In this document: positions 1-64,000 of the stretch, piece by piece
How the letters are laid out: every line of letters begins with the position of its first letter
Numbering within the stretch: position 1 is the first letter of the stretch
NCBI RefSeq assembly: GCF_013752535.1
Contig: NZ_CP058348.1
Span: 1,240,001-1,304,000 of the forward strand
Length of the DNA: 64,000 nucleotides
Direction: 5' to 3'
Source of the DNA: Bdellovibrio sp. KM01
GTDB taxonomy: Bacteria > Bdellovibrionota > Bdellovibrionia > Bdellovibrionales > Bdellovibrionaceae
Translations under genes and position numbers: made by a program
The notes under the pieces: model-generated
What the model saw: the letters and a program-made list of their open reading frames with translations, nothing else
What the model was told of the DNA's origin: nothing
The model's database searches: none

Positions 1-1
1 A

Positions 2-682
2 GTGAATTATCGACCTACGGGAGATTTGTCTTGGGTATTTAATGGGTATGTGGGATCGGATACCCTCGGAACTCCGGGGCGCACACGTTTCCATAGTGAT
101 AACTCGGTTCAATACAAGTATCTTGATACACCATCAAAATTTCTTAGCAAGGCAGCTTTCTCTGTGACAGCCGATATTGGTTGCGAAAGTGGCGGAGGAG
201 TTCAATGTAGCAATGGTGATAGCACCACTCCTAGTCAGTATTTTATTGGCGTCATGGCTTACAATCGCTTATGGTTCGCAAGTAACAAGTATGCCCTGAC
301 ATTGGGAGCTGGAATGATCAATAATCCAGGACGTTACTTGGTATTAATTCCACCTATTCAAACCTCGCAAACAGGTGCCAGCGGTGGTGCGAGTGCAACG
401 AACCCTGCCTTGGATAGCAATGGCAATCCGTATTTCTCGCAGAATCCTGGGGATGATTTCAGAGCCTGGGACGCTTCAGCGACCTTCGATTATATGCCGA
501 ACGAGTACATTACCTTCCGCTCTGAATTTATTCATCGCGAAGCCAGTGTAAACTATTTTTCAGGACCTGGCGGTGTGACATCACCAGATGGACTGAATAC
601 ATCAACACAACCTTCTGGCTGGAAACCTGATCTGGTGAATACCGAAGATCGAATTAATCTTGCCATGATGGTTAGATTTTAG
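2..682 (+). CDS. outer-membrane beta-barrel porin-like protein, C-terminal part
   Basis: The gene enters from the left edge, so the start and signal peptide are missing; the GTG at the edge is probably an internal codon. The visible 226 residues alternate short aromatic/hydrophobic strands with polar loops and end in the motif VRF, the terminal-aromatic signature of outer-membrane barrels recognised by the Bam machinery. The last 60 residues (FDYMPNEYITFRSEFIHREA, then a Gly/Ser-rich loop) resemble the end of OmpL-like two-domain porins (putative beta-barrel porin-2 type). That family call is inference; the barrel nature is well supported. Confidence 0.7.
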   Translation: MNYRPTGDLSWVFNGYVGSDTLGTPGRTRFHSDNSVQYKYLDTPSKFLSKAAFSVTADIGCESGGGVQCSNGDSTTPSQYFIGVMAYNRLWFASNKYALTLGAGMINNPGRYLVLIPPIQTSQTGASGGASATNPALDSNGNPYFSQNPGDDFRAWDASATFDYMPNEYITFRSEFIHREASVNYFSGPGGVTSPDGLNTSTQPSGWKPDLVNTEDRINLAMMVRF

Positions 683-692
683 CATCTGACCT

Positions 693-719
693 AAAGGCCC
701 AGAAAGTCTCTGGGCCTTT
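693..719. terminator. intrinsic terminator hairpin between convergent genes
   Basis: A perfect 11-bp stem (AAAGGCCCAGA paired with TCTGGGCCTTT) with a 5-nt loop begins 11 nt after the porin stop codon. A/T runs on both flanks would let it serve the porin gene and, more weakly, the convergent coiled-coil gene. Confidence 0.75.
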
Positions 720-744
720 GAGAGTATTTCATAAATACTAAAAA

Positions 745-2553
745 TTAATTGAGAATCGTTGCGAACTCCGCTTTATTTTGTTCAATCAAAGTCAGAGCGG
801 AAGTGATCCCATTGTCAATGCGCGATTTTTCTGCAAAGTACGGAGCGAGCGCTTTGTTTAGCTCAGACTCACGACCTTGAGTGGCTTGAATTTTCGCCAG
901 CACATCTTGAATTTTCTTATCCGTTGCAGAAAGACCGGCTACGGATTGCGAACGAGCTGTTTGGTAGCCCGTCTGTGTCTGCTCCAAAGCTTTCAACTCA
1001 TTTTGCAATCTAACTACGACATTTGCTTTGGCAGTCATGTCAGCTTTTTTAGCTGAGTAACCAACGCTTTGATCATAGGACTGTACTGCCGCAGTTCTGT
1101 TCGTCACTTCATCACGAGCGCGGGAAACAGCGGCTTCGGCACTGAGGCGTTGATTGCGCAAATCAGAGATTTGGTTTTGCAAGTTTGGGATCACACTTTG
1201 CTGATAGTTATTAATTTGATTCGCAACGTTTGTGTACGCGTTCATCTTTTGATCCAAATCGCTACGAGTCACGTTGGCATTTTGAGTCAGGCGATTTTGT
1301 ACATTCGCCGTTTCGCTATCAGCATAGTTTTGAACTTTGTACATCAAGCGGTCACAACGTTCGCTACCACCACGACGGCAATATTCAGTAATCGGGTGCC
1401 ATTGAATTCGGTCATAGCGCTCGCGGTTGTAATCAAAGCTTCTCCAGATAGAATCCGTGGCATTCGCGTATTGACGTGCAGTTTGGATTTCAACATCCAG
1501 CTGCGACAATTGACGGCTGAGACCTGACACCTGATTTTGAGCTTCGTTCAAAGCCGATTGTTTGCTTTGAATGCTTTGTTCGATGCTGGAAAGCTGACTT
1601 TGATAGCGAGCCAGATCGTTTTTCGAGTTTTGCACAAGAGTGCTCAAACGTTTGTATTCTGCCTCGTAAGGAGCCAAAACTTTCCACGCGTCATCGTAAA
1701 CTGCATTTGCACCGGCAACTTCAACTTCTTTAGCGTCGATGGAAGCTTGCTGAGTTATGATTTGTTGATCCAAGTTTTGAATCTTTTGTTCCAACGAGGA
1801 TTTTTGATTGCGCAAGTTCACGAGCTCTTTCGTTGTCAATTGATCCAAGGATCCAGTGACAGAGCCAAGCTCTTGAATTTGTTTTGCGTATTGCGTGTTC
1901 AGTGCAGTCAATTGTCTTTGGAAAGCTGCTTTTTGAGAGTTTGCGGCAACGGAGCCCTGATACAAAGAGCGAAGGCGAGCGGCTTGTTCTTGATCAAACT
2001 TCAAAGGATCCATCGTAGCCGTTTGCGCTGGGACGAAAGATTTTTCAAAGTCTGAGGAAAGCAATGATTTGCCACCCGCACATTGTGCAATCAATGCATC
2101 AACGACGTCACTTGAACCACGCAAAGAAAAGTCTACAGCTTTGCTAGGTTCATTCGGTGCAAGAACTTGAACCATTAAACGTGTTTGGCGTTTGATGTAA
2201 GAGATCAAAGCATTCGAGTCTGTTGGTACATGCCAGAAAGACAAGTTCCCTGAAGCATCTTGCATGGGGATAAATACAAAGCTTTGAATCGGTGCAACCT
2301 CAGTGGAAAGACGGAAGGCTTTTGCAGCACCCGAGCTGTCACGAAGCCAAGCCTCGACTGGAAATGCGCCAGATTTATCGAAGCTTAATTCAAAGCGATA
2401 AGTTGCCCCCGCAATTGTGCGGGAGGTGGAAGCGATGCAAGTCGCGTTGGCATCATTCAGTGACCAGTCTTTCACCGTCACTGGTTTTGCAAATGCGATC
2501 GCAGAAACTAAAACACTGGAAGAAATTACCGTGAGTGAGCGTATTGCATTCAT
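745..2553 (-). CDS. exported coiled-coil protein of unknown function
   Basis: Function not recognised. A 22-residue signal peptide (MNAIRSLTVISSSVLVSAIAFA) directs it to the periplasm. Residues about 25-160 form a compact domain bounded by two Cys (near 39 and 158) that could form a disulfide. From about 185 to 600 the protein is almost wholly heptad-rich, Gln/Asn/Ala/Leu-heavy coiled coil, interrupted near 360-400 by an Arg/Tyr/Cys segment (YCRRGGSERC). It starts 2 bp after the Cys-rich PPAPAPK-repeat gene, so the two are surely one transcript and their products may act together at the cell wall. The domain order recalls periplasmic spacer or tether proteins, but this is only an inference. 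Confidence 0.75.
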   Translation of the reverse strand: MNAIRSLTVISSSVLVSAIAFAKPVTVKDWSLNDANATCIASTSRTIAGATYRFELSFDKSGAFPVEAWLRDSSGAAKAFRLSTEVAPIQSFVFIPMQDASGNLSFWHVPTDSNALISYIKRQTRLMVQVLAPNEPSKAVDFSLRGSSDVVDALIAQCAGGKSLLSSDFEKSFVPAQTATMDPLKFDQEQAARLRSLYQGSVAANSQKAAFQRQLTALNTQYAKQIQELGSVTGSLDQLTTKELVNLRNQKSSLEQKIQNLDQQIITQQASIDAKEVEVAGANAVYDDAWKVLAPYEAEYKRLSTLVQNSKNDLARYQSQLSSIEQSIQSKQSALNEAQNQVSGLSRQLSQLDVEIQTARQYANATDSIWRSFDYNRERYDRIQWHPITEYCRRGGSERCDRLMYKVQNYADSETANVQNRLTQNANVTRSDLDQKMNAYTNVANQINNYQQSVIPNLQNQISDLRNQRLSAEAAVSRARDEVTNRTAAVQSYDQSVGYSAKKADMTAKANVVVRLQNELKALEQTQTGYQTARSQSVAGLSATDKKIQDVLAKIQATQGRESELNKALAPYFAEKSRIDNGITSALTLIEQNKAEFATILN

Positions 2554-2555
2554 TT

Positions 2556-3533
2556 TTAGTTCCCTTCAACTTGAATCAATTCAGAAGTTTCTAAATTCAT
2601 ATGACGAGGACCACCTTTGCCCGGTCCGCCGGGCCCGTTGCCAGGTTTGCCCGGCGCCGGTCTTCCAGGGCCGGGACCAGGTTTCGGCGCAGGCGGTTTA
2701 GGCGCTGGAGCTGGTGGCTTCGGAGCTGGAGCCGGTGGCTTTGGAGCCGGAGCTGGTGGCTTTGGAGCCGGAGCTGGTGGCTTTGGTGCCGGAGCCGGTG
2801 GCTTTGGTGCCGGAGCTGGTGGCTTTGGCGCTGGAGCTGGTGGCTTTGGCGCTGGAGCTGGTGGCTTTGGTGCCGGAGCTGGTGGCTTTGGAGCCGGAGC
2901 TGGTGGCTTTGGTGCCGGAGCCGGTGGCTTTGGTGCCGGAGCTGGTGGCTTTGGCGCTGGAGCTGGTGGCTTTGGCGCTGGAGCCGGTGGCTTTGGTGCC
3001 GGAGCTGGTGGCTTCGGAGCCGGAGCTGGTGGCTTAGGAGCCGGAGCTGGTGGCTTCGGAGCCGGAGCTGGTGGCTTAGGAGCCGGAGCCGGTGGCTTAG
3101 GAGCCGGAGCTGGTGGCTTTGGTGCTGGCGCAGGCGGTTTAGGTGCAGGCGCTGGTGGTTCTGGACGTTTTGGGCACCAACGAGATGAAACTTCTTCTGA
3201 TTCTGTTGTGCAGTTTACGACTGTGCAGTTTGCGAAATTGCGTTGGCAAAGATTCACCGCAACTTGTTCAGCATTCCAGCGATCTTCTCCAGAACCTTTT
3301 ACTGTGATTCGATTTCCAAGATAGTCTGTCCCAACGGCGTCACAAGTTGCATACTCAAGGTTGCAAGTTTCAACGCAGTCGCCATGTTTTGCTTGGCAAG
3401 AGCCGCAGCTATCGTGGCCACCCCAATGTTCTTCCCAACCTTTATCACGAGCACTGCATGTAACGCGTGACGCAAAGGCGGGGGCTGTTCCGAATGACAG
3501 CATAAAACTTAAAAACAGACTTAGTGGTTTCAT
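2556..3533 (-). CDS. exported Cys-rich protein with 22 PPAPAPK repeats
   Basis: Function not recognised. A clear signal peptide (MKPLSLFLSFMLSFGTAPAFA) is followed by about 105 residues with some 12 cysteines (for example CGSCQAKHGDCVETC), which suggests a disulfide-stabilised periplasmic or surface domain. Next come 22 exact PPAPAPK heptads, then a Gly/Pro-rich stretch and a short tail. Pro-Lys repeats of this kind form stiff polyproline-II rods that span the periplasm or peptidoglycan, as in TonB or proline-rich wall proteins. It is the first gene of a two-gene operon with the downstream coiled-coil protein. Reading frames on the other strand across the repeat are long only because the DNA is repetitive. 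Confidence 0.75.
   Translation of the reverse strand: MKPLSLFLSFMLSFGTAPAFASRVTCSARDKGWEEHWGGHDSCGSCQAKHGDCVETCNLEYATCDAVGTDYLGNRITVKGSGEDRWNAEQVAVNLCQRNFANCTVVNCTTESEEVSSRWCPKRPEPPAPAPKPPAPAPKPPAPAPKPPAPAPKPPAPAPKPPAPAPKPPAPAPKPPAPAPKPPAPAPKPPAPAPKPPAPAPKPPAPAPKPPAPAPKPPAPAPKPPAPAPKPPAPAPKPPAPAPKPPAPAPKPPAPAPKPPAPAPKPPAPAPKPPAPAPKPPAPKPGPGPGRPAPGKPGNGPGGPGKGGPRHMNLETSELIQVEGN
2698..3159. repeat. 21-bp tandem repeat array, 22 units
   Basis: Twenty-two back-to-back 21-bp units encode PPAPAPK on the minus strand. Units differ at synonymous third positions, which gives each a fingerprint. Units 4-9 (2761-2886) and 10-15 (2887-3012) match in order except for one base in unit 14, so the array carries a recent 126-bp duplication. 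Confidence 0.95.
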
Positions 3534-3662
3534 TTTGGACTCCTCCGTGCCGAATTACTCACGAATGCAACTCATATACCAATTAAATTGGTGTACTTTT
3601 GCACCAAGGCGTAAGAGAAAGTGTTAACAATACGAATGCGTTGACCAGTGGAGGAAACATTC

Positions 3663-4334
3663 ATGGCGTACCATGTTCACAGCGATAAACCTTATTTTGA
3701 CTTAGTGATTGGCGACAAAACTTATTCATCATGGTCCATGCGTACCTGGTTGGTCGCGGTTCAATCCGGTCTTCCATTCAAAGAAATCAACATCAAGCTC
3801 GATGAAAAAAACACGGCAGCACAAATTGCAAAACACACAGACTCTGGGAAAATTCCGGTGCTGAAACAAGGCAAGCGCGTTATCTGGGATTCACTTGCCA
3901 TCGCTGAATATTTGAACGAACTTTCGCCAGAAGCAAAATTGTGGCCCGAAGATGCCGGCACTCGTGCTTTGGCCAGAAGTTATGCTGCAGAAATGCATTC
4001 AGGTTTTCAAAGCTTGCGCTCAGAACTGAGCATGGATTTGAAACGCACTCAGCCGATTCGTCACATGACCGAAGCAACAGCGCGTGACATCGAACGCCTT
4101 TTAAAAATGTGGAAGGATGCCTTGAAGGTGAGTGAAGGGCCCTTCCTATTCGGTGACTTCTGTATCGCTGATGCTTTTTTCGCGCCGGTTGTTATGCGCC
4201 TTCATCACTATGGAATTAAAATCAATGACCGCATGGTGAAACAATACATGAAAAACATCCAAGACCATCATGGCGTGCAATTTTGGGTCGAGGACGCAAA
4301 GACCGAAAAATCAAAACCAATTCAATTTAAATAA
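3663..4334 (+). CDS. glutathione S-transferase family protein
   Basis: A 223-residue protein with the two-domain GST layout. The N-terminal thioredoxin-like half (about 10-90) has a Ser-rich active-site region (DKTYSSWSMRTW), the cis-Pro motif GKIPVL and the Glu/Asp-Ser pair after it (IWDSLAIAEYL) that binds the gamma-glutamyl group. The second half is helical. The Ser-Ser-Trp-Ser motif resembles GstA-like/zeta-like bacterial enzymes that add glutathione to electrophiles or isomerise substrates. The ATG used here has the strong site GGAGGA 8 nt upstream; an in-frame GTG 15 nt earlier overlaps that site and is unlikely. It is a single gene with its own terminator. Substrate cannot be told. Confidence 0.85.
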   Translation: MAYHVHSDKPYFDLVIGDKTYSSWSMRTWLVAVQSGLPFKEINIKLDEKNTAAQIAKHTDSGKIPVLKQGKRVIWDSLAIAEYLNELSPEAKLWPEDAGTRALARSYAAEMHSGFQSLRSELSMDLKRTQPIRHMTEATARDIERLLKMWKDALKVSEGPFLFGDFCIADAFFAPVVMRLHHYGIKINDRMVKQYMKNIQDHHGVQFWVEDAKTEKSKPIQFK

Positions 4335-4338
4335 TTAA

Positions 4339-4367
4339 AAAAAGGGGCCTCGCGGTCCCTTTTTTTA
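4339..4367 (+). terminator. intrinsic terminator after the GST gene
   Basis: An A-rich run, a GGG/CCC-containing stem around the loop CCTCGCGG and a run of seven T form a standard Rho-independent terminator directly after the stop codon. Confidence 0.7.
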
Positions 4368-4399
4368 TCTAGATCACTCGTCAAGATCACAAGAAATAG

Positions 4400-5323
4400 T
4401 TAGTTACATTTTTGATTGCGATAAAGCATGAAGACTTCAGTGGAAGTCAGTTCCTTATTCCAGACAGCGAACTCATCCATACTGCCCGAGAATGCAATTG
4501 ATGTCGGCGTCGTATTCGTGCCTGAAGGGGCGCCCACAAGATAGAATGGATAAGCGGCGTCACTTGTGAATCCGCCGACGCCTGCAGTTTGATAGGTGTA
4601 ACCACCATACGTGCCGGCATTTGGACAAGTACCCGGAGAGGAAAGATAAACGCTTCCCGAACCCGTCGTAATTAGCTCGAAACCATTCATGTAGATTTTT
4701 ACGCCGTTCGCATTAGAAGTTCCATCCCAGGTGACTGTAATCATCCGCCAAGTATTATTGAACGACGTCGCAATCGGACATGTCTGTACGACCATATTTG
4801 TGACTGAGTGAACCTTTCTGAAATCAAAAGATCCACTGGGGTTGAGTGTAAGATAGTATCCCGCTGAAGAATTGTTGTCACTTTTGTAAAACAAGCGGAT
4901 CGCCGTGCTTGAGGGAATACTCATGTTCACCCAAAAGTTCCAGGTCGCGGCAGGCAAATTGGCAAGTGAGGTCGCTGATGTCGAGATAGAATCATTTGCA
5001 TTTCCAGAGGCGGTCAAATAGTTCCGAAGAAACGCGATTCCATTCGGTGCGCCGGGATGATCAGCGAATGCCAGCGTTGCAGAAGAATTAGTCGCTGTTG
5101 CATTGGCGAGTGCGATTTCAGAGGCAACGACGGAACCATTTGTAATCGTACCTGTGCCATTCAAATGATAAATCGCCTTAAGACTATTAGCTTGAGGCAC
5201 CCACGAAGAAAGCGTCGTCGGTTGGCAGCGAAGAGTGGGATACCCCCTCATCGCAAATGACATGTTCATTTGTGCGAAAGATTTTGCGCTAATAACCAAA
5301 AGAATTAACGCCAGCCATTTCAT
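4400..5323 (-). CDS. exported LamG-like (concanavalin-type jelly roll) domain protein
   Basis: A 307-residue protein with an N-terminal hydrophobic signal (MKWLALILLVISAKSFA). Residues about 40-305 fit one Laminin-G-like jelly roll: TWNFWVNMSIPSS, WRMITVTWDGTSNANGVKIY, GSMDEFAVWNKELTSTEV are the usual core strands, and the last motif is the conserved 'iDE..iwnraLs..Ei' strand of LamG_3. Such domains usually bind glycans or act as adhesion modules. I chose the ATG that overlaps the upstream stop codon by one base (TAATG), which implies translational coupling with the fibre-like gene; an in-frame ATG 33 nt earlier lies inside that gene. A role as its lectin-like partner is inference. Confidence 0.8.
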   Translation of the reverse strand: MKWLALILLVISAKSFAQMNMSFAMRGYPTLRCQPTTLSSWVPQANSLKAIYHLNGTGTITNGSVVASEIALANATATNSSATLAFADHPGAPNGIAFLRNYLTASGNANDSISTSATSLANLPAATWNFWVNMSIPSSTAIRLFYKSDNNSSAGYYLTLNPSGSFDFRKVHSVTNMVVQTCPIATSFNNTWRMITVTWDGTSNANGVKIYMNGFELITTGSGSVYLSSPGTCPNAGTYGGYTYQTAGVGGFTSDAAYPFYLVGAPSGTNTTPTSIAFSGSMDEFAVWNKELTSTEVFMLYRNQKCN

Positions 5324-6879
5324 TACTGGAATCCTGTTGACCAAGTGATGTAACAATCAAAGTTCCCGGCGTTATTCACAGCCAGGATCGAGAACACCGT
5401 ATGAGTTGCAGAAATCGTCGCTTGAATTGGGGGAGAATAACGGGATGTCGTGCAACCCGAGAATGAATAAGTGCGAGACGTCGTGTCTTGAACAACGATG
5501 GTGTAGTTGCCCCCATGAACCAAGCCATTTAACGTGATAACAGATCCGCCCACAGCCGTTAAAAGCTGCGTATTCCCCAAAGCCAGATTCACAATCGATC
5601 CCGTCACTGCCGCAGGAGGAACACTGACGATAGGGCCTTTAACCTGCAAGCTGCCGGTGCCAGCCGCTAAACCAACCATGACATTTCCGTTGGTGTCGAT
5701 ATCCAGGCGATTTGTGCCAGCAGTTTTTAAAGAGAACGTATTCGCGTCGTTTGTTCCAACCGTAGTTGCAGCTCCATACGAGTTTCCGCCGTTATATAAA
5801 ATTCCCGTCGGAAGATCTGTCGAAGCAATCGCTCTGAAGCTTGGAGCGCCAGCAGCTCCACTGGGGGCTGCCATAAAAGTCGCAGAGGCTTGAGTGCCAA
5901 AGTTCGTTCCACTGACACTGATATTTTGACAGGTCAGATTATCCATCGCTGAATTGTAGGTCAGTGTCTGACTAGCAGTACAAGATGTTGGTAAGCTTAC
6001 AGTACCTGTTACAATCGAACGTAAATCCGTCATCGTGACAAAGCCCGGTGACCAAAGCGCACCATCGTAGCGAAGTACTTGTCCAGTAAGAGTCGGCGTT
6101 ACTGCCGCAATATTTGTCCCACGCAAAGCCACCACTGTCGGATTTGGATAGCTATTCGTTAAGTCGCCACCTGCAGTCGCACCGGCTTGCATCGCATTTA
6201 CGATACGTGAGTCGTTACCAGCGGCAACAGTTCCTGCAGTCGTTCCCGCATTGAGGGTCAGAGTGGGTGTGGTCGTGCCGTTATTGACTGTGATATATGA
6301 GTTTGCCGAAGAAACACTAGTCACGCCAGTTGATGCCGCAGTCGCGCAGGATAAAGATGTTCCGTTATAAGTTAGGTACTGGCCGGCGGCACACGTCGGC
6401 AAGCCTGCTTTTAGAAGGAAATCAGAGACATCTTTATCAGCGAGTTTCATCGCATTGATAGAAACAGGAATATTTCCAATCACCACATCGGGACTCATCG
6501 ACACACCATTCACTTTGATATGCAACGAGCGAACCGTAAAGCCCGAGATCGTGGTGCTGGCAGCTCCCTCACAATTCACACTGCCACTGGAAGCAAAAAT
6601 ACGATCTGCTGTATTGCCAGTGCTATCTGTACGGGTTCCGATTCCAACGATGGCGCTGAATTCCCCAACACTTCCGGGAGAGATCGTTTGAGTTTCTTCA
6701 AACAAAATGCAGGCGCCAGTGATGATTTGAAATGTGACGGTCGAAGAAGTGGTGATCGGGGTGCCCCCGGAATCTGTCAGGACACCTTCATAGGTTAATA
6801 AACTGCCGGGTGCAGCGGAGGCAGCCCACGTCAGTTGACCCATTAAGAAAATAAAAATGCCGAACAGTGATTTCTTCAA
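5323..6879 (-). CDS. exported tail-fibre-like protein, possible predator adhesin fibre
   Basis: A 518-residue protein with a signal peptide (MKKSLFGIFIFLMGQLTWA) and an Ig-like N-terminal part (about 25-150; LLTYEGVLTDSGGTPIT). From about 160 on it has shaft-like Ser/Thr/Gly/Asn-rich repeats, including AGGDLTNSYPNPTVV, a motif common in phage tail fibres and in trimeric fibre adhesins. Bdellovibrio is known to make chimeric trimeric fibre proteins with varied tips that recognise prey (Mosaic Adhesive Trimer proteins); this gene fits that pattern. The last 110 residues form a separate tip-like domain with two Cys (about 490 and 508). No S74 peptidase-type chaperone tail is visible. It is coupled to a LamG gene downstream. 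Trimerisation and prey binding are inferred. Confidence 0.7.
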   Translation of the reverse strand: MKKSLFGIFIFLMGQLTWAASAAPGSLLTYEGVLTDSGGTPITTSSTVTFQIITGACILFEETQTISPGSVGEFSAIVGIGTRTDSTGNTADRIFASSGSVNCEGAASTTISGFTVRSLHIKVNGVSMSPDVVIGNIPVSINAMKLADKDVSDFLLKAGLPTCAAGQYLTYNGTSLSCATAASTGVTSVSSANSYITVNNGTTTPTLTLNAGTTAGTVAAGNDSRIVNAMQAGATAGGDLTNSYPNPTVVALRGTNIAAVTPTLTGQVLRYDGALWSPGFVTMTDLRSIVTGTVSLPTSCTASQTLTYNSAMDNLTCQNISVSGTNFGTQASATFMAAPSGAAGAPSFRAIASTDLPTGILYNGGNSYGAATTVGTNDANTFSLKTAGTNRLDIDTNGNVMVGLAAGTGSLQVKGPIVSVPPAAVTGSIVNLALGNTQLLTAVGGSVITLNGLVHGGNYTIVVQDTTSRTYSFSGCTTSRYSPPIQATISATHTVFSILAVNNAGNFDCYITWSTGFQ

Positions 6880-6965
6880 GTTTCCCTCGAAGTACTGATC
6901 GGCATTAAACTAAAGTTCGCTGAGTCTAGCTACCTAAAATTACTAACCTTTTAGACTCAAAGATA

Positions 6966-7160
6966 TTAACCCAGGCGGCAGCTTTCTTTCGATGCCATTC
7001 GTGGGGCTTTATCCAGAAGGCGCGACATACAAGCACCTTCCGTTTTGAAAGCTGACTTTTGGCCAACTTCAAACTTTAATTCCGTGGATTCCACGGAAGC
7101 AAACGACATCAAAGACCCAATCAGACCAAAACACGCAATTGCTAAAGCGATTGATTTCAT
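6966..7160 (-). CDS. small exported protein, 64 aa
   Basis: Not recognised. A signal peptide (MKSIALAIACFGLIGSLMSFA) leaves a mature peptide of about 43 residues with two Cys (near residues 44 and 61) that could form one disulfide. A good ribosome binding site (AAGGA) lies 6-7 nt before the ATG. It stands alone between two other envelope genes. Small one-disulfide periplasmic proteins of this kind are common and mostly unstudied. Confidence 0.6.
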   Translation of the reverse strand: MKSIALAIACFGLIGSLMSFASVESTELKFEVGQKSAFKTEGACMSRLLDKAPRMASKESCRLG

Positions 7161-7293
7161 TTTCGTTCCTTATCCCATTACTAACAGCTAGAGAATTTAT
7201 CGGAATAATATGGCCTGGACCTAAGGCTTATTTGCGAAAAACTTAGACGAAATTCTCAGAATTCCGTCTCAGAATGAGACTTCGGGGGAATCT

Positions 7294-7893
7294 ATGAAAT
7301 ACGTATTGGCCACGCTTGTAACACTGATCGCTGTCAGCGCAAATGCCATGATCTGGTTTGAGCCCATGGTCAGTTACGAAGCCTCCGGAACCACAGCGGT
7401 GGACTTTACGACAGCAGGGAAAGCTCTTAAAGGAGTGGCCTCCGATAACGGCACCAGCTTGGGCGCGGTCAACTATGGAGCCCGCTTGGGATGGCTTGGT
7501 AAAAACCAAGTGTGGTTCGCAGGCGAGTACATGGCCGCTTCCGGTGGGAAAATCAAATACAACACCCGCGAAGATGAATTTGAACGTGAATCGATCGGGG
7601 CCGATTTGGGAGTGTGGCTGGATCGTTGGAATTTGTGGGTGGGGTATAACTTCACTGATAAATTGAAAGTCACGCCACTGAATGCGACTCAGCAAGATGA
7701 AATCACGGGGACTGCAATTCGTGTGGGTATTGGCTATATTTTGGCGCGCCACCTGGCGTTCAATGTCGAAGGGGCTTACCGTACTTACAACGAAGGGAAA
7801 TCAGTTAACGACACAACATTAAATGATTTCCCCACGTATATTGATAAGTTTACGCAAACGACAGTCAGCGCGGGATTTTCATTCCCGTTCTAA
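7294..7893 (+). CDS. small outer-membrane beta-barrel protein
   Basis: A 199-residue protein with a signal peptide (MKYVLATLVTLIAVSANA). Alternating amphipathic strands (YGARLGWLGKNQVWFAGEYM, LGVWLDRWNLWVGYNF, RVGIGYILARHLAFNVEGAY) and the terminal motif FSFPF fit an eight-stranded barrel of the OmpA/OmpW/OmpX size class. The GGGGGA site upstream supports the start. The stop overlaps the convergent regulator gene by 4 bp. Function unknown. Confidence 0.75.
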   Translation: MKYVLATLVTLIAVSANAMIWFEPMVSYEASGTTAVDFTTAGKALKGVASDNGTSLGAVNYGARLGWLGKNQVWFAGEYMAASGGKIKYNTREDEFERESIGADLGVWLDRWNLWVGYNFTDKLKVTPLNATQQDEITGTAIRVGIGYILARHLAFNVEGAYRTYNEGKSVNDTTLNDFPTYIDKFTQTTVSAGFSFPF

Positions 7894-8717
7894 ATGTTTT
7901 CGATCTTTCCGGCCAGCTCGTCGATGGCTTTCAAGAATTTAGATTCTTGAGGCAAGGACGTGTGGGCATTGATGATGACCGCCGTAAATAACTTGTCGGA
8001 ATCGTAAGCTTTCTCTTCGATTTTGCCGATCGCCTCCAGTTGTCGGATGGCGGCATCGTGTTCGAGAGCCCACTTTTTATAACTTTCCTTGGTCAATTTA
8101 ATATTTGCGACAGAATATGTCGCTTCAGTTTGTTGTAGGCGAGCTTTAGGGTCAGCAGATTTTTCGCTTAGAAGGGCATTGGTAATAACGTCGGAAAAAA
8201 ATCCGGCTGTGCCATCAATCCAGCGCTTGTAATATGTTTTCGCAAGAATGCCATCACCGAAATCCACATGGGGGCCATAGGTGGATTTTACCCGCAGATT
8301 TCCGGTAACTTTGATCAGTCCCAGGTTTTCCAGTTTGACCAGATATTTATCCAGAGAAAGTTTCGTTAGTTTATATTGCTCGGCAATTTCTTGAGGCGTT
8401 TTACCGTCGTGGATTTTTAAGAAAAATGCCAGATAGTTCATGTTTTTCGCTAAAAACTTTTGTTGCTCTTCCGTCAGGGAGCCTTCGTCTTTGGATGATT
8501 TGGCATTGGCGGTGAGCGCGTGCAAATCAGAAAGATTCAAGTCTAAAATTTCACAAATTCTGAAAAGATCATTCAAACCTAAGTCATGATCACCCATCCA
8601 ACGTTTAATCGTCGGAACTGACACGTCAAGATCTTGAGCCAAGTCTTCGTAAGTCATCTTACGTTTTTTAAGTTGTTCTTTTAGAACCGTTTTAATTTTA
8701 TGAATTTGAATATCCAT
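7890..8717 (-). CDS. XRE-family HTH regulator with winged-helix-like middle domain
   Basis: Residues 5-65 form a Cro/CI-type helix-turn-helix (MTYEDLAQDLDVSVPTIKRW with the later LDLNLSDL helix). Residues about 80-145 look like a winged helix (KTPQEIAEQYKLTKLSLDKY, then LENLGLIKV), and the remaining 130 residues are mostly helical without a known ligand motif. This layout resembles TIGR02147/DUF4423-type regulators of predatory and related bacteria but is not a clear member. It starts 3 nt after the stop of a 34-codon gene that has the strong ribosome binding site, so its translation is probably coupled to it. Target genes cannot be told. Confidence 0.8.
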   Translation of the reverse strand: MDIQIHKIKTVLKEQLKKRKMTYEDLAQDLDVSVPTIKRWMGDHDLGLNDLFRICEILDLNLSDLHALTANAKSSKDEGSLTEEQQKFLAKNMNYLAFFLKIHDGKTPQEIAEQYKLTKLSLDKYLVKLENLGLIKVTGNLRVKSTYGPHVDFGDGILAKTYYKRWIDGTAGFFSDVITNALLSEKSADPKARLQQTEATYSVANIKLTKESYKKWALEHDAAIRQLEAIGKIEEKAYDSDKLFTAVIINAHTSLPQESKFLKAIDELAGKIENI

Positions 8718-8720
8718 GTC

Positions 8721-8825
8721 TTAGTTGCTCCAATTTCTGTAGCCAGCGCCGAATTCTTTTTCCAAAAGTGCCATATCGATTTCAGATACGCCCGTTGCAA
8801 ATAACCAGTTAAAAAATGCTTTCAT
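8721..8825 (-). CDS. 34-aa small protein leading the XRE regulator gene
   Basis: An ATG preceded by a near-perfect site (GGAGG, 6 nt away) opens a 34-codon frame whose product begins MKAFFNWLFATGVSEIDM and ends with AGYRNWSN. The stop TAA is 3 nt before the regulator's ATG. The first 12 residues are hydrophobic and aromatic, the rest acidic and polar. The regulator's own ATG has no good site of its own, which supports real translation of this peptide. It could be a peptide ligand or anti-regulator, or merely a translational leader; no family is recognised. Confidence 0.6.
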   Translation of the reverse strand: MKAFFNWLFATGVSEIDMALLEKEFGAGYRNWSN

Positions 8826-9129
8826 AGGGTCCTCCGTTTTAGGGTTTGAGGTTCTGAAAACATATTTGCCCCGGTTTTGAGGGGCTCGCAACTGACGTTT
8901 CCAAGGTATCAGTTCCTGATCCTAAAAGCCAATTTAAGGCTCAAAATTCGCAAAAAGTATCCAAAATAGATCCGTGCCAGGTGGGGCATATTTCTACGTT
9001 GAGCGAGGAGGAATGGTCCAATCACAGGCGTGCGGTGTCTCTAAATCAATTAAATTGTTTTAAAGCACTTCATCTCTTTGCACGTCCTTTGCTTCATAAA
9101 AAATCATCATAATGGAAGGGGGGAGCAAA
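8826..9129. other. divergent intergenic region between the small-protein/XRE operon and pldA-like gene
   Basis: About 300 bp with no supported gene. It must hold both promoters, but I see no convincing -35/-10 pair. It includes GTGCCAGGT (8974-8982), nine bases shared with the inverted-repeat element at 44245, which may be chance. Confidence 0.5.
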
Positions 9130-9972
9130 ATGTGGAACCATCGAATTATCGCAATCACCGCCATGGCTCTTATTATCGTATTTGGGGTCACCGTTTTGGC
9201 GCAAACCTCGACTGAAAGCACCGAAAAAGAGGAATCATTAGGGCAGGATGTTTTAATTAATAAATCAAAAAAATTGTCGGCCCTGGAAAAACAAGAGCAA
9301 CTGCGCATCTTGTATTACAAGCCGATTTATTTTGCCTATGGGGAGCCGACCAGCAAACTGCAATACAGTTTCCGCGTGCCACTCTTCGAAAAATTCCCTT
9401 TAAATTTTGCCTATACCCAAATCATCTTTTGGGAACTGCAAGAGGAGTCAAAACCTTTCTTAGATGCGACTTACAATCCTGAGATGTTCTATCGCATCGA
9501 TTACGATAAAAAGACAATTCGCTCTTTGGATTTGGGTATCTTTGAGCATAACTCAAACGGTAAAGCGGGTGATCAATCTCGCTCCTATAACCAAAGTTAT
9601 CTGCGTGCGAATTGGGCCTTTGAATCTAAAAGTTGGGTTGTTCAATTCTCTGCAAAGGTCAAGGCGATTTACGGAGTCGATGAAACCAATCGCGACATCT
9701 ATGATTATGTGGGACCTTTAGAGGGGGAGATTAAATTTATCCAGCTCTTTGATTCGATGTTTGACCAATTGGAAGCCGTGATTAACATCAATCCCGGGGG
9801 GAAGTGGTCAACGGAGTTTGATAAAGGTGGTTATCAACTCAGTTTAAATTTTCATGTGGGTGGTTTGAAAGTCGTACCGGCATTCTATGTGCAGTACTAT
9901 CACGGCTATGCTGAAACTTTGGTGAATTATGATCAGTCGGTAGATGAATTTAGAGCGGGCTTAATGTTCTAA
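9130..9972 (+). CDS. pldA: outer-membrane phospholipase A (OmpLA/PldA-like)
   Basis: A 280-residue protein with a signal-like hydrophobic N terminus (TAMALIIVFGVTVLAQ). It carries the OmpLA active-site block: FEHNSNGKAGDQSRSYNQ holds His140, Ser142 and Asn154, at the same spacing as the E. coli His142/Ser144/Asn156 triad, preceded by YTQIIFWE and YNPEMFYR, the conserved barrel strands. The family works as a calcium-dependent dimer in the outer membrane and hydrolyses phospholipids there. In a predator it could serve membrane repair or prey-membrane attack; which one is unknown. I chose the ATG after the purine-rich GGAAGGGGGGAG site; an ATG 18 nt earlier would lie in front of that site. Confidence 0.85.
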   Translation: MWNHRIIAITAMALIIVFGVTVLAQTSTESTEKEESLGQDVLINKSKKLSALEKQEQLRILYYKPIYFAYGEPTSKLQYSFRVPLFEKFPLNFAYTQIIFWELQEESKPFLDATYNPEMFYRIDYDKKTIRSLDLGIFEHNSNGKAGDQSRSYNQSYLRANWAFESKSWVVQFSAKVKAIYGVDETNRDIYDYVGPLEGEIKFIQLFDSMFDQLEAVININPGGKWSTEFDKGGYQLSLNFHVGGLKVVPAFYVQYYHGYAETLVNYDQSVDEFRAGLMF

Positions 9973-9988
9973 GCCCGCTGTTAAGAAA

Positions 9989-11485
9989 TTAACCTTTAAT
10001 CAGTGGCAGGATTTCACGTCGGTGATTCACACCCAAATACGTGTAGCTTGATTCCAGTGTCCCATACACACCGTAACCTTGTGTTGTCCCTACCTCGTAG
10101 TCGGCTGGTTGCATACCCATGGCTTGCATGATCGTGATCAGCAATTGATTGTAAGGACGACCGCGTTTGTAATCCCCTTCGTCGCCACCAATGGGACGGC
10201 GCAAGTTTCCATATGAAGGACCATAGTCAATGTGACGGCCTGGTTTTAAAAAGCCACCGGCACTGCCTGCAAGCAAAACTGGATTATTCACGGAGTTGTG
10301 GGCATTGGTATTTTTCGTCGTACCTTGGTCATTACCCCACATAATCAGGGAATTATCCAGGTACGTCGTACCCGTCGTTGTATCCTCAACCACGTCCATT
10401 CGAGTTAAGAAGCGTGAAACACGATTGGCAAAGAAAGTCATCATTGCAAGTTTCATTGCGCGAAGCTCGTCTGTACCAGCGTGATTGATATCTTCATGGA
10501 AGCGGTTTGAACCGGTGATCCCAGGAACAAAGTTTACCGAACCACTGAAATAGTCGTAAACATGCATCATCAAAGTCGCCACTTGGATTTTTCCGCACTT
10601 AACGCCCACTTCAATCACATCAAACATCTGATCAATGACCACTTGGTAGTCGGCAGGATTGGATGACTTCGTCGGTGATGAAGTCGGACCCGTCGGTGAG
10701 GTACATGTCATCGGTGGGGGAGTTGTGACATTGGCGTTTAGTTTCTTTTGCAGATCACTGATCAAAGCCATATGTTGCTCAACGCGGGCCAAGTCATCTT
10801 TAGAAAGACGCTTGTTCGAGCGCAAGTTCACGTACTCTGCATAAACTTTATCAACGACTAGAATATCACGACGCGTGAGCTTATCCGCCGCACTTGGCGT
10901 CGTTGTCGTCGTACCGGTACCAAACATGCTTGAGAACACCGCAGAAGGGTTGAATTGACCAGGCACATAGGCCTTGTTCAAAACACTCACGTGGGAAGCA
11001 CCCGTATAGTTCCCGTCATCCACCGATTTAACGTAAAGATTCAGGGGAGAACCACCATAGAGATATTTTGCAATCACTTGGTCAATACTGCTGGTCGCTT
11101 CGGAAAGCACGCCACCAGTCAACATGCACTCGGCATTGTGATTCGGAGTTTTTGAAAGTGGATCCAGACGGGAAAGAATTAACAGTTTCGAGCGAAGGGA
11201 GTCAAACTGACTGCCCAGCACCGGAGACATGTTGTTTGGAATCGCTGACAACGCGACTTCACGGGCGTAAGTTTGCTTTTCACTCCAAGTGAATTTTGCC
11301 GGATCGGGAAGCCAATGCTCTACAGCCTGACAGTGACCATTATGGATGGCGATAAAACGTTTTTTAATGGTCGGCCCGGTCTGCGCCTCGGCTTGTGGAA
11401 GCATGGAAGGCAGAAAAGGCAAAGCGAGTGCAAGACCACCGGTGCCTCTTAAAAACTGACGACGTGATAACTTATTCCAATGCAT
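9989..11485 (-). CDS. Tat-exported DUF1552 family protein
   Basis: A 498-residue protein with a twin-arginine signal (RRQFLRGTGGLALALPFLP, Arg8-Arg9), so it is exported folded. The body matches DUF1552: AIHNGHCQAVEHWLP, HNAECMLTGG, YDYFSGSVNFVPGITGSNRF, NSLIMWGNDQGTTKNTNAHN and the C-terminal GMQPADYEVG. These proteins are related to the alkaline-phosphatase-fold DUF1501 group and nearly always sit next to DUF1592/1588/1585 cytochrome-like proteins, as here, 9 bp downstream. A role in periplasmic degradation or redox chemistry is proposed for such pairs in Planctomycetes and Myxococcota, but no substrate is established. Confidence 0.85.
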   Translation of the reverse strand: MHWNKLSRRQFLRGTGGLALALPFLPSMLPQAEAQTGPTIKKRFIAIHNGHCQAVEHWLPDPAKFTWSEKQTYAREVALSAIPNNMSPVLGSQFDSLRSKLLILSRLDPLSKTPNHNAECMLTGGVLSEATSSIDQVIAKYLYGGSPLNLYVKSVDDGNYTGASHVSVLNKAYVPGQFNPSAVFSSMFGTGTTTTTPSAADKLTRRDILVVDKVYAEYVNLRSNKRLSKDDLARVEQHMALISDLQKKLNANVTTPPPMTCTSPTGPTSSPTKSSNPADYQVVIDQMFDVIEVGVKCGKIQVATLMMHVYDYFSGSVNFVPGITGSNRFHEDINHAGTDELRAMKLAMMTFFANRVSRFLTRMDVVEDTTTGTTYLDNSLIMWGNDQGTTKNTNAHNSVNNPVLLAGSAGGFLKPGRHIDYGPSYGNLRRPIGGDEGDYKRGRPYNQLLITIMQAMGMQPADYEVGTTQGYGVYGTLESSYTYLGVNHRREILPLIKG

Positions 11486-11494
11486 ACGAACCTC

Positions 11495-13705
11495 TTACAG
11501 CGCCCCACGTTTACGCAAACGGAAATTTGCATCAAACGCTGGCGATTTAATCATATTTAAAATTGTTCCGGGTTGATCACCGCTTGAGCTCGCCTTGGCT
11601 GGATCAACCAATTGCGAGAAGCTCGTGTTCATTGAGCAGTTATCCGCCGCCGTGATTGCACGGCCCAGCGTATATGTACCCCATTGTTTCACCATACAAG
11701 CCGGCCCACGGGAAGAGTTGGCGATAGCGGAAGACATCTCAGCCAAGCCATTGACCTCGGGATCGCTGCCTGAATCGATATTTGGTTTTACTTTGGCATT
11801 CACCGGGTGATTTGCCAGGATGTTGCCATTCGCATCGAAAATACTTTCAACCGTGCGGTACTTACCGAAGGCATTGTAATTTTCCATTACAAAACCCATT
11901 GGGTTGATCAGGGAGTGACAAGCCTGACAGCGCACTGGAGAAGTACGAGTTTCGATTTGCTGACGTTGAGACTGTTTTGGATCTGGAACTGGCGGAGCAA
12001 AAAGATCCTTTTCATCCGGGGCAATTGTTGGAAGTGGAATAGAGTCGCAAAGAATATTTCTGCGAATCACCAGACCACGATGCACAAGGCTGGTGTTGTC
12101 AGTCGGGCTGAACATAAAGCCCACACGGCTCATCAGACCTGGGCGCTCGGCAGGAGGAAGGGCTGCACCTTTTGCGGCTCCATAAATCAGAGTCAATGCC
12201 TGACCTTGAGTGAAGCTCATCGGTGAAGTCATCATATCGCGGTAAGTGCCGGCAACAGAGTAAGTGAAGTAATTCGTGAAGTCTTTCATCTCCTGCATGC
12301 CTTCAGGTTGAATCGAAGCACGCGGGACATTTCCTAAGAACCAAGCCGAGTGATTTGAAGAAGGCATACGGTTGATACCCAGCCATTGATTATAGAACTC
12401 TGCCACGTGCTCTTTGGATTCGGCCGTTGCAAAGACACGGTTGACGGCCGTTTTATAACCCTCGACCGTTGACAGGTTTCCGCTAACAGCATCATTCATC
12501 AAAGCCGTATCAGGGCCGCGACCTGTTGCCAGGAAGGCGATACGGGAAGCCAGTTCATAGTCTGTGATTTTCACCAAGTCTTCACGACCATTAACGGGCG
12601 TTCCGTTTAACTCCATTTTATAAATGAAGTTTGGGGATTGAAGCATGGCCATGATCGCAACCGTTAAGCCATCGTTGAGATTGCCACCATATTCTGAGTT
12701 GTAAAGATCTTTGTAAACTTGTTGCTCTGCTGTGGTCATGGGACGGCGGAAAGCCAAGCGACCAAAGCCGTTAAAGAACGAAGTCCAGCAAGTCTCTGTC
12801 ATACCGCTGCTGGTATTACAGTTGTTCATTGCTGCCGCTCTCCAAGTAGAGCTTGTCGCGAACAGGGCCGCAACTTTTTTAGCCAACGTCAGGTAAGCCT
12901 CAACGTGAGCTGCGGAAACAGTCATATCAGTCGAGTCAAAAACACCCGTTACAACGTCAGCAGGCAAGTTATCGATGTCCGTTTGCAGAGAATCGATATT
13001 CGCTCGGCCATAGGAAAGAACTTTTAATGAAAGCAGATATTCACGGCGAGACAGGCGGCGGAAGTCTCTGACCCCTGGGTCTTCACCCGGTTGGCAAGAG
13101 AAGGTATTAGCTGGCACCACGGGCGCCGTCGGAGAAGGTGAGACTGTTGGCGACGGAGAAACCGTCGGCGATACTGTTGGAGACGGGGACACCGTTGCTG
13201 TCGCGGTTGGTGACGGAGAAGGCGATACGGTAGGAGAAACTGTTGGAGAAGGAGACGCTGTCGCAGTGGCCGTCGGAGACGGAGATGCAGAAGGAGATGG
13301 CGTCGGCGTCACCGTACCCGGCGAACCAGGATTCAATGCGAGTGCGATCAGTTGTAATTGCGTTTCAGATAATGAAGAGAACGCAAACATCTGCGGCACA
13401 TTGGTGATGGCAGTTTTAATATCAATCAATGATTTGCCGGATTTCGTGGAGTTTTCAAAAACTCCGTGGCAGCCCGCACAGTTTTGGTTATAGAGGTCGC
13501 GACCTTGCGCAAACTCCGTGGATTCATTGATGTACTCTGGTTCATTAGTACCAGCGACACTTTGCAGATTGCTAATGACGGTAAAACCCTCACCACAGTT
13601 TTGAAACGATAGAATCGTTACTGTGGAAGCGGCTAGAAGCAGATAAGGCTTTACCCCAATTCGCAGTGCTTTTGCGAAGATTGCCTTTTTCAAATCATCC
13701 CCCAA
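11495..13705 (-). CDS. DUF1592/DUF1588/DUF1585 protein with N-terminal cytochrome c domain
   Basis: A 736-residue exported protein. After a hydrophobic signal ending in SFQNC (perhaps an atypical lipobox) comes a c-type haem domain with CAGCH at residues 76-80. A linker of about 60 residues made of Ser-Pro-Thr/Thr-Ala repeats (about 134-195) leads to the DUF1587/1595/1592/1588/1585 set: DFRRLSRREYLLSLKVL, FGRLAFRRPMT, VHRGLVIRRNILC, and a second haem-like motif CQACH in VRCQACHSLINPMGF. It forms an operon with the DUF1552 gene. The start is a TTG; a second TTG 12 nt downstream, directly behind GGGGGATGA, is equally possible. Likely periplasmic electron transfer coupled to an unknown hydrolysis or oxidation. 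Confidence 0.85.
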   Translation of the reverse strand: MGDDLKKAIFAKALRIGVKPYLLLAASTVTILSFQNCGEGFTVISNLQSVAGTNEPEYINESTEFAQGRDLYNQNCAGCHGVFENSTKSGKSLIDIKTAITNVPQMFAFSSLSETQLQLIALALNPGSPGTVTPTPSPSASPSPTATATASPSPTVSPTVSPSPSPTATATVSPSPTVSPTVSPSPTVSPSPTAPVVPANTFSCQPGEDPGVRDFRRLSRREYLLSLKVLSYGRANIDSLQTDIDNLPADVVTGVFDSTDMTVSAAHVEAYLTLAKKVAALFATSSTWRAAAMNNCNTSSGMTETCWTSFFNGFGRLAFRRPMTTAEQQVYKDLYNSEYGGNLNDGLTVAIMAMLQSPNFIYKMELNGTPVNGREDLVKITDYELASRIAFLATGRGPDTALMNDAVSGNLSTVEGYKTAVNRVFATAESKEHVAEFYNQWLGINRMPSSNHSAWFLGNVPRASIQPEGMQEMKDFTNYFTYSVAGTYRDMMTSPMSFTQGQALTLIYGAAKGAALPPAERPGLMSRVGFMFSPTDNTSLVHRGLVIRRNILCDSIPLPTIAPDEKDLFAPPVPDPKQSQRQQIETRTSPVRCQACHSLINPMGFVMENYNAFGKYRTVESIFDANGNILANHPVNAKVKPNIDSGSDPEVNGLAEMSSAIANSSRGPACMVKQWGTYTLGRAITAADNCSMNTSFSQLVDPAKASSSGDQPGTILNMIKSPAFDANFRLRKRGAL

Positions 13706-14210
13706 TAAACATAATTCAAGTGACTCCAGTTTACTGAAGTAAACAGGAACAATAACGAATTCTTTGTCATTCGACTCAATTCAAGCCGAACTCTAGACGA
13801 AGGGTTCCGGTGTTTCCTGGAATTCACTTCGAAACGCTCGTGGAATTTACAGGAAATTAAAGAATCATTTCTCCTCGGAAATATGAAACGCTCAAAATTT
13901 TTCACGAGTTAAAAAAGAATTAACAAATGTTCATTTGGGATAAGTGGGAAAATGGAGCTCTGGCCGACGTGTTTGCAATGAACTCTGTTGCGCCGTTACA
14001 TGAGTGTTGAGTGCTCCAGGAGATAACGTATGCTTTTAACTCAGGCGTTTCTAGCTAGTTTCTCCTCTGAAAATGAGCCAAATTCGCAGTAAAGCGGCGG
14101 TTGTTTTTGAGTGATGCGTTATTTTTCACCGAAGTTCCCCAAACGCTGAATGGTTCTTGGTGTTACAAAGTTGTAAAATCGTAGCTCCAATGGGATACAA
14201 CTGAGTCACT
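13706..14210. other. 505-bp intergenic region upstream of two divergent genes
   Basis: It holds the divergent promoters of the DUF1592 gene and the TIGR02147 regulator. A 20-codon frame with a fair ribosome binding site lies at 14030. A 71-codon minus-strand frame next to the DUF1592 start has Arg/Phe/Ser-rich noise-like composition and no site, so I do not call it. Nothing else is recognised. Confidence 0.5.
14030..14092 (+). CDS. possible 20-aa leader peptide upstream of the TIGR02147 regulator
   Basis: AGGAG sits 7 nt before an ATG that opens 20 codons (product begins MLLTQAFLASFSSENEP). It lies about 120 nt before the regulator. The good spacing is the only support; it could be chance. 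Confidence 0.2.
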   Translation: MLLTQAFLASFSSENEPNSQ

Positions 14211-15002
14211 ATGACAGGCACGTACCGAAGTATCCTCATTGAAGAAATGCGCAAGCGACAAAGAAAAAATCCCGCGTATTCCATGCGAGCATTCGCACGC
14301 GACATTGGTGTTTCAGCATCGCGCTTAAGTGAGTTGTTGAATTCCAAAGTAGGACTTTCAGATTCCAGGGCAACTATCGTAGCAGACCGTCTGCAACTGA
14401 AGGGTAAAGAAAAAGCATTCTTTATCGATTTGGTTCAAGCGGAACACGCTCGCAGCAAGCTTGCTAAAAAAGCAGCGAGCGAACGCGTGAAGGCTTACCT
14501 TCTGGATGCCAAGAAAATTTCTGACGAAGATTTCCATTTAATTTCTGATTGGCAAAATCTTGCGGTGTTGGAACTGGTTGATATTCCCGGCACACCTCAC
14601 AGCTTTTCCGCGATCGCGAAAAAATTGGGAATCAGTGTCGCTGAGGCCGAGGCAACGGTGGCTCGCTTGATCAAAGTCGGTTTGCTGAAAGAAGTAGGAG
14701 GCCGCTGGGTGGTTTCCGATTCTGATTCTACGACGACAGCCGACGTACCATCGACTGCCATTCAAAATTATCACCGTCAGATGTTAGAACGTGCGAGTCG
14801 TTCACTGAGAGTAGATCCCGTGGAAACTCGGGACCTTTCATCGGTGGTGTTCAGTCTTGATTCTACGCAGTTGGCATATGCCAAAGAACGCATTCGTGAG
14901 TTTCGTCGCGTGCTATCGCAAGAACTTGCAGGTATGCCAAGCAAGGATAAGGTTTACAGTTTGGCGATTCAATTGTTCGAGCTTAAAGGGGATGAAGCAT
15001 GA
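14211..15002 (+). CDS. TIGR02147/DUF4423-type transcriptional regulator
   Basis: A 263-residue protein. Residues 20-60 form an HTH (SMRAFARDIGVSASRLSELL). A C-terminal winged-helix half follows (FSAIAKKLGISVAEAEATVA, then IKVGLLKEVGGRWVVSD) and the closing block with RDLSSVVFSLDSTQLAYAKE matches the DUF4423 C terminus. This family is greatly expanded in Bdellovibrio, Fibrobacter and relatives, usually next to an exported protein. That holds here: the stop overlaps the next ATG (ATGA), so the two are translated together. I infer that it controls or senses for its partner. Confidence 0.85.
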   Translation: MTGTYRSILIEEMRKRQRKNPAYSMRAFARDIGVSASRLSELLNSKVGLSDSRATIVADRLQLKGKEKAFFIDLVQAEHARSKLAKKAASERVKAYLLDAKKISDEDFHLISDWQNLAVLELVDIPGTPHSFSAIAKKLGISVAEAEATVARLIKVGLLKEVGGRWVVSDSDSTTTADVPSTAIQNYHRQMLERASRSLRVDPVETRDLSSVVFSLDSTQLAYAKERIREFRRVLSQELAGMPSKDKVYSLAIQLFELKGDEA

Positions 15003-16072
15003 AGCACATTGTTAGCATTTTAGTTTTACTTCTGGGTGTGAATGCTTTCGCGGTTCGCGAAGTGCAAAACGGCGGAGGTGGTGTAAATTCCAATGGTCAA
15101 ATTGAAACTTTTTTTTCTGCCAATTTTCGCTTGGAAGACAACCCGGAAGAGCCACAGAAAATTCCTGGTTTGGCGCGTTTGATTGCCGAGATCGATGGAC
15201 TGCCAATCAAAGCCTATGCAAAGGGTGTTCTTTTAGAGACTATTTTTCCCACAGCGGATCGTAACTACTATCGTGTGAAAGGTGGCGAGTTAAATCCTCT
15301 TGATCGCCAAAGAATTGCTGCCGAGTACGCAAGAATTTTGAGTGTTCCAGTCAATAAAGTTGTTTTCTTTGCGGCGAGTTCCCCGTTAAAAAAGACAACT
15401 GTCTTGATGAACGAGTTTTACAAGCTGAAAGAAGTGGAGCAAGCGGTAATTTTATTGCATGAAGGTCTGTGGATCTTTAATGCAAATCTTGCATACGAAG
15501 ACGTGGTTTCGATTGAAATTGATGCTCAGGCATACTTTCAAGATCACTCCAATACCAAGGCACTTTTAAGCTTCATCACAAAACTAAGTGATGTTCTTTC
15601 TGACCGCTCCCTGCCTTTAGGTGCCAGCATGGCGTTGGACTATCAGGCGGGAGTGTTTCAAACAGGTTCTGCAATTCCAAGCACAGTCCGGTTAGTTGAT
15701 TTGGTGGGCCCTGGTTATTTGGATTGCATGTTTTTGCATGACTTTTCAAATCACAAAAGTCGTATGGCAGAAATTGATTACGTTCGTAATTGCAACCAGG
15801 TTATCCAGTATTTTAGTGTTATGCAGGCAAGCAGATATCCTAAATCGAAATACTATCCTGCACTTTCGCTCTACCTAAGTCGTTTCGGGACTATTGATAT
15901 TTTGGACAGCATCAATGACGCCGTCCATTTGAATGGCAGTGTTGCAAAGGTGAATTATGAAACCTTCCGCGACAGTATTTATATCGACATCAGACAACCT
16001 ATCGGTGGCACGAAATTGGACCTAAAAATTTATAACATCCAAGGTGAACAGGTCGGTCGACTTCGTTTCTAG
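14999..16072 (+). CDS. exported protein partnered with the TIGR02147 regulator
   Basis: Not recognised by domain. A 357-residue protein with a signal peptide (MKHIVSILVLLLGVNAFA) and then the Gly/Asn-rich motif REVQNGGGGVNSNG, a start seen in other exported proteins encoded beside this regulator type. The motif VILLHEGLW (about residue 150) has a His-Glu pair like those in some metallopeptidase helices, but the full HExxH is absent. The C terminus ends in beta strands (LDLKIYNIQGEQVGRLRF). It overlaps the regulator gene by 4 bp. Likely periplasmic or surface located. Confidence 0.7.
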   Translation: MKHIVSILVLLLGVNAFAVREVQNGGGGVNSNGQIETFFSANFRLEDNPEEPQKIPGLARLIAEIDGLPIKAYAKGVLLETIFPTADRNYYRVKGGELNPLDRQRIAAEYARILSVPVNKVVFFAASSPLKKTTVLMNEFYKLKEVEQAVILLHEGLWIFNANLAYEDVVSIEIDAQAYFQDHSNTKALLSFITKLSDVLSDRSLPLGASMALDYQAGVFQTGSAIPSTVRLVDLVGPGYLDCMFLHDFSNHKSRMAEIDYVRNCNQVIQYFSVMQASRYPKSKYYPALSLYLSRFGTIDILDSINDAVHLNGSVAKVNYETFRDSIYIDIRQPIGGTKLDLKIYNIQGEQVGRLRF

Positions 16073-16075
16073 TGT

Positions 16076-17113
16076 CTATTTCTGGGCCAGCTTTTCGCGC
16101 ACCAAGGGAACCACTTTGGTGCCGTAAAGTTCAATACACTTCATCAGGTCTTCGTGGGGAAGTGTTCCTAAGCTATACTTCAAATCAAATCTTAAAACTC
16201 CCAGGTGCTTCACAGTCGTTGCGATTTTTTCAGCCACAGTTTCCGGTGAACCCACGTACAACGAGCCTTCGGAACCTAACTGTTGAATAAATTGTTCTTT
16301 TGAAATTGGCGGCCAGCCACGGTCACGGCCGATTCTGTTCATCATCGTTTGATAGTGGGGCCAGATGGTTTCTTTGGCTTCCTGGTCGGTCTTGGCGACA
16401 AATCCAGGGGAGTGAACCCCAATAGGCTGAGTGCGCTGATTAAACTGCGATAACGACTTATAATAAAGATCCACGAACGGTTTAAAACCTTTGGGATCGC
16501 CACCGATGATTGCAAGCATAAGCGGAAAGCCATAGTGAGCGGCTCTTAGAACCGATTTTGGTGTACCACCGACGCCAATCCACGTACGAAGTTTTCCTTC
16601 GGTCTGTGGATAAACGCTTTGCTCTGCAACGGGAACACGAGTGTTGCCCGACCAATTAACGGGATTGCCTTTAAGGATTTGCGCAAACAAATCCAGTTTT
16701 TCTTCAAAGAGTTCTTCGTACTGTTCCAGATCGAAACCGAACAAAGGAAAGGATTCAATGAATGAACCACGCCCCATGATCACTTCCGCGCGACCATTTG
16801 AAATTGCATCGATGGTGGAAAATCTTTGAAAGACGCGAATAGGATCGTCAGAACTTAAAACTGTTACCGCTGAACCCAGGCGAATTTTTTTCGTTTGTGC
16901 CGCGACGGCTGCTAAAACGACTTCGGGCGCTGAAACTGCAAAGTCATCGCGGTGATGTTCGCCCACTCCGAAAAAATCCAAACCCAATTGATCTGCCAAA
17001 ACTCCTTCTCCGACAACGTTGCGAATGACTTGAGCCTGAGGAAGTCTTTTTCCGTTTAAATCAAATGTGACATCACCAAACGTATCCAAGCCCATTTCAA
17101 GTTGCACTGCCAT
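16076..17113 (-). CDS. LLM-class flavin-dependent oxidoreductase
   Basis: A 345-residue bacterial luciferase-like TIM barrel. Typical blocks are LGLDFFGVGEHH near residue 50, APEVVLAAVAAQTKKIRLGS, the SSDDPIRVFQRFSTIDAISN substrate-side stretch and GRAEVIMGRGSF. The family uses reduced FMN or F420 to oxidise or cleave small molecules; FMN is more likely in this lineage. It is convergent to the TIGR02147 partner with a 3-bp gap and appears monocistronic. Substrate unknown. Confidence 0.85.
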   Translation of the reverse strand: MAVQLEMGLDTFGDVTFDLNGKRLPQAQVIRNVVGEGVLADQLGLDFFGVGEHHRDDFAVSAPEVVLAAVAAQTKKIRLGSAVTVLSSDDPIRVFQRFSTIDAISNGRAEVIMGRGSFIESFPLFGFDLEQYEELFEEKLDLFAQILKGNPVNWSGNTRVPVAEQSVYPQTEGKLRTWIGVGGTPKSVLRAAHYGFPLMLAIIGGDPKGFKPFVDLYYKSLSQFNQRTQPIGVHSPGFVAKTDQEAKETIWPHYQTMMNRIGRDRGWPPISKEQFIQQLGSEGSLYVGSPETVAEKIATTVKHLGVLRFDLKYSLGTLPHEDLMKCIELYGTKVVPLVREKLAQK

Positions 17114-17212
17114 AAGAACTCCTGCTGCCTTAAGTGTAGCGGGTGTTCCGGGCTTTTAGCATTGTAAAAGTTTATAAAAAAACGGTAGGATGACAAATAT
17201 CCGAGGTTCTAG

Positions 17213-17839
17213 ATGTCCTATTGTTCTGCTCTGAAGCATATGTCTGATGAAAAAAAGGCGATTCACAAACCCTATCATGACAAGGCCTATGGTTTTCCAA
17301 TTCATTCGGACGACGAATTGTTTTGCCGTTTGATTTTGGAAATCAACCAAGCGGGACTCAGCTGGGAAACAATTCTAAAAAAGCAAGACACGTTCCGCAA
17401 GGCGTATCATAACTTTGATATCAAGAAAGTTGCCGGCTATAAAGCTGCCGACCGCAAGCGCCTGATGAACGATCCCGGTATCATTCGCAATCGTTTAAAG
17501 ATCAATGCAGCCATCGAAAATGCTAAGACGATCTTAGAGCTGCAGAAAGAATTCGGCTCCTTTAAAAAGTGGATCGAACATCACCATCCTTTAAGCAAAG
17601 AAGAATGGGTAAAACTCTTTAAAAAAACTTTTAAGTTCACAGGTGGTGAAATCGTGAATGAATTTCTGCAAAGTGCTGGCTACTTGGCGGGAGCTCACGA
17701 CCCAACCTGCGAGATTTATAGCAAAGTTCTGAAGTCCAAGCCGATGTGGAATCGTGAAATCAAAGTGAACGGCAAGGTCGCAAAAAAACCTGCTGGCACG
17801 AAATCGCCAATTAAAGCCAAACCTAAAAAGAAGAAGTAA
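17213..17839 (+). CDS. tag: DNA-3-methyladenine glycosylase I
   Basis: A 208-residue Tag enzyme that removes 3-methyladenine from alkylated DNA. It has the zinc ligands of the family: Cys4, His22 (in YHDKAYG) and the C-terminal HDPTC pair with the same H-x3-C spacing as E. coli His175/Cys179. Glu43 in LEINQAGLSWETILKK is the base-binding acidic residue. The usual Trp of YHDxEWG is Tyr here. A Lys/Pro-rich tail of about 25 residues after the core is extra and may help DNA binding. It is followed by a MazG-like gene 2 bp later, so the two genome-protection enzymes are one operon. Confidence 0.9.
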   Translation: MSYCSALKHMSDEKKAIHKPYHDKAYGFPIHSDDELFCRLILEINQAGLSWETILKKQDTFRKAYHNFDIKKVAGYKAADRKRLMNDPGIIRNRLKINAAIENAKTILELQKEFGSFKKWIEHHHPLSKEEWVKLFKKTFKFTGGEIVNEFLQSAGYLAGAHDPTCEIYSKVLKSKPMWNREIKVNGKVAKKPAGTKSPIKAKPKKKK

Positions 17840-17841
17840 AT

Positions 17842-18201
17842 ATGGCTCAGCAAGACTCCATTTCAGAATTGATTAAAGTGATTCAAAAGTTTTGTGAAGA
17901 GCGCGACTGGGATCAATTTCATGCTCCCAAAGATCTGGCGATTGGGATGTCTACGGAAGCCAACGAGTTGTTGGATCTTTTCCGCTTTAAAACGGAAGCG
18001 CAGATTCAGGAAAAAATGCGTGCGCCAGAATTCAAAGAAAAAGTGTCTGACGAACTGGCGGACGTGTTTTTCTTTGTCCTGCGTTTTGCACAGATGAATC
18101 AAATCGAATTGGGCGGAGCTTTAAATAAAAAGCTCGCTAAGAACGCAGCGAAATATCCAGTGGAAACGGCTAAAGGCTCTAACAAAAAATATAACGAATA
18201 G
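17842..18201 (+). CDS. MazG-like nucleotide pyrophosphohydrolase
   Basis: A 119-residue all-alpha NTP pyrophosphatase. The metal-binding helices carry STEANELLDLFRFK (ExxE type) and SDELADVFFFVLRFA (ExxD type), as in the dCTPase/iMazG (DCTPP1, YpjD-like) branch. The enzyme hydrolyses dNTPs or modified dNTPs to monophosphate and pyrophosphate, which cleans the nucleotide pool. Being cotranscribed with tag suggests a joint role against base damage, which is plausible for a cell that salvages prey nucleotides. Confidence 0.85.
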   Translation: MAQQDSISELIKVIQKFCEERDWDQFHAPKDLAIGMSTEANELLDLFRFKTEAQIQEKMRAPEFKEKVSDELADVFFFVLRFAQMNQIELGGALNKKLAKNAAKYPVETAKGSNKKYNE

Positions 18202-18203
18202 TT

Positions 18204-18854
18204 TTAGGCCAGTTCCAGGGAAAGCATTTTAGACATCGGTCCGATGGTCATGGTGCTGTCTTCATTGGCGGCGCTGATATACAAATCCACTTTGGGAAAA
18301 TAGCGAACTGTAATATTCGCATCCAACGTCTCGCAATTTTTTGCAGGCGTGGTCACTGAATGTCTGCGGCACATCACCGGACGATGTTCATAGATGCTGC
18401 AAGAACCTTCGCCATTTAAAAATACACAAGGGTTATCAAGATTGCGTTTGCCTTGTTTCCACTGTGGATCTTGAAGTGCCCGCTGGCTTTGCTTTTTTAA
18501 GCGTTCACGATCAATCGCATGGCCCTCTTTGACCAGATTCCCCAAGATGCGGGCTTCGTGGCTGGTTACTTCGACTTCCATGTGGCAACAAGCCGAACAA
18601 CCTTTGCGACAGCTGATTTGGATATCTTTTTCTGAATCGATTTCTGCTTCGACCAAGGCGTGTAGGGCGCGGGCGCGCAGGCTTCCGGTTGGCACTTCCA
18701 TCAAGTCATCTCTGATGCGGGAAATCTCATTGTGCAAAGATAAGAGGAAAGCTTTAAAAGTTTCAGCATCCAATTGAGTCTGGTAACCCTGAACGAACTC
18801 TTTAAAAGACCGGGTCAGGCGGGGATGCTGCTTTAAAAAATCAGGAAGTGTCAT
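18204..18854 (-). CDS. YkgJ family cysteine-cluster protein
   Basis: A 216-residue protein with the zinc/iron-chelating cysteine cluster of the YkgJ family: CRKGCSACCHMEVEV in the middle and CSIYEHRPVMCRRH followed by NCE near the C terminus. The first 80 residues are helical and specific to this protein. Related proteins are thought to bind a metal or Fe-S cluster; the biological role is not established. It is convergent to the MazG-like gene with a 2-bp gap. Confidence 0.8.
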   Translation of the reverse strand: MTLPDFLKQHPRLTRSFKEFVQGYQTQLDAETFKAFLLSLHNEISRIRDDLMEVPTGSLRARALHALVEAEIDSEKDIQISCRKGCSACCHMEVEVTSHEARILGNLVKEGHAIDRERLKKQSQRALQDPQWKQGKRNLDNPCVFLNGEGSCSIYEHRPVMCRRHSVTTPAKNCETLDANITVRYFPKVDLYISAANEDSTMTIGPMSKMLSLELA

Positions 18855-18888
18855 TGATAGAGTTTAGCTTTGTTTGCTAGGATATGCC

Positions 18889-19275
18889 ATGACTTTGCCA
18901 CTTCAGTACTTTCAGCTTTGGTTGCTGAAATTCTTCACATTTCTTTTGGGATGTATGTCCTGCTTTTACTTTCAAGCACAACTGGGAATGACACCAGTGA
19001 TGGGGGCCGCTTTGACGGGGCTTCTGGGGACGTTTGTTCCTGAAACCAAGCGCATTGAAAAAACGCACGTGCACGCCAATATCTACATGGGTGCATTTGT
19101 GGCGATGGGTTCTAAAATTACGGATCAAGGTTTCTGGCAGATCCTATTTGTCTCGGCCCTGGGCAGTTTGATTTACTTTGTGATGAGTCGTTACTTCAAG
19201 GGCATGGGCGGCCGCTTGGGATTGATTGCCTTTATCTCTTCGCTTTTGGGGCTTGCGCTGAAGGTGATGGTATGA
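18889..19275 (+). CDS. small membrane protein, first of a related pair
   Basis: Not recognised. About 128 residues with four hydrophobic segments (LWLLKFFTFLLGCMSCFYF, PVMGAALTGLLGTFV, ILFVSALGSLIYFVM, LGLIAFISSLLGLAL). The motif YFKGMGGRLGLIAFIS is echoed in the next gene as YAKGIGGGLGAAAFAS, so the two are probably diverged duplicates. I start at the ATG; a TTG 15 nt upstream is possible. The stop overlaps the next start (ATGA). They probably form a heteromeric membrane complex. Confidence 0.6.
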   Translation: MTLPLQYFQLWLLKFFTFLLGCMSCFYFQAQLGMTPVMGAALTGLLGTFVPETKRIEKTHVHANIYMGAFVAMGSKITDQGFWQILFVSALGSLIYFVMSRYFKGMGGRLGLIAFISSLLGLALKVMV

Positions 19276-19661
19276 CCCTTTTTGGTGTGATGCCCGTTGC
19301 GGCTTTAAGTGCGCAGGTGACATATTATTTAATTCATACAAAGCATTGGCCCACAGTGCGCGCATCCGCTTTGCCGACGTTGATATTCGTCGTGATTTTG
19401 CAACATTCTGGTATTAATTGGGACGGAGCTTTACAGGCCGCATTTTTCGGGGCCACCTTTGTCGGAATGACTGATAAATCCCGCCTGGGCTGGCGAAGAG
19501 TGCTAATTGCCAGTTTGATTTTTTCTATCGTGTTCACTTTCCTGATTCCTTACGCGAAAGGCATCGGTGGAGGTTTAGGAGCTGCGGCTTTTGCATCGTG
19601 CTCTGTGGTTTATTTTTTAACAAACGCTGTAAAGAAGATGGTGAAGTTCGTCATGCCTTAA
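19272..19661 (+). CDS. small membrane protein, second of a related pair
   Basis: Not recognised. 129 residues with four hydrophobic segments and the shared motif YAKGIGGGLGAAAFAS near residue 95. Coupled by a 4-bp overlap to the preceding paralogue. The pair resembles the split halves of small transporters, but no transporter family motif is visible. A CatB-like gene follows after 14 bp. Confidence 0.6.
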   Translation: MTLFGVMPVAALSAQVTYYLIHTKHWPTVRASALPTLIFVVILQHSGINWDGALQAAFFGATFVGMTDKSRLGWRRVLIASLIFSIVFTFLIPYAKGIGGGLGAAAFASCSVVYFLTNAVKKMVKFVMP

Positions 19662-19675
19662 GAGACGCTTAAGGC

Positions 19676-20326
19676 ATGAGTAACAATTATTTTTCTTCAC
19701 CATTTGCAGGCAAGTCTTTAAAAGAACAAACGACCAATCCTAATATTATCGTCGGCGAGTACAGTTACTATTCGGGCTATTACCATGGCCATTCCTTTGA
19801 CGATTGTGCTTGGTATTTACCAAATGACCGCTCAGATGTGGATAAGCTTTATATCGGAAAGTTCTGTTCCATCGGATCGGGGGCAAGTTTTTTGATGGGT
19901 GGCAATCAAGGACATCGCAAAGAATGGGTTTCGACTTATCCCTTTGCCTTTATTACGCAGGATCCTACTTTTCAAAAAGCTCAAAATTCTTATCGTCCTG
20001 CTGGGGACACAGTTATTGGGAATGATGTTTGGATTGGTGCCGAAGCGATGATCATGCCGGGAGTTCGTGTAGGAAATGGCTGCGTAATCGGTGCTCGCAC
20101 CATGGTTACTAAAAATATCGAACCCTATACGATTGTTGTCGGTGGCGGAGAAGTCGTGCGCAAAAGATTCTCGGATCCGGAGATTTCCATGCTGATGGAA
20201 ATGAATTGGTGGGATTGGTCCAAAGAAGCCTTGGCTGATGCGATGCCACTGCTAACTAGCAATGACATCGTGGCCCTTTATCGCTTTTGGGAAAAACGTA
20301 AAACTCAGTCACCGGCGATTTTGTAG
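19676..20326 (+). CDS. catB: CatB-type chloramphenicol/xenobiotic acetyltransferase
   Basis: A 216-residue left-handed beta-helix acetyltransferase that is very close to the type B chloramphenicol acetyltransferases: [12 protein letters not shown] at the start, [17 protein letters not shown], then [19 protein letters not shown] with the catalytic His80, and [20 protein letters not shown] hexapeptide turns. It would transfer acetyl from acetyl-CoA to chloramphenicol or a similar hydroxyl compound as a trimer. The loop after the helix reads [11 protein letters not shown], a few residues shorter than the usual VGGNPA form. No mobile element flanks it, so it looks native. The 3' end overlaps the convergent SRPBCC gene by 22 bp. 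Actual resistance is unproven. Confidence 0.85.
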
Positions 20327-20760
20327 GCGCCTTTTCTTAAATTGATTCCATATTCCAGATAAGCCTTCATGGCGCAGATCATCTGCGACCATCCCATGCA
20401 GTTGCCATAGGAATTTTTGATGTCAGTTTCGTTTTCTTTCCAGCCTGTTTCAGAGACTTTTACTTTGGTTTCGTTGGCATTCAGGGCTTCAAATTGAAAC
20501 TCTACCGTATTGTCGCCTTGGCCAGAAGGGTTTCCCCATTCAAAGATAATGGTTTGGTTGGTGATGACCTGTTTTGATTTAACAGGAAAAGGCCCTGGAA
20601 AATCGGCAAATTCCCATTGCACAGTGGTTCCTTCTTTCAAGGGAGCTGAAGCGCCGGCTGTTGTGAAGTACTTACTAATTTGGTTGTTGTCGTAAACCGC
20701 GTTGAAAACTTCCTGGATGGGTTTTTGAATGATGATCCAGACTTCAAATTTAGGAATCAT
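20305..20760 (-). CDS. SRPBCC (AHSA1/START-like) domain protein
   Basis: A 151-residue protein with the helix-grip fold pattern: an N-terminal strand and amphipathic helix ([22 protein letters not shown]), Gly/Pro loops with [11 protein letters not shown], strand [10 protein letters not shown], and a long C-terminal helix containing [20 protein letters not shown]1-type proteins bind hydrophobic ligands in the central cavity. Function cannot be told. It overlaps catB tail to tail. Confidence 0.8.
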
Positions 20761-20877
20761 GGTGGCCTCCCATTTTCGATTTAGAGCTGATTCGCGAGTG
20801 TTTCATGCTTTCATATTTAGCGGCATTTTAGATTCTTTAATGATTGATCGAAGTGCATTTCATTGTAAAGTGTTTGT

Positions 20878-21486
20878 ATGACGTCATTTGAGAAACAAAT
20901 TGAATGGATTGAAAAAAACTTTCGTGAAATCAAAGAATCCGAGCAGGTTTCTTTGGAGCTTAAGTACGCAACGGCTGATAACTTTATGAACTTTGATGTC
21001 TATCAAGGGTTCAATCGCTGTTTTGTTTCGCCTGTGGCTTATGAAATGTTCATGCGGGCTTGTGAAGAGTTGAAACGCAAACATCCACGTTTGAAATTTT
21101 TGATTTGGGACGCTCTTCGTCCGCGCTCGATTCAAGCTTTGTTTTACAAACATTTGGAAGGGACCCCCTTTCAAAATTACGTCGCGCCTCCAGTTCCGGG
21201 TTCTTTGCATAATTTCGGCATGGCGATGGATCTGACTTTGAAAGAACGTGACGGGGATTATTTGGACATGGGCACGGACTTTGATGATTTCAGGGATCTT
21301 GCTCAGCCAAAACTTGAATCTGAATTTTTGAAGTCCGGAGAATTGACTCAGCTTCAGTATAGCAATCGCATGATTTTGCGAACTTTACTTGAGGATCAGG
21401 GATTCAAGGTTCTTGAACACGAGTGGTGGCATTTCAATGCTCTTCCTAAAGACCAAGTCCATGGCAAGCATCCGATTTTGGAGTAG
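20878..21486 (+). CDS. D-alanyl-D-alanine dipeptidase (VanX/DdpX-like, peptidase M15D)
   Basis: A 202-residue zinc peptidase. The SxHxxGxAxD motif is SLHNFGMAMD (His111, Asp118) and the third ligand and catalytic Glu lie in HEWWHF (Glu182, His185). Arg81 in DALRPRS matches the conserved VanX Arg. No signal peptide is visible, which fits cytoplasmic cleavage of D-Ala-D-Ala dipeptide. In this lineage it may recycle dipeptides released from prey peptidoglycan and need not mean vancomycin resistance, because no vanA/H-like gene is near. Confidence 0.85.
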   Translation: MTSFEKQIEWIEKNFREIKESEQVSLELKYATADNFMNFDVYQGFNRCFVSPVAYEMFMRACEELKRKHPRLKFLIWDALRPRSIQALFYKHLEGTPFQNYVAPPVPGSLHNFGMAMDLTLKERDGDYLDMGTDFDDFRDLAQPKLESEFLKSGELTQLQYSNRMILRTLLEDQGFKVLEHEWWHFNALPKDQVHGKHPILE

Positions 21487-21838
21487 TTCGGCTGGCAGAG
21501 GGCCAGCTTAGAAAATTCCGTCAGCTAAAACGCAGGAAGTCCCCGCACGCCACCTCATTTCAGACTTCACCGAATTCGAATTTCCTCCGCGCTACCAGGG
21601 AAAGCTGTGTCATTTTAATTAATGTAACAGTGAATTTGTTTGACGTGATTTCGTGATTTCTTATGGGCTTTGTCAGAGCGTTTTATCGTTATCGCGAGAC
21701 GCTTGGTAAATTCTGAAAAATATATTTCAGGAGAGGCTAATACGGCGAATACGAGTGCTTTTGAGTGCTTTTGTAAACTAAGGTAGCCCCTTCAATTTGC
21801 CGAAAAATTCGTTTTTAAAACCCATGCTATAAATCCTC
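21487..21838. other. intergenic region upstream of the HNH nuclease gene
   Basis: About 350 bp with no supported gene. The sequence just after the dipeptidase stop (GCTGGC / GCCAGC) can form a short hairpin without a T run. The 3' end carries an extended -10-like element (TGCTATAAA, 21825-21833) that would start transcription at about the first unit of the GCAAAA tract. Confidence 0.45.
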
Positions 21839-21900
21839 AAGCAAAAGCAAAAGCAAAAGCAAAAGCAAAAGCAAAAGCAAAAGCAAAAGCAAAAGCAAAA
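21839..21900 (+). repeat. (GCAAAA)10 hexanucleotide tract touching a ribosome binding site
   Basis: Ten perfect GCAAAA units run straight into GGAGG, and the last AAAA forms part of the AAAAGGAGG site of the HNH nuclease gene. Such tracts gain or lose units by slipped-strand mispairing. Here this would change the 5' leader length without altering the protein. Confidence 0.95.
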
Positions 21901-21910
21901 GGAGGAAATT

Positions 21911-22903
21911 GTGGATTTAACTTCAGTATCAAATGTGGAGCTTTTGAATAGAGTTGAAAAGTTGGCTCAGAGTGAACGTAAGATCACCCATTTGATTTTG
22001 TGGCATCTAGTTGAAGTCGAAACTCGTCGATTGTATCTGGATTTGGGATTTACTTCTTTGTTTAAATATATGACCAGCCAATTACAATACTCCGAAGATG
22101 CAGCCTATCGTCGGATTCAGGCTGCGCGCCTTTTAAAGAAAGTTCCTCAGCTGAATCACGCGATTGAAAACGGCGATCTTAATTTGACTCAGCTTCACCG
22201 GGTGCAGAAGTGCCTAACCAAAGAGCTTGAAAATGGTAATCCCGTCTCATTGGAAAAAACTGAAGGTGTGCTTGAGTTGATTCAAAATAAATCCAGTATG
22301 GAAACTCAGAAAATTCTGGCAATTGAATTTAACCAGCCCATTCAAATGCATGAAACAATCAAACCACAACGTGATGATTCGATCCGCATGGAAATCAGTG
22401 TTTCGCCAGAGCAAATGGCTGATCTTGAACACGCCAAAGATTTGCTATCACACGCATTGCCGAACCCAACATGGGCAGAGTTATTTGCTTATTTGGCGAA
22501 AAAGCACATCCAAACGAAACTGGGTAAAGAGAATCGCAAGGACCTAAACTTCGTGAAACCTAATATTGCTAAGAAAAGCAGGCAACGCGATTCAGTGGCC
22601 TTAGCCACGAAAGATTCTAATTCCGCAGATTCCGTTCTTAAGAACAATGCAAACGAAGCCGAGAGAATTCATAAACGCAAGCACATCAAAACAACCCTTC
22701 GTCGAACGCTCTTAGTAAAATCAAATCATCATTGCGAATATCTGCAATCTGATGGGCGGCGCTGTTTAAGCACGTATCAACTTCAAGTTGATCACAAGCT
22801 GCCTCTGGCAATGGGAGGGGCAAATGATATACAGAATTTCCGCATTTTGTGCCGAACGCACAATCTGTCGGAGGCCCGTAGGCTAAGAATATCAAAATAT
22901 TGA
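21911..22903 (+). CDS. HNH endonuclease with DUF222-like N-terminal domain
   Basis: A 330-residue protein. Residues about 5-120 are a helical DUF222-like region (ETRRLYLDLGFTSLFKYM, YRRIQAARLLKKVPQLNHAI). A charged linker leads to a C-terminal HNH domain (about 270-325): CEYLQSDGRRC, VDHKLPLAMGGAND, LCRTHN, holding the catalytic His and zinc-ribbon-like Cys pairs. Such genes occur in many copies in some Bdellovibrio genomes and their targets are unknown. The start is GTG, 5 nt after the GGAGG that ends the hexanucleotide repeat, so expression may be phase variable. Confidence 0.85.
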   Translation: MDLTSVSNVELLNRVEKLAQSERKITHLILWHLVEVETRRLYLDLGFTSLFKYMTSQLQYSEDAAYRRIQAARLLKKVPQLNHAIENGDLNLTQLHRVQKCLTKELENGNPVSLEKTEGVLELIQNKSSMETQKILAIEFNQPIQMHETIKPQRDDSIRMEISVSPEQMADLEHAKDLLSHALPNPTWAELFAYLAKKHIQTKLGKENRKDLNFVKPNIAKKSRQRDSVALATKDSNSADSVLKNNANEAERIHKRKHIKTTLRRTLLVKSNHHCEYLQSDGRRCLSTYQLQVDHKLPLAMGGANDIQNFRILCRTHNLSEARRLRISKY

Positions 22904-22932
22904 TGCGGTATTTCTGGGTAGCGCGGAAAAAT

Positions 22933-22979
22933 GGCCCTGGGAATGAAGGGTTTCACCAGGGCCTAGAGGGACTCTTTTT
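22933..22979 (+). terminator. terminator after the HNH nuclease gene
   Basis: A perfect 8-bp stem (GGCCCTGG with CCAGGGCC, 15-nt loop) is followed at once by a smaller AGAG/CTCT hairpin and TTTTTC. Together they fit an intrinsic terminator. Confidence 0.6.
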
Positions 22980-23132
22980 CTTAAGGAACTTGTATTTTTA
23001 AGGGAAGAGCGAAGGACCATAATTACTCAAGGTGCGCGGTAACACGAGTTAAAAGTCCGTAAGCTTTTGCCAAATATAATTAAAAATACGTCATCAAAAT
23101 CGCTTTCCTAGGATTGAACCCAAAGGATATCA

Positions 23133-23852
23133 TTGGCCATGCTTTTAAAATTTATCAGCAGCTTACTGCTGTTCTTCGCTGGAGCAGTGGCTGGAGCTGA
23201 AACACCTCCACCCACTAAAACCTTGGTGATATTGTTCGCGAACTCAGGCAATGCACTTATGGTGAAAGAAAATACGACTATGGTCGTTCGCGCTTTGAAT
23301 GCCTTGGGTTACCAAGTAGAGTTCCGTTCTGTACCCTTGAGCCGCGGAACCGCTGTAATCTATAAAGAAGCCATCGACGGGGAACTCGTGCGAGTCCGCG
23401 AGTACGGTGACTTTCATCCTGAACTTGTTCGCGTGGAAGAGCCGATTGCGACAGCTAACTTTTCCATTTATTCAAAACCGGGAAAGAAAATTCCCTGCGC
23501 TTGGGATGAGTTGATTCGCTCCAATCTGCGTATCGATTATCAGAGAGGAGTTTTCTATTTGGAAATGAATCTGAAAAAGTATCTTTCGGATCGCATTCGA
23601 GGAATTGATTACCCAGAGCAGATGTTTCAACGTCTGCGCAGCAATCGATCGGATTTATTCTTGCTGGACAAGCAGAGCGCCGACAATATTCTCAACAATT
23701 CCAAAGAAAAATGGGACATGGAGCGAGTTTGCGACATTCACACAGCACCCACTTATATGTACTTGAAGGCCCAGCATGCTGAGTTGGCCAAAAAGTTACC
23801 TGCTGAATTGCGTCGCATTAAAAAGGAATCACCTGCAGTCAGAATGAAATGA
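23133..23852 (+). CDS. periplasmic substrate-binding-like protein (SBP family 3 type)
   Basis: A 239-residue protein with a signal peptide (LLKFISSLLLFFAGAVAGA). The pattern of short lobes (TLVILFANSGNALMV, then KENTTMVVRALNALGYQVEF, EPIATANFSIYSKPG, LFLLDKQSADNIL) fits the extracellular solute-binding fold in a diverged form. No ABC permease or ATPase is nearby, so it could be a sensor or orphan binder. Two further exported binding-like proteins occur in this window. The TTG is 5 nt after AAAGGA; the ATG two codons later is an alternative start. Confidence 0.55.
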   Translation: MAMLLKFISSLLLFFAGAVAGAETPPPTKTLVILFANSGNALMVKENTTMVVRALNALGYQVEFRSVPLSRGTAVIYKEAIDGELVRVREYGDFHPELVRVEEPIATANFSIYSKPGKKIPCAWDELIRSNLRIDYQRGVFYLEMNLKKYLSDRIRGIDYPEQMFQRLRSNRSDLFLLDKQSADNILNNSKEKWDMERVCDIHTAPTYMYLKAQHAELAKKLPAELRRIKKESPAVRMK

Positions 23853-23990
23853 TGTTTTGCGTTAGAAGGTCTCTGCTCCTGGATGTGTGGCTAGGGCTGT
23901 CTACTAGCATTAAACGTGCAGTTTCTAAGTCATTGATTATACACGGCAAAAATAACTGATTCAGAGACTTGAAAAAAAGTAATCGGGTAG

Positions 23991-24020
23991 CTTGACGGAA
24001 TGCCATCCGAACCCACATTT
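23991..24020 (+). promoter_or_regulatory. possible heat-shock (sigma-32-like) promoter of dnaK
   Basis: CTTGAC (23991-23996) and CCCACATTT (24012-24020) are separated by 15 nt and resemble the sigma-32 elements CTTGAA and CCCCATNTA. A vegetative -35 (TTGACG) overlaps, but no good -10 goes with it. Placed about 85 nt before dnaK. Confidence 0.35.
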
Positions 24021-24104
24021 ATCCTGTGTTATTCAAGCTTTAAACCACGGTTGCCTACAGCAGAAGAAGTTCCAAAGTAGGCTGTTATTCAAGGAGATTC
24101 AAAC

Positions 24105-26018
24105 ATGGGTAAAATCATTGGTATCGACTTAGGGACGACTAACTCATGCGTCGCTATTATGGAAGGCGGAGAAGCCAAAGTTCTTGTGAACGAAGAAGGC
24201 GCCCGCACGACTCCCTCAGTTGTCGCATACACTAAAGACGGTGATCGTCTTGTAGGTCAAATCGCTAAACGTCAGGCTGTGACGAATCCAGAGAACACAA
24301 TCTACTCTGCGAAACGTTTCATCGGTCGTCGTTTCGAAGAAATCGCTGAAGAAATCAAACTTGTTCCATACACTGTTGTAGCTAAAGGCAATGACTGTGC
24401 ATTCAAAGTTCAAGGGAAAAACGTATCTCCAGAGGAGATCGGTGCGGCAGTTCTTGCGAAACTTAAAAAAGTTGCGGAAGACTATTTGGGCGAGCCGGTA
24501 ACTGAAGCAGTTGTCACTGTTCCAGCGTACTTCAACGATGCTCAACGCCAAGCTACTAAAGACGCGGGTCGTATCGCAGGTCTTGAAATTAAACGTATCA
24601 TCAATGAGCCAACAGCGGCGGCATTGGCGTACGGTATGGATAAGAAAAAAGAAGAGAAAATCGCTATCTTCGACTTCGGTGGTGGTACATTCGATATCTC
24701 CATCCTAGAAGTCGGTGACGGTGTTGTCGAAGTTCGTTCTACGAACGGTGACACTCACTTGGGTGGTGACAACTTCGATACAGTTATCTTGGAATGGTTG
24801 ATCACTGAGTTCAAAAAAGACCAAGGTATCGATTTGAAAAACGATAAAATGGCTCTTCAACGTTTGAAAGAAGCAGCTGAGAAAGCGAAAATCGAACTTT
24901 CATCTGCTCAAGAAACTGAAATCAATCTTCCGTTCATCACGGCAGACCAAACAGGTCCTAAGCATTTGCAAACGAAATTGTCTCGCGCAAAATTCGATCA
25001 AATGACTGAAGATCTGGTAAAACGCTCTATGGAGCCTTGCCGCAAAGCTTTGGCGGATGCTGGCTTGAAAGCTTCTGAAATCGATGAAGTTGTATTGGTG
25101 GGTGGTTCGACTCGTATTCCTTCTATCCAAAAAGCAGTTAAAGACTTCTTCGGTAAAGAGCCAAACCGCACAGTGAACCCGGATGAAGTTGTTGCGATCG
25201 GTGCAGCAGTTCAAGGGGGCGTCCTTGCAGGTGACGTGAAAGACGTATTGTTGCTAGACGTAACTCCGCTTTCACTTGGTATCGAAACTTTGGGTGGTGT
25301 GATGACTCCGCTTATCGAGCGCAACACAGCGATTCCTACTAAGAAATCACAAGTGTTCTCGACAGCAGCAGATAACCAACCAGCAGTGGACATCCACGTT
25401 CTTCAAGGTGAGCGTAAGATGGCTGGCGACAATAAAACACTAGGTCGTTTCGAACTAGTGGGTATTCCACCAGCTCCACGTGGCGTTCCTCAAGTCGAAG
25501 TAACATTCGACATGGACGCGAACGGTATCTTGCACGTATCTGCGAAAGATATGTCTTCTGGTAAAACTCAGCAGATCAAAATCACGGCACAAAGTGGTTT
25601 GTCTGAAGAGGAAATCAAAAAGGCCGTAGCAGATGCTGAAGGTCATGCTGACGAAGATAAAAAGAAAGCGGAAGCAGTGACTCACAGAAACAACTTGGAC
25701 AACTTGGTTTACCAAACTGAGAAATTGATCAAGGATTCTGGATCTCAATTGCCTGAGGCTGAAGTTAAAACTGCGAACGATGCGATCGCTGATGCTAAAA
25801 AAGTTCTTGAGAACAAAGGTGCATCTGCTGACGAATTGAAAGCAGCTTTCGACAAGCTTCAATCTTTGACTCACACAATGACTTCTGAGCTTTACAAAAA
25901 GCAAGGAGCTCAAGGTGGTGATGCTGGTCAAGGTGGCGCAGCAGGTGCTGAAGCCGGTGGCGAGAAAAAAGCTGACGGCGACGACGTGATCGACGCTGAT
26001 TACAAAGATGTGAACTAA
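24105..26018 (+). CDS. dnaK: molecular chaperone DnaK (Hsp70)
   Basis: A full-length 637-residue Hsp70. The N-terminal ATPase begins [19 protein letters not shown], with the phosphate loops [17 protein letters not shown] and [14 protein letters not shown]; the linker [18 protein letters not shown] and the substrate-binding domain with the Hsp70 motif follow, and the lid ends in a Gly/Ala-rich tail closing with [10 protein letters not shown]. It binds exposed hydrophobic segments and folds or disaggregates proteins with DnaJ and GrpE. Neither of those is next to it: the gene stands alone between its own promoter region and a strong terminator. SD AAGGAGA precedes the ATG. Confidence 0.98.
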
Positions 26019-26052
26019 TCGTTCCTCCCGTAATTACTTGTAAAAAACCACT

Positions 26053-26086
26053 AAGCCCCCGGCGGAAACTCCGGGGGCTTTTTTTT
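26053..26086 (+). terminator. strong intrinsic terminator of dnaK
   Basis: A perfect 10-bp GC-rich stem (AAGCCCCCGG with CCGGGGGCTT), 8-nt loop and a run of eight T. Confidence 0.9.
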
Positions 26087-26110
26087 GGTGCCAGGTCCTG
26101 TTTCTTGTTG
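26087..26110. repeat. half copy of the 27-bp inverted-repeat element
   Basis: GGTGCCAGGTCCTG followed by TTTCTTG matches 20 of 21 bases of the left arm of the perfect inverted repeat at 44245, and TGCAT of its loop follows. The right arm is decayed. It sits directly after the dnaK terminator. Confidence 0.7.
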
Positions 26111-26168
26111 CATCGCAAAGATATGTCCTTCCTTGCTTAGGTAAGTCCGTACCTTTTAAAATAGGTCT

Positions 26169-26765
26169 ATGGAATTGATTCAGGTCTTTCAAGATGCTCG
26201 TGTTGAAAAATTCAAACGAGGCGATGTGATTTATAAGATGGGTGAAAATCCCCAAAACATCTATTTTTTGAAAGAAGGGTTGGTCGGCCTGGTAGTGTGG
26301 GGTGAGTCTGGTAAAGATCATCTGCTGCGCTTATTTAAGAAGAATCAAATTTTCGGACATCGTAGTTTTTTTGCACAAGAACCTTACCATGCTTCCGCGA
26401 CAGTTCTGGACGATACCACCGTCTTGGTTTTTTCAAAGGATGAGATGCGCGCGCGTATGAAGGGAAACTGTGATCTGGCGGAGAAGCTGTTGCAAACGCT
26501 GGCCACAGAGCTTCGTCGTTCTGAAGAAAAACAAGTGGTATTGACTGAAAAAGATGTGACGGCACGGATTGCAGAGTCCGTGGTCTATTTCAAAGATCTT
26601 CATCCCACGCATTCATGGACTCGCCAGGAAATCGCCGACTTCTGTGGCACCACAGTCGCTACTGTCATTCGCACTCTGGCAAAATTTGTGGAAGACGGCC
26701 TCATTGAACAACGAGGCCGTGAAATTGTGATTTTGAAAAAAGAAGAGCTACTGTCTCAAGGGTAG
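26169..26765 (+). CDS. Crp/Fnr family transcriptional regulator
   Basis: A 198-residue protein with a cyclic-nucleotide-binding-like beta roll (about 15-115; RGDVIYKMGENPQNIYFLKE, then LLRLFKKNQIFGHRSFFAQE) and a C-terminal winged HTH (TRQEIADFCGTTVATVIRTL). The roll lacks the FNR four-cysteine set, and the cAMP-contact Arg-Ser of CRP is not obvious, so the signal is unknown. Its neighbours handle sulfane sulfur, which suggests it may regulate them. Its 3' end overlaps the convergent metallo-hydrolase gene by 18 bp. Confidence 0.85.
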   Translation: MELIQVFQDARVEKFKRGDVIYKMGENPQNIYFLKEGLVGLVVWGESGKDHLLRLFKKNQIFGHRSFFAQEPYHASATVLDDTTVLVFSKDEMRARMKGNCDLAEKLLQTLATELRRSEEKQVVLTEKDVTARIAESVVYFKDLHPTHSWTRQEIADFCGTTVATVIRTLAKFVEDGLIEQRGREIVILKKEELLSQG

Positions 26766-27614
26766 CTTAATATAGCTGGTTCCGTTGTCTTCGGGGGCTG
26801 GCAAGTGACCTGCGCGAATGTTAATTTGAATACTTGGTAGCAATAGCTTTGGCGCACTTAACGTGGCGTCGCGCTTGGTTCTGAACTCTACAAATTGATC
26901 TTTTGTGGTCTCTGCTTTCAGTTGAATGTTCTTAGCTTTTTCCTCGCCCACGGTTGTTTGATACTGCAGCTCGCGACCTTGCGGTTGATAGTCGTGACAA
27001 ACAAAAATGCGGGTTTCGTCAGGCAACGTGTAAATTTTCTTAGTGATCGAATCAAACAAAGCCTCGGCGCTGCCGGCTGGGAAGTCACAGCGGCCAGTTC
27101 CAGAGTCCGGCATAAAAAGCGCGTCCCCCGTGAACAATGCATCTTCTATCAAATAAGAAGCGCAGGCGGGAGTGTGGCCTGGAGTGAAAAATGTTTTGAT
27201 GCGAATCGATCCGGCGTTTAAAACTTCATTCTCTTTCATCAAGATATCAAAGTCGGCCCCAAATACGTTAAAGTCTTTGGGCATGTTAAAGACCGGCTTA
27301 AATAGCTTTTGCACCTCAGTGATTCGTTCGCCAATCGCTACTTTGATTCCGGGAAAAATATTTTTAAACAGTTGGGAGCTGGACAGGTGATCCGCGTGTG
27401 CATGTGTTTCTAGCACGAAGTGGGGAGTCAGCTTATTTTCTTTAATATAAGCGACGACCTGATCCATGGATTGTGTGGAGAGCTTTGATGATGCAGGATC
27501 ATAGTCCCATACGGGATCGATAATAACGGCATCTAGGGTGTTTGGGTCGTGAACGACATAGGTCAGTGTAAATGTCGCCGAGTCAAAGAAGTGTTGAATA
27601 CGGATCTTGTTCAT
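26748..27614 (-). CDS. ETHE1-like persulfide dioxygenase (MBL-fold hydrolase)
   Basis: A 288-residue metallo-beta-lactamase-fold protein. THAHADHL (His71, His73, Asp75, His76), TPGHTPACASYL (His147) and GDALFMPDSGTGRCDFPAGSA (Asp164) match the ETHE1/Blh persulfide dioxygenase signature rather than glyoxalase II. The family uses one iron and O2 to convert glutathione persulfide to sulfite. A long C-terminal tail with TKRDATLSAPKLLLPSIQIN is typical of the bacterial form. It is divergent from a rhodanese / sulfur-transport operon, so the two units likely make and handle sulfane sulfur together. AAAAGGAG gives a good ribosome binding site. Confidence 0.88.
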   Translation of the reverse strand: MNKIRIQHFFDSATFTLTYVVHDPNTLDAVIIDPVWDYDPASSKLSTQSMDQVVAYIKENKLTPHFVLETHAHADHLSSSQLFKNIFPGIKVAIGERITEVQKLFKPVFNMPKDFNVFGADFDILMKENEVLNAGSIRIKTFFTPGHTPACASYLIEDALFTGDALFMPDSGTGRCDFPAGSAEALFDSITKKIYTLPDETRIFVCHDYQPQGRELQYQTTVGEEKAKNIQLKAETTKDQFVEFRTKRDATLSAPKLLLPSIQINIRAGHLPAPEDNGTSYIKLPLRQ

Positions 27615-27677
27615 AATGAGACTCCTTTTTTGTGCCTTGGCTCAGATCCCACAATATTCCAAACCGAATGGGGTTCG

Positions 27678-27695
27678 TTATGTCGGTCATCATAA
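27678..27695. promoter_or_regulatory. dyad between the persulfide dioxygenase and sulfur operons
   Basis: TTATG and CATAA flank 8 nt and lie midway in the 132-bp divergent promoter region. The half-site spacing suits a dimeric Crp/Fnr-type protein, and such a regulator is encoded next door. Evidence is only the symmetry and location. Confidence 0.3.
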
Positions 27696-27746
27696 TGGGT
27701 CTGCCAAGAATAGCTTTAGGATGTCTGCATGTGAAGGAGAAAAAAT

Positions 27747-28061
27747 ATGCGCGAAATCACATGTGAGGATCTGCATAAAATGCTCAAAAAGATCAGAATC
27801 ATCGATGTGCGTACACCCGAGGAGTATCGGGGTGAGCTAGGGCATATCGCGGGCTCGGAGCTTGTCACGTTGGGGCCAGCATTGGAGACCTTTTTAAAGA
27901 CTCAAAGACATGATCAGGAAATGGTGTTTGTGTGTCGCAGTGGGGCTCGCTCTGGACAGACGACTCTGGCAAGTGAAGAGTTAGGCTATAGAAACACCTA
28001 CAACCTGGTCGGTGGGATGATTCGCTGGAATGAACTGGGTTACGAAAAGGAGAATCAATAA
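27747..28061 (+). CDS. single-domain rhodanese sulfurtransferase
   Basis: A 104-residue protein with one rhodanese domain: IIDVRTPEEYRGELGHIAGS at the N-terminal end and the active-site loop CRSGARSG with Cys63 as the persulfide carrier. It would move sulfane sulfur among thiosulfate, glutathione persulfide and cyanide-like acceptors in the cytoplasm. It starts the sulfur operon and has a strong SD (GAAGGAGA). Its product could feed the ETHE1-like enzyme divergently encoded. Confidence 0.9.
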   Translation: MREITCEDLHKMLKKIRIIDVRTPEEYRGELGHIAGSELVTLGPALETFLKTQRHDQEMVFVCRSGARSGQTTLASEELGYRNTYNLVGGMIRWNELGYEKENQ

Positions 28062-28062
28062 C

Positions 28063-28485
28063 ATGATGCAATCAATTCTTATGGCGCTTGCGGGCGGTGC
28101 TTTGATCGGACTCGCAGCTTCGTTGATGCTGATTTTAAATGGCCGAGTAACGGGAATCAGCGGTATTGCGAACGGGCTTTTAACTTTGCAAAAAGGCGAC
28201 TACCTGTGGAGAGCCACCTTTATCATCGGCTTGATTCTGGGTGGTGTGATATTGGCGCATTTCCAACCTGAGTTGTTTGCGAACACCAGTGCGCGTACCG
28301 AGGTGATGATCGCAATCGCTGGCGTGATTGTGGGTTTCGGTACAGTGTTGGGAAGCGGCTGCACCAGCGGGCATGGCGTTTGTGGAATTTCCAGGTTATC
28401 CCCACGGTCGTTGGTCGCAACGATTATTTTTATGTTGGTGGGTATGGTTTCGGCGACGATTTTAAAGTCGCTCTTGGAGGTGTAA
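28063..28485 (+). CDS. YeeE/YedE family membrane protein, first half (PmpA-like)
   Basis: 140 residues with four hydrophobic segments and the hallmark GSGCTSGHGVCGISRLSPRS, whose Cys residues guide sulfur species in the YeeE/TsuA thiosulfate channel family. The protein is half size, and the next gene supplies the other half. I start at ATG with AAAGGAGA 9 nt upstream; a longer frame opens inside the rhodanese gene and is not used. Likely imports thiosulfate or another sulfur anion as a heteromer. Confidence 0.85.
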   Translation: MMQSILMALAGGALIGLAASLMLILNGRVTGISGIANGLLTLQKGDYLWRATFIIGLILGGVILAHFQPELFANTSARTEVMIAIAGVIVGFGTVLGSGCTSGHGVCGISRLSPRSLVATIIFMLVGMVSATILKSLLEV

Positions 28486-28486
28486 A

Positions 28487-28921
28487 GTGAAGCGACAACA
28501 TGTTCAAGCGGGAGCTTCTTTTATCGTCGGATTGATTTTCGCATTGGGATTGGGAATCTCTGGCATGACTCAACCTCAAAAGGTCATCGGATTTCTGCAG
28601 TTAGGACAAGGCTGGGACCCCTCGTTGATGTTTGTGATGCTGGGAGCGATTCCGGTGAATGCGGTGGTGTATTTTTTAATCAGAAGAAAAACCTCTCCTT
28701 TGTTGGATACTCGATGGCATGTTCCGACCTCTCGTGAAATTACCAAGCCGTTGATGATCGGAAGTGCCTTGTTTGGTTTTGGCTGGGCCCTCGGTGGATA
28801 TTGTCCTGGGCCCGCTCTGACATCGTTAGGTGCCGGCTCAAGGAGTGCGATTTTATTTGTCGTATTTATGTTTTTAGGAATGATTTTGCAGCGTGGATAT
28901 CAGCGCTGGATCAAGTCTTAA
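28487..28921 (+). CDS. YeeE/YedE-type membrane protein, second half (DUF6691, PmpB-like)
   Basis: 144 residues with four hydrophobic segments. GISGMTQPQKVIGFL and WALGGYCPGPALTSLG are the usual motifs of the second half of the split YeeE/YedE system. It begins 1 bp after the first half. The pair makes a membrane channel for a sulfur compound, by family knowledge. Confidence 0.85.
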   Translation: MKRQHVQAGASFIVGLIFALGLGISGMTQPQKVIGFLQLGQGWDPSLMFVMLGAIPVNAVVYFLIRRKTSPLLDTRWHVPTSREITKPLMIGSALFGFGWALGGYCPGPALTSLGAGSRSAILFVVFMFLGMILQRGYQRWIKS

Positions 28922-28938
28922 GGTCAAGGGAGGTCCTC

Positions 28939-29724
28939 ATGGAACTGCTCGGATACTTTGGCGCAACTCTTATTGGGGTGTCTTTAGGATTTCTTGGGGG
29001 TGGGGGCTCGATTTTGGCTGTTCCCTTGTTAGTGTATATGTTTAAACTGCCGGCTGCGACCGCCACATTGTATTCTCTTTTTATTGTCGGTTTGACAAGT
29101 TTAGTGGGCTTTGTGCGCGCGGCCCGTCTTAAACAAGTAAGCTTTGCTGCAATGATGAGTTTTGCGATTCCAAGTCTTGCGGGTGTTCTTTTAGTTCGTC
29201 GAGTGTTCCTTCCTCTTATGCCAGGTCTTTTGGATTTTGGCTTTATGACTCTCAGTAAAGACACGTTGATAATGACAGCCTTCGCGCTGGTCATGTTATT
29301 GGCGTCGATTGCGATGATTCGCCCCGGTAAAAAAGACGTGGAACAAAAACTTCAGGATCCTTGGTGGCTTTCCGCTTTGAAAGCATTAGGTGTCGGGGCA
29401 GTGACTGGATTTGTGGGGGCCGGCGGAGGATTTCTGATAGTGCCAGCCTTGGTCGTTATGAGTCGCTTGCCAATGAAGATTGCTGTCGGTACTTCGTTGG
29501 GCGTGATCGCCTTCAATTCACTGTTTGGATTCTTAAGCGACGCCATCAGTGGTGTGGCGATGGATTTTGTTTTTGTATTGAAGATTTCAGTCCTGGCAAT
29601 TGCCGGAATCATCGTAGGATTAAAGTGGGGACAAAATACTTCTGATGCAAAATTAAAACCTCTCTTTGGGTACTTTGTTCTTATTGTCGGTGCGTTGATT
29701 TTTCTGTCGCAGTTTTCTTATTGA
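28939..29724 (+). CDS. TauE/SafE family sulfite/anion exporter
   Basis: 261 residues and eight predicted membrane segments in two repeats, each beginning with the family's Gly-rich motif ([20 protein letters not shown] and [20 protein letters not shown]). The family exports sulfite, sulfoacetate or related anions, or permits their uptake. I use the ATG with AAGGGAGG just upstream; a longer frame that opens inside the previous gene is not supported. It ends the sulfur operon and could export the sulfite formed by the persulfide dioxygenase. Confidence 0.88.
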
Positions 29725-29767
29725 CCTCACTCTCGAGGGGAATAGGATAAATATTCGAGAGGTTTCT

Positions 29768-31702
29768 ATGCACAATGAAGTTTATCCCATCAATCCTTCT
29801 TTAGAAAAAAACGCGATCATCACACCAGAAAAATACAAAAGCATGTATCAGAAATCCGTTCAGGATCCTGAGGGCTTTTGGGCCGAGCAAGCCGAGCGTC
29901 TGCACTGGTTTAAAAAATGGGACAAAGTTAAAAACACTTCTTTCAAAAAGCCCGTTAGCATCAAGTGGTTCGAAGGTGGGAAACTGAATGTTGCCTACAA
30001 CTGTATCGATCGTCATCTGGCAACCAAAGGCGACAAAGTCGCTTTGATCTGGGAAGCGGATGATATCAATACAGCCGCTAAAAAAATCACCTATAAACAA
30101 CTCCATCAGGAAGTCTGCCGCTTTTCCAACGTCCTAAAAAAGATGGGCGTTAAAAAAGGTGATGTTGTCACGATCTACATGCCGATGATTTTGGAAACGG
30201 TTTACGCAATGCTAGCGTGCGCACGTATTGGTGCTGTTCACTCCGTGGTCTTTGGTGGTTTTGCACCAGATTCAATTAGCGATCGCCTGTTGGATGGAAA
30301 ATCTAAATTCATCATCACGGCGGATTCTGGATTCCGCGGTGGTAAATCAGTTCCACTAAAAGACAACGTAGATAAAGCGGTGGCAAAAGCGGGGATCGTT
30401 GAAAAAGTTTTGGTGGTGAAGTACTCAAATGCTCCTGTGCAAATGAGTTCGGTGGATGTTTGGTATCACGACATGGTTCAAGGTGTGAGTGACCAGTGTG
30501 AAGCCGAACAAATGGATGCGGAAGATCCTCTGTTCATTCTTTATACTTCCGGCTCCACAGGCAAACCTAAAGGTGTGTTGCACACGACAGGTGGCTACTT
30601 GCTGTGGGCAAGCACCACTCACCAATACGTATTCGATTATCATGATAAAGATATTTACTGGTGCTCGGCCGATGTAGGTTGGGTGACGGGTCACAGCTAT
30701 ATTGTGTATGGGCCGCTCGCGAATGCCGCGACGACACTGTTCTTTGAAGGTGTTCCCAACTATCCAACACCGTCACGTTTTTGGCAGATCATTGAAAAAC
30801 ATAAAGTAAATTTATTCTATACTTCTCCAACAGCTCTTCGTTCTTTGATGCGCGAAGGAGATAAATGGGTGCAGGACTGTGATCGTTCGTCCTTAAGAAT
30901 TTTAGGAACGGTGGGTGAGCCGATTAATCCCGAGGCTTGGATTTGGTATTACGAAGTGGTGGGTGACAAACGTTGCCCGATCATGGATACTTGGTGGCAA
31001 ACGGAAACCGGTGGTTTCATGATCACACCGTTCCCGGGAGCAACGCCCCTAAAACCAGGTTCTGCAACTTTGCCATTCTTTGGTGTGCAGCCTCATCTGC
31101 TGACACCTGAAGGTAAAAAAATTGACGGTGCTGGCGAAGGTGTTTTAGCGATTGCTGATTCTTGGCCCGGTCAAATGCGTACGGTGTATGGCGATCATAA
31201 ACGCTTTGAAGAAACTTATTTCTCGGCTTATCCAGGATACTATTTCACGGGTGATGGATGTCGTCGCGACGAAGATGGATATTACTGGATCACAGGACGC
31301 GTGGATGACGTGATCAATGTTTCGGGCCATCGCATGGGGACTGCGGAAGTTGAGTCCGCGTTGGTTGCCAATCATCATGTCGCAGAGGCTGCTGTTGTGG
31401 GGTATCCTCACGATATCAAAGGCCAAGGGATTTACGCTTTCGTGACCCTGAAAACTGGAATCACACCCTCAGAAGACTTGCGTAAAGAGCTGATTCAAAC
31501 GGTTCGTAAAGAGATTGGACCCATCGCCACACCGGATTTAATCCAGTGGGCACCACGTTTGCCAAAGACCCGTTCGGGCAAAATCATGCGTCGAATTTTG
31601 CGAAAAATCGCGGAAAATCAACCAGATCAGCTAGGTGACATAACCACGCTTTCTGAGCCAGGAGTGGTTCAGGAGCTTGTAGACAACCGAATGAACAAGT
31701 GA
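29768..31702 (+). CDS. acs: acetyl-CoA synthetase
   Basis: A 644-residue AMP-forming acetate-CoA ligase of usual length. Motifs: [20 protein letters not shown] (P-loop A3), [32 protein letters not shown] (A5), the hinge Asp in [20 protein letters not shown], and the acetylation-controlled Lys in [17 protein letters not shown]. It turns acetate, ATP and CoA into acetyl-CoA, AMP and pyrophosphate in the cytosol. A predator can use it to capture acetate during growth on prey. It is followed 13 bp later by a membrane protein gene. SD GAGAGG lies before the ATG. Confidence 0.97.
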
Positions 31703-31715
31703 TAGGTTCCTGGGC

Positions 31716-32234
31716 ATGACTACACGCATGATCACTCTTATCGTAATGGTTTTGGGCGCGGCATTTTCTCGTATTATCCCGCACCCGTGGAATTTCACTG
31801 CAATCGGGGCCATGGCTTTGTTCGGTGGCGCTTATTTCTCTGACAAAAGATTGTCGATGGCGGTTCCATTGGCAGCTTTGATGTTGAGCGATTTGTTCTT
31901 GGGTGGTTTTCACTCCACGACACTCTTTGTCTATGCCGCTTTCGCGTTGATCGTGATGATGGGCTGGTATTTGACCGAGAAAAAATCAGTGGCCCGCATT
32001 GGTGGTTTGTCTTTGGTGGCAAGCTCGGTATTTTTCCTGGTTTCAAACTTTGGTGTTTGGATCATGGATGGCATGTACGCTCCGACTTTCAAAGGTTTGG
32101 TTGAGTGCTACGTAGCTGCGATTCCATTCTTTGGTTATCAAGTGGCAGGGGACTTGTTCTTCTCTGCGGTGATGTTCGGTGGTTATGAGTTGGTGAAAAA
32201 GTACGCTTTCTCTCCAGCTGGAAAATTGGCGTAA
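31716..32234 (+). CDS. DUF6580-like membrane protein, putative transporter component
   Basis: 172 residues with five hydrophobic segments; RIIPHPWNFTAIGAMALFGG and LSDLFLGGFHSTTLFVYAAF are family-typical. The layout resembles ECF transporter substrate-binding subunits, but no ATPase or EcfT is near. It probably shares the acs transcript and ends before a clear terminator. Substrate unknown. Confidence 0.65.
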   Translation: MTTRMITLIVMVLGAAFSRIIPHPWNFTAIGAMALFGGAYFSDKRLSMAVPLAALMLSDLFLGGFHSTTLFVYAAFALIVMMGWYLTEKKSVARIGGLSLVASSVFFLVSNFGVWIMDGMYAPTFKGLVECYVAAIPFFGYQVAGDLFFSAVMFGGYELVKKYAFSPAGKLA

Positions 32235-32264
32235 AGCTGAGTTACCCAAATTCGAGTATTTTTT

Positions 32265-32291
32265 AAAGACTCCCGCTGGGGAGTCTTTTTG
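32265..32291 (+). terminator. terminator of the acs operon
   Basis: A perfect 10-bp stem (AAAGACTCCC with GGGAGTCTTT), loop GCTG, then a T run. It ends a few bases before the next gene's start region. Confidence 0.85.
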
Positions 32292-32303
32292 TTTGTGGCG
32301 GTT

Positions 32304-33371
32304 ATGAGTTCTGTGAAATTAGGTCTGCATAGACCGATTCTAAATGGCAAAGTTAATTTCCCTCTGTGCTTGGCGCCGATGGTGGGACTGACTCACGTGG
32401 CATTACGTGAAGTGATGCGCGAGTATTTGCCCCAAGGTGCTTACACGATCTGGCCGACTGAAATGTTAAACTCCCGCCGTATTCCTGATGAAAATCTGGA
32501 AACAACTCCTGAAACCATGCGTGCAGCGCACGAGCCCGGCCTGGTTCCACAAATCCTGGGTAACGAAGAGCAAGCCATCGCCGACAGCGTTAAGCGTCTG
32601 ATCGAGTGGGGTGCGGAAGCTATCGATATCAACATGGGTTGTCCCGTGCAGAAAGCTTTAAAGCATAATTACGGAGTGGCCCTGATGGGGGATCCAAATT
32701 ATGCAGCCGAAGTCGTGCGCATGACTGTCAAAAATTCCACAGTTCCTGTCAGTGTGAAGCTTCGTGCTGTGGGTTCGACCAAAGAGTTGGATGAATTGCT
32801 AACCTTTGTGGGTGGCTTAAGAAATTCTGGCGCTTCGTGGGTGTGTTTGCATCCGCGCACGGCCGCGCAAAAGCGTCGTGGCTGGGCTGATTGGGATCAG
32901 ATTAAACTTTTGCATGCAGCGGTGGATTTCCCCGTGATCGGCAACGGTGACGTGCAAACTGTTGAAGACGCCATCTTGATGTTAACTGAAACCGGCTGTG
33001 ACATGGCGATGTCGGGGCGTGCATTGGCCGCTCGTCCGTGGATGTTGTGGCAATTGGGTGAGCAGCTGGGCTTTGCAGCTCCGGCTGGTAAAGAAGGCCT
33101 TAAAGCTCCGCGCACCGCTGAAGAAGAAGGTGCTGAATACGGTCGCGTGTTAGTGAAGTTGATCGAACGCAGTCGTCATTATTTTGGCGAAGAACGCGCG
33201 ATGAGAAAAGTGCGCTTCTATGTGCGCACCACAAGTGTGTGGTTGGCGTTTGGTAATGCGTTAACCGGGGTGTGCGCGAAGGCACGTAATGTTGACGAGA
33301 TGCTCGAAGGGGTGGCGAAGTTTTTCTCAGTCCCGCATGAGATGTCTTTAAGAACAGAACTCCGTCAGTAA
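32304..33371 (+). CDS. tRNA-dihydrouridine synthase family protein
   Basis: A 355-residue FMN TIM barrel that reduces tRNA uridines to dihydrouridine. Key parts: LCLAPMVGLTHVALREVM (FMN site), INMGCPVQKALKHNYGVALM with the catalytic Cys, WVCLHPRTAAQKRRGWADWD, VIGNGDVQT and MSGRALAARPWML. This is not the DusC-like copy present at 44.3 kb; the sequence is closer to the DusB/Dus-general group with a distinct front end. The ATG chosen lies 13 bp after the acs-operon terminator; an in-frame upstream start falls in the terminator's T run. No strong ribosome binding site is visible. Confidence 0.88.
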   Translation: MSSVKLGLHRPILNGKVNFPLCLAPMVGLTHVALREVMREYLPQGAYTIWPTEMLNSRRIPDENLETTPETMRAAHEPGLVPQILGNEEQAIADSVKRLIEWGAEAIDINMGCPVQKALKHNYGVALMGDPNYAAEVVRMTVKNSTVPVSVKLRAVGSTKELDELLTFVGGLRNSGASWVCLHPRTAAQKRRGWADWDQIKLLHAAVDFPVIGNGDVQTVEDAILMLTETGCDMAMSGRALAARPWMLWQLGEQLGFAAPAGKEGLKAPRTAEEEGAEYGRVLVKLIERSRHYFGEERAMRKVRFYVRTTSVWLAFGNALTGVCAKARNVDEMLEGVAKFFSVPHEMSLRTELRQ

Positions 33372-33453
33372 TTCCTGTCTCAAATTGAGATCTCACGTAC
33401 CCTGAATTTGTATAACCTGAAAATCCCTTTTAAGCTTATCAAGCGGGGGATTG

Positions 33454-34395
33454 ATGACATCTAATCGTTTCACTTTGTCTGATCAAGTATTCACTGCCAG
33501 AGCTTTTTTCGGCAGTGCTGTTTTACCTATTTTTCTTATATATTTCTCGGCTCTTTTTCTTTACGAGGTTATTCAAAAGCCCGATCTTGAGAGCATCTTG
33601 GTTTTCAGTGGTTTTCTCCTGGTGACTGGCTTTTCCATAGCAGTATTGAAGCGTAGTTTAGAGCCAACTGTTGCCGTTTTCGAAAACGACACTTTGAACA
33701 TTCAAGCGCACAGGCTAAAAAGCTTTTCAATTGCAGTTCATTCAATTAAATCAGTTTCGTTTTTCCAAGGCTCCAATCTTCAGTTCAGATTAGAGAATGG
33801 AAGAAAATACTTGTTAGCTCGAATGCTTTATAGTCCGGAGGCGCTTGCATTTATGCAGGAGTTATTACGTCGCAACCCTTCCATTGACGCTGAAGAAGTA
33901 ATGCGGAGACTTGTTGAGGCACAACCTAAGATTGCGCCGAAAGGGCAGTATTCCAAGCAAATAGCCAGTCTCACGCGCATGGTATCGGTGGTCTTTTTCG
34001 TCAACTTGGTTGCCTTCATTTTATTTTTTACTATTTTCCCTTTTACGGTCGGCGCGACGGTTGAAAAATTGCATCGGTTCACATCGTGTACTTGGGCGAA
34101 AATGCTTTTAGGAACTTGGGGTGCTTGCTTGATGGCCTGTACTGGCACAGTCATGTTAGGAATGATCACAGTCTCTTTAGAAGATATTCTGTATTGGCGC
34201 CGATCGTGGGCCGATAAGGCGCGCGCCATCGTTCAGCTCATATTGCAGCCAAAGAACTTCACTTATTTTTATATTGGCATCTTTTTCGTTAGCATGCTGA
34301 CATTTCTTGCGCAGGTTGATTCGTCAAAACCGTCAAGAAACGTCGCGACTTCGTTTTCTGCATCTTCCTCTTCAACTGAGGTCTGCAAAAAATAA
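33454..34395 (+). CDS. multi-pass membrane protein with PH-like segment, unknown function
   Basis: Not recognised. 313 residues with hydrophobic segments near 20-40, 45-65, 175-200, 220-245 and 270-290. Between the second and third lies a soluble region (AVFENDTLNIQAHRLKSFSI, then IKSVSFFQGSNLQFRL) with the strand pattern of bacterial PH-like (bPH2/YdbS-type) domains. Ends in a Ser-rich tail. Short distance from GGGGGA to the ATG. Appears to be a single gene. Confidence 0.6.
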   Translation: MTSNRFTLSDQVFTARAFFGSAVLPIFLIYFSALFLYEVIQKPDLESILVFSGFLLVTGFSIAVLKRSLEPTVAVFENDTLNIQAHRLKSFSIAVHSIKSVSFFQGSNLQFRLENGRKYLLARMLYSPEALAFMQELLRRNPSIDAEEVMRRLVEAQPKIAPKGQYSKQIASLTRMVSVVFFVNLVAFILFFTIFPFTVGATVEKLHRFTSCTWAKMLLGTWGACLMACTGTVMLGMITVSLEDILYWRRSWADKARAIVQLILQPKNFTYFYIGIFFVSMLTFLAQVDSSKPSRNVATSFSASSSSTEVCKK

Positions 34396-34421
34396 TCTGT
34401 TGGGGTTTTGGAGCGGTCGAA

Positions 34422-35078
34422 TTACTTCTTGAAGACCCAATAAGGGCTTTTCGCCTTCACCGTTTTTAAATTATATTTATGCGCTACCCACTGCATGGTC
34501 TTTTCAGAAAAGAACGACACGTGAGTCAGGTCACGGCGATAGTGCCAATCATGAAAGTGAGCTTCGCCTTTGTGGGCCGAGGTCATCACCGCCAGAATGC
34601 CGCCATTTTTTAACATGCGCAGTTGTTGCTCGATATCGATTTTAGGATTGTGCAGATGCTCCCACACTTCAGTGGAAGTCACGATGCTGTAGGATTTTTT
34701 TAAAGCGTCTTGGTCTGGCTGATAGTACAAGTCGTAGTTCGTGACTTGATAATCTTTGGAAACAAAATAAGCCCCCAGAAAAGCCGTGGGACCACAGCCG
34801 TAATCCAGAAGTTGCAGATCACTGGCCGATTTTCCAGATTTTGCGGTGTACTCTTCGACGTCTTTCATCAATGGTGACAGAAAAGCGCGATAACCAGCTT
34901 GGTCTTCATTTTGATGAAAATCGTATCGGGCTTTTTCCTCGATCGCAGTCATGCGTTCCTCAGGAGCCATAAATATCAAGTCGCAGAGCGCGCAATGATA
35001 ATAGCTACGCTCAGGTTTTTTTATCACCTTGAAACGGGCTGAATCTGGGTTTTCGCAGAGAAGGCATTTCATCTCCAA
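34422..35078 (-). CDS. class I SAM methyltransferase with N-terminal zinc ribbon
   Basis: 218 residues. A CxxC...CxxC zinc ribbon opens the protein (CLLCENPDSARF, then CALCDLIFM) and a Methyltransf_23-type domain follows: LLDYGCGPTAFLGAYF is the SAM-binding glycine loop, and STEVWEHLHNP with GGILAVMTSAHKG are motifs II-III. Substrate unknown; similar two-part proteins methylate sugars or small molecules. The gene faces the glutaredoxin gene. Confidence 0.8.
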   Translation of the reverse strand: MEMKCLLCENPDSARFKVIKKPERSYYHCALCDLIFMAPEERMTAIEEKARYDFHQNEDQAGYRAFLSPLMKDVEEYTAKSGKSASDLQLLDYGCGPTAFLGAYFVSKDYQVTNYDLYYQPDQDALKKSYSIVTSTEVWEHLHNPKIDIEQQLRMLKNGGILAVMTSAHKGEAHFHDWHYRRDLTHVSFFSEKTMQWVAHKYNLKTVKAKSPYWVFKK

Positions 35079-35132
35079 GACCTTGTCCTTTTATGCAAAT
35101 TATGTCAAAAAGAAACTGGAAAGAGGTGTCAC

Positions 35133-35387
35133 ATGGCTAAAGTGCTTATGTATAAAAAGAATCCCTGCCCATACTGTGATCGCGCAACAACCTTTATGAC
35201 AAATAAAGGAATCGATTTCGAAGTGATCGACCTCACTGATAAACCTGAAGAAATTGATCGCATCAAAAATGAAACCGGTTGGAGAACCGTTCCAATCATC
35301 TTGATCAACGGCAAACTTGTCGGTGGCTACACGGATTTGAAAGCTCTCGATGAAGAGGGCAAGCTTGATGAAATGTTAAAAGGCTAA
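35133..35387 (+). CDS. grxC: glutaredoxin 3-type thiol reductase
   Basis: 84 residues of typical dithiol glutaredoxin: CPYC active site at residues 12-15, the cis-Pro motif WRTVPI and GGYTDLKALDEEGKL for glutathione binding. It reduces disulfides and glutathionylated proteins with glutathione. SD AAAGAGG just upstream. Monocistronic. Confidence 0.93.
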   Translation: MAKVLMYKKNPCPYCDRATTFMTNKGIDFEVIDLTDKPEEIDRIKNETGWRTVPIILINGKLVGGYTDLKALDEEGKLDEMLKG

Positions 35388-35466
35388 TCTCATCCTACTT
35401 AAGACTGGGTTTCACTCGGGAGTCCTTACGATTCTCTTGTGAAACAAGTCTAGTTCCCATCTTCCT

Positions 35467-35555
35467 CTCAGTTAGATTTTCTCCAACTGAGACACCCGCG
35501 CTAAACTATAAAAGTGTCTAGAGTTTACATCAGTTGCAAAGTTCTTTCGCAACTG
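35467..35555 (+). other. two hairpins in the leader region of the 3D-domain operon
   Basis: CTCAGTT/AACTGAG (35467-35473 with 35485-35491) and CAGTTGC/GCAACTG (35531-35537 with 35549-35555) are both perfect 7-bp stems. Both contain CAGTT and AACTG, so the outer arms could swap partners. They precede the exported 3D-domain gene by about 75 nt. No known riboswitch is recognised. Confidence 0.3.
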
Positions 35556-35628
35556 CCGCCAATCTAGAGCAGGTAGGACGGGTCCCTAACTTGCAGTACT
35601 TTGTTGAATGCTAAAGGGAAGATTTCTT

Positions 35629-36267
35629 ATGAAGTCCATTCTAACGATTTTAGTTGCTATTTTTGCGGGTGAGTCTGCTTTGGCTCTTTGCCCGGGTAAT
35701 ATCGCGACCACAACTCTGTACAATATGGATGGGCTTTCACGTCAGGGTTGCAAAACTGGCAGAGGTAAAGCTGGGACCTGCATTATTCCCTTTATTTCTA
35801 TTGCTGCCGATGAAGACTTTAACAGGATGGGGACTGTGATCTCTATGCCTGCAATGCACGGGAAAAAGGTGAAATTGCCCAATGGAAAAATCGTATCTCA
35901 TCCAGGATATTTTCTGATCGAAGATACGGGGGGTGCTGTTCAGGGTCGCAATAAATTTGATTTCTTTGTCGGCAATCCTCCTGTCAATGCGACTTCCTTT
36001 GGTAACGTCGAAAATCAAGATGTTCCGTTGGTGGACAAAACAGTTTGTATCGATGCTAAAAAGTTTGTGAAAATTCCCAAGTATAAACCTTCTGAGATGA
36101 AAAAGAGAGAAGAGGACCGCGTGATCAATCCAGAATATAAAAGAGCTGTGCGCAAAATGGAGGTTTTCTGGAAAGCTGCCAAGCTGAAGCGCCCAGATCT
36201 GGAAGAAATCATTCAAAGTGGCGGTTCTGATGCGGCTCCAACTCAGTCGGGCCAAGGGGTGCAATAA
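35629..36267 (+). CDS. exported 3D-domain (MltA-C-like) protein
   Basis: 212 residues with a signal peptide (MKSILTILVAIFAGESALA). Residues about 45-130 form a 3D domain: FISIAADEDFNRMGTVISM, then HPGYFLIEDTGGAVQGRNKF with the second and third conserved Asp and DFFVGN. This double-psi barrel is the catalytic half of MltA-type lytic transglycosylases and of Rpf-like factors, so cell-wall cleavage is likely. The last 60 residues are charged and helical and may bind the next gene's product, whose ATG overlaps this stop by one base. The ATG chosen follows GGGAAG; an earlier in-frame ATG has no site. Confidence 0.8.
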   Translation: MKSILTILVAIFAGESALALCPGNIATTTLYNMDGLSRQGCKTGRGKAGTCIIPFISIAADEDFNRMGTVISMPAMHGKKVKLPNGKIVSHPGYFLIEDTGGAVQGRNKFDFFVGNPPVNATSFGNVENQDVPLVDKTVCIDAKKFVKIPKYKPSEMKKREEDRVINPEYKRAVRKMEVFWKAAKLKRPDLEEIIQSGGSDAAPTQSGQGVQ

Positions 36268-36638
36268 TGAAAAAGTTTATTAGCCTCATGATGATTTTGA
36301 ATTTTAGTGTCATCGCCCACGCGGTCCCTCCCGCTGAAGAAGAAGGCGTTGAGCCTCAAGACGGTCCATTTTATGTGATGGATTATGATGAATTTAGAAA
36401 TATCACAAAAGAACAAAAGGCTTATTACCTGGGAAAACTCATTGTCGAGATTCCAAAAGTTTCTGCGCTGAATGATATTTCCAAGGATGATATTTTGGCT
36501 GCAGGCAAAAGCCTGCAAAAGTGGAGTGATATGTCCCAGAAGATTGGCAAGGTATGCTATGGCAAATCGGCCCCAGCTTCGTGCCAAGGCCTCCGCAAAG
36601 CTCGTAACGATGCCTTCCACCAGGGTGAAAAGCGCTAG
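36267..36638 (+). CDS. small exported protein coupled to the 3D-domain gene
   Basis: Not recognised. 123 residues with signal peptide (MKKFISLMMILNFSVIAHA) and a mainly helical body (YVMDYDEFRNITKEQKAYYL, SDMSQKIGKVCYGKSAPASC) with two Cys. Coupled by TAATG to the 3D-domain gene, so it may chaperone or inhibit that wall enzyme. This role is inference. Confidence 0.65.
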   Translation: MKKFISLMMILNFSVIAHAVPPAEEEGVEPQDGPFYVMDYDEFRNITKEQKAYYLGKLIVEIPKVSALNDISKDDILAAGKSLQKWSDMSQKIGKVCYGKSAPASCQGLRKARNDAFHQGEKR

Positions 36639-36640
36639 TT

Positions 36641-37333
36641 CTAGAACTGCGATTTTCTTTCCAGTACATACAAATAAGTTCCCGTACCAAAATCATCACC
36701 GCCACCGGTACAGATGCGGATATCTTCGTCCACATAAGTGTTAGCTAAAAATCCTTTTTTACCAATCGGACCCGGAGTTGGAATTTTATCGTAAGTTCCA
36801 ACTTCCGCGCGCATTGCCAGCAAATAGGACTCGGTTCCCGCGGCTACCCATTTTGGTGAGCCCACAGATTTGGTGAATTCAATGTTCAGCTTGTCGGTAT
36901 CAATTGCAAATTTCCCACGCAAAAATCCCATCGCTTCAATGCCAGCAAATTTATTTTTTGCTACATTCCAATAGTAACCGTCGGGAAAAACCACTTGGAA
37001 AACGGCATTTGCCAAAGCTCCGGCGCCAGGCACTCCTCCACCAGGGCCATCTGACCAAACTTGTTGCCACGATCCTACAACTTGTGGAAGTTTTTCTGTT
37101 TCTGTGCGCGCAGGGACAAGGCTCACAAGTTCTGTGACGAGTGGATCTAATTGCGCACGTACCTCGGCGCTGTTGTCGTCGCCATCGTACTCTCCTTGAG
37201 CCGCGTGGGAGATCTCGAGGATCTGTTGTTTGAGTTCAGTCACGCGATCGCGACTGCCGCCAGCCAAGGCGTGCGATGTGATTCCCCAGGAAAGGGGCAA
37301 TAGGATCAGTGCAACAAAGCGTCTCATTTTCAT
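36641..37333 (-). CDS. exported PAP/fibrillin-like protein
   Basis: 230 residues with a signal peptide (MRRFVALILLPLSWGITSHA). The layout 'helix with ELKQQILEIS, Gly-Asp stretch, LDPLVTELVSLVP, then VVGSWQQVWSD, QVVFPDGYYWNVAKN, LNIEFTKSV' resembles the plastid lipid-associated protein (PAP/fibrillin) fold known mainly from plastids and cyanobacteria. The match is by eye and moderate. GGAGG lies 6 nt before the ATG. Stand-alone gene. Confidence 0.5.
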   Translation of the reverse strand: MKMRRFVALILLPLSWGITSHALAGGSRDRVTELKQQILEISHAAQGEYDGDDNSAEVRAQLDPLVTELVSLVPARTETEKLPQVVGSWQQVWSDGPGGGVPGAGALANAVFQVVFPDGYYWNVAKNKFAGIEAMGFLRGKFAIDTDKLNIEFTKSVGSPKWVAAGTESYLLAMRAEVGTYDKIPTPGPIGKKGFLANTYVDEDIRICTGGGDDFGTGTYLYVLERKSQF

Positions 37334-37527
37334 ACAGGACCTCCTGGAATTCTGAGTATGAAGTCTCTAATTGAGGCTGAAAAGTGAAGTTCAATTGTAT
37401 TCCCGCACTCTGAACACATGTTTGGATTCGTATCAAAGAGTTTTGACAGTTTCCCTCTGAGAATCGCTATATTTCATCTCACAAATTGCCGATCAATATG
37501 TAATCAAAAAGTATTCAAGGAAGTTGA

Positions 37528-39879
37528 TTGCAAGTGCGCGTTTTGGTCCTGATCTTCATAATTCTGTTCGGCAAGCATACGTCGGCTGTCGCCAACGTGG
37601 GTGTACTCGCTGCGTGCACAAACGTGACGTGCTCGTCACAATCCTCTTCGTCCAGTGTTCTTACACAATTTGCCAATCAGTGTGCGATTGAAAGTAAAGC
37701 GTTAAAATGTGATGAACTCGCGTTGGAAAACTCTGCGCACGTTGGATTGATCCGCAAGTGTGGTGTTTCTGAATTATGTGCGCAAGCGGAGGAAAACACA
37801 GCGACGGAAGAAATTAAATCTTGTCTTCGTGGTTACACAAACTCCTTGATCGACACGGGTGTGGCTTTGAAGGACATGGTCGTCGGACTTGGCAATCAGA
37901 TTGACGCCGCATGGGAAAATATTAAAACCAACGAAAAACTTCGTTCGGAATTTGTCTCGCAGTGCAATCAGTCTTTGGCTTGTAAAAAGGATTTGGTAAA
38001 GGATGATCCACGTTACGCCTCGATGTCCGATGAGGAATTAGGAAGGATCTCTGCAACGGCTTTGTTTGTTCAAGTTCAGGATCGCAAGGCCTATTTGCAA
38101 TCTATGCACAGAAGCGTGCCGAATTCGAAACCACCAGAAATGCATCCCAAGGACAATGAGCTAACCGAGTCGCAAAAGGCAAAGCTTGCAGATTTGTCTG
38201 CGATCATCAAAGCGAAGTTGAAAAAAGAATACCAGAAATTCAATTGCTATACTTCCAAGGCACAAGCCGAGATGGCCTGTTATGCTGTGGGGCAGGTGAT
38301 TGATCCCACTTTGTTAGCGGGCGCTGCCTTCAAGGGTGCTCGAGCAGTTAAAGCTTTAAGCAAAATGGAAGCACTCGATGCGGAAGCTGTAAAAGTAAGT
38401 GCTTTGGCGGGTCGTACGGAGTTTATCAAAAAGTACGTGGACTATAATCCGACGACCGTTGCCCAGAATGAAAAATTCATCGCCTTGGCTGAAAAAGGCA
38501 AAGACGCCAACGCCTATTTCGTGAATATCGAAAACAGTCAGATGAAATATCTAAATGACAATCTGAAGGACAAGAATCTTGTGACCAGTTTAACGAACTA
38601 TCACAAGGACCTCGTCTTAAAACGCATGGAAGAGCTGCAAAAAGAATTCCCGGATTTAAAAATTTCCGAGTATTCCGATTTCAAGTCTTTGCGCTTTGCC
38701 TTTGAGGGGAAAGTTCCTAAAGATTTGGAAAAGCGCCTGGCGACTGTTTTCAAAGAATCCAATGACGAGTTTTCGAAGTACATGAAGGACAACAACCTTT
38801 TGCGTTCAAGCGATAAGCCGCAGGACTATTTCAAAGCAGGTTTCGGCAAAACCGCAGATGAGGCCGGAATCGCCGCTCGCTATGCCAGAAAAACAGAACC
38901 GGGCGAGCTGGTTTCGTATAGTGATTCAAAATTGAAATCAGACTTAAACGCCAAAGTTCAAGCCGTTGAGCAAGACCGTGTTTCTTTGCAGCAGCAGCTG
39001 CGGCAGACGAAATTGGTGGAGGGTGATACCTTTAAGCCCGAGGTCTTTGATATCGTTCGTAAGAACATGGGGGACTCTGCGACAATTAAGTCAGCATTGT
39101 CAAATCGCTATAAGCTTGCAACTCTTTCCGATAAAACCGTTGAAGATCTGCAGCGCTATGTGAAAACCAGCGATGAATTTTCACCGGGCCTGATGATCGC
39201 CAAACGTGAAAATGCCAATTTGAACGATGCGGCTCAGGGCGGATTCACGATGGATTTTGTGGGCTTGGGTGCTTCCAATATGAAGGGCACCGCGGATGCG
39301 TTGGCTAAATCCAAGGATTTGGATACGGCGTTAAGCGAAGCACGTAAGGCCGAAAAAGCCGTGACCCATGACGTAAACACTCAAAAACAGTTTTTTACGA
39401 AAGTTGTTACCGAATCCGTTGAGCCAGGCAAAATCAAGTCCGTCTGTTCAGGGGATGACTGCGTTGCGATTGCTACGAAGCCTTTAAATGAGCAAGAAAA
39501 AGTCAAAGTCCTCAGTCGAGTGGCCGATAGCAAGTACGCCTCCAAGATGCGTTTTGCTTTTGTGAATGATGGTGTTAAGTCTGCAGAAACCAGAAGTTCA
39601 CTCAGTACGCACGGGGAGTCGATTGAAAAGCTGCTGCGTAAAAATTTGGGATCGGTCATGGATCCAAATAAGCTCGAAGGTGTTACATTCGGCATCGATA
39701 TGCGTACGGATACACTTAATCAGGGCTCCGTAAAACTGCTGATGGGGCAAAGCCCTGACCTTTATCTAACCAAGCTTGAGCAAAAGCGAATCAAAGAAGT
39801 CTTCCAGCAATCCGTCGCTGAGTTCAATAAGACCGCCTATAAAAAAGGACCTGCGGCTCGATACGAGGCGTCTCCTTAA
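37528..39879 (+). CDS. large exported alpha-helical protein, unknown function
   Basis: Not recognised. 783 residues with a signal peptide (VRVLVLIFIILFGKHTSA), a Cys-rich front (about 30-160; CTNVTCSSQSSSS, CGVSELC, CNQSLACKKDL) and long charged helices. A hydrophobic Gly/Ala stretch (YAVGQVIDPTLLAGAAF, about 252-268) might touch a membrane. The last 180 residues form a mixed domain with KMRFAFVNDGVKSAETRSSL and GVTFGIDMRTDT. The start is a TTG behind CAAGGAAG; a GTG two codons on is possible. It precedes the TolC-Mac-type operon on the same strand but has its own gap of about 107 bp. A large effector or structural protein of the predator is conceivable only as inference. Confidence 0.6.
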   Translation: MQVRVLVLIFIILFGKHTSAVANVGVLAACTNVTCSSQSSSSSVLTQFANQCAIESKALKCDELALENSAHVGLIRKCGVSELCAQAEENTATEEIKSCLRGYTNSLIDTGVALKDMVVGLGNQIDAAWENIKTNEKLRSEFVSQCNQSLACKKDLVKDDPRYASMSDEELGRISATALFVQVQDRKAYLQSMHRSVPNSKPPEMHPKDNELTESQKAKLADLSAIIKAKLKKEYQKFNCYTSKAQAEMACYAVGQVIDPTLLAGAAFKGARAVKALSKMEALDAEAVKVSALAGRTEFIKKYVDYNPTTVAQNEKFIALAEKGKDANAYFVNIENSQMKYLNDNLKDKNLVTSLTNYHKDLVLKRMEELQKEFPDLKISEYSDFKSLRFAFEGKVPKDLEKRLATVFKESNDEFSKYMKDNNLLRSSDKPQDYFKAGFGKTADEAGIAARYARKTEPGELVSYSDSKLKSDLNAKVQAVEQDRVSLQQQLRQTKLVEGDTFKPEVFDIVRKNMGDSATIKSALSNRYKLATLSDKTVEDLQRYVKTSDEFSPGLMIAKRENANLNDAAQGGFTMDFVGLGASNMKGTADALAKSKDLDTALSEARKAEKAVTHDVNTQKQFFTKVVTESVEPGKIKSVCSGDDCVAIATKPLNEQEKVKVLSRVADSKYASKMRFAFVNDGVKSAETRSSLSTHGESIEKLLRKNLGSVMDPNKLEGVTFGIDMRTDTLNQGSVKLLMGQSPDLYLTKLEQKRIKEVFQQSVAEFNKTAYKKGPAARYEASP

Positions 39880-39986
39880 TCTTTACACAATTCTTCTATA
39901 CTCTAACTATAAGCTTCGGAACACTGCGGGAAGTTTGACTTCCCCTCGTATTCCAGAGCTAATGGTAAGAGGAAAGAGGATCTGCT

Positions 39987-41264
39987 ATGCGTACTTGCAG
40001 AGTGTTTTTCATCACGATTTCAATGACGGTCTGCTCGTCACTTGTGTGGGCGCAGCAACCTTTGACATATCAAGAGGCTCTTAATCTTGTTAAAAAGAAT
40101 AACGCCGATTTGCAGTTTTCTGAAGAGTCTTTGAATGCCAGCAAGTACACCGTTGAAAGTAATAAGAGCGGATATTTCCCGCAACTTTCAGCGAATCTGG
40201 GGTATGCGCAAACGGGAACTACGGACAACAGCACTGGAGCAGATTCCTCTTCTGGAGGAGCTTACTCTGCCTATTTAAGTGCATCGCAAAATGTGTTTAA
40301 GGGATTTGCAGATTCATCTAAGGTTGAACAAGCTCGTGGACAAATGAAGGTTTCAGACGCCGCTTTGCGTACGACACGTTCGCAAGTGAGCTATGATCTT
40401 AAGTCTGCTTTTGCGTCTGCCATTTTCGCGACAGATTCCATTAAGATTTCTGAAGAAATCGTAAAGCGCCGTAACGACAATTTGCGTATTGTTCAACTGC
40501 GCTATGAAAGCGGTCGCGAGAACAAAGGTTCCTTGCTTTTATCGCAAGCGAACTACAAGCAAGCGCAATTGGATAATTTGAAAGCCAAGCATGACCGAGA
40601 TACCAGCGAAGCGGATCTTAAAAAAGTGATCGGTTTCGATGGCGAGGAACCACTCAACATTAAAGAAGAAATTCCTTTGGCAAGTCCGCCTTCAAAAGAG
40701 CCGGATTTCAAATCGATCGCGGCGACAACGCCGGATCGTCAAACTTACCAAGCTCAAGTGGAAGTTTCAGAGGCTTCGGTTAAAAATGCGCGCTCAGGAT
40801 TTTTCCCAAGCTTGGATCTGTCAGCAACAATGGGTGATTACGGTAATAACTTTTATCCGAACAACCAGGATCGTTGGACGTTGGGAGCAACTTTGACTTT
40901 GCCCTTGTTTAACGGTGGCCGTGATTACTATGCGACGAAAAGTCAGACGTCCCAGTTGTATGCTGCGAAAAGCAACCTGGCGGGTATTGATCGCACGCTG
41001 CTTTCCAGTTTAAAGAAAGCTTACAAAGACTATGTCGAAGCCGTTGAGCAATTGTCGGTCTATGAAGCTTTTGTGCAAGCGGCGCGTACGCGTGCTGATA
41101 TTGCACGCGCCAAATACAATAACGGTCTGATGTCATTTGAAGACTGGGACAATATCGAAACAGATCTGATCAATAAAACCAAACTGTATCTAACCTCGAA
41201 ACGCGATCGCATTGTTGCTGAAGCCGCGTGGGAAAGAGCTCAAGGTGTGGGAGCGTTGCTATGA
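39987..41264 (+). CDS. TolC-family outer-membrane efflux protein
   Basis: 425 residues with a signal peptide (VFFITISMTVCSSLVWA). Two repeats of the outer membrane efflux domain give the helical barrel: LTYQEALNLVKKNNADLQFS in the first, LTLPLFNGGRDYYATKSQTS in the second, with FPQLSANLGYAQTG and FFPSLDLSATMGDYG strands. It forms a trimeric channel-tunnel. It is translationally coupled (ATGA) to an adaptor and followed by a MacB-type ATPase, so the three form one export machine. Confidence 0.92.
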   Translation: MRTCRVFFITISMTVCSSLVWAQQPLTYQEALNLVKKNNADLQFSEESLNASKYTVESNKSGYFPQLSANLGYAQTGTTDNSTGADSSSGGAYSAYLSASQNVFKGFADSSKVEQARGQMKVSDAALRTTRSQVSYDLKSAFASAIFATDSIKISEEIVKRRNDNLRIVQLRYESGRENKGSLLLSQANYKQAQLDNLKAKHDRDTSEADLKKVIGFDGEEPLNIKEEIPLASPPSKEPDFKSIAATTPDRQTYQAQVEVSEASVKNARSGFFPSLDLSATMGDYGNNFYPNNQDRWTLGATLTLPLFNGGRDYYATKSQTSQLYAAKSNLAGIDRTLLSSLKKAYKDYVEAVEQLSVYEAFVQAARTRADIARAKYNNGLMSFEDWDNIETDLINKTKLYLTSKRDRIVAEAAWERAQGVGALL

Positions 41265-42262
41265 AGAATCTAATAAGAAACAAAATCACCTGGGCAGTTG
41301 TCGCTGTGCTAGTTCTGGGCGGTGGTGGATACTACTACTGGAATCAAAGTAAGCAAAATGAAGTGACATACAAACGCCTGCCTCTAAAAAAAGGCAATAT
41401 CGAAGTTACGATTTTGGCGACAGGAACGGTTCAACCCGAAAACCGTCTTGAGATCAAAGCTCCGGTGGCGGGGCGTATGGAGCAAGTCCTGGTTCGTGAG
41501 GGACAAAAGGTCGTGAAAGGTCAAACCATCGCGATCATGAGTTCGACGGAAAGAGCGGCGATGCTGGATGCGGCTCGAGCGAAAGGTGCTGAAGAATACA
41601 AGCGTTGGGCGGATCTTTATCTGGCCACTCCGATCATGGCGCCGATTTCAGGAACAATCATTTTAAGAAGTGTCGAGCCCGGTCAAACTTTCACCACGGC
41701 TGACGCGATTTTGACGATGTCAGATCGTTTAACCGTCAAAGCCCAGGTGGACGAGACGGATATTTCCCAAATCAAATTGAAAGAACAGGCCGAAATCGTT
41801 TTGGATGCTTATCCAGGCGAAAAAATCAAAGCGACGGCAGATCAAATCGCTTTTGATTCGAAAACCGTCAACAGTGTGACGACTTATATCGTTGATGCTT
41901 TGCCGGAAGGTAAAACGCCTGAGTTCATGCGCTCGGGGATGACTGCGAACGTCACTTTCTATGTGAAAAACAAAAAAGACATCCTGGTTGTGGCTAGCGA
42001 AGCCTTGCGTGTGCAAAGTGGAACTACTTACCTGATGATCCAAGGAGCTGACGGCAAACCGCAGAACCGCGAAGTTAAAGTCGGTATCACTGACGGAAAA
42101 TTGACGGAAATCCTAGAGGGGGCAGAAGAGGGCGAGATTGCCATGGTTCAGGAAGTGAAATTGTCTTCCGGTGGCAAACAAGGTTCAAATCCCTTTTCAC
42201 CATTCGGGAGCAAAGGTGGCGGCACTCGTAAATCCGGTGGTGCCGGCGGTCCTCCAAGATAG
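41261..42262 (+). CDS. macA: MacA-like periplasmic adaptor (HlyD/RND membrane-fusion type)
   Basis: 333 residues. One N-terminal membrane segment (ITWAVVAVLVLGGGGYYYW), two lipoyl halves (IKAPVAGRMEQVLVREGQKV; PIMAPISGTIILRSVEPGQ), beta-barrel and membrane-proximal domains, then a Gly/Ser/Lys-rich tail. It lacks the long alpha-helical hairpin that usually docks MacA to TolC: only about 25 residues (TERAAMLDAARAKGAEEYKR and a few more) separate the halves. It still lies in a tolC-macA-macB operon, with its start inside the tolC stop. The symbol refers to this operon context; function as an adaptor is by homology. Confidence 0.82.
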   Translation: MKNLIRNKITWAVVAVLVLGGGGYYYWNQSKQNEVTYKRLPLKKGNIEVTILATGTVQPENRLEIKAPVAGRMEQVLVREGQKVVKGQTIAIMSSTERAAMLDAARAKGAEEYKRWADLYLATPIMAPISGTIILRSVEPGQTFTTADAILTMSDRLTVKAQVDETDISQIKLKEQAEIVLDAYPGEKIKATADQIAFDSKTVNSVTTYIVDALPEGKTPEFMRSGMTANVTFYVKNKKDILVVASEALRVQSGTTYLMIQGADGKPQNREVKVGITDGKLTEILEGAEEGEIAMVQEVKLSSGGKQGSNPFSPFGSKGGGTRKSGGAGGPPR

Positions 42263-42297
42263 TTTTAAGCCATTAAACGTTTGATTGTGAGCAGATT

Positions 42298-44244
42298 ATG
42301 ATTGAAATCAGCGGCATAAAAAAATCATACAAAATGGGAGACAACATCGTCGAGGCTCTTCGCGATGTGACTTTGACCATTGAGGATGGCGACTTTGTGG
42401 CAATCATGGGGCCTTCGGGCTCTGGTAAGTCGACGTTGATGCATATTTTGGGTTTATTGGACGTGCCGACGGCGGGCTCCTATAAACTTCATGGGCGCGA
42501 GGTTTCAAAACTTTCTGAAGACGAGCTTGCGATCTTACGTCGCGATGAAATCGGATTTATTTTTCAGCAGTTCAATCTGCTGCCAAGAATGCCGGCGTGG
42601 CAAAACGTATCTTTGCCGCTTTTATACTCTGAAAAGAAATTTGATTTTTCAAAAGCTGAAGTGCTTTTGGGAAAGGTGGGCCTGGGGAGTCGTGGTGATC
42701 ATAAACCGAACGAGTTGTCGGGTGGTCAGCAGCAACGTGTCGCCATCGCACGTTCGTTGATTAATAATCCGCGTATCGTTTTCGCCGATGAGCCCACGGG
42801 AAACTTGGACTCGAAAAGTGAAAAAGAGATCATGGATATTTTAAAATCCCTCAATGCTCAAGGTATCACGGTCGTGATCGTAACCCACGAAGAAGAAATT
42901 GGGGCACAAGCAAACCGTCTGATCCGTATGCGTGACGGTGTCGTGCAAAGTGACGAGCGTAAAGTGCCTTTGAATAAAAGCAACGCCCACTTGTCGGATC
43001 AGTCCTTGGATTCTGCTTTTCACTTTGGGGAGTTGATTGAGCACTTCCACCAGGGTTGGAAAACGTTGGCAGCGAACAAAGTTCGTTCAGGACTTTCCAT
43101 GCTGGGTATTTTGATTGGTGTCGCAGCGGTCGTCACTATGCTGGCATTGGGGGCGGGAGCACAGCAGTCGATCGAAAAACAGTTGGCATCTATGGGCTCG
43201 AATCTTTTGATTTTGCGTGCGGGGAATGTGCGTGTGGCGGGGGTTGCCCAGGAATCGGGTGTAAGGATTCGTATCACCACCGATGACGTGGCAGCCTTGA
43301 AAGCCCAAATCCCTTCGATTAAAAATATCGTTTCGAATGTAAATGGCCGGGGCCAAGTTACTTACCTTAATAAAAACTGGAACACCTCAGTTGCAGGCGT
43401 ATCGACGTCATTTGTCGAGGTCAGAAACGCAGAACCCGTGTTGGGCCGTTTCTTTTCTGATGATGAAAACCAACGCCGCGCCTTGGTGGCGGTCATCGGC
43501 AGAACTGTTTCCAGAGAGCTGTTCGGCGATAAATCCCCGATTGGCGAAGTGATCAAAATTAATAAAATCAATTTCACCGTGATCGGAATGCTCCCAGAAA
43601 AAGGCGCGCAGGGTCCGAATGACCAAGATGATCGCATCATCATTCCCGTGCAAACCGCAATGTATCGCATGTTTGGTAAGAACTACGTGGACTCTGTCGA
43701 CGTTGAGGTCGCGCAAAAAGAACTGATCGACGAAACTCAAGACTCACTGAAAGAAGTTTTAAATAAACGCCATCGTGTGCCTTTGTCTGCTCAAGACGAT
43801 GCATTCCAAATCTTCAACATGGCCGACCTTCAACAAGCAATCGAAAGCAGCAGTAAAACCATGTCGATGCTTTTAAGCTCCATTGCGGCGATCTCGTTGC
43901 TGGTCGGTGGTATCGGGATCATGAACATCATGCTGGTATCGGTTACAGAAAGAACCCGCGAGATCGGTCTGCGTAAAGCCATCGGTGGCCGTAAGATAGA
44001 TATCTTAATGCAATTCCTGGCTGAATCCGTCGTGGTTTCCGTTATCGGCGGTTTGTTGGGTATTGCCCTTGCGTGGGGAGTCACCGCAGGCTTATCGGCC
44101 GCGATGGGTTGGCCGATGTCCATCTCCGCAAACGCCGTGGGCCTGTCGTTCTTTTTCTCTGCGTTCATCGGTATCGTCTTCGGACTTTACCCCGCCAAAA
44201 AGGCTTCAGAACTTCACCCCATCGATGCCCTTCGCTACGAGTAG
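42298..44244 (+). CDS. macB: MacB-type ABC transporter, fused ATPase and permease
   Basis: 648 residues. The N-terminal ABC ATPase has Walker A (MGPSGSGKST), the Q-loop (FIFQQFNLLPRM), signature LSGGQQQRVAIARSL and Walker B IVFADEPTGNLDS. Then a short linker and the MacB permease: TM1 near SMLGILIGVAAVVTMLALGA, a large periplasmic domain, and three C-terminal TMs with GIGIMNIMLVSVTERTREIG. Such dimeric mechanotransmission pumps drive export from the periplasm through TolC (macrolides, peptides, lipids). Substrate unknown. It ends directly at the left arm of a 27-bp inverted repeat. Confidence 0.95.
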   Translation: MIEISGIKKSYKMGDNIVEALRDVTLTIEDGDFVAIMGPSGSGKSTLMHILGLLDVPTAGSYKLHGREVSKLSEDELAILRRDEIGFIFQQFNLLPRMPAWQNVSLPLLYSEKKFDFSKAEVLLGKVGLGSRGDHKPNELSGGQQQRVAIARSLINNPRIVFADEPTGNLDSKSEKEIMDILKSLNAQGITVVIVTHEEEIGAQANRLIRMRDGVVQSDERKVPLNKSNAHLSDQSLDSAFHFGELIEHFHQGWKTLAANKVRSGLSMLGILIGVAAVVTMLALGAGAQQSIEKQLASMGSNLLILRAGNVRVAGVAQESGVRIRITTDDVAALKAQIPSIKNIVSNVNGRGQVTYLNKNWNTSVAGVSTSFVEVRNAEPVLGRFFSDDENQRRALVAVIGRTVSRELFGDKSPIGEVIKINKINFTVIGMLPEKGAQGPNDQDDRIIIPVQTAMYRMFGKNYVDSVDVEVAQKELIDETQDSLKEVLNKRHRVPLSAQDDAFQIFNMADLQQAIESSSKTMSMLLSSIAAISLLVGGIGIMNIMLVSVTERTREIGLRKAIGGRKIDILMQFLAESVVVSVIGGLLGIALAWGVTAGLSAAMGWPMSISANAVGLSFFFSAFIGIVFGLYPAKKASELHPIDALRYE

Positions 44245-44307
44245 TAAAAGGTGCCAGGTCCTATTTCTTGGTGCATTTCGCCAAGAAATAGGACCTGGCA
44301 CCTTTTA
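44245..44307. repeat. 27-bp perfect inverted repeat between macB and dusC
   Basis: Left arm begins TAAAAGGTGCCAGGTCC and ends ATTTCTTGG; the right arm (44281-44307) is its exact reverse complement, with a 9-nt loop (TGCATTTCG). Each arm touches one gene end: the left follows the macB stop at once, the right contains the dusC stop codon. It can act as a bidirectional terminator, and its half copy at 26087 suggests a dispersed REP-like element. Confidence 0.9.
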
Positions 44308-45255
44308 TTCGGTTACTTTTAAAAGTTGAGAGTGGAACTCTTGGGGTTTTTTCAGGATTTTGATCTGGTCGAAAACTTCTTTGGCTTCGATGTTTTTCAA
44401 AGACAAAGCCTTCAACCACTGCTTCGTGCGGGAAACCGCGAAATAGTCATTGATGTACTCTGTACTGGCAGCAAAGAATTGCGGAAGCAAAGGCTTCGCA
44501 CGTTGCCAGGTCATTTCTTCGACAGTCTCTTGTTTTAAGCTCTGTTTGATCTGTTTAAAGATAAACGGGTTGCTCATCACTCCGCGGCCGATCATGTAAT
44601 CTTCGCAGCCGGTGACTTCCACGCAGCGATGGAAATCATGAACATTCCAGATTTCGCCGTTCGCGATAATCTTGATCTTGGTTTTTTCTTTAATACGCGG
44701 GATCCATTCCCAATAAGCAGGTGGTTTGTAACCATCTGTTTTGGTACGGCAGTGGATTGTCAGCCACGAGGCGTTCGCAGCTTCAACGGCTTGAGCGATG
44801 TCGATACATTTTGTGGGATCATCAAAACCCAGACGGATTTTAGCAGTCACAGGCACATGCGCAGGAACCGCTTTACGAACTGTATCCACAATTGTATGAA
44901 CACGGTCGCATGACTTTAGCAACGAAGCACCACCATCGTGACGATTCACAGTTTTAGCCGGGCAGCCGAAATTCAAATCGATACCCAAAGCTCCCAGTTT
45001 TACGGCGCGTTCAGCATTCAAAGCCAATGGCTCTGCTTGGCCCCCTAAAAGCTGAACGAACACCGGCGTGCCCCAGCGAGTGCGGGAGCCCGTGCGAAGT
45101 TCAGGACAGTTTTTTAGGAAAACGCTCTCGGGATGCAGGCGATCTGTTACGCGCAGGAATTCTGTCACGCACTGATCAACGCCACCGATCTGGGTCAGAG
45201 TATCTCTCATCACCCAGTCGACAACACCTTCCATCGGAGCCAAGAATAGCTTCAT
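44305..45255 (-). CDS. dusC: tRNA-dihydrouridine(16) synthase DusC-like
   Basis: 316 residues, close in size and sequence to E. coli DusC: LFLAPMEGVVDWVMRDTLT, VTEFLRVTDRLHPESVF, VFVQLLGGQAEPLALNAERA, LNFGCPAKTVNRHDGGASLL (catalytic Cys) and IANGEIWNVHDFHRCVEVTG. It reduces uridine 16 in tRNA with FMN and NADPH. A second, different Dus is at 32.3 kb, so this lineage has at least two dihydrouridine synthases. Stop codon is part of the inverted repeat shared with macB. The EVE-domain gene lies 2 bp upstream, so the two are cotranscribed. Confidence 0.9.
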   Translation of the reverse strand: MKLFLAPMEGVVDWVMRDTLTQIGGVDQCVTEFLRVTDRLHPESVFLKNCPELRTGSRTRWGTPVFVQLLGGQAEPLALNAERAVKLGALGIDLNFGCPAKTVNRHDGGASLLKSCDRVHTIVDTVRKAVPAHVPVTAKIRLGFDDPTKCIDIAQAVEAANASWLTIHCRTKTDGYKPPAYWEWIPRIKEKTKIKIIANGEIWNVHDFHRCVEVTGCEDYMIGRGVMSNPFIFKQIKQSLKQETVEEMTWQRAKPLLPQFFAASTEYINDYFAVSRTKQWLKALSLKNIEAKEVFDQIKILKKPQEFHSQLLKVTE

Positions 45256-45257
45256 GA

Positions 45258-45716
45258 CTAGATTCCGCCCATCTTTTTTACGATATCAAAATGCTTTTTA
45301 TCCACGGGCTGTACGGAAAGGCGGGAACCTTTGGCTAAAACCAGCATGTCTGACAATTTCGGGTTGTCGCGAAGATCTTGCAAAGAAACGATCTCAGAAA
45401 ACTTCTGAACGTATTCCACTTGCGTGCAATACCAGATGGGTTTTTCTTTGGTCGCTTTCGCATCAAAGTATTCAGATTTTTTATCAAATTGCGCTTTATC
45501 GGGTTCTGCCACGCGAGAAATACGGGCAAGTCCCGCCACACCAGGCGGTTCGGCGTTGGAGTGATAGAACAAAACCATATCGCCGACTTGCATATCTTTT
45601 TGCATAAAGTTGCGTGCTTGGTAATTGCGCACACCTTCCCACCAAGTCGTTGAATCTTTTTTCAACTGATCGATGGAGTAAACGTCAGGCTCAGATTTCA
45701 TCAACCAATATTTCAT
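45258..45716 (-). CDS. EVE domain protein
   Basis: 152 residues filling one EVE domain (PUA-like): YWLMKSEPDVYSIDQLKKD, the aromatic cage loop TTWWEGVRNYQARNFMQ and VGDMVLFYHSNAEPPGVAGL. EVE proteins bind modified bases in DNA or RNA. Cotranscription with dusC, and with YchJ upstream (4-bp overlap), hints at RNA or DNA modification reading. Exact ligand unknown. Confidence 0.9.
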   Translation of the reverse strand: MKYWLMKSEPDVYSIDQLKKDSTTWWEGVRNYQARNFMQKDMQVGDMVLFYHSNAEPPGVAGLARISRVAEPDKAQFDKKSEYFDAKATKEKPIWYCTQVEYVQKFSEIVSLQDLRDNPKLSDMLVLAKGSRLSVQPVDKKHFDIVKKMGGI

Positions 45717-46114
45717 GATTGCGCCTCTTTGGTTTCTTTCACTTTGCCAGATTTAAAGAACCATTGGCCCTCTTGACGGCGGAAAGTGGAAACTTCGTGA
45801 TGAACGTATTCTTCGTCATCAACAGAATAGAAAGCTTTAAACTCAACGATACCTTTGTTGGCTTTTTCTTCAGCTTTTACGATTTCAAGCTTTAAGAATT
45901 TCGCGCGTTCCGCCCATTCTTGGTTCGCTTCATCATCGATGTCGCCCAAAGATTGAGGGTCGGTTGTATCGCGCAAGTACTGCATTTGATTTTTTGCAAA
46001 GGCAGCATAACGAGATCGCATCAAGGCTTCCGCCGTTGGAGCATTCGCTTTTCCAGAGTGGTAGATACCACAACATTCACTATAATTTTTGTCGGATCCG
46101 CATGGGCATTTCAT
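45713..46114 (-). CDS. YchJ family protein with SEC-C zinc motif
   Basis: 133 residues. It opens with the SEC-C motif CPCGSDKNYSECCG (zinc binding, as at the SecA C terminus), then the YchJ core ALMRSRYAAFAKNQMQYL and a NTF2-like body (GIVEFKAFYSVDDEEYVHHE, FRRQEGQWFFKSGK). Function not established; probably a ribosome- or Sec-linked role by the zinc motif. I use the ATG directly before the zinc motif; a frame extending 66 nt upstream runs into an inverted repeat and is unlikely. Confidence 0.85.
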   Translation of the reverse strand: MKCPCGSDKNYSECCGIYHSGKANAPTAEALMRSRYAAFAKNQMQYLRDTTDPQSLGDIDDEANQEWAERAKFLKLEIVKAEEKANKGIVEFKAFYSVDDEEYVHHEVSTFRRQEGQWFFKSGKVKETKEAQS

Positions 46115-46136
46115 AGCCAGCCACCCTAACACACCG

Positions 46137-46216
46137 CACCCCCAAAAGGTACGCCGTACCTCCGAAGAAACGCGCTGCATCCCCGAAAGGTACGGCGTAC
46201 CTTTTATTTGGGGGTG
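46137..46216. repeat. second type of long inverted repeat (GGTACGCCGTACC element)
   Basis: The left arm CACCCCCAAAAGGTACGCC continuing GTACCT and the right arm AGGTACGGCGTACC continuing TTTTATTTGGGGGTG pair over about 25 bp with one 4-nt bulge. The core GGTACG-CGTACC is itself nearly palindromic. It fills the gap between the divergent YchJ and SDR genes. Confidence 0.85.
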
Positions 46217-46247
46217 GGGATAGAATTTATTTCATTGTGAGGTGCGT

Positions 46248-47009
46248 ATGCAAAGATGGGCTCTGATTACGGGGGCAACGGCAGGTATTGGTTGGGCGAC
46301 GGCGGAGGCTTTGGCGGCTCAACATTTTTCATTAATTATCACGGGTCGCCGTATGGACAGACTCGATGAATTGGAAGCCACTCTTCATAAAAAATTCCCT
46401 CAGATCAAAGTCATCAAAGCCAGCTTCGACGTTTCTGATCGTTTTGAAGTGAGTGAATTCATGAAAGCCCACCAAGCGGATTTGCAAAACGTCGAAGTGC
46501 TTGTGAACAATGCCGGTCTTGCGAAAGGCACCGACAAAATGCAAGACGGCTCCTTGGATGATTGGGAAACGATGATCGATACCAACATCAAAGGTTTGCT
46601 TTTCATCACCCGCGGTGTGGTTGAACACATGGTCAAAAAAAATTCCGGCCATATCGTAAACTTGGGATCTGTCGCTGGCCGATGGACATATCCAGGTGGG
46701 GGAGTGTATTGCGCAACAAAATTTGCAGTGCGTGCACTGTCAGAGGGCCTGCGTATGGATTTGCTGGGCACGAAAGTACGCGTGACCAACATTGAACCCG
46801 GCATGGTTCACACTGAGTTTTCATTTGTACGATTTGATGATCAAAAGAAGGCAGACAAAGTTTACGAAGGTATGATGCCACTTGAACCCAAGGACGTGGC
46901 CGAAACAATTGCTTGGTGCGTGGCTCGTCCTGCGCATGTGAACATACAAGAACTTGTGATTTACCCAACGGACCAAGCCCATGTTGGAATGGTCAACAGG
47001 AGGTCGTAA
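46248..47009 (+). CDS. short-chain dehydrogenase/reductase (YdfG-like)
   Basis: 253 residues of classical SDR. The nucleotide site is TGATAGIGWATAEAL (NADP type with GRRMDRL), with NNAG, the catalytic Ser in GSVAGRWTYPGG and YCATK (Tyr and Lys). EPGMVHTEFSFVRF matches the YdfG branch that oxidises serine or reduces 3-hydroxy acids and malonic semialdehyde. It ends one base before the fumC start, so they are an operon. The start ATG lies 5 nt after GAGG. Confidence 0.88.
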   Translation: MQRWALITGATAGIGWATAEALAAQHFSLIITGRRMDRLDELEATLHKKFPQIKVIKASFDVSDRFEVSEFMKAHQADLQNVEVLVNNAGLAKGTDKMQDGSLDDWETMIDTNIKGLLFITRGVVEHMVKKNSGHIVNLGSVAGRWTYPGGGVYCATKFAVRALSEGLRMDLLGTKVRVTNIEPGMVHTEFSFVRFDDQKKADKVYEGMMPLEPKDVAETIAWCVARPAHVNIQELVIYPTDQAHVGMVNRRS

Positions 47010-48392
47010 ATGAGTTTCCGTACAGAGAAAGACACCATGGGGGACGTGCAAGTCCCAGCTGATAAATTTTGGGGAGCACAAACCCAACGTTCGACAGAAA
47101 ATTTCAAGATCGGTGGCGATAGATTTCCGCGCGAGATGATTCGTGCCTTGGGTATCCTTAAAAAAAGTGCTGCCCTGACAAATCAAAAGCTGGGCATTTT
47201 GGATGCGAAGAAAGCGGACGTTATCGTCAAAGCCGCTGATGAAGTGATCTCTGGAAAACTCGATGCGCATTTTCCATTGGTCGTGTGGCAAACAGGTTCG
47301 GGCACTCAGACCAATATGAATGCCAATGAAGTTATCGCCAATCGCGCAATGGATATGATGGGCGTAAAACTTCCATCAAAAGATATCCACCCGAACGACG
47401 ACGTGAACAAAGGCCAATCCTCGAATGATACTTTCCCAACAGCGATGCACATTGCGGTGGGAGAGCAGGTTTATCATCGTCTGATTCCGATGATGGAAAA
47501 ACTTTATCTGGCTCTTTCGGCCAAACAAAAGGAATTCAATGACATCGTTAAGATCGGTCGCACGCATTTGATGGATGCAACTCCGCTTACGTTAGGACAA
47601 GAGTTTTCGGGCTACTCGACACAAATAAAGCACGGCATTCACCGAATCAAAAACACTCTGCCGCATCTTCATGAGCTGGCATTGGGTGGAACGGCCGTTG
47701 GAACGGGGCTTAATACTCATCCAAAATTCGCCGTCGAAGCCGCTGCCGAAATTGCGCGCGAGACGAAAATTCCATTCGTATCTGCAGAAAATAAATTTGA
47801 AGCCTTGGCAAGTCATGATGCCTTGGTTGAAGTGAGCGGGGCATTAAACACCATCGCCGTTTCATTGATGAAAATCGCGAATGACATTCGCTTGTTGGGT
47901 TCTGGACCGCGATGTGGTATTGGAGAGCTACATTTACCAGAAAACGAGCCTGGCAGTTCGATTATGCCGGGCAAAGTGAATCCCACTCAGTGCGAGGCCA
48001 TGACTATGGTCTGTGCGCAGGTGATGGGAAATCACGTCGCTGTGACTATCGGAGGAGCGACGGGGCACTTTGAATTGAACGTGTTTAAGCCTGTGATCGT
48101 GTTTAACGTATTAAACTCAATACGTTTGATCTCAGATGCCTGTGAGTCGTTTGTCGATCACTGTGTCTCGGGAATTGAAGCGAATCAGAAGCAAATAAAA
48201 AAGCACCTCGACAATTCGTTGATGCTGGTAACGGCGCTGAATCCTAAGATTGGGTACGACAACTCGGCGAAAATCGCCAAAACTGCCCACAAAAATGGCA
48301 CTACGCTGCGCGAAGAAGCCATCAATCTTGGACTCCTCAGCGGCGAAGAATTTGATAAACTAGTTAGACCTGAAGATATGGTCGGCCGATAG
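47010..48392 (+). CDS. fumC: fumarate hydratase class II
   Basis: 460 residues, the usual size for the class II enzyme. Signature [16 protein letters not shown] near residue 320, with earlier [19 protein letters not shown] and the catalytic-His region [16 protein letters not shown]. It hydrates fumarate to L-malate in the TCA cycle as an iron-free tetramer. AGGAGG sits inside the preceding SDR gene's end, so it is coupled to it. Confidence 0.97.
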
Positions 48393-48416
48393 GCCCCCTA
48401 AGACCGGAGTACGTAG

Positions 48417-49352
48417 TTGATTAATGAGTTACTGAAGAAAGCAAGTTGGTTGAGCAATGAGGACATCCGTCCTTACGTGTTCGTGCGTGAAGAAAATGAA
48501 ATTGCTCAGCCCGGCTCTTTTCATAAACTTGATTGGTTCAAACAAAGCCCGATCTTCAAAGATCCTCTCGATATCACCGAGATCGCTTTTGCCGATCGTA
48601 TTTTATCCATCGAAGAGCGCGCATTTGGTCCTTCCAATATGGCGATGCCTCGTTGGGTTTTCTATGACTGCGCGGTGATGCCAGGGTTTGTTGCGGGCTT
48701 TGCGGCTCGTCCAAAGGTGCTTTCCAAGCTGGTTCGCGAGGTTTTGGATCCAAAAAAATACCCTGCGTCACTAAGTCCGATCAAAGCTTCCAAAGTTTTA
48801 AAGGAGATCGAATCCCTCGACGAGATGGATTGGGTCCCACTTTCATTGTTTATTATTATCCCCACTATGCACAAAGGGGAGTGGGTGGCTCACAACCTAT
48901 GCTCGGTTAATTCGTTATTACCGAAGGAAGAGCAGTTTTACGGTCTGGGTTTCCTCTCGAAAGCTTTCGGTTTGTGGTATGCCAATGTCGAGCAGTGCTC
49001 TGGGATGACTCAATGGGGCAGCCCAGCATTGAAGCTTCATTCGCATTATGGACATTTAGAGGTGATTGGGGCTTACGCTCCGGTGCATTCTCATGCTAAA
49101 ACTATAACTTACCGTGTTCGAGTCAATACTCATTGTTGGGAGAAGTTTTTCAATAAAGAGGAAGACTTGGCGTTTTTGGAACACTACGGACCTACGGGGA
49201 CGTTCATTGACCCTAAAAACGAAGAAAGCATGTTGGAATTCCAACAACGTATCGAACGCGAAGAGGGTCCTTTCTTTTTAAGCGCCGGTGAAATTGCGCA
49301 GAAAAAGTTAGAGGACAAGCTAATGATTTATCAATTGAAACAACAATACTAG
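48417..49352 (+). CDS. conserved-looking hypothetical protein, 311 aa
   Basis: Not recognised. No signal peptide or membrane segment; rich in aromatic and charged residues. Notable stretch: WGSPALKLHSHYGHLEVIGA then YAPVHSHAKTITYRV, with several His (LHSHYGH, VHSHAKT) that could bind metal. FYGLGFLSKAFGLWYANVEQ precedes it. TTG start with a weak GGAG site. It lies between fumC (24 bp) and a zinc-ribbon gene (13 bp) on the same strand. Confidence 0.6.
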   Translation: MINELLKKASWLSNEDIRPYVFVREENEIAQPGSFHKLDWFKQSPIFKDPLDITEIAFADRILSIEERAFGPSNMAMPRWVFYDCAVMPGFVAGFAARPKVLSKLVREVLDPKKYPASLSPIKASKVLKEIESLDEMDWVPLSLFIIIPTMHKGEWVAHNLCSVNSLLPKEEQFYGLGFLSKAFGLWYANVEQCSGMTQWGSPALKLHSHYGHLEVIGAYAPVHSHAKTITYRVRVNTHCWEKFFNKEEDLAFLEHYGPTGTFIDPKNEESMLEFQQRIEREEGPFFLSAGEIAQKKLEDKLMIYQLKQQY

Positions 49353-49365
49353 AATAGGAATAGAA

Positions 49366-49803
49366 ATGACGATGAATACTCTGCCGCCAGTAGCGAAATC
49401 CTTTTTTGCATTCTGTAAAAAATGTGATGCTGATAGATACCATGTAGTCTTGGCGCATACGTCGGCAACTTCTGCAAAAATCAAATGTGAGATTTGCGGT
49501 TCTCAAAAAACATATTCTCTTCCTAAGGCTCAGACTAAAACTGGCAAACCTTTGACAGGTGCTGCCGCTAAAAAACGCGAACAAACTTTGAACTCGCGCA
49601 AATCTTCCCATAAAAACGAATACGAAATGTTGATGGCGAACGGTGGCTCCACTGCGACTTACAACATGAAGGGCAAATTCGAGAAAAACACGAAATTGCA
49701 ACATCCTAAATTCGGTTTGGGTTTCATCAAAGATGCAGCTTCGGATAAAATCGAAGTAGTATTCGAAGATGAAGTTAGAACTCTTATTCACAACCGCGTA
49801 TAG
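49366..49803 (+). CDS. zinc-ribbon protein with C-terminal PcrA-like Tudor domain
   Basis: 145 residues. The N-terminal part has a zinc ribbon (CKKCDADRYHVVLAH, then CEICGSQKTY), the middle is Lys/Thr/Arg-rich, and the last 40 residues (LQHPKFGLGFIKDAASDKIE, then VVFEDEVRTLIHNRV) resemble the Tudor-like domain that ends PcrA/UvrD and contacts RNA polymerase, and the related start of CarD. The Rep-type helicase encoded 239 bp downstream lacks such a tail. I infer a transcription-repair coupling role; only the domain likeness and neighbourhood support it. Confidence 0.75.
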   Translation: MTMNTLPPVAKSFFAFCKKCDADRYHVVLAHTSATSAKIKCEICGSQKTYSLPKAQTKTGKPLTGAAAKKREQTLNSRKSSHKNEYEMLMANGGSTATYNMKGKFEKNTKLQHPKFGLGFIKDAASDKIEVVFEDEVRTLIHNRV

Positions 49804-49846
49804 TCGTCGGCCGCGCGAAAAAGTCCATCCGACTGCGTTGTCGGCC

Positions 49847-49894
49847 CTGGTCCTCGCTCCGACGTGCCTGCAGCACGCCTGCGCTGCGGGCCAG
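49847..49894. repeat. GC-rich hairpin element, copy 1
   Basis: Outer stem CTGGTCC/GGGCCAG (49847-49853 with 49888-49894) and inner stem CGTGC/GCACG (49863-49867 with 49873-49877) share layout with the element at 60623. Flanks TGCGTTG and TGCGCTGCGGG are shared too. Lies between the zinc-ribbon and helicase genes. Confidence 0.7.
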
Positions 49895-49993
49895 AACCTC
49901 CGCGTGGGCCGTATCGGCCCCCTTCGGGTGACGGCTGAACCTTTTGGCGCAGCCTCATTGACAATCAGGGATCATTTTTTTATTTTTCTGATG

Positions 49994-50022
49994 CGTCGTA
50001 CGGAAGTACGACGTTTTGTTTT
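49994..50022 (+). terminator. hairpin with T run just before the helicase gene
   Basis: CGTCGTAC/GTACGACG with a GGAA tetraloop and TTTTGTTTTT forms a complete intrinsic terminator 20-30 nt before the helicase ATG. It would end transcripts from the zinc-ribbon gene, or act as an attenuator for the helicase. Confidence 0.65.
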
Positions 50023-50042
50023 TCTGAGATAGACTGGATTTC

Positions 50043-52052
50043 ATGGATTGGTTGAAGGGGTTGAACCCTGAACAGCAAAAAGCTGTTAAACATAACTTCG
50101 GTCCCTTGCTGATTCTGGCGGGGGCGGGTTCCGGCAAAACGACGGTGTTGGTTTCACGTACAGGAAGAATGATTTCTGAACGTGTGGCGCAATCATCGGA
50201 GATCTGCGTTTTGACCTTCACCAATAAAGCCGCACGTGAATTAAAGCATCGTGTGAAACAAAAGTTGGGCGGAGCAGGGGACGGTCTGTGGGCTGGTACC
50301 TTCCACTCCTTTGGTTTGCAAATTCTGCGTCGCTTTCATAAACACGCAGGTCTTTCTCCACATTTCGGTATCGTCGATCAAACGGACTGCAATGCTGTTT
50401 TAAAAGAGCTCATCAAAAACATCGCAAATTCTGGCAAAGACAAATTCGACATCGATAAAATTTTATCGATGATCAATGATCGTCGTACGGGAGTGGCACA
50501 CACTCACGAAGGCTTTGACGAGTACCACGAGATGGTGGAAATGCTGGCACCAAAATTCGAAAAACGCTTGGAGCATTTGGGCGTGGTGGATTTTGAAGGT
50601 TTGTTGATCAAGCCGTTGCAGCTTTTCAAACAGCATCCGGAAATTTTAGAAAAAGTCCAAAGTCAGTTCTCTCAAGTCATGGTCGATGAGTTTCAGGATA
50701 CGAATCGCATGCAAATGGATTTGATCCAGCAAATCGTTAAGCCTCACAGCAACATTACGGTTGTGGGTGACGACGATCAATCGATCTATGGTTGGCGTGG
50801 AGCCGAGATCAAAAACATTTTGAATTTTCCGCATGAGCACAAAAAATGTGAAGTCATTATGCTGGAGCGTAATTACCGTTCGTCGGGGGAAATCCTGGCG
50901 GTAGCCAATGCGGCGATCTCTAAAAATAAAAATCGTCACGGTAAAGTTCTGCGCGCTGAAGCCGCTAAAGACACGGGTGTTTTGCCGGAGGTCTTTATTC
51001 TGGAGCGCGAGGAAGATGAATGTGAATTCGTCGTTCAGGAAATCCAGCACTTCCTAAAAGAGGGTTATAGGCTGAAAGACTTTGCGGTTTTGTATCGATC
51101 CAACACGCAAGGTGGTTTGATCGAGGCTTCCTTAAGACGTGCCAATATTTCGTATAATATTTCCGGTGGGACTTCGATCTTTGATCGTAAAGAGATTAAA
51201 GACATCATGGCTTACTTAAAACAGTCATTCTCTCCGAATGAAGTTTCCCTTCGTCGTATTATCAATGTCCCTAATCGCGGGGTGGGTGATACGACGATTG
51301 AAAAGCTGACGGAGTTTTCGCAAAAACGCAGAGTCAGTTTCCTGGACGCTTGTCGTCTGTGGAGAGATGCCGAAATCCCGGAAAAAACGGGAGAGGCGAT
51401 CGAAGACCTTTTGGGGTTCATCGAATATCTGCCAACGCATATTTTGGATTTCAGTGTCGGCTCGTCCCCAGGTGGTAAGCTTGTCGAGTTGTTCGATCAA
51501 CTGGGATATAAAGAATACGTGATGAATACGGCGGCAGATCCGGCTTCTGCCGAGAAAAAGTGGATTGTGGTCGAAATCCTGGGGCGTATTTTAGATGCGT
51601 ACTTGGGGCGTCGTGCTCATGAAGTTGAATACATCAAATCTTTCGTCGATTCGATGATGCTTCGAGAAGACCACAACGAAGAAGAAGATCAAAACAAAGT
51701 TCAGCTAATGACATTGCACGCCTCCAAAGGTTTGGAATTCCCTGTTGTTATTTTGGCGGGGATTGAGGAAGACCTTCTTCCACATAAAAACCTGGGCTCT
51801 GATATCGACGAAGAACGTCGTTTGTTCTATGTCGGTGTTACGCGCGCGAAAAACCGTCTGGTGATGTCTCGCTGTCAGCAACGTAAAAAGAACGGTGTGG
51901 TTCGTCCCTCAGTTCCCTCGCGCTTCTTGTTGGAAATCCCGACGGAACTTTACAAAGAATACCCATTGGGTGCTCGCCCGGTGAGTGGCCAAGCCCGCGA
52001 CGACTTAGTCGCAAGCTTCTTATCAAAATTAGATAGTAAAATTGGAAAATAG
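50043..52052 (+). CDS. rep: Rep/UvrD-type ATP-dependent DNA helicase
   Basis: 669 residues, close to Rep (673 in E. coli). All SF1A motifs are present: Q-motif LNPEQQKAV, Walker A LAGAGSGKTT (about 25-34), Ia VLTFTNKAA, II VDEFQDTN, III VVGDDDQSIYGWRGA, IV LERNYRS, V LMTLHASKGLEFPVV, VI ERRLFYVGVTRAKNRLV. It unwinds DNA 3' to 5' and clears protein blocks from forks. It lacks the C-terminal Tudor region of PcrA/UvrD, but a PcrA-like Tudor protein is encoded just upstream. A terminator-like hairpin sits right before its start and no clear ribosome binding site is visible. Confidence 0.93.
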   Translation: MDWLKGLNPEQQKAVKHNFGPLLILAGAGSGKTTVLVSRTGRMISERVAQSSEICVLTFTNKAARELKHRVKQKLGGAGDGLWAGTFHSFGLQILRRFHKHAGLSPHFGIVDQTDCNAVLKELIKNIANSGKDKFDIDKILSMINDRRTGVAHTHEGFDEYHEMVEMLAPKFEKRLEHLGVVDFEGLLIKPLQLFKQHPEILEKVQSQFSQVMVDEFQDTNRMQMDLIQQIVKPHSNITVVGDDDQSIYGWRGAEIKNILNFPHEHKKCEVIMLERNYRSSGEILAVANAAISKNKNRHGKVLRAEAAKDTGVLPEVFILEREEDECEFVVQEIQHFLKEGYRLKDFAVLYRSNTQGGLIEASLRRANISYNISGGTSIFDRKEIKDIMAYLKQSFSPNEVSLRRIINVPNRGVGDTTIEKLTEFSQKRRVSFLDACRLWRDAEIPEKTGEAIEDLLGFIEYLPTHILDFSVGSSPGGKLVELFDQLGYKEYVMNTAADPASAEKKWIVVEILGRILDAYLGRRAHEVEYIKSFVDSMMLREDHNEEEDQNKVQLMTLHASKGLEFPVVILAGIEEDLLPHKNLGSDIDEERRLFYVGVTRAKNRLVMSRCQQRKKNGVVRPSVPSRFLLEIPTELYKEYPLGARPVSGQARDDLVASFLSKLDSKIGK

Positions 52053-52059
52053 ACACCTT

Positions 52060-52704
52060 TTAGAATTCGCGGGGCGCTTCGAAGGTGTGTTCTTTTCCAC
52101 TGATGGAAATTTTTAGTTTTCCCGCGTGCAGGAACATTCTGTCGGTTTTGTAAATCTCGGCGATGCGCTTATTGAATTTTGGGTCGCCGTAACGGGTGTC
52201 ACCTAAGATCGCGTGTTTGGCGATGGCGGCGTGTTTACGGATTTGATGTTGGCGGCCCGTGAATAATCGAACCTCAATCAACGATGTGTACTGATCTGAT
52301 TTAATAACTTTAAAATCCGTCCGTGCTTCCACGCGGTCCTTGGCAAGTCCTTGGGGATTGTTGCGCCCCTCGGCCTTGTCGGAAATCGGCGTGTTCCAGT
52401 TTTGCCAGTCTTCAGAGAGGGGCATCGAACCACGCAACAAAGCATAGTAATATTTTTCACAGGTGCGGGCTTGAAACTGCTCGGCCAATTCTTTGGCCAT
52501 GCGTGTGTTTAAGGCTAATAGCAACAAGCCGCTGGTTTCTTTATCCAGACGGTGAACCGGGTGAATGCCTTCAAAAGTTCCGGGAATTAATTGTTTTTCC
52601 AGTATGTGAACGACATCGCGAGGGTCGTTGTGCACGGAAACTCCGGGAGGTTTGTTGATCACCACCCAGCCTTCACCGCGAGCGATAATGTCTAAAGGTG
52701 TCAC
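52060..52704 (-). CDS. RluA-family pseudouridine synthase
   Basis: 214 residues with the RluA/TruC-type core: IARGEGWVVINKPPGVSVH, catalytic Asp54 in HPVHRLDKETSGL, and RLFTGRQHQIRKHAA. It isomerises uridine to pseudouridine in rRNA or tRNA; no S4 domain is present, which suits the short RluA/TruC/RluE-like types. The start is a GTG that overlaps the stop of the upstream membrane protein gene (GTGA), so they are coupled. A longer frame reading into that gene is less likely. Confidence 0.85.
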   Translation of the reverse strand: MTPLDIIARGEGWVVINKPPGVSVHNDPRDVVHILEKQLIPGTFEGIHPVHRLDKETSGLLLLALNTRMAKELAEQFQARTCEKYYYALLRGSMPLSEDWQNWNTPISDKAEGRNNPQGLAKDRVEARTDFKVIKSDQYTSLIEVRLFTGRQHQIRKHAAIAKHAILGDTRYGDPKFNKRIAEIYKTDRMFLHAGKLKISISGKEHTFEAPREF

Positions 52705-53114
52705 GCTTCGCAATCCTTTAGGATCACTTCGATTTCTGCGGCAGAAAGATTCTTGGTGCAAAGTTCAGAAGCAAAGATCTTTTGTTCAAAGCGGGAAATT
52801 GCCAGTTTGCGAGTCGACGCCAGAACGATCATGTTAAACATGAATCCCACCCAACTTAAAAACGCAAACAGTGAACCCATGATGTACAGACTGGTTTTAA
52901 AAGCCTCGTGATCTTGCGCTCGAGAGTTTTCTTCTAAGGGCAAAATGCGGCTTTGAGATTCACACCAGTACTTTTGCACGGTCGCCAGATTCTTTTGCAG
53001 TTGTTGGAATGCAGAGCTTTTTGTTTTCTTTTGATGAAACCAATAGTGCGCACCCGTCGTGGCCAAAGAGGGGAAGATTCCGATGATATAGCTTGCTGCC
53101 ATTTCAGGAGCCAT
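52701..53114 (-). CDS. two-TM membrane protein upstream of the RluA-type gene
   Basis: Not recognised. 137 residues: an N-terminal hydrophobic segment (AASYIIGIFPSLATTGAHYW), a helical cytoplasmic or periplasmic part, a strong second membrane span (SLYIMGSLFAFLSWVGFMF) and a charged helical tail. AAAGGA precedes the ATG I use. Coupled to the pseudouridine synthase by a 4-bp overlap. Confidence 0.65.
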   Translation of the reverse strand: MAPEMAASYIIGIFPSLATTGAHYWFHQKKTKSSAFQQLQKNLATVQKYWCESQSRILPLEENSRAQDHEAFKTSLYIMGSLFAFLSWVGFMFNMIVLASTRKLAISRFEQKIFASELCTKNLSAAEIEVILKDCEA

Positions 53115-53233
53115 GGTTTTCCTTTGTAATAAAGAGTCCTCATTATAGGTCCTTGCAATGATTTTTGGCAAGATTGCCCAGAGAATCTCGAGACCAGGGC
53201 CCTGAAGTTTTAAAATAAGCCTCAGGAGGAAAC

Positions 53234-53515
53234 ATGAATTCGGATATTCAGGAGTTTTTGGTGTTTTTAAAGAATGAAGACGATTTGGACTATGGTGACT
53301 TCAAAAGAGAAGTGGATCTTCACCTGATGCGCCTAATTGAGAGCTTAAGGCCCCTTAGTCGGGAACAGCAGCTGCGCCTGGCCAGAGTTCGAGAAGAGCT
53401 TCTGTGGATGTATAACGACGATATCGAAGACATGAGAGCCTATTTGGCGGACGAAATCTCCCGCCTAGACCCAGAGCGAGTTCGTAGGGTAAGCGACGCG
53501 CCTTTTCAATTGTGA
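53234..53515 (+). CDS. small helical protein, 93 aa
   Basis: Not recognised. Highly charged and helical (LMRLIESLRPLSREQQLRLA, then VREELLWMYNDDIEDMRAYL). No signal or membrane span. A strong site (CAGGAGG) 5 nt before the ATG shows it is a real gene. Confidence 0.65.
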   Translation: MNSDIQEFLVFLKNEDDLDYGDFKREVDLHLMRLIESLRPLSREQQLRLARVREELLWMYNDDIEDMRAYLADEISRLDPERVRRVSDAPFQL

Positions 53516-53575
53516 CAGGGACTTCCCAAGCCCCGGTAAAAGGCGCTACGCTTAAAGAACGTCAGAGGAGGACTT

Positions 53576-54163
53576 ATGTCCAAAAAGCACCATCATAAAT
53601 CTTCGCATAAAAATTCTTCTCCATCGACACCAACTAACAGTGTGGGGCAAGAGATGCATCCATCCGAAGTGGAATATGATTCTGCAGTGGAAAATACTAT
53701 CGAGAAAGCGGATGAGATCGCTGTTTCCCAGTCTGACGAAATTAATACAGAAGCCCAAAATGAGGGCGTCCCTCATCCAGTTCACGAGCCACATCATGAC
53801 AGTGGCACTTTCAATGCTGGATCCGCTAATGATGAATTGGCTCCAGAGGAAATGTCCTATGAAGGCGGTCCTACGGAAGAGCCCCATGAAAAATCCCATG
53901 TGGAATTTTATGGGTCTGAAATTATTCGTATGAAAGCTCCAAAAGTTATGGAGATCGCGGACACGGTTGTGGACGAGTGGAAAAAAGACGGCGACTTTGA
54001 ATCCCTGCCAGTGGGGCATCCACTGGCTGCGATGGCAGCAGGTCGTGCTCTTCGTAAAGCCAAAGAAGTGGAAAAGAAGCTGGAAGAAAAAGGTGTCTTT
54101 GCTATGGCGAAAATGGGCTTGGATTACGTAAAATCTGAAATTGAAAAACGTAAGAAGCAGTAA
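53576..54163 (+). CDS. His/Glu-rich protein with helical C terminus
   Basis: Not recognised. 195 residues. The first 110 are low complexity and disordered with clustered His (KKHHHKSSHK; HPVHEPHHD), acidic and Pro residues, so metal binding is possible. From about 115 on there are amphipathic Lys/Glu/Ala helices (LRKAKEVEKKLEEKGVFAMA). GAGGAGG precedes the ATG. A BolA gene follows 6 bp downstream, and Fe or metal handling would fit that link, but this is conjecture. Confidence 0.6.
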   Translation: MSKKHHHKSSHKNSSPSTPTNSVGQEMHPSEVEYDSAVENTIEKADEIAVSQSDEINTEAQNEGVPHPVHEPHHDSGTFNAGSANDELAPEEMSYEGGPTEEPHEKSHVEFYGSEIIRMKAPKVMEIADTVVDEWKKDGDFESLPVGHPLAAMAAGRALRKAKEVEKKLEEKGVFAMAKMGLDYVKSEIEKRKKQ

Positions 54164-54169
54164 TCCCCA

Positions 54170-54493
54170 GTGAATCGCGAAGCACGTATTTTCGATTTTT
54201 TGACAAAGGCCCTTGCCCCTTCGGTTCTAGAAATCGAAAACGAAAGTCATATGCACTCCGGTCCCGCGAGTGAATCGCATTATAAAGTTTTGATCGTCTC
54301 GGCTGCCTTCGAGGGAAAATCTCGTGTGGATCGTCAACGGAGTGTCAATGATGCTTTGAAACCTGAGTTTAGTGCGGGTTTGCATGCACTCACACAGAAA
54401 GCCCTGACTCCTGCGGAGTTCGAAGTGCAAAAAGACGCGCTTAATTTTATTTCTCCTGAGTGTCGCGGTGGTTCCAAAAGACTTCCCAAGTAG
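54170..54493 (+). CDS. bolA: BolA family protein
   Basis: 107 residues. The BolA fold is clear: HKESH-like region SHMHSGPASESHYKVLIVSA, FEGKSRVDRQRSVNDAL and FSAGLHALTQKALTPAEFE. BolA proteins bind monothiol glutaredoxin and Fe-S clusters or act as regulators. GTG start. The neighbouring dithiol glutaredoxin in the window is 19 kb away and of another type. Confidence 0.88.
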   Translation: MNREARIFDFLTKALAPSVLEIENESHMHSGPASESHYKVLIVSAAFEGKSRVDRQRSVNDALKPEFSAGLHALTQKALTPAEFEVQKDALNFISPECRGGSKRLPK

Positions 54494-54519
54494 CATCTGC
54501 TCCTGATCTAATATTCCAG

Positions 54520-55251
54520 ATGAAATTTATTTTTCTGTTTCTGGTTTTTTTCAGTCTGTCATCCCCAGCGCGAGAACTGCTAAGAGTGGCTGCAGTTCAG
54601 GGGCCGCCTCATGTGGTGAATGCGGAGGCGAATCCTCCACAAGGATCAGGCCCGGATTTCATGGTTAAATATATTTTTCCGGAGTTAAAAAAGAAGTTCA
54701 AAATCAATGTGGTGTGGAAAAGTTCTCCTTTTAAAAGAGAACTCCGCGATTTGGAAAACAATCAAATCGATGTTTTGTTTTTTATCGTCAAGACTCCAGA
54801 GCGAGAAAAGATTTTTGATTATTCAGCAGAACCATTCATTTCTGAGCACGCTGGAATCATCGTACATAAAGATTTTCATAAAGGTAAAAACTCTGCGTCG
54901 ATGAGTGATTTCGCCGGTAAGACGGTGGGCCTGATGGCCGGGGCTTCAATGCCCCCAGAATTTAAACAATATAAAATAAAGACGATCACATTATCGGGAG
55001 TTGATCTCGGGGAGCGTCTTTCAAATCTAGTGGAAACGAATCGAATCGATGGCGTTTTTGTTCATCTTTCGTCGGTGACTCGGGAAATGGTTGAAACAAA
55101 CAAGTACCCTAACTTAAAGAGTATCGAAATCACGGATATCCCTATGTACAAAGTGTACGTTGCTTTTAGTAAAAAGCTTTCCCCTGAAATCAAAAATGAA
55201 ATTGATAGCCTGCTTAAGGCGAATCGCAAATATTACCGTGCAAAAAACTAA
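54520..55251 (+). CDS. periplasmic substrate-binding protein, SBP_bac_3 type
   Basis: 243 residues with a signal peptide (MKFIFLFLVFFSLSSPA). The two-lobe binder motifs are ELLRVAAVQGPPHVVNAEAN, GSGPDFMVKYIFPELKKKF, a lobe-2 segment AGKTVGLMAGASM and EISDIPMYKVYV-type strands. No permease nearby. The ATG chosen follows the BolA gene by 26 bp. It converges on the methyltransferase with a 4-bp overlap. One of three such exported binders in the window. Confidence 0.75.
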   Translation: MKFIFLFLVFFSLSSPARELLRVAAVQGPPHVVNAEANPPQGSGPDFMVKYIFPELKKKFKINVVWKSSPFKRELRDLENNQIDVLFFIVKTPEREKIFDYSAEPFISEHAGIIVHKDFHKGKNSASMSDFAGKTVGLMAGASMPPEFKQYKIKTITLSGVDLGERLSNLVETNRIDGVFVHLSSVTREMVETNKYPNLKSIEITDIPMYKVYVAFSKKLSPEIKNEIDSLLKANRKYYRAKN

Positions 55252-56024
55252 GCGCGGCCCCAGATAAAGATGCGTTTGAACGGATAAAAGAACGGTTTGT
55301 CGTCGGGAAGAATTTGAAACAGGCGTTCCCGGTACTCTTGCATAAAGGCCGCGAAATCCTCTTTACTCATATGTTTTTCAAAGTATGTCAGCATCGAGCC
55401 ACGCACCCATTCAATTACGCCTTCGCGCGACTCCAGGACATGGCCGTACACTTTGAGCTCAACACGTTGTTCTTTAAAACCCAGGTTGAACATCAACAAG
55501 GCATAGTCCTCGACGGAAAGCATGGTCTTTGGTTTATCGTAAACCCTGCCACCCAGGGCCTTTTTCCAGCGAACTTCATGAGACATGGCACTGGAAAGAA
55601 CATGAGTGGGGTAGTCGTGATTCATCGGCATTTGGATGGCCATCTGGCCGCCGCGGCGCAAAGAGCGATGCAATCTTGCAAAAAGATCTTTGTGTTGCGG
55701 GCTCCACTGAAGAGCTGCATTGGAGATGATCAGATCATAACCCTGGGGTTTTTCCCAAATATCAATGTCACCTTGAGCGAATTTTAAATTCTCGGTCAGA
55801 AATGCCGCCGTTCTTGCCAGCATCGCTTCCGAAGAATCCAAACCCGTCGTGGCGGCAGGCTTAAACCGATCGTGCATGATTCGGGTTAGCTCCCCGGTGC
55901 CGCAACCCAGATCGATCGCAGTTTCAAATTTTTCGGGTATGATGAATTCCAAAAGATCCAAAAAGGGTTGTGATCTTTCGCTTTTAAACTTCTCGTATTG
56001 GTTGGGATTCCATGAGTCGCTCAT
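55248..56024 (-). CDS. tam: SAM methyltransferase, trans-aconitate methyltransferase-like
   Basis: 258 residues. It starts SDSWNPNQYEKFKSERSQPF, which matches the Tam opening 'dWNp..Y..fe.eR..P..dLL', then the SAM site AIDLGCGTGELTRIMHDRF, LDSSEAMLARTAAF and NAALQWSPQHKDLFARLH with SLRRGGQMAIQMP. Tam methylates trans-aconitate to remove this inhibitor of aconitase. The family call is good; the exact substrate is not certain. Confidence 0.8.
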   Translation of the reverse strand: MSDSWNPNQYEKFKSERSQPFLDLLEFIIPEKFETAIDLGCGTGELTRIMHDRFKPAATTGLDSSEAMLARTAAFLTENLKFAQGDIDIWEKPQGYDLIISNAALQWSPQHKDLFARLHRSLRRGGQMAIQMPMNHDYPTHVLSSAMSHEVRWKKALGGRVYDKPKTMLSVEDYALLMFNLGFKEQRVELKVYGHVLESREGVIEWVRGSMLTYFEKHMSKEDFAAFMQEYRERLFQILPDDKPFFYPFKRIFIWGRA

Positions 56025-56051
56025 GGATTGATTTTAGCGCAATTGAATCAA

Positions 56052-56315
56052 TTAGTCTTCAAATTGTGCGAGCTTGGCTTTGAGGTCGCCCAGGAGTTTT
56101 TTGACTTCCTGCAGCTGTTCCTGCTCGGGGGAGACTTTGTTGGTCATTGTCTCGGTGATAACATCCCACGTATCCAGAGCCTGTTTAAGGTCTGCATTGA
56201 GATTGCCAAAGAGGCTTTTTTTGCCTGTCTCTTTAGCAGTTGAAGCAGTCGTTGCCTCTTTCTCAGTTGTGTTAGCACGCGTCGTACGTGCTGTTTCAAT
56301 GATGTCGTTACTCAT
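56052..56315 (-). CDS. small helical protein, 87 aa
   Basis: Not recognised. A short Thr/Ala/Glu-rich linker (ARTTRANTTEKEATTASTA) leads to a helical region (LKQALDTWDVITETM; LQEVKKLLGDLKAKLAQFED). No signal. The start is uncertain: the ATG used has no good ribosome binding site and two earlier in-frame ATGs lie closer to the palindrome at 56348. Divergent from ettA. Confidence 0.5.
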   Translation of the reverse strand: MSNDIIETARTTRANTTEKEATTASTAKETGKKSLFGNLNADLKQALDTWDVITETMTNKVSPEQEQLQEVKKLLGDLKAKLAQFED

Positions 56316-56347
56316 GAACCAATTCTGTAAAAATTTAATGTATCGTA

Positions 56348-56362
56348 CGTGCATCATGCACG
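56348..56362. promoter_or_regulatory. 15-bp palindrome between a small gene and ettA
   Basis: CGTGCAT and ATGCACG flank a single base, a perfect 7+7 dyad. A second TCGTACGTGC occurs 60 bp away. Its place in the divergent region fits an operator, but the binder is unknown. Confidence 0.3.
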
Positions 56363-56445
56363 AAGGCGATAGTGTTATCGTAGGAACTCCATTTGACAAG
56401 CATTTTCACTCTTAATAAATTGGCGCTTTCAAACGGGGTGACATC

Positions 56446-58116
56446 ATGTCTCAAGAGATTATCTACACAATGAAAGGTGTAAGTAAAGTATATCCTCCAA
56501 ATCGTTACGTTTTGAAGGACATTTACCTTTCTTACTTCTACGGAGCAAAAATCGGTGTTCTAGGTCTGAATGGATCTGGTAAATCCACTTTGCTTAGAAT
56601 CATGGCAGGAACAGACAAAGACTTTTTAGGGGAAGCTTTCCCTTCTAAAACCATGAAAGTGGGGTACTTCGAACAAGAACCTCAATTGGATGATTCTTTG
56701 ACTGTTAAAGAAAACATCTTTGCAGGCATGGGCGAACTTCCTAAGGTGATGGCGGAATACAACGCGATCAACGACAAATTCGCAGATCCAGATTTGGATC
56801 CAGATGAGATGAACAAACTCATCGATAAACAGGGTGCTCTTCAAGAAAAATTGGATGCTTTGGGCGCATGGGATGTCGATCAAAAGATCGAAATCGTGAT
56901 GGATGCTCTTCGCTGTCCAGATGGTGATATGGGTGTGACAAAGCTTTCAGGTGGTGAAAAACGCCGCGTGGCTTTGGCTCGTTTGATCATGTCGGAGCCA
57001 GATATTTTGCTTTTGGATGAGCCAACGAATCACTTGGACGCAGAATCTGTGGCATGGCTTGAACAATATCTTTCCAAGTTCCCAGGAACGGTCATCGCCG
57101 TTACCCATGACCGTTATTTCTTGGATAACGTTGCTGGTTGGATTTTGGAGTTGGACCGTGGTGAGGGTATTCCTTGGAAAGGGAACTACACATCTTGGTT
57201 GGAGCAAAAAGATAAGCGCACAGCGAACGAACAAAAAGATCAGGCTCGCAAAGCTAAAACTTTGGAAAAAGAGTTGGATTGGATTCGTCAGGGAGCTAAG
57301 GCTCGTCAGGCGAAATCTAAAGCGCGCATTTCTAATTACGAAAACCTGCTGAAGGAAGCATCTCCAGAGAAAATTCAAGAGATGTCTATCTACATCCCGC
57401 CAGGGCCTCGTTTGGGTGATATCGTGGTTGAAGCCAAAGGTATTACCAAGGCTTATGATCACAAAGTTCTTTTGGATGACGTTAGCTTCACGATTCCCCG
57501 TGGTGCGATCGTGGGTGTTATCGGGCCGAACGGCGTCGGTAAATCCACTTTGTTCCGTATGATCACCGGCAAAGAGTCTCCAGATTCCGGAACTTTCAAA
57601 GTCGGTGAAACAGTGAAGATTTCATACGTGGACCAAACACGTGAGACCTTGGATCCGAACAAAACAATCTTTGAAGAGCTTTCGGGTGGCGCAGATGTGA
57701 TCCAATTGGGAACACGTGAGATTCCATCTCGTCAGTACGTTTCATGGTTTAACTTCTCTGGTTCTGACCAACAAAAGAAAGTCGGTCAGTTGTCAGGTGG
57801 TGAGCGCAACCGTGTGAACATGGCGAAAATCCTTAAAGAGGGTGGAAACCTTTTGCTTCTGGATGAGCCGACGAATGATTTGGACGTGAATACAATGCGT
57901 GCCCTTGAGGAAGCTCTTTTAGAGTTTGGTGGATCTGTTGTGGTGATTTCGCATGATCGTTGGTTCTTGGACCGCGTCTGCACTCACATCATGGCGTTCG
58001 AAGGGGATTCAAAAATTGAATTCTACCCTGGAAACTTCACTGAATACGAAGAAGACCGCAAAAAACGCCTGGGCGAAAATGCAGGTCCAAAACGTATCAG
58101 ATTTAAAATGGTTTAA
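56446..58116 (+). CDS. ettA: energy-dependent translational throttle protein EttA
   Basis: 556 residues, the usual EttA length, with two ABC-F ATPase domains. Domain 1: NGSGKSTLLRIM and LSGGEKRRVALARL, DEPTNHLDAES; domain 2: NGVGKSTLFRMI, LSGGERNRVNMAKIL, DEPTNDLDVNT. Between them lie the EttA arm and the P-site interaction linker with DWIRQGAKARQAKSKARISN. It binds the ribosomal E site and gates the first peptide bond according to the ATP/ADP ratio. Monocistronic. An energy sensor on translation fits the feast-and-starve life of a predator. Confidence 0.95.
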   Translation: MSQEIIYTMKGVSKVYPPNRYVLKDIYLSYFYGAKIGVLGLNGSGKSTLLRIMAGTDKDFLGEAFPSKTMKVGYFEQEPQLDDSLTVKENIFAGMGELPKVMAEYNAINDKFADPDLDPDEMNKLIDKQGALQEKLDALGAWDVDQKIEIVMDALRCPDGDMGVTKLSGGEKRRVALARLIMSEPDILLLDEPTNHLDAESVAWLEQYLSKFPGTVIAVTHDRYFLDNVAGWILELDRGEGIPWKGNYTSWLEQKDKRTANEQKDQARKAKTLEKELDWIRQGAKARQAKSKARISNYENLLKEASPEKIQEMSIYIPPGPRLGDIVVEAKGITKAYDHKVLLDDVSFTIPRGAIVGVIGPNGVGKSTLFRMITGKESPDSGTFKVGETVKISYVDQTRETLDPNKTIFEELSGGADVIQLGTREIPSRQYVSWFNFSGSDQQKKVGQLSGGERNRVNMAKILKEGGNLLLLDEPTNDLDVNTMRALEEALLEFGGSVVVISHDRWFLDRVCTHIMAFEGDSKIEFYPGNFTEYEEDRKKRLGENAGPKRIRFKMV

Positions 58117-58125
58117 ATTAAGAAC

Positions 58126-58154
58126 GAAGCTCTCACTCCGCGAGTGGGAGCTTC
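58126..58154. other. hairpin at the shared 3' end of ettA and the kinase gene
   Basis: GAAGCTCTCACTC and GAGTGGGAGCTTC pair over 13 bp with one G-T pair and a 3-nt loop. It includes the last codons of the histidine kinase. No T run, so it may stabilise the transcript ends and is not a textbook terminator. Confidence 0.45.
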
Positions 58155-59395
58155 AGCGTGACTCTTGTTCCTTGGGGGTGAGAGTCGGTCACGGTCTCGG
58201 CGGATGTGACTATGATCGATCCGCCTAGCATTTGAATGTATTCTTTTACTAAAGGCATACCATAGCCAGTGCCTTTTTCTCCATGAGTTCCCGCGCGATT
58301 CGTCTGACTGGCAATATTGAACAGATTTTCCAGAATCTCCGGTGGGATGCCCACGCCATAATCTTGAATAACAATAGAAACGACTTGTTCCTCTGTAAAC
58401 GCGCGAATATCGATACGATCCCCTGAATGAGAGAACTTAACGGCATTGCTGATGATGTTTAAAAGCACCACGTTCCCCAGAATCGTTTTTTCGGCGTTCA
58501 CCAGCATCTTGTCTCGGGACATATCTAAAGAGAGCTTAATACCCTTTGGGGCCGCCAAGGCTTCGGCATTTTCATAGATGTCGTTCAGGATTTTTGCCAA
58601 AGACATCGGGCGCAGGGGAAGTTTCGCTTTTCCATCTTTGATAGATTTTAAGTGGCGCACTTGATTCAGGAGATTGTTGATCTCCTGAACTGCACGTTCC
58701 ATCTTTTCCAGCTCATTACCGCCCGTAGACTGTTCCTCTTTGGCGCGAATCAACTGCAGGGTCATAGACGACAGGGTGTTAGCGATATCGTGCAAAAGCA
58801 CGCGCAATAGGTTTTCCACATCGTTGTGTTTTTCGCGCAAATTTTGGGTGTAAGCTGCTTCGTTACGCAAATAGACATGGGTCGTAAAGCTGGTGAACCC
58901 AATAAAGACGATCAGATTCAGAATCAATTCTTCCCGGAACACCTCGGGGGAGGGAATCAGATTCGGGCCCGTTTGCATATTGTGGTTTAGCCAAAATACT
59001 GTGAAGGTGGCCGCGACACAAAAGTATCCCGAGATCGCACCACGTGTTCCAAAAAGAATGGCCGTCGCCAGTGGAACGACCGCCAACCAATAAATCCCCG
59101 GAGCAAACAGTCCCCCGGTCAGATGAATCAGCATAATCATAACGAACACTAAACAGAGCAACAGCAGGACAGCAGCGTGGGCATAGAGCTTAAAGCGGTA
59201 CCACAGCAGTGGTGGTCCCAGCAGGATCGTCACAAACAGCGGAACCAGGATGTCATTATATTGAGGAGCGGCAAAAGCGTAAGAGAAACGATAGATATAG
59301 AACAAAGACATGAGGGAGCCCACGAAGTACATAATCTTCAAATAGAGCAGGCGTTTGCGATGGTCCTCGAATGGGAGTGAAGTAAATACCTTCAT
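58133..59395 (-). CDS. orphan sensor histidine kinase with six-TM sensor domain
   Basis: 420 residues. The first 180 hold six hydrophobic segments in 7TMR/MASE-like order with few loops, so the signal is probably membrane or small molecule. The HisKA helix has LLHDIANTLSSMTLQ with the phospho-accepting His, then N-box NVVLLNIISNAVKFSHSG, G1 IQDYGVGIPPEIL, and G2 GTHGEKGTGYGMPLVKEYI. No response regulator is encoded next to it. It probably phosphorylates an unlinked partner. Confidence 0.9.
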   Translation of the reverse strand: MKVFTSLPFEDHRKRLLYLKIMYFVGSLMSLFYIYRFSYAFAAPQYNDILVPLFVTILLGPPLLWYRFKLYAHAAVLLLLCLVFVMIMLIHLTGGLFAPGIYWLAVVPLATAILFGTRGAISGYFCVAATFTVFWLNHNMQTGPNLIPSPEVFREELILNLIVFIGFTSFTTHVYLRNEAAYTQNLREKHNDVENLLRVLLHDIANTLSSMTLQLIRAKEEQSTGGNELEKMERAVQEINNLLNQVRHLKSIKDGKAKLPLRPMSLAKILNDIYENAEALAAPKGIKLSLDMSRDKMLVNAEKTILGNVVLLNIISNAVKFSHSGDRIDIRAFTEEQVVSIVIQDYGVGIPPEILENLFNIASQTNRAGTHGEKGTGYGMPLVKEYIQMLGGSIIVTSAETVTDSHPQGTRVTLKLPLAE

Positions 59396-59430
59396 GTGTA
59401 TTTAAAGTTTCGGATTAACGTAAGTTATTC

Positions 59431-59835
59431 TTAAGACTGGAAAACGGATCTAAGAGATTCGAAATGTTCCTTCAGCTCCATGAACTGCTGAGCGTTTCCG
59501 CCGTGGTCGGGGTGGAGTCTTAAAGCGGCCTGACGAAAGGCTTTTCTCAATTCAGTCTCAGTAAAACCCTCTGACAAACCATGGATCCAGCATTTGAAAA
59601 ACTCAAAAGCTTGGCGTTGTGCCGGGGAGAAACAGTGAGGTTTACGCTGTGGACGAACTGCTGGGCGAGGATATTGTCCACGTGGAGTTTGCAGTTCTGT
59701 CTTATTAATCTGACCTAAAAGATAGGCTAAATGGATCGGATCGGAGTCCATGACAGAAGAGTAATTTGCTTGATTCGTAGGGGTCTCACCCATCTTTTCA
59801 CGCAAAATTTGTTTGAAACTCGACTGAAAACTCAT
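59431..59835 (-). CDS. J-domain (DnaJ-like) protein
   Basis: 134 residues. The C-terminal third is a J domain: FTETELRKAFRQAALRLHPD with the key His-Pro-Asp, then HGGNAQQFMELKEHFE. The rest is unique and without zinc fingers or a C-terminal substrate domain, so this is a class III J protein that would stimulate Hsp70 ATPase for one specific client. dnaK is 33 kb away. Confidence 0.85.
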   Translation of the reverse strand: MSFQSSFKQILREKMGETPTNQANYSSVMDSDPIHLAYLLGQINKTELQTPRGQYPRPAVRPQRKPHCFSPAQRQAFEFFKCWIHGLSEGFTETELRKAFRQAALRLHPDHGGNAQQFMELKEHFESLRSVFQS

Positions 59836-59900
59836 GCCTTTCTATTCGGAAAACCATGGATTTCAAGGAGTCTAGAGGTTTGAAGTGGATCAAAATTAGA

Positions 59901-60010
59901 CCTTTTTCCCTCGAGAAAAGGCGGTTTCTCGAGGGAAAAAGGGTGTTTTCCGACGTGAAAAGGCCGTCTTCAGAGGGAAAAATGCGGTTTTTAGAGGGGG
60001 TGCGAAAAAA
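59901..60010. repeat. 18-bp perfect inverted repeat and imperfect 21-bp tandem units
   Basis: CCTTTTTCCCTCGAGAAA (59901-59918) and its exact reverse complement (59925-59942) flank AGGCGG. From about 59908 to 60000 four to five imperfect 21-nt units follow each other (cores GAGAAAAGGCGGTTT, GAGGGAAAAAGGGTGTTT, ACGTGAAAAGGCCGTC, GAGGGAAAAATGCGGTTT). They sit between the J-domain and SWIB genes, in the likely promoter region of the latter. Read on the minus strand they give a spurious heptapeptide frame (xNxxFPS). Confidence 0.8.
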
Positions 60011-60112
60011 AATGGGGGTCCTGCATTTTTTTTTGGACAAACGCCTAGACTTGGATACACACTTAACTCATTCGAGATAAACAAGACAATAATCCTAACG
60101 GAGGAATTAACA

Positions 60113-60526
60113 ATGGCAAAAGCTACTAAAAAAGCTACTACTAAGAAAGCTGCTCCAAAAAAAGCTGCAGCTAAAAAAGCAACTACTAAAAAAGCTGCTC
60201 CAAAAGCAAAAGCTACTACTAAAAAAGCAGCTCCTAAAGCTAAAGCAGCAAAAGCTCCTAAAGCTAAATCTGCTCGCAAACCAAATGCAGCATTCATGAA
60301 AGCTTTGACTCCATCTGCAGCTTTGGCAGCAGTTGTTGGTGCTTCTCCACTTCCACGTACTGAAGTTGTTAAAAAACTTTGGGCTTACATCAAGAAGAAC
60401 AATCTTCAAGATTCTAAAAACAAACGTAACATCAATGCAGACGCAAAACTTAAAGAAGTTTTCGGTGGCAAAACTCAAGTTAGCATGTTCGACATGACTA
60501 AACTAGTTTCTAAGCATCTTAAATAG
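60113..60526 (+). CDS. SWIB/MDM2-domain protein with histone H1-like lysine tail
   Basis: 137 residues. Residues 2-57 are a Lys/Ala/Pro/Thr-rich tail with repeated KKAAPKA units like histone H1 and bacterial AlgP/Hc1 proteins; residues about 62-137 form a SWIB domain (LTPSAALAAVVGASPLPRTE, VVKKLWAYIKKNNLQD, then KLKEVFGGKTQVSMFDMTKL). Such SWIB proteins are known from Chlamydia and some other bacteria, where they are thought to bind DNA or compact chromatin. A strong CGGAGGA site and clear terminator show a single, probably well expressed gene. A nucleoid role, perhaps in attack-phase compaction, is inference. Confidence 0.88.
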   Translation: MAKATKKATTKKAAPKKAAAKKATTKKAAPKAKATTKKAAPKAKAAKAPKAKSARKPNAAFMKALTPSAALAAVVGASPLPRTEVVKKLWAYIKKNNLQDSKNKRNINADAKLKEVFGGKTQVSMFDMTKLVSKHLK

Positions 60527-60546
60527 ATCTTAGTTATCTAAGAGTG

Positions 60547-60579
60547 AAAAAAGCCTGGGGTGACCCAGGCTTTTTTTTT
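60547..60579 (+). terminator. terminator of the SWIB gene
   Basis: AAAAAAGCCTGGG and CCCAGGCTTTTTT form a 13-bp perfect stem with a GTGA loop, followed by more T. Confidence 0.92.
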
Positions 60580-60622
60580 GCCTTCGTGTCGGAATGGTTG
60601 AAAAGCGGCCATCTGCTGCGTT

Positions 60623-60684
60623 GGAGCGGGCCGTCCTCGCTCCAGCGTACATTGAGTACGCCTGCGCTGCGGGCGGCCCGCTCC
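60623..60684. repeat. GC-rich hairpin element, copy 2
   Basis: Outer stem of 14 bp (GGAGCGGGCCGTCC, 60623-60636, with GGGCGGCCCGCTCC, 60671-60684, one T-G pair) and inner stem CGTAC/GTACG (60646-60650 with 60656-60660, loop ATTGA). Related to copy 1 at 49847, with compensating changes in both stems. Confidence 0.8.
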
Positions 60685-60862
60685 GCCTTGCAGCTGACCA
60701 CTTTTGAACCATCCCTCGGGCCAGTGTTTTACGATCCCGGTGTTTTCTTGCTGGCTGGCCCTTTCGGGCGCCGCTGTTTTGGCTGGTCGTCGCCTTTGGC
60801 GACTTGGCGCCGCTGGTTTGGGGGCGGGCTCGGGTTTTGGTTTCGTTTGGGTAATCCTTGGC

Positions 60863-60891
60863 TTGGAAGTGGGAGGGGGGTGTGTTATACC
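60863..60891 (+). promoter_or_regulatory. promoter-like pair that would make a leaderless map mRNA
   Basis: TTGGAA (60863-60868) and TATACC (60886-60891) are 17 bp apart. A start site about 7 nt further would fall within 1-3 nt of the map ATG at 60900. No ribosome binding site lies at normal distance from that ATG. Confidence 0.4.
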
Positions 60892-60899
60892 TTTTTCCT

Positions 60900-61664
60900 A
60901 TGGGAATTAAGCCTCTTTCTCTTGAAGAGATCAAAAAAATGACTGTGGCCTGCAGGATTGCGGCCGATACTCTGACTTATCTTGAAAAGTATGTGAAAAT
61001 CGGGATCTCTACTCAGGAGATTGATGAGCTTGCTAATGATTTTATGCAAACTCGTGGGGCTAAGTCGGCGTGTTTGGGGTATCATGGGTATCCTAAGTAT
61101 ACTTGTACTTCTGTGAATGAAGTTGTTTGTCATGGTCTTCCAGATCCTGCGGTTGTTCTTAAGAATGGTGACATCATTAATGTGGATGTGACGGCTTGGA
61201 TTGATGGATTCTTTGGGGATACTTCACGTATGTACATGATTGGTGATGTTTCTGATGAAGCTCGCGATCTTGTGGAGACGGCGCAGTTGGCTCGTGACAA
61301 GGGGATTGAGGCGATCACTCCTCGTGGATATACAGGTGATATTGGATTTGAAACTTATAAGTATGTGACTCGCAAAGGCTACACGGTTGTTAAAGAGATC
61401 GGTGGTCATGGTGTCGGTCGTACTTTCCACGATGAACCTTTTGTTCCTGCGTTTGGAAAAAAGGGTAAGGGCGAGCGCCTGGTGCCTTTCCACTGTATCA
61501 CGGTGGAACCGATGGTGAATCAAGGTGTTGAGGATGTGGTGGAATTTGCTATTCCGGGCTCTTCTATCAAGTACTACAACACGGCGGATGGGAAATTGTC
61601 GGCTCAGTATGAGCATACAGTTTTGGTAACTGATACGGGTTACGAAATCCTGACTCTGCCATAA
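60900..61664 (+). CDS. map: type I methionine aminopeptidase
   Basis: 254 residues. All five metal ligands can be placed: Asp96 and Asp107 ([17 protein letters not shown]), His about 171 ([13 protein letters not shown]), Glu in TVEPM and Glu in [10 protein letters not shown]; His78 in VVCHGLP is the substrate His. It removes N-terminal Met from new proteins. The start fits the usual opening; a longer frame starts in GC-rich repeat DNA and is unlikely. There is no Shine-Dalgarno at normal distance and a promoter-like pair lies just upstream, so translation may be leaderless. Confidence 0.93.
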
Positions 61665-61708
61665 ATTTATTTTTTAATATTTTTTTAATTAACAAAGGAC
61701 GTTTCAAA

Positions 61709-63121
61709 ATGGCTCTTACAACGACGAATGGAAAAGCGATGAAAAAGAACGCAAAAGCTGCTGTAGCGGTGAATTCTAAAACAACAACTTCTAAAAACAA
61801 CCGTGACTTCATGGTTTGCAAAGAGGCTATGGAAAACCCAGAGGTTTTCGCTAAGCTTGCGAAATGGGGTCGTGAAGAGATCTCTATTGCTGAAACTGAA
61901 ATGCCAGGTTTGATGGCCCTTCGTAAAGAGTACGGAAAACAAAAACCATTCAAAGGTGCAAAAATCGCTGGTTGCTTGCACATGACCATCCAAACTGCCG
62001 TGTTGATCGAAACACTTGTAGAGCTTGGTGCAGAAATCCGTTGGTCTTCTTGCAATATCTTCTCGACTCAAGATCACGCAGCCGTTGCGATCGCTGCCGC
62101 TGGTATCCCAGTATTTGCTTGGAAAGGTCTAACTGAGACTGAGTTCAACTGGTGTATCGAACAAACTATCACTGGCTGGGGTAAAGATGGTTTCAACTTG
62201 ATCCTGGACGACGGTGGTGATTTGACGAACATGATGCATGAACCACGCTTCGCTAAAGAATTGAAGAAAATCATTGGTATCTCTGAAGAGACAACTACGG
62301 GCGTTCACAATCTTGAAGTTATGTTGAAAGCTGGCAAATTGAAAGTTCCAGCAATCAACATCAATGACTCTGTGACTAAATCCAAATTTGACAACTTGTA
62401 CGGTTGCCGCGAATCACTTGCTGACGGTATCAAACGTGCGACTGACGTTATGATCGCTGGTAAAGTATGTGTGGTTGCTGGCTACGGTGACGTAGGTAAA
62501 GGTTCTGCGCACTCTATGCGTGGTTTGGGCGCTCGTGTTCTAGTAACTGAAATCGATCCTATCTGCGCATTGCAAGCAGCTATGGAAGGTTTCGAAGTTG
62601 TGACTATGGAAGAAGCAGCTCCATTGGGCGATATCTTTGTAACTGCAACTGGTTGCTGCGATATCATCACTGAAAAGCACTTCACTAAAATGAAAAACAA
62701 CGCGATCGTTTGTAACATTGGTCACTTCGACATCGAAATCGATATGGCTTGGATGAATAAAAATTCAAAAATCCGCGAAGTTAAGCCACAAGTGGACATC
62801 CACACTTTGAAAAACGGCAACCAAATCATCATCCTTGCAAAAGGTCGTTTGGTGAATTTGGGCTGTGCTACTGGTCACCCAAGCTTCGTAATGTCGAACT
62901 CATTCACGAACCAAGTTTTGGCTCAGTTGGAACTTTACACAAATCGCGACAAATATCAGGAGATCGCTGTTTATCGTTTGCCTAAGCACTTGGACGAAAA
63001 AGTGGCAGCTCTTCACCTTGGTAAATTGGGTGTGAAGCTGACGAAGCTTTCTCAAAAACAAGCTAAGTACTTGCACATGAACCCATCGGGTCCATTCAAA
63101 CCAGACCACTATCGTTACTAA
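61709..63121 (+). CDS. ahcY: adenosylhomocysteinase
   Basis: 470 residues. NAD-binding loop [20 protein letters not shown], the signature [32 protein letters not shown] and the C-terminal Lys/Tyr motif [18 protein letters not shown]. It splits S-adenosylhomocysteine into homocysteine and adenosine, which relieves product inhibition of methyltransferases. An N-terminal Lys/Ala/Thr extension of about 30 residues is extra. No SAH riboswitch fits in the 44-bp gap upstream. AAAGGA precedes the ATG. Confidence 0.97.
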
Positions 63122-63144
63122 GTTCTTTTTTATACAAAAGAATC

Positions 63145-63175
63145 AAAGCCTCGCTGGAAACAGCGGGGCTTTTTT
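63145..63175 (+). terminator. terminator of ahcY
   Basis: AAAGCCTCGCTG, a GAAA tetraloop and CAGCGGGGCTTT (one T-G pair) with a T run form an intrinsic terminator just after the gene; it also ends the convergent gene's side. Confidence 0.85.
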
Positions 63176-63178
63176 AAT

Positions 63179-63895
63179 TTAAGGGTTCGTATTCAAAGCG
63201 GGGCGGATGTTGGGATATTTGCTCAAATCACCGTGGAGGAGCACCTTAAGGGCCGCTTCAAATTTGGGAAGATCTTTTTCGAATTTCTTTTTCATAGAAA
63301 CGTAAACAGGCACTTTTACAAAGGGCTTTTCCATTGCCAGGATGGTGCCCCTTGCTTCGGGGTTGGCGTTGACGGTGGCTTTGCCGACCTCTCTGATGGT
63401 AATGCAATAGTCGGCCTTTTTTTCGATGACGGTTTGAATGCAGTGAAATGGATTTGATGTTTGAATGAACTTCAAACTCTGTTTTTTTGCCTCACGAATA
63501 ATGGCGGCATTGTTTTTAGAGATCGCACCACGATATTTACTGAGGTTTTTTTCTGTTATTGGGCGAACTTTGGAATAAAAGATGGCCCCTTCCGCTAACG
63601 CCACTGGAAATGACGTCGTAATGATGGCATCGCGACCATCTTGGTCGGCTAAGTCATCATAAGCGACCGTGTCCACACTTCCGGATTTCAGCATCTCGTA
63701 GGAGCTGTGAATCGGTATTGGAGTTATCACTACTTTATAACCGATATCGGAAAATGCCTGAATCAGAATGTCGTGATACTCCACCAAAGCTTGATTGCGC
63801 GTGTATTTGTATGGGGTGCCCATGGAGACCTCTTGCACAGGTTCCGCACTGGCAGCGAATGCCGTAGTCACAAATAGGGATAAGAGCCAATTCAA
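63179..63895 (-). CDS. periplasmic substrate-binding-like protein (third in the window)
   Basis: 238 residues with a signal peptide (MNWLLSLFVTTAFAASA). SBP family 3 layout: VSMGTPYKYTRNQALVEYHD, ILIQAFSDIGYKVVITPIPI, then GSVDTVAYDDLADQDGRDAI and CITIREVGKATVNANPEARG. No transporter genes adjoin it, so it may be a receptor or orphan binder. Two Cys (about residues 160 and 171). Its 5' region runs to the window edge. Confidence 0.7.
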   Translation of the reverse strand: MNWLLSLFVTTAFAASAEPVQEVSMGTPYKYTRNQALVEYHDILIQAFSDIGYKVVITPIPIHSSYEMLKSGSVDTVAYDDLADQDGRDAIITTSFPVALAEGAIFYSKVRPITEKNLSKYRGAISKNNAAIIREAKKQSLKFIQTSNPFHCIQTVIEKKADYCITIREVGKATVNANPEARGTILAMEKPFVKVPVYVSMKKKFEKDLPKFEAALKVLLHGDLSKYPNIRPALNTNP

Positions 63896-64000
63896 AATAG
63901 GCGCGCCTCTGAGTATGAAGTTTTAAGATATTTGGAATTTACTAAAGGAAGAGGCGTTTACAAGATTTTTTTGAATCTTAACCGAATCGTCATGAAGTGG

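Follow-up and report, generated by a model that had tools for sequence, protein, structure and literature searches.

What kind of sequence keeps its stems paired while the bases within them change? At 60623-60684 of the window (the whole 64,000-nucleotide stretch of Bdellovibrio DNA analysed here, positions 1240001-1304000 of the single 3.96 Mb contig of its own genome, G000), a GC-rich hairpin had been described as one of two copies carrying compensating base changes, and selection on an RNA or cruciform structure was proposed. The preliminary description read the letters correctly: both copies are found where they were placed, intergenic and on the plus strand, their common 42-nt block is recovered by a repeat search as a two-copy repeat (83%), and GCACGCCTGCGCTGCGGG, when at most 3 mismatches are allowed, has two hits in the window where 0.00 would be expected. 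The inner stems (CGTGC/GCACG and CGTAC/GTACG) and the stems around them (CTGGTCC/GGGCCAG and GCCGTCC/GGGCGGC, each with one T-G pair) are as reported. The count of two, however, was too low, since BLAST and a covariance model find about 20 strong copies in the genome, and the hairpin, although real, is only the inner part of the larger hairpin at 60591-60714.

From 60623-60684 the pairing runs outward through CTGCGTTG/CCGCCTTGC and GAAAA/TTTTG to the arm pair GGAATGGTT/AACCATCC (Table 1). The RNA fold of 60588-60717 has an energy of -75.4 kcal/mol and a z of -7.8, and DNA folds of the 60591-60714 copy give z values of -6.7 and -7.0 for the two strands. This segment (60588-60717) was used as the BLAST query against the own genome; 17 of the copies were aligned (alignment A1), and the covariance model built from that alignment (CM R1) was then used for searches, matching the element itself with 130 bits at 1300587-1300717 of the genome (window 60587-60717). 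The T-GAAAA/TTTTG-A motif, including its G.G mismatch, does not vary among the 17 aligned copies. The outer arms are 7-16 nt long in nearly all of about 96 copies, and their sequence varies by copy with complementarity kept. The other copy in the window, placed at 49847, is also real and is part of a larger one at 49813-49950 that carries a mini-hairpin of about 28 nt in its 3' arm; this second copy folds no better than shuffled sequence (z -0.23). The junction of its insert, CCTCCGC|GTGGGC, recurs in two copies of G012, another genome of the genus (L258 and L260). Mini-hairpins with TTCG-like loops were seen within element arms at window 49904-49931, L109, L258 and L260, with one junction common to three of them.

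Table 1. Coordinates in the window of the two element copies, their parts and the adjoining coding features
Feature	Position	Strand	Basis or remark
Complete palindromic element, both outer arms included	60591..60714	+	CM R1 match and fold
Left outer arm GGAATGGTT, copy-specific	60591..60599	+	pairs with 60707-60714
GAAAA, invariant; its first G stands against TTTTG's G, a conserved G.G mismatch	60600..60604	+	A1 columns
Conserved box CTGCGTTG	60616..60623	+	alignment A1; also in Verrucomicrobiota copies
Variable stem, 5' side, GGAGCGGGCCGTCC; includes the stem of the preliminary description	60623..60636	+	pairs with 60671-60684
Apical hairpin CGTAC-loop-GTACG	60646..60660	+	98.8% pairing across the cells of helix 3
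Variable stem, 3' side, GGGCGGCCCGCTCC	60671..60684	+	pairs with 60623-60636
Conserved box CCGCCTTGC	60683..60691	+	alignment A1
TTTTG, invariant, then right outer arm AACCATCC	60702..60714	+	alignment A1, arm comparison
Upstream leading-strand gene, SWIB-domain protein	60113..60526	+	terminator ~60550-60579, element beyond terminator
Second copy, outer arms GCGC/GCGC, insert splits 3' arm	49813..49950	+	CM match at window 49799-49937, 74 bits
Mini-hairpin insert in second copy (GTGGGCCGTATCGGCCCCCTTCGGGTGA), ~28 nt	49904..49931	+	sequence
Stop codon TAG of upstream ORF 49366-49803	49801..49803	+	13 nt 5' of second copy's GAAAA

Around the element, the product of 60113-60526 is an Ala/Lys-rich repeat protein with a SWIB-like C-terminus that resembles the tail of topoisomerase-SWIB fusions. 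Past the element, 60723-60860 holds more small hairpins (GGCTGGCCCTTTCGGGCGCCGCTG, TCGTCGCCTTTGGCGACTTGGCGCCGC) resembling the sequence after other copies, and elsewhere in the window, at 2575-3248, there is a tandem repeat of 22 copies of a 21-nt unit.

The CM R1 search found the element in 21 of 24 Bdellovibrio genomes, the own genome included, with between 3 (G009) and 78 (G018) matches, and gave no matches in the other three (G003, G004 and G014). Across the phylum, 60 of 290 genomes and 30 of 162 genera carry it, and the element also occurs on plasmid pBdHAGR2, immediately at the end of a CDS. Metagenome-assembled genomes of Verrucomicrobiota (L130, L137 and L139) keep the whole plan of TGAAAA, CTGCGTTG, CCGCCTTGC, TTTTGA and complementary arms; L137 holds two inverted element copies. 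Pattern matches in Bacteroidales, Spirochaetaceae and Planctomycetes did not keep the plan and the arms and were read as chance, and the element was not found in the viral contigs and phages searched. No Rfam family matched it above the gathering score, and a search of the open-access literature returned no description of it in Bdellovibrio. Four loci of the own genome (L045, L046, L050 and L051, at 3639546, 34276, 2374171 and 891995) are fork-oriented relatives of about 110 nt with similar boxes, apparently a second sub-family, and G013 contains tandem pairs in the same orientation with few nucleotides between them (L151, L161, L167, L171 and L173).

Covariation counts as the standard proof that an RNA is functional. 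Gathering the copies, building a covariance model and measuring covariation, the check proposed together with the hairpin, bore out the pairing: in A1, 95.5% of stem cells are paired, both sides have changed in 24 of 37 pairs, double-changed cells number 121 (32.6 +/- 5.3 in shuffles, and 15-23 when the partner is slid), and the covariation score is 0.530 compared with 0.169 in shuffles. Tallied over 96 copies, the cells at variable, well-paired positions are Watson-Crick in 1797 cases, G-T in 25 and A-C in 66. Two semi-conserved C.A mismatch positions account for 37 of the 66, leaving 29 A-C against 19 G-T without them. An RNA made from the written strand would be expected to prefer G-U over A-C, which is not seen, and hence an RNA reading is not favoured; pairing that is almost purely Watson-Crick points instead to a hairpin at the DNA level.

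The copies also come and go. Around most of the copies that G000 and G012 have in common, the two genomes show 92-95% identity. The G000 orthologue also has the element at 13 of 27 G012 loci (at least 13 shared), while at least nine sites are filled in G012 only and six in G000 only; the finding of the same sites filled or empty in species this close indicates that the element is mobile. Empty orthologues have the same stop codon and no element (L202/L274, L247/L293, L027/L267, L028/L292, L179/L268 and L251/L265). At L032 the filled site reads GGGGCC, then the insert CGCAGGCTGTT...AACAGCCTGC, then TAATAGG, whereas in two genomes (L263/L264) the empty site reads GGGGCC-TCATTAGG, and the outer arms are thus part of the insert. 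Insertion into pre-existing palindromes was rejected on this comparison, the empty sites being non-palindromic, and copying of the arms from the target was rejected because the arm sequence occurs in no empty site examined. Decay is seen at L250/L296, which is truncated, and at L031/L295, which retains the arm hairpin alone; this small hairpin with similar arms is read as a deletion remnant. In the SWIB-map gap the element occupies one place in ten genomes, and the other members of the genus lack it there. Most copies have no clear target duplication.

Orthologous copies differ in how far they have diverged, L030/L198 being little changed and L026/L186 and L022/L244 differing en bloc in arms and inner stems. 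Arms track core similarity only loosely, and unrelated arms may flank cores with an identity of about 91% (L179/L190, L027/L052). Both patterns could have arisen if cores were passed from copy to copy by conversion, or if a site received insertions more than once. Given mobility and arms carried by the insert, the covariation partly records the past of a mobile palindrome and not that of one conserved RNA site. The paired base changes therefore resemble the trace left by a jumping DNA hairpin and not that of a conserved RNA. The selection on pairing proposed in the preliminary description is still reasonable in view of the covariation, but its RNA half is not favoured, given the lack of a preference for G-T, the mobility and a position set by the direction of replication.

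Two regularities mark the copies, and the first is their position. With genes taken as simple ORF calls and not as curated annotation, 85 of 96 copies have an upstream gene that shares their orientation; for 60 of the 85 the outer stem starts no more than 7 nt after the stop codon or overlaps it (about 10 expected in the same gaps). Between convergent genes, 27 of 39 copies lie at the co-oriented stop, and 3 of 39 come within 7 nt of the stop of the opposing gene. All four copies examined in G032, a genome from another family, likewise lie at stop codons, within 11 nt. The type of stop codon is not enriched at insertion sites (TAR in 52/60, compared with 151/174), and a YTAR target word was rejected as the cause of this location, being not enriched either (32/60, compared with 83/174), so that no simple target word accounts for the address behind stop codons.

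The second regularity is orientation with the direction of replication. The dnaA gene was located in eleven genomes, and element orientation was compared with that of the fork in seven closed ones: 229 of 239 copies (96%) are fork-oriented, a count made with genome lengths rounded except for G000 and after opposite-strand echoes of the palindrome and some of the weakest hits had been removed by hand. The individual genomes give 26/26 (G000), 41/41 (G013), 25/25 (G006), 68/74 (G018), 17/18 (G022), 28/30 (G002) and 24/25 (G012). In the own genome the last plus-strand copy lies at 1.46 Mb and the first minus-strand copy at 2.11 Mb, and between them, where element orientation flips, GC skew changes sign at 1.96-2.00 Mb. 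The written strand serves as lagging-strand template in the replichore that runs rightward. Gene-orientation bias was rejected as the cause, since leading-strand ORFs (at least 200 aa) make up merely 174 of 290 (60%), which cannot explain 229 of 239 (p ~3e-38), and 53 of 98 downstream neighbours share the element's orientation. In G000 the orientation holds against neighbouring genes too (including L024, L032 and L038), and lagging-strand genes, 40% of the total, almost never have the element.

Taken as a whole, the element is probably a non-autonomous, non-coding mobile DNA element, similar to a MITE or REP, that acts as a DNA hairpin. Counting against this reading, the search found no cognate transposase, the 1.6 Mb sampled from G013 and G000 contained no autonomous version, no simple target word explains the position behind stop codons, and most copies have no clear target duplication. 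An enzyme supplied in trans would recognise T-GAAAA/TTTTG-A with its G.G mismatch, CTGCGTTG and CCGCCTTGC in folded or paired DNA, and would insert the element one way round while the DNA is being replicated, the written strand serving as template for the lagging strand. At their 3' ends, genes of the leading strand would leave this strand accessible, and an insertion there would do no harm; copies could then change by correction from arm to arm, conversion between copies, deletion or insertion of mini-hairpins. A more specific proposal, about which we are rather doubtful, is that insertion needs two coincident signals, namely the lagging-strand template and the boundary between translated and untranslated DNA behind a stop codon (for example, single-stranded coding-strand DNA past the last ribosome). 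The arms would be kept complementary by templated correction, and Watson-Crick covariation would thus come from DNA processing in a distinct class of mobile hairpin.

Two narrower forms of the mobile-element reading name the enzyme. In the first, the element would be a MITE derived by deletion from an IS5/IS1182-like DDE element and moved by that transposase, with its orientation coming from contact of the transposase with the clamp at the fork. Distant homologues (G050 and G085) have nearly constant ends, CTAG-CAGGCTGTTGAAAAAGG...CCTTTTTGAACAGCCTG-CTAG, and the same 24-25 nt end starts IS5-family elements on rhizobial plasmids of Ensifer, Rhizobium and Mesorhizobium, with a close variant in Methylomonas; the Ensifer and Methylomonas elements are flanked by CTAG on either side, and NCBIfam labels their transposases IS5_4. 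The arms of L032 in the own genome, CAGGCTGTT/AACAGCCTG, match such ends. An IS5-type DDE ancestry is suggested by these end sequences. However, the arms in Bdellovibrio do not form a constant terminal repeat (96 copies show 53 different 7-mers), and the right end is TTTTGAAC and not TTTTCAAC. CTAG lies on both sides of L321, and YTAR on both sides of L079, L155 and L062; overall, YTAR is not enriched. Neither an IS5-type transposase gene nor a long autonomous version was found in the sequence sampled, 1.2 Mb from G013 and 0.4 Mb from G000. Movement by such a transposase is accordingly a serious possibility, but one we lean against.

In the second form, which we regard as unlikely, the element would be of REP type and moved on the lagging-strand template by an HUH/Y1 (RAYT) transposase. 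Fork polarity is a hallmark of IS200/IS605 elements, whose insertion is oriented by replication (PMC6006769, PMC5371812), and REPs lie downstream of genes, often supplying a TAG stop (PMC3733652). Y1 genes (PF01797) are common in Bdellovibrio, and in G000, G012 and G022 six of them have an element no more than about 400 bp away, the arrangement being fixed; only 6 of 40 Y1 loci hold a strong copy, always on the 3' side. The Y1 genes examined nevertheless have their own, different flanking repeats (GGGTATCGGTCA, AAGGTGCCTG), and the search found no Y1 hit in G013 (with 41 copies), G017 or G008, all of which carry the element. There is also no GTAG/CGTC tag, and the length is about 125 nt and not 20-40. 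The own genome has twelve Y1 genes of at least two classes, with inverted repeats GGGTATCGGTCA..TGACCGATACCC and AAGGTGCCTG..CAGGCACCTT (L204-L243 being Y1 loci), and across ten closed genomes most Y1 genes are apparently on the lagging strand.

A structured RNA or 3'-UTR element selected downstream of genes, either an mRNA stabiliser or a bidirectional terminator (A-tract, GC stem, T-tract), seems still less probable. It would fit the position at co-oriented stop codons, the strong covariation and the GC stem flanked by GAAAA...TTTTG. Against this, the fork sets orientation even where neighbouring genes oppose it, the genes of the lagging strand are almost devoid of copies, G-U pairs are not favoured on the written strand, no Rfam family applies, and at the SWIB locus the element is placed beyond a pre-existing terminator. 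AAAAGCGG...CCACTTTTG brackets the GC stem, yet a terminator scan of 60400-60900 gave no terminator-like hit. An oriented chromosome signal (a KOPS/FtsK-like or fork-related site) whose orientation is kept by selection would account for the 96% polarity, but is highly improbable given a range of 0 to 78 copies within the genus, absence from three congeners, fast gain and loss, and a plasmid copy.

Strong and strictly Watson-Crick covariation in a family of mobile DNA hairpins should put RNA discovery pipelines on their guard. Near-absolute polarity with respect to the fork, together with precise insertion behind stop codons, offers a natural record, one that can be counted, of transposition coupled to replication in a predatory bacterium, and renders testable the question of which mark of a leading-strand gene's 3' end draws the inserting element.

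Several known systems share parts of this behaviour. Integron attC sites likewise combine conserved structure with variable stem sequence and conserved mismatches, but the element lacks the GTTRRRY/RYYYAAC core ends, having variable arms in their place, and occurs as single scattered copies and not in a cassette array. IS5/IS1182-like elements and their MITEs share the CTAG-CAGGCTGTTGAAAAAGG ends of the distant homologues and of one own-genome copy, but differ from it in its conserved, covarying internal hairpin, its right end TTTTGAAC, its variable arms and its lack of target-word enrichment. Members of IS200/IS605 (IS608, ISDra2) share hairpin ends and an orientation that follows replication (229/239 for the element), whereas the element has no tnpA or tnpB inside, is a symmetrical palindrome and targets gene 3' ends, not a tetra- or pentanucleotide. 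The REP/REPIN-RAYT system (PMC2817692, PMC3116915, PMC3733652) is palindromic, multicopy, extragenic, downstream of genes, stop-adjacent and non-autonomous, as is the element. REPs are palindromes of 20-40 bp, however, whereas the element is a single hairpin of about 125 nt with copy-specific arms, has no GTAG/CGTC tag (its flank is whatever stop codon is present, with TAR and YTAR at baseline), has no cognate RAYT flanked by the same repeat, and shows the near-absolute fork polarity measured here. Thus, while it fails the definition of a REP in tag, RAYT and size, the element works like a REP/MITE or an IS200/IS605-type element.
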